This document shows positions 1 to 24,572 of a DNA stretch of 24,572 nucleotides, piece by piece (the first letter of the stretch is position 1; every line of letters begins with the position of its first letter). The notes under the pieces were generated by a model. The model was given only the letters and a program-made list of their open reading frames with translations. It searched no databases and had not been told where the DNA came from. This DNA is from a virus. The translations under genes and the position numbers were made by a program. The stretch covers positions 1 to 24,572 of IMG/VR virus record IMGVR_UViG_3300042328_000689. One strand, given 5' to 3'.

Positions 1-169
1 TTTTATACTTGGGGCCAGGGTAGGCTACTAAGATGTTCTGTGTCTTGAGATTGATAGGTTGCTGATCATAGAATACTGCCCAGATACCCTCACTGCTGAG
101 GATCTGATCGCTTTTGTAACTGGACTTATTCACGTGCTCTAATAGCACATTGGGTTTTGGTCTCGACAT
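1..169 (-). CDS. Conserved phage hypothetical protein, C-terminus cut by window edge
   Basis: An open reading frame starts with ATG at 169, preceded by a GGAG ribosome-binding site about 11 bases upstream, and runs off the left edge after 56 codons. The product begins MSRPKPNVLLEHVNKSSY, and the visible part ends in a segment containing AYPGPKYK. I recognise the general look of a small conserved protein of marine T4-like phages but can assign no function. It is the only gene in the window preceded by a T4-late-like promoter, so it may belong to a later expression class than its neighbours. Its true length cannot be seen. Confidence 0.7.
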   Translation of the reverse strand, partial: MSRPKPNVLLEHVNKSSYKSDQILSSEGIWAVFYDQQPINLKTQNILVAYPGPKYK

Positions 170-189
170 GGTTATATGTTCTCCACATA

Positions 190-197
190 TATTTATG
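190..197 (-). promoter_or_regulatory. Possible T4-like late promoter
   Basis: On the minus strand this octamer reads CATAAATA, one mismatch from the T4 late promoter TATAAATA. It lies in the 48-bp gap upstream of the ATG at 169, with a GGAG Shine-Dalgarno between them, which is the usual late-gene arrangement. An AT-rich octamer can occur by chance, and one similar hit (TATTTATG on the plus strand near 9546) falls inside metK, so this is only suggestive. Confidence 0.35.
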
Positions 198-217
198 CCA
201 ATTATCAGAGTATATTA

Positions 218-439
218 TTAGAATCCGCCACCACGTAATTCAACCTGTACTGTAGGTTCTGCGGCGGCCTGTTGTTTAATCTCTACTAGATCATTGATCT
301 TGGTCAATAGGTCAAAGATATCGGCTTGCAGCTGGCGTGCTTCGGCCGCTGTTAGCGATAGGTCTCTGGTGTTGGTCTGATTCATGACCTTGACGCGATC
401 ATTAAATTTCTTCAGATGCAGGCTTAATTGTTGTTCCAA
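218..439 (-). CDS. Small conserved phage protein, GGGF C-terminus
   Basis: A 73-residue protein. The N-terminal two thirds looks helical, with a segment reading LTAAEARQLQADIFDLLTKI at about residues 29-48. An acidic/valine stretch follows and the protein ends LRGGGF. It resembles small conserved proteins of marine T4-like phages that share the FN..VK.MN start, the EAR.L.ADIF helix and a glycine-phenylalanine tail; this comparison is from memory and the function is unknown. It overlaps the upstream gene by 38 bases. A shorter start at Met19 (385) is possible, but the residues before it look conserved, so the longer form is kept. Confidence 0.65.
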   Translation of the reverse strand: MEQQLSLHLKKFNDRVKVMNQTNTRDLSLTAAEARQLQADIFDLLTKINDLVEIKQQAAAEPTVQVELRGGGF

Positions 440-908
440 ATAGTGCTCCGTTTGCGATACGTAATCGTTCTTGCATTTCTTCTACGGTCTCATATGGACC
501 AGCATAGGGATATCGGTTAAGTGTGATCAGTTTAGGACAGTATGATTTAACCCAACCATTATTGAACTTGACGATATAGTAACCAGCACAGAAGAAACTC
601 TTGCTCTTGATACCTTTGGTGAATATAGGTAGCTTGTGTTTGACATCCCATAGCACGTTATTGGCCTTGTGTTCACAAGGGAAGCCATAAACTGTGTTGG
701 CTTCTGTAATAATACGCTTAGGGGGTGCCTTGTCTACTATGATGTTATACTTGTCACTGCATAATTTTAAGCTAGCAAATTGTTCACGTTGTTGATCATG
801 TTGATAGACGACACCTTTGGGATTGGCCAGGATTGTGCCAACCTTATTTCCATTGTCCTCAACTACCCAACATTTATTTTTAACCACTGCTTTAGCTAAG
901 AGTGACAT
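402..908 (-). CDS. Conserved phage hypothetical protein (168 aa)
   Basis: A soluble 168-residue protein with no signal peptide or membrane segment. A central block contains YGFPCEHKANNVLWDVKHK and then FNNGWVKSYCPKLITLNRYP, both aromatic- and lysine-rich and typical of a compact beta-rich domain. I recall very similar blocks in conserved proteins of unknown function from marine T4-like phages, but cannot name a family. An AGGA lies about 10 bases upstream of the ATG, which overlaps the end of the DUF3307 gene by 17 bases. It shares an operon with queD, but there is no evidence that it acts in deazapurine synthesis. Confidence 0.7.
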   Translation of the reverse strand: MSLLAKAVVKNKCWVVEDNGNKVGTILANPKGVVYQHDQQREQFASLKLCSDKYNIIVDKAPPKRIITEANTVYGFPCEHKANNVLWDVKHKLPIFTKGIKSKSFFCAGYYIVKFNNGWVKSYCPKLITLNRYPYAGPYETVEEMQERLRIANGALFGTTIKPASEEI

Positions 909-1260
909 AACTGATAATTCCTACGTAAGTTAAATAGTGCAGAGCTTGATCCGCGCCAAGCCAAACCCAGAACTGACGATCTGCTGTCGTAAGTCCCTTA
1001 TTCAATTTCTGTTTAAAATAATCTATATGATAGTGTAAGACAAAGTCTGCGAAGGAAAGTGCGATAATTGTATTTGCGTTAGAGCAAAAGAACACTAGAA
1101 TTAAGAAAGTAAAACTAGCATGAATTATAGCATGATGAACGCCACCTGTAGCACCATAGATACCTTTTTCTCTGAGCATGTAATCATACTGCATCAAGAA
1201 GTCAGCGATGAAATGCTTGATGCCAAATAGTGCTAGTAGAATAAAGACTGTTGCGGTCAT
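892..1260 (-). CDS. DUF3307-like integral membrane protein
   Basis: A 122-residue membrane protein. Features matching DUF3307 are the N-terminal helix leading into KHFIADFLMQYD (about residues 15-26), a GGVHHAIIHASFTFLIL helix near 39-55, a FADFVLHYHIDYFKQK segment near 70-85, and ADQALHYLTYVGIISYV at the C-terminus. The repeated His and Asp residues at helix ends are characteristic of the family, whose function is unknown. Three to four membrane helices are likely. The start overlaps the queD stop as ATGA, so translation is probably coupled. Phages may carry such proteins to alter the host envelope or a membrane metabolite, but nothing here shows this. Confidence 0.75.
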   Translation of the reverse strand: MTATVFILLALFGIKHFIADFLMQYDYMLREKGIYGATGGVHHAIIHASFTFLILVFFCSNANTIIALSFADFVLHYHIDYFKQKLNKGLTTADRQFWVWLGADQALHYLTYVGIISYVTLS

Positions 1261-1805
1261 TTGTAATATACGCTACGTGACTTAGGTGTTTCCCACCAGT
1301 CAATGTGGTCAACGGTTACATTCAATGGTTTCATTTTAACATCCACTAGATCTGCCATCCAGCTAGATAAGTTTTCACTTGTTGGAACAAAGTCTACGAT
1401 CATAAATCCTTCATAGTATTCATACTCTGGTGTGTTAGGATCTAAGCCTGTTAAGTCTAACTGCCAACCTGCTACATAGTCTGTGTTTGGGACTAATACT
1501 GGAACCAATCCACGATCACCAACGATTTGATTATACAATGGATCACTCTTGTCTAATACAAACTGATGATCAATATATTCATTGATCCACTTCTTCAACC
1601 ATTCTAAGTGACGGAAGTCAGTTACCATACCAGTTGGATCTAATTGACCAGTTGGGCTACGTAGATAAACTTGTAGTTTGCCTTCATGTCCATGTAGGTG
1701 ACGACAAGCACACTTCAAGTCTGCCGCATATTCACCATTTAGTTTCTGTGTCCAAACTCTGTGTCCATAACAGAATTCAAATGTTTTATCAATTACATGT
1801 GCCAT
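1257..1805 (-). CDS. queD: 6-carboxy-5,6,7,8-tetrahydropterin synthase (QueD)
   Basis: QueD converts 7,8-dihydroneopterin triphosphate, the FolE product, to 6-carboxytetrahydropterin, the second step toward preQ0. The 182-residue protein shows the family signature: FCYGHR with zinc ligand His15, CRHLHGH at 34-40 with catalytic Cys34 and zinc ligands His38 and His40, MVTDF at 60-64, DHQ near 79, PTSENL for pterin contact and a C-terminal WWETPKSRSVY. It is longer than typical bacterial QueD (about 120 residues) because of an insert around residues 85-135, as in longer QueD forms. It starts directly after the stop of the 80-residue gene with a GAGGA site upstream. FolE, QueE and a DpdA-like gene elsewhere in the window support a deazaguanine role rather than biopterin synthesis. 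Confidence 0.9.
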   Translation of the reverse strand: MAHVIDKTFEFCYGHRVWTQKLNGEYAADLKCACRHLHGHEGKLQVYLRSPTGQLDPTGMVTDFRHLEWLKKWINEYIDHQFVLDKSDPLYNQIVGDRGLVPVLVPNTDYVAGWQLDLTGLDPNTPEYEYYEGFMIVDFVPTSENLSSWMADLVDVKMKPLNVTVDHIDWWETPKSRSVYYK

Positions 1806-2048
1806 TTATTTCTTTTCCTCAACGTAATGTTTGTTCCAGTCGTACTGTGTTTCCTGATATGTTTTGTTTTGATAATAACTAGGTCCATCAGAGTATTCTA
1901 ATCCAAAATGGCGCCTGATGTTCTTCTGATCACCTTGGCTACCACAAATGTCAGCACAGCGTTCACCAACTAGACGATAAAAATGTTCAAGATTATCTGT
2001 TACGGGCAATCCTGCTTGTTCTGCTAATTTTTCTAATTCTTTAGTCAT
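1806..2048 (-). CDS. Small conserved phage protein, probably leaderless
   Basis: An 80-residue polar protein of unknown function. It has a helical N-terminus (KELEKLAEQAG), a central segment with RRHFGLEYSDGPSYYQNKTY, and a charged C-terminus; two Cys in ADICG are not in a metal-binding arrangement. It is the first gene after the promoter at 2054-2082. The -10 hexamer ends only five bases before the ATG, so transcription should begin at or within a base or two of the start codon and no Shine-Dalgarno can exist. A later start is possible, but the next in-frame candidates would remove most of the protein. It is followed immediately by queD. Confidence 0.65.
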   Translation of the reverse strand: MTKELEKLAEQAGLPVTDNLEHFYRLVGERCADICGSQGDQKNIRRHFGLEYSDGPSYYQNKTYQETQYDWNKHYVEEKK

Positions 2049-2049
2049 A

Positions 2050-2071
2050 CTATATTATATTTAGATTTTTG
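2050..2071. repeat. 22-bp direct repeat, copy 1 (promoter core)
   Basis: These 22 bases are identical to 6335-6356, same orientation. The repeat covers the -10 hexamer and most of the spacer of two promoters, and each copy is followed on the minus strand, after one further base, by ATG. Confidence 0.85.
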
Positions 2072-2082
2072 GTAGAAGTCAA
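2054..2082 (-). promoter_or_regulatory. Sigma70-type promoter for the queD operon
   Basis: Read on the minus strand, TTGACT (2082-2077) and TATAAT (2059-2054) are separated by exactly 17 bases. It fills the 39-bp gap between the truncated methyltransferase and the 80-residue gene. The ATG at 2048 begins five bases after the -10 hexamer, implying a leaderless transcript. Its -10 region and spacer share 22 identical bases with the promoter at 6339-6367. Confidence 0.85.
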
Positions 2083-2087
2083 CAATT

Positions 2088-2654
2088 TTAATCTAACGTA
2101 GCACCAAAAAGTTTTTTTTCACGTGCTTCTCTTTTCTTTTTAATTTCTTCTATTCTAGCTTGTTTTTCTTGCTTTATTTTTAACCGTTGCTGTCTGATTC
2201 TAACCTTTTCTTCAGTTTTCCTACGTGCCACACCCATCGGTTTAAAATTGTATCCAAACGTTAAACCATTTCTACATTGTATATTTTGTTCAACAATGTG
2301 TCTTAGGTCTTCATGACCGCATAATAATCTCTCACGGCATAGATCCACATTATCCTGCATGATATCAACACCGTAGATAGTTGACAATGCTGTTGCTAAA
2401 TCAATACCATTTTTCACTTTACGGATTAATACTTCACTGAGAAAATTTCCATCGCCGGCACTGGGCTCTAAAAATGTTTTAGTCGGGTCGCTGAAAATAC
2501 TAGAATCATATTTTTCTAAGTCATCTAACTTTTTTGTTATGACTTCTAAAGGTGTAAAGACCTCACCTGTTGACTTAACACGCAACTTTTGTCTAGCTAT
2601 CTCATCGAGATAGTTTCGATGTCTGGCATGATTTATGATTTCATCTAAACTCAT
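2088..2654 (-). CDS. Truncated N6-adenine methyltransferase-like protein with basic helical tail
   Basis: The N-terminal half is a clear type I/II N6-adenine methyltransferase start: STGEVFTP at about 28-35, SAM-binding motif I FLEPSAGDGNF at 61-71 and the following acidic strand YGVDI near 94-98. The fold stops there. No NPPY/DPPY catalytic motif follows; residues about 140-185 are a Lys/Arg/Glu/Gln-rich helix instead. At 188 residues it is well short of a catalytic enzyme. It starts inside the end of the large helicase-methyltransferase gene with a 4-base ATGA overlap, so the two are probably made together. It could be a SAM-binding or DNA-recognition partner, a regulator or a degenerate copy. 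I see the motif loss directly; any partner role is inference. Confidence 0.75.
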   Translation of the reverse strand: MSLDEIINHARHRNYLDEIARQKLRVKSTGEVFTPLEVITKKLDDLEKYDSSIFSDPTKTFLEPSAGDGNFLSEVLIRKVKNGIDLATALSTIYGVDIMQDNVDLCRERLLCGHEDLRHIVEQNIQCRNGLTFGYNFKPMGVARRKTEEKVRIRQQRLKIKQEKQARIEEIKKKREAREKKLFGATLD

Positions 2655-5600
2655 GAAAATCTAATATAGTCTGTGCTGTTGTCAAAAATAGTCTGGCACC
2701 AGGCTTGTTCTTCTTTTGTTAACCCTACTATTGTTGCGGCATCGTTAAAATCTTTTACAGTTGTAAATGACGGAACGCTTCTTAAATGTTTTCCACTTGC
2801 GATATTCATATCTAATTTATAAATGTGCAGGGCTAAGATCGCAAAAGGAGTTTTCAAATACGCAAACGCTGCATCAGCTAATTCTTTAGAGGCATAGTAT
2901 ACAGCATGATCTTCAGTGTATTCATCTGACGGAATAACTTTTGCTTTGTCAGGCAAAAATCTATAACGTTGGAGTTTAGGAAGATGGATACAATAATCAC
3001 CGGTTGATTCAAGATCGTTCTGCAGATTCCTTGTCTTACATGCTTTTAATACTTTCGTTTTGATTGAATGAAACATGTCATTGCTGGCAAAGTTATTGAT
3101 ATCTTCTATACTAGTATAATGAACAGTTTTGTTTAGATTGTTATATTCGACATCATACTCTGAGACTGTGGTCTTTTTATCTACGATAATTGCCGCCACA
3201 CCAGTGTTTAACTGTGCGTTATCAAATACATCTTTGGTATATAATGTAACATTTACCAGATGATCTTTGATAATATTTCTTGCATCTTGATAGTAACTGT
3301 TTTCTTTTTTCTGATCAACCAGATATGTACTTGGTTGCACGAATAAGACATATTGATTACTTAATTCGTTAGCAAGAGATAAAAATTGCAGATGATCTGG
3401 ATTACCTTTGCCAAAAAATGGAGGATTGGTTAATACCAAATCAAATTTTGATTTAGGATTTTTCATATAAAATTCTTCCTTAAGATCGTCGATTTCAGTG
3501 TATAAAATACTTATGATATTAATATTCTGCTGAGCCTTTTTAATCCGGCATTCAGCAGTTTTTAAATTTATCAGCGACTTATCACATATCGTAATAGAAT
3601 TAACTGTGCTTTCTTTCAAGAAAGACACAACTAACTGACCATCACCAACACTCAAGTCACACATACTTCCTACGCCGGGTAATTTCTTAGTATTTTTGTC
3701 AGCTACCCATTCGGGAACATTCACGTCGGCATTGTTACTGTTACTAAATTGTGAAAAATCAAAATCCTCATGCCGCATTTTTTTAGAAGCGATCTGAAGT
3801 TGTTCGTTTATTAATTCTTCAACAAATAGATTTTTAATAAGTTCTTTATTATATGTATGATAAGATCTTTCAGCCGATTTGTCAAGACACTTGTCTGTTA
3901 GCCAAGAATTAAATAGATCGTCGGGTACATTGTTAAAAAGATCGTCGATTTCTGTATATTGGTGATCGGTAATTTCTAATAACAAAGGCAACATACTTGA
4001 AATAGTCATCGCTCTTTTAATCAACTCTTCGAATTCATCTTTTTCAGACTTAGATTTTTCAGTTGATCCAGTCTGGCTTGACCCGATCTTACCTTCTCTT
4101 TCATCTTTATCTTCTTTTATGGCTGTGTCAGATTTAGTTACTGTAGACAATAATTCTCGGGCATCGATAAGTCCTGCACGATCTAATAGATTCCGACGTT
4201 TCATCCCTTCTACTACATTACCAGCAAAGTAATCTTCCTGGACATTATCCCAGGTAGTATCCACAGTATCCCATTCTCCCTTACGTGTCATTGGGATAAG
4301 ATTGTGCAGTTCTCTTCCAGAACTATTAATCGTTCCACCTTTGGTACGACTGCGTACAAGTTCATATTGCATAACACTGGCACGAAACATGTTTGCATCA
4401 TAGACATCAAACCAATCTTCAGTAGTATTCTGTCCTCGTAATTCTAATTGATGACCAATCTTAAAATCATTGTATGCATCAAATCGAACCACCGCACTCC
4501 AGGGTGCTTTGGCTCCTCGTAACATACGCCCAACTGTAAGGAATATAGTGCGTTTGCCCTTCATAGAATCATTTACCTGTTGTTCTATGCGGCTAGCACT
4601 GGAAAATGTATTTGCTGTTAAAGGTACGTGTTCACAGTTGATCTCTCGATCCATGATGTGATTATACAGTGCCAAACAACTTGCCACGCTAGGCATACAA
4701 CAAAAAATATGTTTATGATCTTCTGGAGCACGAATGCCTTTATTATTTTCCCAATAGTAGACCATTTCCCATAATCGATTCACTTCACCAAATTTAGTAA
4801 ATTGAATTTTATTACCTTGTTCGTCTACGAATCGTTGAGTGATTTTATTGAAAGTCCAATTACCGACTTTGGTAGTATGGAATAATGCGACCAATTTACG
4901 TGTAACTTCTTGTTCATCCATTTCTGCTGGATCAAGATCTTCAAGTGGTAGTATTTTTGCTATTAGACTATGTTTGCGCATCCTAGGCATTTTTGTATTA
5001 CCTGCTTTGATATCTTTAATCTCGTCAAAAATATCATACAAGAAATGATTACCGGAAGAAATTTCGTGCCGTAAGGCATATAAGTCTGTACCACTCATCC
5101 AAATACGACGAGTGTATCCAAACAAATCTAGTGCTTGTTGGCTACGGGTGGTTCTCATACCATGATCGCTTTCATCGATCACACACAAATCAGCAGGATT
5201 ATTCTTAAAATAATCGCACTTAGCAGATTCATATATGACTTCAGCACCTTCACGGTCTTCGTCTGTGTTATATTCTTCCGCAACAGTCATATCGATACTT
5301 TGCATACTTGCGAATCGGAACACAGCATCAACTTTAGGATCATCCGATAAGTCTTTCAATTTTTCTTTCCAGTCTGGATTATTAGTATCTACACCAGCAA
5401 GAACTATGCCTTCGATATAATAGTAATCCTTAAGGTCTTTTTTAGCACCTTCGAACGCACTGGGCCATAGACTGATAAAATCAATAATAATTTTTTCATT
5501 GATTCCTGAATTACGAAGTGTTCTGATGTATTTGGCAATCCCAAAGAACATAGTAGTATTCTTGCCAGCACGCGGTTTCATTAATAAAAAGAAATCACGC

Positions 5601-6208
5601 ATGCCGTTACCGTTGGTTAACCAGAGAGACAACAAGTCACTGCCTTTAACTTGGCTGTTATCTCGTGCAATTTGTCCAAAATTTATAACATTGACGTTTT
5701 TTTGTTGTGTCACTGCTTGGATAGCGTCAGTGAATATTTCGATTCTATTTTCCCAAATATCTCCAAAATCAAAATTTTCAGTTCCACCAGCAGATCCTTC
5801 GCTATTAACAGCAGGAGCCAACCAGCGATTGTCTACTATATCATAGGCAGATTCGATTGATCCGTGTACCCCTTCAATCTTACCAAAATATCGATGCAAG
5901 GCATCTTCAAGTGTGAGTGCCGCCTCTTCGCTTACACAGGGTATAAACACTTCTGTTTCTAAGGGATTTTCTGTTGCGCTCAGGTGGTCTCGGGTGCAAA
6001 TAGATCTACCGTTAAAGTAATAAACAACACCTTTACCAATTTTTACCCGGACTATCTGATTCATTTCGTGACGCAAATAAACCCCATAGATTTTATCGTT
6101 GTGATGAGCATCACAGTAAGATTTTACATCGTTGTAGCTTCTTAATGATGGATGTAGAGTTTCTTGTAAATGTTCAGCATACCAAGAACGACTTTGTGGT
6201 TTGTTCAT
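2651..6208 (-). CDS. GIY-YIG-like / SF2 helicase / N6-adenine methyltransferase fusion
   Basis: A 1185-residue multidomain protein resembling single-chain restriction-modification enzymes. Residues about 38-110 look like a GIY-YIG/T5orf172-type nuclease: YGVY, VKIGKG, an Arg/His pair in RSICTRDHL and a later Glu in LEDALHRYF. Helicase motifs follow: KPRAGK at 211-216 (Walker A-like, with Asn in place of the usual Thr after Lys), VIDESD at 343-348, MSGTD at 371-375, and a second RecA-like domain up to QLELRGQ near 587-593. A charged linker (about 695-725) leads to a methyltransferase with motif I-like DLSVGDGQ at 851-858 and catalytic NPPF at 928-931. The last 150 residues may recognise the target. 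Tandem promoters lie upstream. It could restrict competing DNA, modify phage DNA or remodel DNA; domain activity is unproven. Confidence 0.8.
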   Translation of the reverse strand: MNKPQSRSWYAEHLQETLHPSLRSYNDVKSYCDAHHNDKIYGVYLRHEMNQIVRVKIGKGVVYYFNGRSICTRDHLSATENPLETEVFIPCVSEEAALTLEDALHRYFGKIEGVHGSIESAYDIVDNRWLAPAVNSEGSAGGTENFDFGDIWENRIEIFTDAIQAVTQQKNVNVINFGQIARDNSQVKGSDLLSLWLTNGNGMRDFFLLMKPRAGKNTTMFFGIAKYIRTLRNSGINEKIIIDFISLWPSAFEGAKKDLKDYYYIEGIVLAGVDTNNPDWKEKLKDLSDDPKVDAVFRFASMQSIDMTVAEEYNTDEDREGAEVIYESAKCDYFKNNPADLCVIDESDHGMRTTRSQQALDLFGYTRRIWMSGTDLYALRHEISSGNHFLYDIFDEIKDIKAGNTKMPRMRKHSLIAKILPLEDLDPAEMDEQEVTRKLVALFHTTKVGNWTFNKITQRFVDEQGNKIQFTKFGEVNRLWEMVYYWENNKGIRAPEDHKHIFCCMPSVASCLALYNHIMDREINCEHVPLTANTFSSASRIEQQVNDSMKGKRTIFLTVGRMLRGAKAPWSAVVRFDAYNDFKIGHQLELRGQNTTEDWFDVYDANMFRASVMQYELVRSRTKGGTINSSGRELHNLIPMTRKGEWDTVDTTWDNVQEDYFAGNVVEGMKRRNLLDRAGLIDARELLSTVTKSDTAIKEDKDEREGKIGSSQTGSTEKSKSEKDEFEELIKRAMTISSMLPLLLEITDHQYTEIDDLFNNVPDDLFNSWLTDKCLDKSAERSYHTYNKELIKNLFVEELINEQLQIASKKMRHEDFDFSQFSNSNNADVNVPEWVADKNTKKLPGVGSMCDLSVGDGQLVVSFLKESTVNSITICDKSLINLKTAECRIKKAQQNINIISILYTEIDDLKEEFYMKNPKSKFDLVLTNPPFFGKGNPDHLQFLSLANELSNQYVLFVQPSTYLVDQKKENSYYQDARNIIKDHLVNVTLYTKDVFDNAQLNTGVAAIIVDKKTTVSEYDVEYNNLNKTVHYTSIEDINNFASNDMFHSIKTKVLKACKTRNLQNDLESTGDYCIHLPKLQRYRFLPDKAKVIPSDEYTEDHAVYYASKELADAAFAYLKTPFAILALHIYKLDMNIASGKHLRSVPSFTTVKDFNDAATIVGLTKEEQAWCQTIFDNSTDYIRFS

Positions 6209-6241
6209 TAAATATCCGTTAAATTCCTAAATTATAAACAT

Positions 6242-6270
6242 ATTATATAGTATTTTTAACCAAAAGTCAA
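6242..6270 (-). promoter_or_regulatory. Sigma70-type promoter, proximal, for the helicase-methyltransferase gene
   Basis: Minus-strand TTGACT (6270-6265) and TATAAT (6247-6242) are 17 bases apart. The expected transcription start near 6235 leaves a leader of about 27 bases before the ATG at 6208. An ATG immediately after the -10 hexamer lies upstream of the expected start and would not be transcribed. The spacer contains TTGGTTA, a half-site of the inverted repeat in the promoter at 9043-9071. Confidence 0.85.
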
Positions 6271-6334
6271 GAGAAATTTCTACTGTTAAGTTATTGATTT
6301 CATTAAAAATTATATACTCTTCGCTGAATCCATG

Positions 6335-6356
6335 CTATATTATATTTAGATTTTTG
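6335..6356. repeat. 22-bp direct repeat, copy 2 (promoter core)
   Basis: Identical to 2050-2071 in sequence and orientation; it covers the -10 hexamer and most of the spacer of the distal promoter. Confidence 0.85.
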
Positions 6357-6367
6357 ATGCGGGTCAA
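6339..6367 (-). promoter_or_regulatory. Sigma70-type promoter, distal, upstream of the helicase-methyltransferase gene
   Basis: Minus-strand TTGACC (6367-6362) and TATAAT (6344-6339) are 17 bases apart. The -35 begins directly after the stop codon of the radical SAM gene. An ATG at 6333 sits five bases beyond the -10, the same layout as the queD-operon promoter, but here it opens only a 7-codon frame (MDSAKSI). The transcript would pass through the second promoter at 6242-6270 and give a leader of about 125 bases. Confidence 0.8.
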
Positions 6368-7447
6368 CTACTTTTTCTTTTGGAAAAAAATCTTTTTAGT
6401 TGAAGCATGCAAAGTATTGTATTCCATTGTTTCTGGACAAAATTTGCATTGCGGAATAGGATTCATTCTGTTGTCAATAAATTTTTGAAATTCGTCAACA
6501 GTCATTTCTGAAGTAGCCGCGTTATAACTGTATAACAGTTCTTTATCATTTTCATTATCTAATATTAGATTAAATTGATCATTAAAGTCAGAAAAATGCG
6601 CAACTTCATGGCATTGATATGCTTTACCTTTGTAAAAATTAAAACACATTTTATTCATACATACTTCCCATGCCTTTGTAGGATCACTATTGTGTAGTCT
6701 AAAATGTGTTCTATCATCTGACGGAATTAAAGCAGAACTAGAAAAAATGTGAGCAGTATTTAAATATACAGCAATATTATTTTTATCTATTAGAATAAGA
6801 TCAAACATTTCATTTGGATCATGCAAATTAAATACTTCAGAACATTCTTTTTTAATATAATCAGGTAAAAATTGCCAATCATCAAGAGTTTGGCATTTGG
6901 GCCAAGAATCTGCTTTTATAGCAGAATATTTGTTAATCCAAAATTCTTTATTTGATTCAAAATCAAGTCGATCAAACATCAATTCTGATTTTACTTCATC
7001 ACTTAATTGATCTAACCTAAAAACTTTAATTGGACCTTGCAACCAATTTTTAATTAATTCAACAGCTTCTTTTCTTCTGGCTTTATTGTGTAGTTGAAAT
7101 CTAACTAAAAATCCAGCTTTAACATTAAGGAATAGATTGTATAACTTTTGATCGTTGGCCTTAATGGTTGAGCCATTTGTGGAAACTTCTCCGGGAGAAT
7201 TAGGAAACAGTTCATTGAGTCCAAGAACCCACTCATTGAATGATGGATTAAGTAAAGGTTCACCACCTTGTATATTCCATCTTCTTGGTTCAATTATGTT
7301 TGCCCATTTTTTATAAATGTCTTGATAGTCTTTCCATAGTTGATGTCCAGAAAAATTAAAATTACTAAATGTTTGACAATCTGGACAGTTATAATTACAA
7401 ACATTAGTAATATTAACTACAAACAATTTTAAATCAACTTTACTCAT
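6368..7447 (-). CDS. Radical SAM protein with C-terminal SPASM-like cysteines
   Basis: A 359-residue radical SAM enzyme. The [4Fe-4S]-binding CxxxCxxC is NVCNYNCPDC (Cys17, Cys21, Cys24), and the SAM-binding GGEP lies in NIQGGEPLLN at about 58-67. Cysteines late in the protein (CMNKMCF, YQCHE, PQCKFC) suggest an auxiliary-cluster SPASM/twitch region. The substrate cannot be told from sequence. Residues about 173-208 form an unusual module, IKADSWP followed by LPDYIKKEC, that also ends the glycosyltransferase-like protein at 12937-14241. It is last in the operon after RNase H and the DEDDh exonuclease. Very similar radical SAM genes are common in marine phages; I infer glycan or peptide modification only loosely. 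Confidence 0.8.
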   Translation of the reverse strand: MSKVDLKLFVVNITNVCNYNCPDCQTFSNFNFSGHQLWKDYQDIYKKWANIIEPRRWNIQGGEPLLNPSFNEWVLGLNELFPNSPGEVSTNGSTIKANDQKLYNLFLNVKAGFLVRFQLHNKARRKEAVELIKNWLQGPIKVFRLDQLSDEVKSELMFDRLDFESNKEFWINKYSAIKADSWPKCQTLDDWQFLPDYIKKECSEVFNLHDPNEMFDLILIDKNNIAVYLNTAHIFSSSALIPSDDRTHFRLHNSDPTKAWEVCMNKMCFNFYKGKAYQCHEVAHFSDFNDQFNLILDNENDKELLYSYNAATSEMTVDEFQKFIDNRMNPIPQCKFCPETMEYNTLHASTKKIFFQKKK

Positions 7448-7450
7448 AAT

Positions 7451-8038
7451 TTATATTTGTATTTGTTTTGCACTATCTAATATATTTTCTAATTTACTCT
7501 GACGTTCTAATAGAGCAAAAAATAAGGCCAGGGTATTTGCGGCATCTACATCTGCTCGGTGTGCCTTACCTTTAAAGTGTAGTTTGAAGTAGCCCATAGC
7601 TGACGCTAATCCACCACTGGGTGCTTTTCCTCTGGTCAGCATCAAGTATGTGTACCAGGTTTTAACATCTATCCAACGACGGCCAAAATGCGGGAAATCC
7701 GCATGGTTTTTAGCAAATTCTGCTAATAATTCCACACTGTCACCACCACCCCAGGTCACTGGATTGATAAAGCACTTATGCTCTTTAATCAGCTCACTGA
7801 GCTCACGGGCAACATGTTCATGACTGTATGCTTCTGCACGTATGTCAGCATCAGTTATGCCTGTGAGATCATTGATGAATTCACTGATAGGCTCTTGCGG
7901 ATCTATGTACCATTTACGGACGATATAGTCTTCGAACCGTGTGTTCTTGTCACCTATAGCCACACCAACCTGTATGATCTTACCACTAGGTTGATTAAGT
8001 TCTAGATCTAATGCGAGAAACTTGCCATCTGCTATCAT
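7451..8038 (-). CDS. DnaQ-like DEDDh 3'-5' exonuclease
   Basis: A 195-residue exonuclease of the DEDD superfamily, expected to remove nucleotides from 3' ends of DNA or RNA with two metal ions. The first motif is LALDLELN (Asp11, Glu13); a middle Asp occurs in RRWIDVKTW (Asp124); the last motif is AHRADVDAANT with His160 and Asp165, the HxxxxD spacing of the DEDDh class. The length matches a free-standing exonuclease, with no polymerase attached. It overlaps the RNase H gene by 4 bases (ATGA), so both nucleases are probably translated together for replication, repair or host-nucleic-acid degradation. Substrate preference (DNA proofreading versus RNase T-like) cannot be decided. Confidence 0.85.
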   Translation of the reverse strand: MIADGKFLALDLELNQPSGKIIQVGVAIGDKNTRFEDYIVRKWYIDPQEPISEFINDLTGITDADIRAEAYSHEHVARELSELIKEHKCFINPVTWGGGDSVELLAEFAKNHADFPHFGRRWIDVKTWYTYLMLTRGKAPSGGLASAMGYFKLHFKGKAHRADVDAANTLALFFALLERQSKLENILDSAKQIQI

Positions 8039-9036
8039 GCATAATCTTTCTGTGGGTAACTAGCAGTGAGCCATTCAGCCATGCTACTAGCATTCTCACT
8101 CAATTTAACTAGGTCATATTTACCACAGAACTTCAGGAACTGTGCGCCCACCATTGGAATATTCTTAGGTACTTGTCCGTTGGCTATGGTTTCTGCTATC
8201 TTCGCTTTGATCTCATTTGGTTGTGCAGTTAGATCAACTAAGATGCGATTGCGTTCATAGTCATCTAACACACGATGCTCAACACCATTATGATCTACCC
8301 AACGCTGTAGCATCATGTTGTTCCAATTATAACCTTTCTTATCTTTGTCACTGTAGGCTTCTTCTAAGCCAACTTTGTTTTTACTACCTTTGGTGCGCAC
8401 GCCTGGAAATGCGGAAAATACATTGTCTGTAGGATCACCACGCATACACTTTTCAAAAAGTATAAACTTCGGATCAGGAATTTTCTTAGGCTCTTTAGTT
8501 TTTTTATCTATGACCGGTTTACCTTTCTTATCAAAGATACCTTTTAGTGTATGGAGCTCATCACTTATCCCGTTATATTGATTGACATTATCAGCAAGTA
8601 ACTGATAGAAATCAGTGTCACTGCTAACGATAGTGTGATGATCGTCGGGATGAGCCTGTATGAATCCAGCGATAAGATCATCCGCTTCGAGCTCTGTGTG
8701 TTGGAGTACTGTGCAGTTAGTTTTTTCACTGACGAAAGTTTTGAGAGCATCAAATGTCTCCCAAAATAATCGATCTTCTTCCGCTTCAGTTTCAGTTAGT
8801 GCGGCACGTGCTACGCTACGGTTTTTCTTATAGGGTTCATAGAAGTCTTTGCGCCAGCTACGACCTTCAAGACAAAAGATAACATGATCGGCTTTCTGAT
8901 CGCGCCATGATTTGTTTACTGAAGCTAGAGTTACATGTATAGCAAACCCCAACTTGTCCCAAGTATCACTTTGGCGATGTGCTGAATGGCGTGCTCTGAA
9001 GAATGTGTTAGCAGTATCAACTATTAAATATTTCAT
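8035..9036 (-). CDS. rnh: 5'-3' exonuclease / flap endonuclease, T4 RNase H-type
   Basis: A 333-residue FEN/RNase H-family nuclease that would remove RNA primers and 5' flaps during phage replication. Metal-binding acids occur in the expected order: Asp7 in LIVDTAN, ELEADD near 115-120, SSDTD at 138-142 and MRGDPTDN at 198-205, followed by the helix-hairpin-helix-like PGVRTKG. Length is close to the 305 residues of T4 RNase H, with a small insert at about 170-190. The ATG at 9036 starts six bases after the -10 hexamer of its promoter, so the message should be leaderless. It heads an operon with a 3'-5' exonuclease and a radical SAM gene. The symbol follows the T4 name. Confidence 0.88.
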   Translation of the reverse strand: MKYLIVDTANTFFRARHSAHRQSDTWDKLGFAIHVTLASVNKSWRDQKADHVIFCLEGRSWRKDFYEPYKKNRSVARAALTETEAEEDRLFWETFDALKTFVSEKTNCTVLQHTELEADDLIAGFIQAHPDDHHTIVSSDTDFYQLLADNVNQYNGISDELHTLKGIFDKKGKPVIDKKTKEPKKIPDPKFILFEKCMRGDPTDNVFSAFPGVRTKGSKNKVGLEEAYSDKDKKGYNWNNMMLQRWVDHNGVEHRVLDDYERNRILVDLTAQPNEIKAKIAETIANGQVPKNIPMVGAQFLKFCGKYDLVKLSENASSMAEWLTASYPQKDYA

Positions 9037-9042
9037 ATTGCT

Positions 9043-9071
9043 ATTATATAACCAATTTTGGTTAAAGTCAA
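9043..9071 (-). promoter_or_regulatory. Sigma70-type promoter for the nuclease operon
   Basis: Minus-strand TTGACT (9071-9066) and TATAAT (9048-9043) are exactly 17 bases apart. The -35 overlaps the stop codon of the upstream gene, and the ATG of the RNase H gene begins six bases after the -10. The spacer is almost wholly occupied by an inverted repeat. Confidence 0.85.
9049..9064. promoter_or_regulatory. Inverted repeat between the -10 and -35 boxes, possible operator
   Basis: TAACCAA and TTGGTTA form a perfect 7-bp inverted repeat around a 2-bp centre, filling the promoter spacer. A dimeric repressor or activator bound here would directly block or assist polymerase. One arm, TTGGTTA, recurs in the spacer of the promoter at 6242-6270, so related control is possible. 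An AT-rich palindrome may also be chance. Confidence 0.45.
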
Positions 9072-9442
9072 CTGATTTCCGTTCTACCGTTACCTAAATC
9101 CTTACGGTTATTTGGACGATTGTCTGGATCAGCTTGCTCTTGTTCGTAGGTTTCCATGACCACATTGCGACATACTGCTCGGAACCAATTGTCCACGATG
9201 TCTTGATCGGTCTTGCCTTGATACCCAGCACGCACCAAGTTAGCCACAAATTTATCATTCCAATCTAGTTCAAAACTACCCTGACCTGGATCTTTTGGAT
9301 CGATGTCCATGCCAATGACTTCAACATAAGGTTCGCCTGCTTCTGTGGCTAAATCTTTTGGCGTCTTTTTAGTTTTTTGAGTCTTAATAACTGGTGCTTC
9401 TGGTTTAGTTCCAAATAAACTATTGATTAATTTCTTTATCAT
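9068..9442 (-). CDS. Conserved phage hypothetical protein (124 aa)
   Basis: A 124-residue soluble protein. A Lys/Thr/Pro-rich N-terminal segment (about residues 12-32) looks like a flexible linker. An acidic domain follows with VEVIGMDIDPKDPGQGSFEL (about 39-58) and a helical part containing NWFRAVCRNVVMETYEQEQA, ending in a polar Asn/Arg-rich tail. No catalytic motif is recognised; the pattern resembles an unassigned conserved protein of marine T4-like phages. It starts one base after the metK stop and is last in the folE-metK operon. Its own stop codon forms part of the next promoter's -35. Confidence 0.65.
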   Translation of the reverse strand: MIKKLINSLFGTKPEAPVIKTQKTKKTPKDLATEAGEPYVEVIGMDIDPKDPGQGSFELDWNDKFVANLVRAGYQGKTDQDIVDNWFRAVCRNVVMETYEQEQADPDNRPNNRKDLGNGRTEIS

Positions 9443-9443
9443 A

Positions 9444-10550
9444 TTAATCCTTGAATAAATCTACGGTTTCCCAAGGTAAGTTTTCTTTACCGAAGTGTCC
9501 ATAGTTAGTTGTACTACTGTAAATAGGTCGGAACATCTCAAATCTATTTATGATACCTGCTGGTGTTAGATCAACATTTTCACGTATCCACTGAGTAATC
9601 GTATGATCAAACTTGATGCCCTTATCAGTCTTAACAAACAAACTGGTAGGTTCTTTAACACCGATAGCATAGCTAACTTGAACAGTTGCTTTGTGTGCAC
9701 CTTTTGTTGCTACAATATTCTTAGCTAGATAGCGAGCCATATAAGCCGCACTACGATCCACCTTAGTAGGATCTTTGCCAGAGAAAGCACCACCACCGTG
9801 TGGGCTATATCCACCATAGGTATCAACGATGATCTTACGTCCTGTCAATCCAGTGTCACCATCTGGACCACCAATAACAAAACGACCAGTTGGATTAATC
9901 AAGTATTCTGTATTGGCATCTATTATGTTTGTCGGCAATACTGTATCAATGATAGTTTTAACCTGCTCACGCAAATCAATGATATCTATATCAGCTGAGT
10001 GTTGCGTCGAACACACTATCTTAGCGATACGACTAACAGTGCCATCATCATTATATTCCATAGTAACCTGTGACTTAGCATCTGGACCTAACCATACTGC
10101 TCCACTCTTGCGAACTGCTGTTAACCGTTCAACAATTTTGTGACTGTAGTAGATAGCACTAGGCATCAAGTCTGGAGTTTCGTTAATAGCATATCCGAAC
10201 ATCAGTCCTTGATCACCAGCACCAAACGTGTCTGTACCTAAGGCAATGTCGGCTGATTGACCGTGCATATAGTTCTTAATGTCCGCAGTTTCCCAATGGA
10301 ATCCATCTTGCTCATAGCCAATATCGCGGATAACACGACGCACAGCATTCTCAACTTCAAGGTGATTGTAAATGCCCTTGTATTCACCAGCTATGATGAC
10401 CTGATTGGTTGTTACCAGAGTCTCACAGGCACAGCGATAAGCAGGATTCTGCTCACGCATCATTAAATCTAATACTGCATCACTGATAGCGTCTGCTACC
10501 TTATCTGGATGTCCTTCGCTGACCGATTCCGATGTAAACAAATAACTCAT
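9444..10550 (-). CDS. metK: S-adenosylmethionine synthetase (MetK)
   Basis: MetK makes S-adenosylmethionine from methionine and ATP. The 368-residue protein is full length for the family (E. coli 384) with all landmarks: GHPDKVADAISDAVLD at 13-28, GAGDQGLMFGY at 110-120, a GGPDGDTGLTGRKI block near 228-240 and the P-loop-like GGGAFSGKDPTKVDRS at 252-267. It overlaps the DUF2061 gene by 4 bases (ATGA). The phage encodes two DNA-methyltransferase-like proteins and three radical SAM enzymes, QueE included, all users of SAM, so extra synthesis during infection makes sense. Some T4-related phages instead destroy SAM to evade restriction; this one appears to do the opposite. Confidence 0.95.
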   Translation of the reverse strand: MSYLFTSESVSEGHPDKVADAISDAVLDLMMREQNPAYRCACETLVTTNQVIIAGEYKGIYNHLEVENAVRRVIRDIGYEQDGFHWETADIKNYMHGQSADIALGTDTFGAGDQGLMFGYAINETPDLMPSAIYYSHKIVERLTAVRKSGAVWLGPDAKSQVTMEYNDDGTVSRIAKIVCSTQHSADIDIIDLREQVKTIIDTVLPTNIIDANTEYLINPTGRFVIGGPDGDTGLTGRKIIVDTYGGYSPHGGGAFSGKDPTKVDRSAAYMARYLAKNIVATKGAHKATVQVSYAIGVKEPTSLFVKTDKGIKFDHTITQWIRENVDLTPAGIINRFEMFRPIYSSTTNYGHFGKENLPWETVDLFKD

Positions 10551-10753
10551 TTAATACCCCATTTAATTTTTAACCATATACGTTCATGTATATAGTAGTC
10601 GATGCTTAATAATACGTGTAATAATGTGGCGAACCCGGTACTGTGTGCCAGATTACCGGTATACAAATACGTCCAGAAAATAGTAAATAACCAAGCGGTG
10701 ATACGGTAACTAACCATCCTAGCGATAGTTCTTTTGTGTGTTTCAATTATCAA
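10547..10753 (-). CDS. DUF2061-like small membrane protein, TTG start
   Basis: A 68-residue membrane protein of the DUF2061 type: a basic N-terminus (THKRTIARMVSYRITAW), two hydrophobic segments and the family's C-terminal ending YYIHERIWLKIKWG. Family function is unknown. The chosen start is TTG at 10753 because an AGGAG site (10764-10760) lies exactly 6 bases upstream; the longer ATG frame from 10780 would put nine extra residues before the family's usual start and extend into the preceding gene. It sits between the oxygenase fusion and metK. Confidence 0.72.
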   Translation of the reverse strand: MIIETHKRTIARMVSYRITAWLFTIFWTYLYTGNLAHSTGFATLLHVLLSIDYYIHERIWLKIKWGIK

Positions 10754-11894
10754 AATTTTCTCCTGTATAAGCAAAAGCATATATCTTTTTAATGTAATCC
10801 AACGAAGCTTGCGAATCTAATAGAATATTTTCATCAACAAATACTAACTGTACTTCCTTATCTAGTGCTAGTTGCATGATTTCTAATCTAAGTTTAGGTT
10901 CTGCGGTAAATGCATAGATACTTGGAAATACGATAGCTTCTGCAACTTCGCTGTTTAAAATAAATTGTAAATTAATATTCCAGTCGCAGTGTAGGTATTC
11001 ATTATTCCATTCGATTGGGATAATGTTATAACGTTTGCACCAAGATAACAAAAATTCACGAATAATAAATTGTGGAGTAGCACCAATATAATCACTACCT
11101 TGATCAGAAAATACAATCCATTTTTTGGTATTATCTAGAGTATTAGGAATTTCAAAATCATGCTGTTGATTACGTAATCTCCAAAACCCACCAGGATATC
11201 GGAATCCGTAATTAGTTCCCTTGGTCATTGCACGGATATCAAAACTGATACGAGTTACTCCAGTATCATTATTAAAATTACCATGTAAATGTCCTTGATT
11301 GAATAACCAAGATTGACCTACTTCTAAATTAGTTGGCCAACACAAGGATTTACATAAATCTTGAACTTCGGTCAATGGCATAGATTCTGAATGTATCCTA
11401 GTCATAGCAGTAATAGTGTCGTCCCATGACATTACCTGCATGGCATTCGTGTCCCAGGTTCGAGTGACTGGAGTCCATACAGTATACATACCATTATCAT
11501 ATCCAGTCCAATGCCCTGTATGGAATGACAATAATCTTCCTTTTTTACCCTGATCAGGCACTAACAATCTAATGCCGGGAGTTTTTTGGATCATATAATC
11601 TTGAGATGGCAGTAATGGACTTACATTTACTTCAAAAAATTCATCAACCTTGTTTCGAAATTCTGAACCATTTGTCATTTTTTCTAAATATTGTCGCAGA
11701 CTAACTAAGTGATTAGTAGCAACATGCAAATGCAATTCATCTAATTTATCAACACTTGGAAATTTTTCTTGGATGGTTTCTAAAAACATAGTCGGCCAAT
11801 CAAACTTGTTTTTATCATAATTTAATATTTTATTGTCCCAAGCTGATTCTAGATATTTGACATCATAACGCTCTAAAACTTTAAGATTATTCAT
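10743..11894 (-). CDS. 2OG-Fe(II) oxygenase-like / LIC12192-like carbohydrate-cluster fusion
   Basis: A 383-residue two-part protein. Residues about 100-225 resemble the sporadic carbohydrate cluster 2OG-Fe(II) oxygenases (TIGR04324-like): FHTGHWTG at 124-131, VWTPV near 139, a NAM segment, then GHLHGN at 201-206 and TRISFDIR at 214-221. The expected HxD iron motif aligns with His125-Thr-Gly127, so the Asp ligand appears replaced by Gly. Residues about 266-365 resemble the LIC12192 family (TIGR04323-like), normally a separate neighbour: YIGATP, IREF, NNEY, PSIYAF and FVDENIL. ATG at 11894 is chosen two bases after the queE stop with GGGGA upstream; a TTG 15 bases earlier is less likely. A role in sugar modification is inference. 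Confidence 0.68.
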   Translation of the reverse strand: MNNLKVLERYDVKYLESAWDNKILNYDKNKFDWPTMFLETIQEKFPSVDKLDELHLHVATNHLVSLRQYLEKMTNGSEFRNKVDEFFEVNVSPLLPSQDYMIQKTPGIRLLVPDQGKKGRLLSFHTGHWTGYDNGMYTVWTPVTRTWDTNAMQVMSWDDTITAMTRIHSESMPLTEVQDLCKSLCWPTNLEVGQSWLFNQGHLHGNFNNDTGVTRISFDIRAMTKGTNYGFRYPGGFWRLRNQQHDFEIPNTLDNTKKWIVFSDQGSDYIGATPQFIIREFLLSWCKRYNIIPIEWNNEYLHCDWNINLQFILNSEVAEAIVFPSIYAFTAEPKLRLEIMQLALDKEVQLVFVDENILLDSQASLDYIKKIYAFAYTGENFDN

Positions 11895-11896
11895 TT

Positions 11897-12745
11897 TTAT
11901 TTTCCCCAACTATTACCCCAAAGATCAACGTGTAATCTTGGGCTGTAATAATAACCACGACGCATAGCTTCATCGGCTACGTTAAATTTATTGCCATCAT
12001 AGACTTTAACCACACCGCCCACTGGCATAATGTATATAACACCTTTGAACTTGGCTTTCCTGTATTCTGATACTGCACGATCTACTTCATCAAAATCGCT
12101 GGGTTTTTCAACTACAAATTTAAGATATGCAGTACCAACACGCTCATAGCTCTTAACGATCTCTGGCTTGACGGCGTCGGCCCATGCTTCACCACTTGCT
12201 GATAGTTTAGCACTGACACTGAATGTGATCTCACGGCTACCACGATTCCAAAGTTTCAGATACTTGGCAAAGTCTTCATGTAGTTCTTGAGTACCATTTG
12301 TTTCAAATGTTAAATTCTTTAAGTTATACATATCCTTGTGACTTAACAAGTCTGGATAAGCACGTTGCCAACCTAGTAAAGGTTCGCCTCCTGTGATGAC
12401 CAAATGTGTATCATTACCATTGGGCATGATCCAACTGTTGCTAGGTACTAGTGCTAACATCTTTTCAACTACTGTGCTGGTTTCATATGTAGGACTTAGG
12501 TTTTTGAATCTTGGATCCCATGACGCATAACTGTCACAGCCTGTATTAACCAACGGTAAGTCTTCATAGCGATTATATAATTCTACTTTGACAGCATCAC
12601 GCTCAGCTGAAAAAGTGCCGCGTGGCATACCAAACCCACCACAGGTAAAGTTACAGCCGAATGTACGTAAGAACACACTAGGAACGCCTACAAAGCGTCC
12701 TTCACCTTGTGCTGAATAAAATATTTCACTAACTTTTATTTTCAC
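11897..12745 (-). CDS. queE: 7-carboxy-7-deazaguanine synthase (QueE), long phage form
   Basis: QueE is the radical SAM enzyme that contracts 6-carboxytetrahydropterin to 7-carboxy-7-deazaguanine, the third step to preQ0. Family marks in this 282-residue protein are the start FYSAQGEGRFVGVPSVFLRT, GCNFTC with Cys31 and Cys35, and ITGGEPLLGW near 123. The usual third cluster cysteine (CxxC after the first pair) is absent: GGFGMPRG follows. A Cys at 70 in NTGCDSY is the likely third ligand, as I recall for long phage and actinobacterial-type QueE. The C-terminal PVGG...HVDLWG fits the family. The start is GTG at 12745 with AAGGA five bases upstream. It precedes the oxygenase fusion. Confidence 0.85.
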   Translation of the reverse strand: MKIKVSEIFYSAQGEGRFVGVPSVFLRTFGCNFTCGGFGMPRGTFSAERDAVKVELYNRYEDLPLVNTGCDSYASWDPRFKNLSPTYETSTVVEKMLALVPSNSWIMPNGNDTHLVITGGEPLLGWQRAYPDLLSHKDMYNLKNLTFETNGTQELHEDFAKYLKLWNRGSREITFSVSAKLSASGEAWADAVKPEIVKSYERVGTAYLKFVVEKPSDFDEVDRAVSEYRKAKFKGVIYIMPVGGVVKVYDGNKFNVADEAMRRGYYYSPRLHVDLWGNSWGK

Positions 12746-12936
12746 TATTTTCCTTTAATAAATCAAATCCGATTTCTTTTGGTGTTTTTTCTCTCCAATT
12801 TTAGGAGTTTGTCTACCCTCTAAGTTTAACACAATATTTAAATTTTGTAAATATCTTTTTAATATACTACTATCTGAAATCACTTCATTATTTTTTATTT
12901 TTCTTTTATTACTTCCATACTAGATTCGAGAATTTT
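12746..12936 (-). other. 191-bp gap with a possible gene remnant
   Basis: This is the widest non-coding gap in the window. On the minus strand one frame stays open for about 54 codons, down to a TAA just before queE, and reads like protein (RYLQNLNIVLNLEGRQTPKI). It lacks a good ATG; a GTG at about its eleventh codon would give 42 residues. A short ATG frame (MEVIKEK) precedes it. It may be a decayed C-terminus of the upstream glycosyltransferase or another gene. No promoter or clear terminator hairpin was seen. Confidence 0.3.
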
Positions 12937-14241
12937 CTATTGTAATTTAAAAACTGTTTTGCATTCTTCTTTGATCCAGTCGGGCAAAGAATAAAAATCA
13001 TTTTTATTATAAATTTCTGGCCAATTCTCTGCTTTGATAATATTATATTTTTCTATAAATTCTTTTTGAGATTTATTTTCTAATAGGATTTTTTCTCGTT
13101 CTTTATATTTGTTGTAAAGATCGACACCAAACTTATCTATGAATCTTTTGTTGTCAGAGAAAGGTTCGTCGACTCTCCGTAGAAATTCTGTAAGGTCTGA
13201 AGATATTTTATTAAACTTATTGATAGTTTGTAACCCAAGATTCAGGCAAAGATTGTAATTATATTCTATATCTGCAGATATCTCTTCTTTGCGATTTTGT
13301 AATATTGTCGGAAATACCTTTATATTTTCAATCGTTTGATCCCATCGAAGTTCGAGATCTTCGATGTTAGCATAGTCACTGTGAGGTAAATATTCATTAA
13401 AAGTTTTAAATCCTAATTCTTTTAAATTATCGAATAAGGTTCTCGAACCATTACCTAACATAATAAACGGATGACGATGCAATATAACCATATATGTTTT
13501 TTCAGTCACAGCATCATCATATGTTTCGGATAATATTGTAAAATTTGATAGTTTATATTGACTAGTAGGAATTTCATCACAGTCAAATGGAAGGAACGAA
13601 TTCATTGGGTACCTATCATAGTGCCTATCATAAATTGGTGTATCGGCTGAAAAAGCATGTTCAGTAGAATAATTCAAGAATTCCTCAAAATTTATCGGAA
13701 CTTCACCAAAATTATCAATAAAGTATTTTATAATTGAAGATTTTTGTCTATCTGCGTTCGGAAAAGTCCATATCATATCATCTAATAGATCTGAATCATA
13801 CAATCGTTTTAAAAACCCAACTCTATTAGGTCTATTTAATGTGCCTGTGGGAAAATATCCTTTTTTATTATACCAGTTCCATGAAGAATGTTGGGGATGT
13901 CTTTTTTCTAAATATCTAATAGAATAAAATGACATAAAATTCATGAGAATTATCTCACATTTCTCAAGAATTCTGTCAGATAGATCTTGTGTATATGTCT
14001 TTCTATTATTATAATCTATTATTAAAATAACTTTATTAAAATCATAATCTATAATTTTATCAATAATTTTTTCTATATGGCATAAGTTGCGTTCAACACT
14101 GGGTGCGATAACTAAATCAGTTTTATTAAATGGTGAATCTACCTCTGACAATACTTGATTAACGATATCATCTGCCAGATCGTTTACTAATAATAAATTA
14201 AACCTATTAAAAAGAGACAAGTCAATATATGCTATCATCAT
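12937..14241 (-). CDS. Phage-type glycosyltransferase-like protein with C-terminal WP/LPDWIK module
   Basis: A 434-residue protein resembling the large group of uncharacterised marine-phage glycosyltransferases. A segment with TGTLNRPNRVGFLKRLYDSD (about 134-153) is followed by LSETYDDAVTEKTYMVIL and HPFIML (about 235-265), similar to the TEK nucleotide-sugar region of GT10-like fucosyltransferases, then ELGFKTFNEYLP. Donor and acceptor are unknown. The last 43 residues carry a module, IKAENWP then LPDWIKEEC, that also occurs inside the radical SAM protein at 6368-7447. The start at 14241 is preferred because it forms an ATGA overlap with the upstream stop; an ATG at 14265 is also open. Codons are notably AT-rich, hinting at separate acquisition. 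Confidence 0.65.
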   Translation of the reverse strand: MMIAYIDLSLFNRFNLLLVNDLADDIVNQVLSEVDSPFNKTDLVIAPSVERNLCHIEKIIDKIIDYDFNKVILIIDYNNRKTYTQDLSDRILEKCEIILMNFMSFYSIRYLEKRHPQHSSWNWYNKKGYFPTGTLNRPNRVGFLKRLYDSDLLDDMIWTFPNADRQKSSIIKYFIDNFGEVPINFEEFLNYSTEHAFSADTPIYDRHYDRYPMNSFLPFDCDEIPTSQYKLSNFTILSETYDDAVTEKTYMVILHRHPFIMLGNGSRTLFDNLKELGFKTFNEYLPHSDYANIEDLELRWDQTIENIKVFPTILQNRKEEISADIEYNYNLCLNLGLQTINKFNKISSDLTEFLRRVDEPFSDNKRFIDKFGVDLYNKYKEREKILLENKSQKEFIEKYNIIKAENWPEIYNKNDFYSLPDWIKEECKTVFKLQ

Positions 14242-14783
14242 CTTTCCCATGGATAAACGATCCAAACATCTTCTTCGGCTTTGTTTATCTCTACAGCACT
14301 GTAGTCGACCTTGCGGCTAAACTTGCTGGATAAATTATCAAACAACACAGCGAAACGAACATTATTACCCCAGATATCTACCCACGCTGGATCGTTTGAT
14401 AAGCAACCACTTGGCCAATCTTTGATAATCCAATCTAATGTAGCACCTGTATCGTTGATATCATCTAAGATCAGTATGTTTTTACGTAGACTAGGATCAC
14501 TTGTTGGCTCACCTTTAGGTCTAGGAACTCTGCTAGCGTCTATATAGCCAAAGGCATCTTCTGCCATCCAGCCATTGCTTTCACCACCAGTACCATCACG
14601 CAGGGCTACTTTTAATGTTTCCATTGGGATATCTAGTGTGTGGCTCATATATACCGCAGGAATCAATCCGCCACGTGTAAGTCCTACGATATAATCGGGA
14701 CGCCAATCGTCCTTGTACATCTCGAAACTGATCTGATTTACATATTCTCTAATCTCAACGTCACTTACATATAATTTCTTCAT
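14238..14783 (-). CDS. Purine-type phosphoribosyltransferase
   Basis: A 181-residue type I phosphoribosyltransferase. The PRPP-binding signature ILILDDINDTGATLDW lies at 103-118 with the paired acidic residues and GAT loop. Upstream, VGLTRGGLIPAVYMSH (33-48) matches the N-terminal loop of xanthine-guanine or hypoxanthine enzymes, and the C-terminal DVWIVYPWER matches the aromatic purine-contact end of Gpt-like proteins. It would join a purine base to PRPP to give a nucleotide. Its place between folE and queE suggests guanine supply to GTP for deazaguanine synthesis, or activation of a modified base; both are inference. It overlaps its upstream neighbour by ATGA. Confidence 0.85.
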   Translation of the reverse strand: MKKLYVSDVEIREYVNQISFEMYKDDWRPDYIVGLTRGGLIPAVYMSHTLDIPMETLKVALRDGTGGESNGWMAEDAFGYIDASRVPRPKGEPTSDPSLRKNILILDDINDTGATLDWIIKDWPSGCLSNDPAWVDIWGNNVRFAVLFDNLSSKFSRKVDYSAVEINKAEEDVWIVYPWER

Positions 14784-15094
14784 CTCATCAACTCCATGGT
14801 CATGATCTTAGCAATACTATCTGTTTTGTGTTCTTCGTCGTCGTGAATGATGTGCATATTAGTAGTCCACTCGTTACGTGACTTATCCCAACGACCTACT
14901 TCAAGTATGATACCACCCGATGCATTATAGATACGGAAGTTAGTTTCTGGATTACGCTCAAAGAATGTTGGTGCATCATTGCGAGTTCTACCAATTGATA
15001 CAACGGCCTCTCTTCGATCATTAATCTCTTCACCCCAATCATCAAAGCGTTCTACACCTAACCAATGGCAAATCTTACGTTTTAACCAACTCAT
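14780..15094 (-). CDS. Conserved phage hypothetical protein (104 aa)
   Basis: A 104-residue protein with a basic amphipathic N-terminus (SWLKRKICHWLG), a central Arg/Asn-rich region and a beta-like segment NFRIYNASGGIILEVGRWD (about 52-70), ending in a helix with IAKIMTMELMR. I recall similar small proteins in marine T4-like phages but no function. AGGA lies six bases before the ATG. It sits between the NTF2-like gene and the phosphoribosyltransferase in the folE operon. Confidence 0.65.
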   Translation of the reverse strand: MSWLKRKICHWLGVERFDDWGEEINDRREAVVSIGRTRNDAPTFFERNPETNFRIYNASGGIILEVGRWDKSRNEWTTNMHIIHDDEEHKTDSIAKIMTMELMR

Positions 15095-15097
15095 AGA

Positions 15098-15433
15098 TTA
15101 TCCTTTAAATGCGGTAATTCTAGTAATTTCACCGCGAACATTGTAATGAATGATATCAACTACCTTAAGTTCGTCTTTGCTATTAACTAGAATTTTTAAA
15201 TCGGCAATGATAACCTGTCCATCGAGATAGATATCTTTTGGAGTGACATGGATGGTATCTACACCGTCAAATATCCGTTGATTGGCCTTGACAACTTCTT
15301 CCTTACCAAACGCTGTGATTTCCCAGTCAGATAAAATAATATCATGTTCAAACATACTAGCCACAGCCGCGATATCTTTGCGACTGAATGCTTCAAAATA
15401 TTGCGTTGCTAATTGTTTATAGTCGGGCATCAT
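15098..15433 (-). CDS. SnoaL/NTF2-like fold protein
   Basis: A 111-residue protein with the NTF2/SnoaL pattern: an N-terminal helix YFEAFSRKDIAAVASMFEHD (about 13-32) followed by DWEITAFGKEEV, a helix with QRIFDG, and strands ending DIIHYNVRGEITRITAFKG. Such cone-shaped domains act as small isomerases or hydrolases, or simply bind ligands. The Asp residues (Asp32 and Asp90) lie where SnoaL-like enzymes have acidic groups, but no substrate can be read. It starts within the folE stop (ATGA overlap), so it may be co-translated with folE; a part in pterin or deazaguanine metabolism is speculative. Confidence 0.75.
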   Translation of the reverse strand: MMPDYKQLATQYFEAFSRKDIAAVASMFEHDIILSDWEITAFGKEEVVKANQRIFDGVDTIHVTPKDIYLDGQVIIADLKILVNSKDELKVVDIIHYNVRGEITRITAFKG

Positions 15434-16125
15434 CTGGGGGCAAACTCCTGTTGTAGTTTGATATTATCAAAGAACTCTTTCTTAGTGTTACCATCATCTT
15501 TAAATGCACCTTTTAACACGGTAGTCTGTGTAAGTGAACTATGTGCCATAATACCTCGATTCTCGCAACAACCATGTGTGGCCTGTATGTAGACTGCTAC
15601 ATTCTCACTGCCTGTGGCTTTCATTATTTCTCGAGCGATGTCGTTAGCAAGTTCTTCTTGTAGTGTGCCACGACGAGCACACCATTGAGCAATACGAGTA
15701 TACTTACTAAGCCCAATAAGTTTTTGTGCGGCGATAATACCAATATAGGCCACCCCTGCCACAGGTTGATGATGATGACTACACATACTACGCAATTCAC
15801 TGCGAACAACCAGCATACCTTCATAACGATCCTCGCTATCATTTGGAAAAGCTGTTGCATCTGGTGCTGGATCATATCGGCCTGCCATGATCTCATATAG
15901 ATACATTTTTGCTAGTCTACGTGCTGTGCCTTGGCTGTTTGGATCTGTATGACGATCAATAATAAGACTATCTAATACACCTTCAAATTTGGTAGTCAAT
16001 TCATCTACTAGTTCAGCACGTTCACCGTCTAAGATATAATCTGAGATGTTGTCACCTGCCCAATAACGAGCATTTTTTGCTTGGATGCGTTCGAGAATTC
16101 GTTCGCTTATAGTTTTTTCACTCAA
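15430..16125 (-). CDS. folE: GTP cyclohydrolase I (FolE), TTG start
   Basis: FolE opens GTP to 7,8-dihydroneopterin triphosphate, the entry step to both folate and 7-deazaguanine pathways. The 231-residue protein has the zinc-site and active-site motifs: SMCSHHHQPV at 113-122 (Cys115, His118; the usual Glu after Cys is Ser), KLIGLSKYTRI at 135-145 and ATHGCCENRG at 182-191. EGVLDSLIIDRHTDPNSQGTARR occupies the position of the N-terminal substrate helix. Length is typical (E. coli 222). The start is TTG at 16125 with GGAG seven bases upstream. The gene heads the operon that also carries queE and metK, with a near-consensus promoter just upstream. Confidence 0.93.
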   Translation of the reverse strand: MSEKTISERILERIQAKNARYWAGDNISDYILDGERAELVDELTTKFEGVLDSLIIDRHTDPNSQGTARRLAKMYLYEIMAGRYDPAPDATAFPNDSEDRYEGMLVVRSELRSMCSHHHQPVAGVAYIGIIAAQKLIGLSKYTRIAQWCARRGTLQEELANDIAREIMKATGSENVAVYIQATHGCCENRGIMAHSSLTQTTVLKGAFKDDGNTKKEFFDNIKLQQEFAPR

Positions 16126-16160
16126 TTTATGTCTCCGATGTTAAGGCAGAGGATTGCCAT
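16122..16160 (-). CDS. Possible 12-codon leader ORF overlapping folE
   Basis: An ATG two bases inside the predicted transcript opens a 12-residue frame (MAILCLNIGDIN) whose TGA overlaps the folE TTG start as TTGA. It could couple folE translation to translation of the leader, or be fortuitous. No runs of a regulatory amino acid are present. Confidence 0.3.
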   Translation of the reverse strand: MAILCLNIGDIN

Positions 16161-16168
16161 ATTGTTAT

Positions 16169-16197
16169 AGTATATAGATTATTTAGGTCGTTGTCAA
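16169..16197 (-). promoter_or_regulatory. Near-consensus sigma70 promoter for the folE-metK operon
   Basis: Minus-strand TTGACA (16197-16192) is a perfect -35, followed after 17 bases by TATACT (16174-16169). The -35 lies inside the last codons of the epimerase gene. The predicted start near 16162 gives a leader of about 37 bases to the folE TTG. Confidence 0.88.
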
Positions 16198-17082
16198 CAG
16201 TTTTGATTTTATTCTGTCAATAACAGATGTAAATTTTTCGGGTTGATAATTTGGGTAGTAATTTCTTAACTTAGTTAAATCAGGCTTACGTCTTGCTGTG
16301 CTACCGGCGTGTCCTTTGACAATATTCCATGTAGGATTATCATAACCTTGTGATTTGGCTATGATATTGGCCGCTTCTTGAACAGTGATTTCTTCATCTG
16401 ATCCTACATTGATTATTTCTTTATTGGCTAGTTCTGCAACTGTAATTATAGCTCTGACAGAGTCCGCTACATAACAAAAACTTCTGGTATCATTGGGATT
16501 AATCAGTTCAAATATGCCTTGTTTGATTTTATTCAATTGATCTCTAAGCATGTGTCCGCTAGCACTATGTTCGCTATAGGTATTAAAAATACGAAATATT
16601 ATATAATTCAATTGACTATTTACTAGATAATTCTCACTGACGATCTTACCCAATCTATAACTCCATCGTGGATTATGCATATTTTTGATAGAAATATCGA
16701 TTTCTTCAGCTACTGGGACAGAGTTACTATCTGATACTACTTCACTGCTACTGGCATAAATTATTTTACATTTAGGATTCGTTCCTGCATATTCAAATAT
16801 TTTTAAGTCAGATAATATATTATTTGTGATTAAAATATTTGGTATAGAATAAAAATATTCTGTGCCATTGATCGCGGCCATATGATAGATCATATCAAAG
16901 TTATTTGGATTTTCTACTACAAATGTATGAATAGTTTTGTCATGAAATATCGAGCATGATGGTTCATGCCCTTGATATTTAAAATGGCTATCTAGTGCAA
17001 CTACTTCATGATCTTGTTCATATAACTGCTGGCAAATTTCTCTACCAATTAATCCACTGGCACCGGTAACTAATATTCTCAT
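16183..17082 (-). CDS. NAD-dependent nucleotide-sugar epimerase/dehydratase
   Basis: A 299-residue extended SDR acting on a nucleotide sugar. The Rossmann motif GASGLIG occupies 7-13, an acidic residue follows the second strand (ALDSH), HMAA is at 67-70, SSS at 111-113 and the catalytic YRLGK pair Tyr142/Lys146. The C-terminal part with NVGSDEEITVQEAANIIAK resembles GDP-mannose or UDP-glucose epimerase/dehydratase substrate domains. The exact reaction (4-epimerase, 4,6-dehydratase or decarboxylase) cannot be fixed. It follows a UDP-sugar dehydrogenase with one-base overlap, which fits sequential steps such as uronic-acid formation and epimerisation or decarboxylation. Its last codons contain the folE promoter -35. 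Confidence 0.85.
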   Translation of the reverse strand: MRILVTGASGLIGREICQQLYEQDHEVVALDSHFKYQGHEPSCSIFHDKTIHTFVVENPNNFDMIYHMAAINGTEYFYSIPNILITNNILSDLKIFEYAGTNPKCKIIYASSSEVVSDSNSVPVAEEIDISIKNMHNPRWSYRLGKIVSENYLVNSQLNYIIFRIFNTYSEHSASGHMLRDQLNKIKQGIFELINPNDTRSFCYVADSVRAIITVAELANKEIINVGSDEEITVQEAANIIAKSQGYDNPTWNIVKGHAGSTARRKPDLTKLRNYYPNYQPEKFTSVIDRIKSKLLTTT

Positions 17083-17867
17083 TATTTTTTTACCTTTACA
17101 TGATATGCATTATCTTTGACGATAGAATCAAATATGGAAATATGATCCAGACCTAGTTGTTTAACTAATAACGCAAATGCCTGACTGTCCTTAGGTAAAC
17201 AATGTCCTTCGAACCCCCGAAAATATTCACTACATCTAAGGTATTCGGGAGAAATAGTAGACCTTAATATGCTGGCATTAAAAACTTTTTGATAATCTGC
17301 CCCCAATTTTTCACACACTTCAAATACACCGTTAGCGAAAGTTACTCGTAGCGAGTTGTATACGTTACTAAAATACTTAACAAGTTCTGCTTCTGTCGGT
17401 GACACCTTTACTCGATTCATGGGAAGATGTCCATGACTCTCTATTATGATATCATAAACAACTTTGTCATGTGTCCCTACGATCAGGAGATCGTGTTTTT
17501 CGATGAAGTCACTGAGTGCAGATTTTTCTCTAAGGAATTCTGGAACAAAACAGATACGAGAAGTTGGATATTTCTGTATTAATTGTTCTGTGGTTCCTGG
17601 TATGACTGTGCTTTTAATAGCAATAATACCGGCGTAGTTTAAATTATGTAGTTCTTGTGTAATCTCTTGGACCGTGCTGATGTTACAAGTTCCGTCGAGA
17701 TTACTATTAGTGGGCACACAAACAAAAATAATTTCAGAATCTAAAACATTTTCGATTTTAGTTCCTGTGTCTTTTTTATCATAATAACTTAATTTATGTC
17801 CCAATGCTTGTAATCCATCATATACTGCTCCGCCGACTACTCCCTTACCAATTATTCCTATTTTCAT
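17082..17867 (-). CDS. UDP-glucose/GDP-mannose dehydrogenase family protein, short form
   Basis: Enzymes of this family oxidise a nucleotide sugar to its uronic acid in two NAD-dependent steps. Here the Rossmann motif GIIGKGVVGGAV is at 4-15, CVPTN at 50-54, KSTVIPGTT at 85-93, PEFLRE at 109-114, and the catalytic Cys223 in GHCLPKD. At 261 residues it ends soon after that motif and lacks the C-terminal nucleotide-binding domain of the usual 390-450 residue enzymes. The stop is clean, with a one-base overlap to the epimerase, so this looks like a stable short form rather than a frameshift. A reduced-specificity dehydrogenase or one needing a partner is possible. Confidence 0.83.
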   Translation of the reverse strand: MKIGIIGKGVVGGAVYDGLQALGHKLSYYDKKDTGTKIENVLDSEIIFVCVPTNSNLDGTCNISTVQEITQELHNLNYAGIIAIKSTVIPGTTEQLIQKYPTSRICFVPEFLREKSALSDFIEKHDLLIVGTHDKVVYDIIIESHGHLPMNRVKVSPTEAELVKYFSNVYNSLRVTFANGVFEVCEKLGADYQKVFNASILRSTISPEYLRCSEYFRGFEGHCLPKDSQAFALLVKQLGLDHISIFDSIVKDNAYHVKVKK

Positions 17868-18442
17868 ATTATTTTAATCTCTCTTAAATCAGGATACTCG
17901 ACATATTTAGGCGTTTGATCTACCCTTGGTAATAATTCTAAGCCACGTATGGCTTCTTCTACAGTGGGTTTGTAATGATAACCGACACGGAAAACTTTTT
18001 GATTTTCCCATGGGCTAACATTCAAATCACGACCATCATAACGTTGTTGGCTAATGACATCATATATCTCTGTATCATCAGTAAGGATTGCACCGCCTCG
18101 ACCAATTTCAAGAGGTTTACCGTAACCAAAACTCAAGCATTGTAACTGCCCTGATCGATACATACCTTCTTTAAGTAGTCTAGCCGAATCCCAGATGCGT
18201 GTACCTATAAACTGATATTCACCAGTCCACAATTTATCATTATAGTTATATTTGATACCTAACTTGTGCATGGTCATCGGTATACTGAGATAGGTATGTG
18301 CTGGAAATGCCACACGTTGTATTTTATCATAGCGTAGGCATAGTTCAATAGCATGAGTGCAACAGTCAGTCATGACTGCATATGGTGCACCTGTGAACTT
18401 GGCTAGTGCAGATTCGAACTCTGAAATTTTCTCGAAGCCCAT
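17864..18442 (-). CDS. DegT/DnrJ/EryC1-like sugar aminotransferase, half-length
   Basis: PLP-dependent enzymes of this family aminate keto-sugars on nucleotide carriers. Recognisable are EFESALAKFTGAPYAVMT at 8-25 with the family's opening Cys/Thr/His segment, FPAHTYLSIPM at 46-56, the cofactor Asp in WDSARLL (Asp85) and the Schiff-base Lys109 in SFGYGKPLEIGRGGAIL. At 192 residues it is about half the normal 370-400: the inter-domain region after the lysine is cut to about 80 residues and the C-terminal domain is missing. All catalytic residues of the large domain remain. It is tightly packed between GT4 and dehydrogenase genes, with a clean stop. Activity on a sugar is uncertain. Confidence 0.78.
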   Translation of the reverse strand: MGFEKISEFESALAKFTGAPYAVMTDCCTHAIELCLRYDKIQRVAFPAHTYLSIPMTMHKLGIKYNYNDKLWTGEYQFIGTRIWDSARLLKEGMYRSGQLQCLSFGYGKPLEIGRGGAILTDDTEIYDVISQQRYDGRDLNVSPWENQKVFRVGYHYKPTVEEAIRGLELLPRVDQTPKYVEYPDLREIKII

Positions 18443-19500
18443 TATTTGATGTTTTCTAAGAGCTTGGTTGCAGAAAAGAAGTTGGTGTGCAGACTTTCTG
18501 TCTGTGCCTTGAGTATACGCAGAGTGCTTGGATAGTTTTCTATATGATAGTGGATCACATCCATAAGTTCAGATTTATATGCTTGATAACTGCTCCATGA
18601 TTCTGTATACGCACTAGGATACTTGAATATACTTGAATACATTTCTGTATAACTTAAACGATCTGGAACTATTGGTATAGCATTTACCAATGCACCTTCA
18701 TAACAGCTGATACCCAATGTTTCTTGTAGATTCGCACTAAACACAATCTTAGCTGATCCTAACAAAGCATGATATTGTAATTTACTCAATCTCTGATCTT
18801 GGCAGACGATCCACTCATATTCGGGCATAGATGCCGCAAGATCACGGAATATCTCAACTTGTTTCTCGGGCGCTATACGGTGCGGAAATAAGATTAAATC
18901 ACGTTTAGGTAAATGTTTAAATGGCTCTAAAGAATCTTTAAGATACTCCATGGACCAACCTGTACGTACAATTTTATCTTTACCTATGTTTAATGGTTCA
19001 TCTTTTAATAGATTTTTCATAAACAAGTCGATATGAAATTGCGTAGCAAAGTAGTTATGGTCTATAGCATGGAAGAAACTCTTTTCAGCGTGCCTGACCC
19101 ATGGTGCATCACCGATAAGACGTCCTAAGAAGTCTTGTGGGTCATAACTACCAGCATGCCATAATGCGTGTATCTTAATTTTTATATTAAGGAGTTCTGC
19201 CATATACTTAAGGTTAATAATACCAGGATGCCAAGCATCAGTGAAAAGAAAATGATCGCCATCAACAACTGTGCCGCTTGTAAAAAGTCTGGCAATTTCT
19301 TCCACTTGTCGGGCTTTGTAAATGTTTGTGCCGCCAAAGTTAAGAAAAGCGCCAGGAGTAGTAGCGTTAGGTATATCGGAAGGTCCTTCGATAATTGTGA
19401 CAGCATGTCCTGCCCCCTCTAATAGTTTAGGTACATGAGTCTTCCATTGACCTGTATACCTTGTTTCGACTGCTTCTAAATCAACTAGAAATATAGTCAT
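18442..19500 (-). CDS. GT4-like glycosyltransferase
   Basis: A 352-residue GT-B glycosyltransferase. The N-terminal half has a plausible acceptor domain (WHAGSYDPQDF near 114). The C-terminal half begins LILFPHRIAPEKQ at 202-214, then SANLQETLGISCYEGALVNA at 255-274 with the two glutamates of the GT4 E-x7-E motif (Glu260, Glu268), and IPIVPDRLSY. It should move a sugar from a nucleotide donor to an unknown acceptor. It shares 4 bases (ATGA) with the radical SAM gene upstream and one base with the aminotransferase downstream. The sugar genes after it suggest donor synthesis for this enzyme; targets could be DNA base, capsid or host surface glycan. Confidence 0.82.
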   Translation of the reverse strand: MTIFLVDLEAVETRYTGQWKTHVPKLLEGAGHAVTIIEGPSDIPNATTPGAFLNFGGTNIYKARQVEEIARLFTSGTVVDGDHFLFTDAWHPGIINLKYMAELLNIKIKIHALWHAGSYDPQDFLGRLIGDAPWVRHAEKSFFHAIDHNYFATQFHIDLFMKNLLKDEPLNIGKDKIVRTGWSMEYLKDSLEPFKHLPKRDLILFPHRIAPEKQVEIFRDLAASMPEYEWIVCQDQRLSKLQYHALLGSAKIVFSANLQETLGISCYEGALVNAIPIVPDRLSYTEMYSSIFKYPSAYTESWSSYQAYKSELMDVIHYHIENYPSTLRILKAQTESLHTNFFSATKLLENIK

Positions 19501-20612
19501 TTATTTTCCTTTTCAAATGTGTCTCCCGACCAAACAGCATATAATTCTGTATTAGCATAGCTCAACAATGTGCTTTCTTTGCCACACATATGAGCACATC
19601 TTTGTATGGAATTATCTGTCCAAGTGTGCTCGATAGCATCAAACCAATCACCGTGGACAATATCATTCAATGATGTGTGATGTAAATTAATTTTAGTCCT
19701 ACCCCCAATCGATTCGATGATATCCATCATGGTTTTATGGTCCTGGTGATTTTCTGATTCATACCCATACATTCTGTCAGATAAGAATCCGCAGGGAAAT
19801 ACATCGCCCTCGGCTGATATGTATATATAATGCTGTCTTTTTGCCTTGCAGTCAATCTCAGTATTCTTCAAATAATTTTGGTAACCTTGATATCGTTCAC
19901 CGACTGATTTAAAATCTTCATAGCCTTTGTTTTGGTATTTAGGTATAGTCGATGGGCGAATAAAATAAATTGGCTCACCGGAATCATCTAGCACTGGTGT
20001 TTGTTCTATTAACTCATGTGTCTTGTTGACGAATCTGCTGGTTTTCTTACAGACAAAGTTACTACACCCCAATTCAACGGATAATTGCCTGGCTTGTTCT
20101 ATTTGATGTTGATTATGTTCAAATATCAAATAACTCCAAATTGATTGTCCACCATGTTGATTAAATTCTTTAAGATTTTCAATAACTTTACTATAAATAA
20201 CACCAATTCTGTGTAGATGATTAGTATCGTTTAATCCGTCGATACCAAAAAATACTTTATCTTTAATAGGATCTAAAGTTTCTGCTAGTTGTTTCCACCA
20301 AGATTTTGATCGTATTCCTCCGTTGGTGTTAATAGTAATTGCGGTGTTACTGTTATTTTTAATCCATTTGATTATGTCTATTAGATCCTTATGCATACAA
20401 GGGTCACCATAAGTACCACAAAATTTGATATGCTCTAATTCTTGCCAGATCTCTATAGGAATAGTTTTTTTTAACCACTCAATGTCCATGTCGACTATGG
20501 GAAGTGTTGGCCAGGTGTAAGAACCAAAATAATTACGTACACATTGGGGGCAACTTGCATTGCATTTAGTGGTTAATTCTAATTCAATTTGTAATACTTT
20601 ATCAATTAACAT
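19497..20612 (-). CDS. Radical SAM/SPASM-like protein
   Basis: A 371-residue radical SAM enzyme. The [4Fe-4S] motif is TTKCNASCPQC (Cys17, Cys21, Cys24). The SAM contact region is the GTYGDPCMH segment (about 66-74), where GGEP is replaced by a TYGDP form seen in radical SAM proteins of marine phages. TINTNGG and FGIDG strands follow. Auxiliary cysteines in DVFPCGF and CAHMCG suggest a SPASM-type cluster domain. Substrate unknown; it is embedded in the sugar cluster between an SDR and a glycosyltransferase, unlike the second enzyme at 6368-7447. Start ATG at 20612 overlaps the SDR gene by 11 bases. Confidence 0.82.
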   Translation of the reverse strand: MLIDKVLQIELELTTKCNASCPQCVRNYFGSYTWPTLPIVDMDIEWLKKTIPIEIWQELEHIKFCGTYGDPCMHKDLIDIIKWIKNNSNTAITINTNGGIRSKSWWKQLAETLDPIKDKVFFGIDGLNDTNHLHRIGVIYSKVIENLKEFNQHGGQSIWSYLIFEHNQHQIEQARQLSVELGCSNFVCKKTSRFVNKTHELIEQTPVLDDSGEPIYFIRPSTIPKYQNKGYEDFKSVGERYQGYQNYLKNTEIDCKAKRQHYIYISAEGDVFPCGFLSDRMYGYESENHQDHKTMMDIIESIGGRTKINLHHTSLNDIVHGDWFDAIEHTWTDNSIQRCAHMCGKESTLLSYANTELYAVWSGDTFEKENK

Positions 20613-21213
20613 CTTGATAGTTATTGTATTCGTAAATTAATAATGGAGTTGGAGATTCTATTACATGTATGATACCGTCTACAATAGTATCTATAGGGTG
20701 TCCTTGATATCCATTTAGTTTACTTTGAAACCTACTAGGATTAAACATAGATAATTTTAATTTAGAAATACCAGATTGACTTAATCCTGTAGTAAACGAT
20801 TGTATAGTTTCTTTACTAACGTTATAGGATAGTCTTTCAAGAGAAATTCCGGGCCAACTGGTCCACATCGCGCCGTGGCTTCCAACCATAATAATATGAG
20901 CTTGAGACTGTTTTTCTATAAGTTTTTCTAATAGAAAACTGGGCGCAATCGCATTTACGGTAAACATATCCCAGACGTCTTCTGATTCAAGTACACCAAC
21001 ACAACAAACAATAACATCACTTTTAAAAATAATGTTAACTAAATCAATAATATCATTCTTATTAAGAAAATTGTAATATTTTTTTCCGTAACAACTTACA
21101 TTATGATTTAATTTTAATTTTTTATTTAATGCGCTAGCAAGATCACCATCTTCGCCAATGATTGATACATTCAACTTATTGTCCACGATTTTGTTTATTG
21201 TAGACAATGCCAT
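20602..21213 (-). CDS. Short-chain dehydrogenase/reductase-like protein
   Basis: A roughly 200-residue SDR-like Rossmann protein. After the first strand, VSIIGEDGDLASAL replaces the usual TGxxxGIG, so the cofactor loop is divergent. CCVGVLES resembles the NNAG region, MVGSHGAM gives the catalytic Ser strand, and YNVSK provides the Tyr/Lys pair. The frame stays open to 21297, but the extra N-terminal residues only overlap the upstream gene. ATG at 21213 is given here; a TTG at 21174, directly after the upstream stop and seven bases after GTGGA, is an equally good choice and would leave the Rossmann strand intact. Substrate is probably a sugar or small carbonyl, by context only. Confidence 0.68.
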   Translation of the reverse strand: MALSTINKIVDNKLNVSIIGEDGDLASALNKKLKLNHNVSCYGKKYYNFLNKNDIIDLVNIIFKSDVIVCCVGVLESEDVWDMFTVNAIAPSFLLEKLIEKQSQAHIIMVGSHGAMWTSWPGISLERLSYNVSKETIQSFTTGLSQSGISKLKLSMFNPSRFQSKLNGYQGHPIDTIVDGIIHVIESPTPLLIYEYNNYQDVN

Positions 21214-21400
21214 TGCGGGCCTGCCATTGTTGGCGTTTCTTACGACGCTCTTGCCATTCTTTGTACTCGGGTGATCTATATAAATCAGCCTCATCATACT
21301 TGATCATGCGGAAACGACAGTAGTTTAACCACGCATCTAGGTCTTGGAAAATTTGTCGTATTTCGGCCTTCATTGGATACCTGCGATTGTCTTGTGCCAT
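21176..21400 (-). CDS. Small conserved phage protein (74 aa)
   Basis: A 74-residue, highly charged protein with AEIRQIFQDLDAWLNYCRFR (residues 12-31), then DEADLYRSPEYKEWQERRKK and a basic tail. The dLdaWL.yCRf and DLYRS elements recall a small family in marine T4-like phages without known function. Start ATG at 21400 has AGGAG six bases upstream, a strong site for this window. It overlaps or abuts the SDR gene. Confidence 0.68.
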   Translation of the reverse strand: MAQDNRRYPMKAEIRQIFQDLDAWLNYCRFRMIKYDEADLYRSPEYKEWQERRKKRQQWQARNGIVYNKQNRGQ

Positions 21401-21409
21401 TTGTTTCTC

Positions 21410-21835
21410 CTATACGGACACAGATTGATAAGGACGAGTATGATTATACTCAACATAACATCCATTCTCGCCATCTTCACTTATTTCAATATGAACATCA
21501 CGATTGGGATACCTGCTGGCGATCTGATCGTATAAGTCATCTGCGATCATCTCACAACTCTTATAATTTAATTCTAGTATGCCACTGTAGAGACTTTCAC
21601 ACCAGCGTTTAAATTGTATAAACTCTAGTTCACGATCATCGTGATATACATCAATACTTATCCTAAAATGAAACATGTGGCGATGTGGGTGCGCCAAGAA
21701 GCTAACATCTGCCAGTTTAGGATCAGTGGCTGCTAATGGAAAAGCATGGATACCTTCCTTCTGGAAAGTCACCCAGATTTTCTTCTGTGCAGATTTTTTG
21801 ATCCGTTCTATTCGTTCACGTTCTTCTAGTATCAT
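21410..21835 (-). CDS. QueD-like T-fold (6-pyruvoyltetrahydropterin synthase-like) protein
   Basis: A 141-residue protein whose motif order matches a divergent QueD/PTPS T-fold: a His-rich strand LAHPHRHMFHFRISIDV (48-63) in place of HGHxF, ELEFIQFKRW (70-79) in place of MVxDF..LK, YKSCEMIADDL (91-101) in place of PTxENLA, and DVHIEISEDGENGCYVEY (113-130) in place of the final ET..N.A.Y strand. The catalytic Cys of QueD before HGH is not present. Genuine queD is at 1257-1805, so this is a second, possibly repurposed, T-fold gene lying two genes from dpdA. Substrate binding or a structural role is inferred. Start ATG overlaps its upstream neighbour (ATGA). Confidence 0.65.
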   Translation of the reverse strand: MILEERERIERIKKSAQKKIWVTFQKEGIHAFPLAATDPKLADVSFLAHPHRHMFHFRISIDVYHDDRELEFIQFKRWCESLYSGILELNYKSCEMIADDLYDQIASRYPNRDVHIEISEDGENGCYVEYNHTRPYQSVSV

Positions 21836-22359
21836 TTTATAATCTCATCCTTTCCATACTGATCCCAATCAGTAAAGCTCTCTGTTGTTGTTAAATCTCG
21901 TAGACGATGGCACCAAACACCTGGGTTTGAGTGATCAAAGTCTAGATCGTCTAGCTTAATTGTAGCATTATATCCCAGCTGTGTCAAGTATGGCAGTTTA
22001 ACCGAAATCTGTGGAATAAAACGTCTATGTCCAATGACAGGCATTTCGAGTACACCCTGCACCACACTAACATCAAAATCTAGGGTACACCAAAGACCTG
22101 CGGTTAAGCATTGATCAATCATACGTTCCCACGGACGCCATGCGTCAGCATCATCTGTAGCTAACTTAGGAAAACTCTGATTAGCACCAAAATAAATGTG
22201 TTTACAATCTTTTTCTTTAGCTACTGCGATAATTTCTTCTGCAAGTTGTACACCCACCACAAATAGTGTTTTCGTACCGTATGCAGGAGTACGTTCGATC
22301 TCCACACCAGTGAAGTATGTTATATCTTCTTTTACACCATCAGTATAATCACGCTTCAT
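21832..22359 (-). CDS. Conserved phage protein of unknown function near dpdA
   Basis: A 175-residue soluble protein with several strongly patterned segments: YFTGVEIERTPAYGTKTLFV near the N-terminus, HIYFGANQSFP, DADAWRPWERMIDQCL, GLWCTLDFDVSVVQG, then PQISVKLPYLTQLGYNATIK and NPGVWCHRL. The alternating strands and helices suggest an alpha/beta enzyme or ligand-binding fold. I recall close relatives in marine T4-like phages but no function. The ATG at 22359 is preferred; a GTG at 22398 would add residues read from the upstream gene. Its position between dpdA and the QueD-like gene suggests a possible role in DNA modification. Confidence 0.68.
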   Translation of the reverse strand: MKRDYTDGVKEDITYFTGVEIERTPAYGTKTLFVVGVQLAEEIIAVAKEKDCKHIYFGANQSFPKLATDDADAWRPWERMIDQCLTAGLWCTLDFDVSVVQGVLEMPVIGHRRFIPQISVKLPYLTQLGYNATIKLDDLDFDHSNPGVWCHRLRDLTTTESFTDWDQYGKDEIIK

Positions 22360-22543
22360 CGTATTCTGCCAATTGTTTTTCAATTTGAGTAATTTCACGT
22401 TTAACGCCTAATTTCTCGTGTTTAATTTTACCAAGGTGCATGTCATCTAGGTAATGACTGTATCCATCTTTAATTTTCTTTTCTAGTTCAATGTGACGTT
22501 CTTCTAAATGTTTAAGGTGATGTTGTAATTTGTCCTTATTCAC
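22349..22543 (-). CDS. Small coiled-coil protein, GTG start
   Basis: A 64-residue protein that is almost entirely charged helix: LQHHLKHLEERHIELEKKIK, a short break at YSHYLDDMHLG, then LGVKREITQIEKQLAEY. Heptad spacing of Leu/Ile suggests a coiled coil or helical hairpin. The start is GTG at 22543, one base downstream of the dpdA stop, with AGGAG six bases upstream formed by the last dpdA codons. No function known. Confidence 0.65.
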   Translation of the reverse strand: MNKDKLQHHLKHLEERHIELEKKIKDGYSHYLDDMHLGKIKHEKLGVKREITQIEKQLAEYDEA

Positions 22544-22544
22544 G

Positions 22545-24086
22545 TTATTCTCCTAGTTGGGTTTCTAAATTGTCTAAATTAGCTTCATCTAATCCACTGT
22601 CGTCTACGTGATATTCCTCAGGCTCTTCACTCTCAAACAAACTATTAAACATAGTCGAAGCATTAACAGTTTTCTTACCTGTTGCACCACGTGTACCAAT
22701 GATGCTCATCCAGAACTTGCTGAATTCATCAATGATCGCTAATGCCGTACCTTTATCGCTGGTAGCAAATATGGCATCAACCACGTCACGGAAGTACACG
22801 CGATCAAATGTTTCCTGTACTAACATACGAGGAGTTACTCCAAGATCATATTGACGATTGGCTTCTTGCACTGCTGTTAGATGACTCCAAACATTATGAC
22901 CCATCTGTATAGCATAACTGAAACTATCCCACGAAGTCTTACCTTCTTTATTAATCTTATTTAGGTCACCGGGTTTATAGATGCAGATATCTTTAATAGT
23001 ACAACGTTGGCTCACTGGACTTTCTGTAAATGCTTTAAACAAATTATCTTGTAATACTGCATCACGGAATCTGCGAGAATCTGTAGAATATTTTTTATCA
23101 TCTACACTAGGTACCATTCTATAGACCCATTTTTCTCTGTCTTGGATTTCTGTTTGGATATAGATCTGTCCATTGGCACTAGCTAAGAATGGACTAGCGC
23201 AATCAAACGATATTGTAAAGTTTTCATTGTGATATTTTCTTACTGCTCGTTGTATATCTGTTAATAAACATGCCCACTCAAGTTTACTTGTGCCCAAGAA
23301 GTGCATCCAATCATGTAGACCTTTTTCAAGCAAACCATCAAATCGTAGTTCAACTAGTCTACGTAGCACCAGATGCACATCACACATGTTTTGTCCGCCC
23401 ATGGCCCAACCTTCAAATGGTTGATCATATTGTTTAGGATCGCAGTACTTCTTCATACGCTCATACCAATCATCTGCATCAGCATGATTCTCACCTTGTA
23501 GGACGTTTAAGAACTTACATGCACCTGTGCGATTCTTCATGAAGTAATCGTTATTGATGTAAGTACCTTCAACTGCTTCCATGTATGTATTGATACCTGT
23601 GGCTTTGCGACCTGCTGGACTACGAGCTACCCAAGCTGGAATATCTAAGATCATACCACGATCCATATAAGCATCCATCCAAGTAAGCACAAGCTCACGT
23701 TTCTTTTGTGCTTTAGGACAGTTAGGATTCTTCCAATCACCTTCCCATACACCCTTACCAATCTGGAAACCGCCCGAATCGCCTAAGATAAATGAGCGGC
23801 TACGATCTCTATTACGTATCATATCTTCTTTGGGACTGTGTTTGTTTACATCTAATTCTGCATGACCTGCTGAATACAAGGCCCATTGATATGGAAAATA
23901 TGCTGCATCTGGATTAAGCCAGTTTAATCCCTCAATACCATTTTCAAAGTCAGAGGGTATGCGTGCTGGATCTACATACGTAGGATCATGCCGTTGTTTA
24001 CCTACGTAGGTAGCATAGAAGCCACTCAATGCCGGTAAAAATACAGCATAATCTAGCTGCTTTGCGGTTAAATTATCACGTTCCAT
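22545..24086 (-). CDS. dpdA: DpdA-like 7-deazaguanine DNA transglycosylase (TGT superfamily)
   Basis: This 513-residue protein is a TGT-fold base-exchange enzyme. Family motifs appear in order: LGDSGGFQIG at 101-110 with the general acid/base Asp103, NVLQG at 194-198 (TGT GIVQGG), GWAMGG at 226-231 (TGT GYAIGG), HFLGTS at 262-267 (TGT YLMGVG) and SFDCASP at 293-299 with nucleophile candidate Asp295. The CxCxxC zinc site of tRNA-guanine transglycosylase is not visible, and the protein is longer than tRNA enzymes (about 380), both pointing to DpdA, which swaps guanine in DNA for preQ0. FolE, QueD and QueE in the window supply the base pathway. An acidic C-terminal tail ends the protein. tRNA as substrate is the main alternative. 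Confidence 0.82.
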   Translation of the reverse strand: MERDNLTAKQLDYAVFLPALSGFYATYVGKQRHDPTYVDPARIPSDFENGIEGLNWLNPDAAYFPYQWALYSAGHAELDVNKHSPKEDMIRNRDRSRSFILGDSGGFQIGKGVWEGDWKNPNCPKAQKKRELVLTWMDAYMDRGMILDIPAWVARSPAGRKATGINTYMEAVEGTYINNDYFMKNRTGACKFLNVLQGENHADADDWYERMKKYCDPKQYDQPFEGWAMGGQNMCDVHLVLRRLVELRFDGLLEKGLHDWMHFLGTSKLEWACLLTDIQRAVRKYHNENFTISFDCASPFLASANGQIYIQTEIQDREKWVYRMVPSVDDKKYSTDSRRFRDAVLQDNLFKAFTESPVSQRCTIKDICIYKPGDLNKINKEGKTSWDSFSYAIQMGHNVWSHLTAVQEANRQYDLGVTPRMLVQETFDRVYFRDVVDAIFATSDKGTALAIIDEFSKFWMSIIGTRGATGKKTVNASTMFNSLFESEEPEEYHVDDSGLDEANLDNLETQLGE

Positions 24087-24572
24087 AAAATTTTACTCGA
24101 TTAATTAGTTCGTAGTCTGATTCAAAATGTTTTTTTAATTTTAACACAAGATCTGGACTATTGTCTACTGTTGTTTGTAAATTTTTGATAATTTCGATCC
24201 TACCTTTTACATCCTGGCTAGTGTTTAGTTTGGTCTTGTGTATAGAAATGTTTGGATATAAAACATTAGCCCATCCAATAAATTTATCAGATAAATTTTC
24301 ATCTACTTTAAAAAATACACACTTGTCGAGATCTTTTTCAAAATTTAAATATTCTAAAAAATAAATCTGTTTTTCTGTATGATCATTAAGCGTGATATGT
24401 TCAAAAATATATTCATCTGTCCAATCAGTGATAGGATCACTTTGTATAAGCTGAGACATACCACTGACCCATCTATCAATAGGATCGCGTAATAAAATTA
24501 GATAATTACTTGCATTCCTAAAAGTTTTACTATATTCAAAATTTTCTGTAATACGTTTAGCAAACGAACTAG
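24076..24572 (-). CDS. Sulfotransferase-like protein, N-terminus cut by window edge
   Basis: The frame is open to the right edge, upstream of an internal ATG at 24459, so the gene is a 5'-truncated fragment of at least 164 codons. Across that Met the product reads LLRDPIDRWVSGMSQLI, matching the 3'-phosphate-binding motif of PAPS-dependent carbohydrate sulfotransferases (RDPxxRxxS). A later YEL..RVKFYGT ends the protein as in the family's DxxLY region. The N-terminal P-loop-like PAPS site lies outside the window, so activity cannot be judged. It overlaps dpdA by 11 bases and may be the first visible member of the sugar-modifying cluster. Confidence 0.68.
   Translation of the reverse strand, partial: SSFAKRITENFEYSKTFRNASNYLILLRDPIDRWVSGMSQLIQSDPITDWTDEYIFEHITLNDHTEKQIYFLEYLNFEKDLDKCVFFKVDENLSDKFIGWANVLYPNISIHKTKLNTSQDVKGRIEIIKNLQTTVDNSPDLVLKLKKHFESDYELINRVKFYGT

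What the first reader, a model, noticed from the sequence alone, without database searches (positions are those of the whole stretch)
2651..6208. Single-chain GIY-YIG-like / SF2 helicase / adenine methyltransferase in a phage
One 1185-residue chain holds a GIY-YIG/T5orf172-like front end, Walker A and DESD helicase motifs and an NPPF methyltransferase. This resembles single-polypeptide type ISP/IIG restriction enzymes, but with an unusual nuclease class. The Walker A-like loop lacks the usual Thr after Lys. A phage carrying it next to deazaguanine genes could use it against competing phages or host DNA, with its own DNA protected by modification.
Basis: partly seen in the sequence, partly recalled or inferred. 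Interest (0 to 1): 0.72.

Follow-up and report, generated by a model that had tools for sequence, protein, structure and literature searches.

The report
Phage restriction-modification-like fusion plus partner methylase half
A virus of bacteria carries one long protein that joins a probable DNA-cutting domain, a DNA motor and a DNA-methylating enzyme, followed by a small gene for a second piece of the methylating enzyme; the same gene set recurs in hundreds of phages and gut bacteria and looks like an uncharacterised restriction-modification system that phages have taken over.

Summary
The ORF is real but lies on the minus strand (6208→2651, 1185 aa). Helicase (res. ~177-625) and gamma-type N6-adenine methyltransferase (MTase; ~820-1041, NPPF) are firmly supported by family profiles and by a confident fold. 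The GIY-YIG front end is supported only by motif spacing (GVY-x11-KIG, Arg, ExxxH; 7 of 100,000 shuffles) and by homologues with a true T5orf172 domain, not by any profile.

The pair belongs to a widespread family. Bacteria have M1 > M2 > R operons (at least 563 loci for R); phages have R > M2 > M1, often with R-M2 fused as here. In bacteria the SAM motif is invariant in M1 and altered in M2, while NPPY is invariant in M2 and absent in M1. In phages M2 often loses motif I or the whole first half, and Aeromonas phages fuse M2 and M1 in permuted order. I read it as a phage-borne restriction-modification-like system whose MTase is partitioned between two polypeptides. It is not Type ISP. No activity is shown; this copy's own MTase core looks complete, so its dependence on M1 is unproven.

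The parts
2651..6208 (-). Fused R-M2 gene, 1185 aa: GIY-YIG-like front, SF2 helicase, spacer, gamma N6-adenine MTase (M2), target-recognition-like C-terminus
5819..6097 (-). Putative GIY-YIG / T5orf172-like nuclease domain, res. 38-130 (GVY 42-44, KIG 56-58, then Arg, ExxxH, NRW)
   Evidence: motif spacing 7/100,000 shuffles; same motifs in homologous R proteins, where Pfam T5orf172 E 2.3e-9; low-confidence fold; no direct profile hit
4334..5680 (-). SF2 helicase-like ATPase, res. 177-625
   Evidence: profile 82 bits; fold match to SNF2/RIG-I/RadD motors Z 18-19, rmsd 3.7-4.8 A over 318-359 residues
5558..5572 (-). Walker A R-A-G-K-N, res. 213-217 (Asn in place of Thr/Ser)
   Evidence: family census
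5165..5176 (-). DESD (motif II), res. 345-348
3086..3751 (-). MTase core, res. 820-1041 (complete Rossmann core in the model)
   Evidence: Pfam MTS; fold match M.TaqI Z 18.4, 2.5 A over 185; HsdM Z 19.5, 2.8 A over 212
3638..3658 (-). Motif I-like DLSVGDG, res. 851-857
3416..3427 (-). Catalytic motif IV NPPF, res. 928-931
   Evidence: NPPY or NPPF in family M2s
2690..3085 (-). C-terminal target-recognition-like part of M2, res. 1042-1173
   Evidence: M2 profile covers 917-1169; recognition role inferred
2088..2654 (-). M1 gene, 188 aa: motif X (EVFTP) plus canonical motif I (FLEPSAGDGNF) half-MTase without NPPY, with basic tail; overlaps the R-M2 stop codon by 4 bases
6335..6355 (-). Promoter-like element AAAAATCTAAATATAATATAG upstream of R-M2; identical copy at 2050-2070 just after M1
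   Evidence: 2 exact matches, 0 expected in shuffles; role inferred

Best explanation
The two genes 6208→2651 (R-M2) and 2654→2088 (M1) form a phage-borne, ATP-dependent restriction-modification-like cassette. R-M2 carries a GIY-YIG-like nuclease, an SF2 DNA motor and the catalytic (NPPF) plus target-recognition part of an N6-adenine MTase; M1 is a partner MTase half with the canonical SAM-binding motif. Proposed working: M1 and M2 together recognise a short site and methylate adenine on phage DNA; on unmethylated DNA the ATPase is engaged and the GIY-YIG domain cuts, so the phage marks its own DNA and attacks host or rival DNA. Shown by sequence or fold: domains, gene order, conservation, partition of motifs in the family. 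Inferred: enzyme activities, M1-M2 assembly, methylated base, biological role. My likelihoods: R-M-like DNA modification/cleavage system 0.85; active GIY-YIG nuclease in this copy 0.6; M1 needed for methylation in the family 0.65, in this copy 0.5; use against rivals or host rather than only self-methylation 0.5.
For: Profile and fold matches of helicase and MTase parts. Conserved bacterial operon M1 > M2 > R, with Pfam T5orf172 + ResIII in R and Eco57I in M2 of the homologous gut-phage set. Motif partition in 75-88 aligned, mostly bacterial sequences: M1 FLEPACGxGNF in 71 of 71, M2 Lys in place of the motif I Gly in 77 of 77 and NPPY in 79 of 79. Phage loci: R > M2 > M1 order nearly universal where context is visible, R-M2 fused as here in ten others at least. 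M1 motif I essentially universal (72 of 76 by regex; the other four contain GDG variants), M2 motif I recognisable in only 25 of 68, first half shorter than 60 residues in 14 more. Aeromonas phages fuse M2-M1 in one permuted chain, and both window proteins match consecutive parts of PHROG 11371 (3-244 and 275-382).
Against: No profile detects the GIY-YIG domain in this protein. Walker A lacks Thr/Ser. The MTase core of this protein is predicted complete with its own GxG motif I, so M1 could be dispensable or have another task. The AlphaFold2 model of the permuted M2-M1 chain is too poor in its NPPY half to show a composite fold. No activity, methylome or expression data.
Confidence: 0.6

Rival explanations
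1. Self-sufficient single-chain R-M enzyme (Type ISP/IIG-like) in which R-M2 alone binds SAM, methylates and cuts; M1 is a vestigial or accessory gene.
For: Complete MTase core with DLSVGDG motif I, matched to M.TaqI at 2.5 A; LlaBIII and LlaGI (Type ISP) among fold matches, though over 530-596 residues only at about 21 A; PADLOC Type IIG profile PDLC03626 matches gut-phage R and M2 in the order of one chain.
Against: M1 is kept immediately next to M2 or R-M2 in nearly all phage loci where context is visible (these loci were found through M1, so this is partly by construction) and in the bacterial operons found through R, with its motif I conserved while that of M2 decays.
Confidence: 0.2
2. 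Modification-only (anti-restriction/epigenetic) device: the MTase protects phage DNA, the motor is a DNA translocase, and the nuclease is degenerate.
For: Front end diverged beyond profile detection; Walker A Asn; several phage loci show M2-M1 with no R in view; some Aeromonas phages keep only M2-M1.
Against: GIY-YIG motif order and spacing retained; R stays joined to M2/M1 in most loci with visible context; GIY-YIG residues nearly invariant in bacterial R.
Confidence: 0.15
3. Modification-dependent (Type IV-like) enzyme that attacks DNA bearing foreign modification, with the MTase acting as reader rather than writer.
For: Phage has its own deazaguanine genes; fold match to SauUSI, an ATP-dependent restriction nuclease.
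Against: NPPF intact and NPPY/F conserved across M2s; the SauUSI match is most simply explained by the shared motor fold.
Confidence: 0.05

Closest known systems
Three-gene M1-M2-R operon of Clostridia, Bacteroidales, Fibrobacter and others, also in gut phages NatCom_35866 and MT835565 (NatCom_35866 genes annotated as hypothetical / DNA methyltransferase)
   Same: GIY-YIG + SF2 helicase R protein, NPPY MTase M2, motif-I-only M1
   Different: Here R and M2 are fused, gene order is R-M2 > M1, and R lost the T5orf172 profile match and the Walker Thr
Synechococcus phage MC09 1074-aa 'Eco57I' protein and its relatives in viral contigs (L096-L101)
   Same: R-M2 chain or R > M2 genes followed by M1
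   Different: M2 motif I lost there (GDPSGLHS-like); Walker A is GK(T/S)
Type ISP restriction enzymes LlaBIII / LlaGI
   Same: SF2 motor and gamma N6-adenine MTase in one chain with a nuclease; both cores match structurally
   Different: LlaGI/LlaBIII have an Mrr-type PD-(D/E)XK nuclease and no separate half-MTase gene (own knowledge)
PHROG 11371 (includes the Aeromonas phage permuted chain; unknown function)
   Same: M2 and M1 parts match both window proteins
   Different: Single permuted chain, no nuclease or helicase
PADLOC PDLC03626 'REase_MTase_IIG'
   Same: Profile of 1359 positions matches gut-phage R and M2 in chain order
   Different: No match to the window protein itself at E<=1

Membership tests
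Phage R-M2-M1 family (described here) | SF2 helicase of the R family | tested here: met
   82 bits, res. 194-767; shuffles up to 5.0
Phage R-M2-M1 family (described here) | M2 with NPPY/F and its C-terminal part | tested here: met
   51-52 bits, res. 917-1169; shuffles up to 3.2
Phage R-M2-M1 family (described here) | Adjacent M1 with motif I and no NPPY | tested here: met
   55-64% identical to M1 of L108-L113, where M1 lies directly downstream of M2 or R-M2
GIY-YIG / T5orf172 nuclease | Match to a family profile | tested here: not met
   no Pfam hit at E<=1; family-built profiles score below shuffles
GIY-YIG / T5orf172 nuclease | GIY-x(10-11)-YIG, Arg, Glu in order and spacing | tested here: met
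   GVY-x11-KIG, R, ExxxH; 7 of 100,000 shuffles; pattern written after seeing the sequence
GIY-YIG / T5orf172 nuclease | Beta-beta-alpha-beta-alpha fold | tested here: inconclusive
   order present but pLDDT about 40
Type ISP restriction enzyme | Mrr-type PD-(D/E)XK nuclease at N-terminus | tested here: inconclusive
   no such Pfam hit and GIY-YIG-like motifs instead; fold of res. 1-130 unresolved
Type ISP restriction enzyme | SF2 motor and gamma N6-adenine MTase in one chain | tested here: met
Type ISP restriction enzyme | Complete in one polypeptide, without a further MTase subunit gene | tested here: inconclusive
   M1 gene conserved next door; need for it untested
Gamma-class N6-adenine MTase | Motif I then NPPY/F in a Rossmann core | tested here: met
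   DLSVGDG and NPPF; M.TaqI Z 18.4, 2.5 A over 185 residues
Gamma-class N6-adenine MTase | m6A activity | not testable with these tools
   needs enzyme or methylome data

The most novel reading that the evidence does not exclude
An obligately split DNA adenine methyltransferase: M1 carries the SAM-binding half and M2 the catalytic and target-recognition half, the latter as a domain of a nuclease-motor chain. One M1 serves several exchangeable M2s, as in loci with tandem M2 arrays, giving phages a switchable restriction-modification weapon.
Probability: 0.35. Interest if true: 0.78.

Novelty: new variant of a known kind. Interest (0 to 1): 0.55.

Why it matters
A restriction-modification-like cassette carried by hundreds of phage contigs (552 M1 relatives in one scan) and at least 563 bacterial loci goes under 'hypothetical' in most annotated phage records seen here. 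The strict division of the SAM motif and the catalytic motif between two proteins, natural permuted fusions, and arrays of several catalytic subunits beside one SAM subunit make a specific, testable case for a split DNA methyltransferase, and for phages using restriction-modification themselves.

Tried and rejected
Close relatives of the whole 1185-aa protein: none in phages at 1e-5 or in viral contigs by its own peptide patterns; the relatives came only through the small M1 gene. Direct PDB sequence search: no meaningful hit. GIY-YIG profiles built from relatives did not detect the front end. The first M2/M1 alignment A4 was misaligned in the M2 C-termini and was replaced by A5. AlphaFold2 of the permuted Aeromonas chain: M1 half confident, NPPY half pLDDT 24-50, so no evidence for or against a composite Rossmann fold. 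Unrelated replication or packaging protein: rejected by the family matches. Frameshifted or chimeric ORF: rejected, as fused R-M2 chains of 1141-1242 aa recur in other contigs. Literature searches for this gene set or for a split adenine MTase in phages found nothing in the open-access library; Iyer et al. 2021 (PMC7824862) describe DNA modification and Mom-nuclease fusions in jumbo phages; the passages found there do not describe this cassette.
Full report
What is there. The window is a 24,572-base IMG/VR virus record. The frame named in the finding is open over 1185 codons on the minus strand, 6208 to 2651; the plus strand of the same stretch is full of stops. All larger genes of the window run on that strand. 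The next gene, 2654 to 2088, starts inside the stop of the first (ATGA overlap) and encodes 188 aa.

The long protein. Library scans see little: Pfam MTS at residues 847-933 (E 1.2e-5), a weak Eco57I hit, PHROG 11371 at 921-1158 (E 4.5e-9) and PADLOC mad2 over the MTase. No close relative appears in 50,697 phage records at 1e-5. Relatives were found by a detour. The 188-aa protein has many homologues in phages, which led to gut-phage and cyanophage loci holding full sets of genes, then to 80 kept loci from bacterial genomes (563 relatives in all) and to 80 kept viral loci (552 relatives in all). A profile of the phage R (nuclease-helicase) family built without the window protein finds its residues 194-767 with 82 bits, and an M2 profile finds 917-1169 with 51-52 bits; the best of 50 shuffles score 5.0 and 3.2. 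These scores were obtained with HMMER's speed filters off; with the filters on, the same profiles did not report the protein.

Fold. AlphaFold2 with 44 family sequences gives confident cores for helicase and MTase (mean pLDDT 63 overall, many blocks of 85-95 in 180-400 and 830-1000). The MTase core 820-1041 matches HsdM (Z 19.5, 2.8 A over 212 residues) and M.TaqI (Z 18.4, 2.5 A over 185); 177-625 matches SNF2, RIG-I and RadD motors (Z 18-19, rmsd 3.7-4.8 A). Type ISP LlaBIII and LlaGI also match both parts (Z about 18), but the whole-chain superposition is poor (about 21 A), so domain packing is not established.

The front end. GVY (42-44), 11 residues, KIG (56-58), Arg, then ExxxH and NRW reproduce the order and spacing of GIY-YIG proteins; 7 of 100,000 shuffles of residues 1-190 match the pattern up to ExxxH. 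The pattern was written after seeing the sequence, so this is supportive, not proof. Homologous R proteins carry a genuine T5orf172 domain (Pfam E 2.3e-9 in NatCom_35866) with nearly invariant residues in 88 aligned sequences, mostly bacterial. No profile, including two built here, detects the domain in the window protein, and the model is unreliable there (pLDDT about 40). The Walker loop reads RAGKN; most relatives have Thr or Ser, but Asn recurs in L172, L173 and L184, so it is a recurrent variant rather than a lone defect.

The partner gene and the family. The 188-aa M1 has motif X (EVFTP) and a canonical motif I (FLEPSAGDGNF) and then, where NPPY should follow, a basic tail. In bacteria the order M1 (about 240 aa) > M2 (about 520 aa) > R (about 970 aa) holds in most of the 80 kept loci, which were found through R. 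There the motifs are divided: M1 has FLEPACGxGNF in 71 of 71 and no conserved NPPY; M2 has NPPY in 79 of 79 but Lys in place of the first motif I glycine in 77 of 77 and Ala at the strand-2 acidic position in 73 of 77. In phages the order is R > M2 > M1; R is often split in two genes, and R-M2 is one chain of 1141-1242 aa in at least ten other loci. Of 68 distinct M2s with a first half, 25 keep a recognisable motif I; 14 more have fewer than 60 residues before NPPY. The cleanest examples are M2s in L102 and L148 that begin about 12 residues before NPPY and abut the previous gene. Several loci have two to five M2s beside a single M1. Aeromonas phages have one chain running NPPY half, then motif X/I half, a circular permutation, and the two window proteins match consecutive parts of PHROG 11371, which has that layout.

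Interpretation. I infer that M1 and M2 act together, M1 giving the SAM site and M2 the catalytic and target-recognition parts, and that R is the ATP-driven restriction arm. For the window copy there is a caution: its own MTase core is predicted complete with DLSVGDG, so it may bind SAM alone. An attempt to see a composite fold with the permuted Aeromonas chain failed, the NPPY half having only four sequences. Nothing here shows activity. The deazaguanine idea is only partly supported: the window carries FolE, QueD and QueE genes and a gene homologous to one of PA5oct-like jumbo phages, but a homologue of that gene is found in 9 of 33 cassette-bearing contigs and not in the two Aeromonas genomes.

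Comparison and novelty. The motor plus MTase in one chain works like Type ISP enzymes, but membership is not established: the nuclease class seems different and a conserved half-MTase gene accompanies it. PADLOC's Type IIG profile PDLC03626 covers R and M2 of the gut-phage version, so part of the wider family is probably already counted among restriction enzymes. I found no description of the three-part set or of a split adenine MTase in phages in the searched open-access literature; subscription papers and REBASE were not searchable. I file it as a new variant of a known kind.

Noticed in passing
L102 3027-11352, L149, and L148 5965-10690: One M1 with an array of several M2 genes; the related contig L148 has the same flanks but a single long M2 whose start resembles the first and whose end resembles a later M2 of the array, as if recombination between repeated M2 first halves had removed the middle: possible specificity switching.
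   Followed up: partly
L107 3783-6299: Aeromonas phage gene joining a GIY-YIG-like domain directly to M2, with no helicase match, followed by M1; a smaller version of the same design.
   Followed up: no
L112, L117-L119, L121-L124, L126, L127, L129, L142, L147, L162, L163, L175, L185: The helicase R protein is split into two adjacent genes (about 275-385 and 425-500 aa), the first ending near the DEAD-like motif.
   Followed up: no
window 2050-2070 and 6335-6355, minus strand: Perfect 21-base repeat AAAAATCTAAATATAATATAG, once upstream of R-M2 and once just after M1; none expected by chance. Looks like a phage promoter element.
   Followed up: partly
window 9444-10550: Phage-encoded S-adenosylmethionine synthetase (three Pfam domains) on the same strand, which could supply the methyl donor.
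   Followed up: no
window 1257-1805, 11897-12745, 15430-16125, 22545-24086: QueD-like, QueE-like and FolE genes and a protein with homologues in PA5oct-like jumbo phages (probable DpdA by its sequence, from own knowledge), suggesting deazaguanine DNA modification; homologues 63-76% identical lie in contigs of up to 400 kb, so the window may be a piece of a jumbo phage.
   Followed up: partly
L004 2324-7075 (Prevotella phage Lak-B2): Separate helicase, a probable PD-(D/E)XK nuclease (by eye) and an NPPY MTase with degenerate first half in a row, plus a motif-I half at 6650-7075: an analogous split set with another nuclease class.
   Followed up: no
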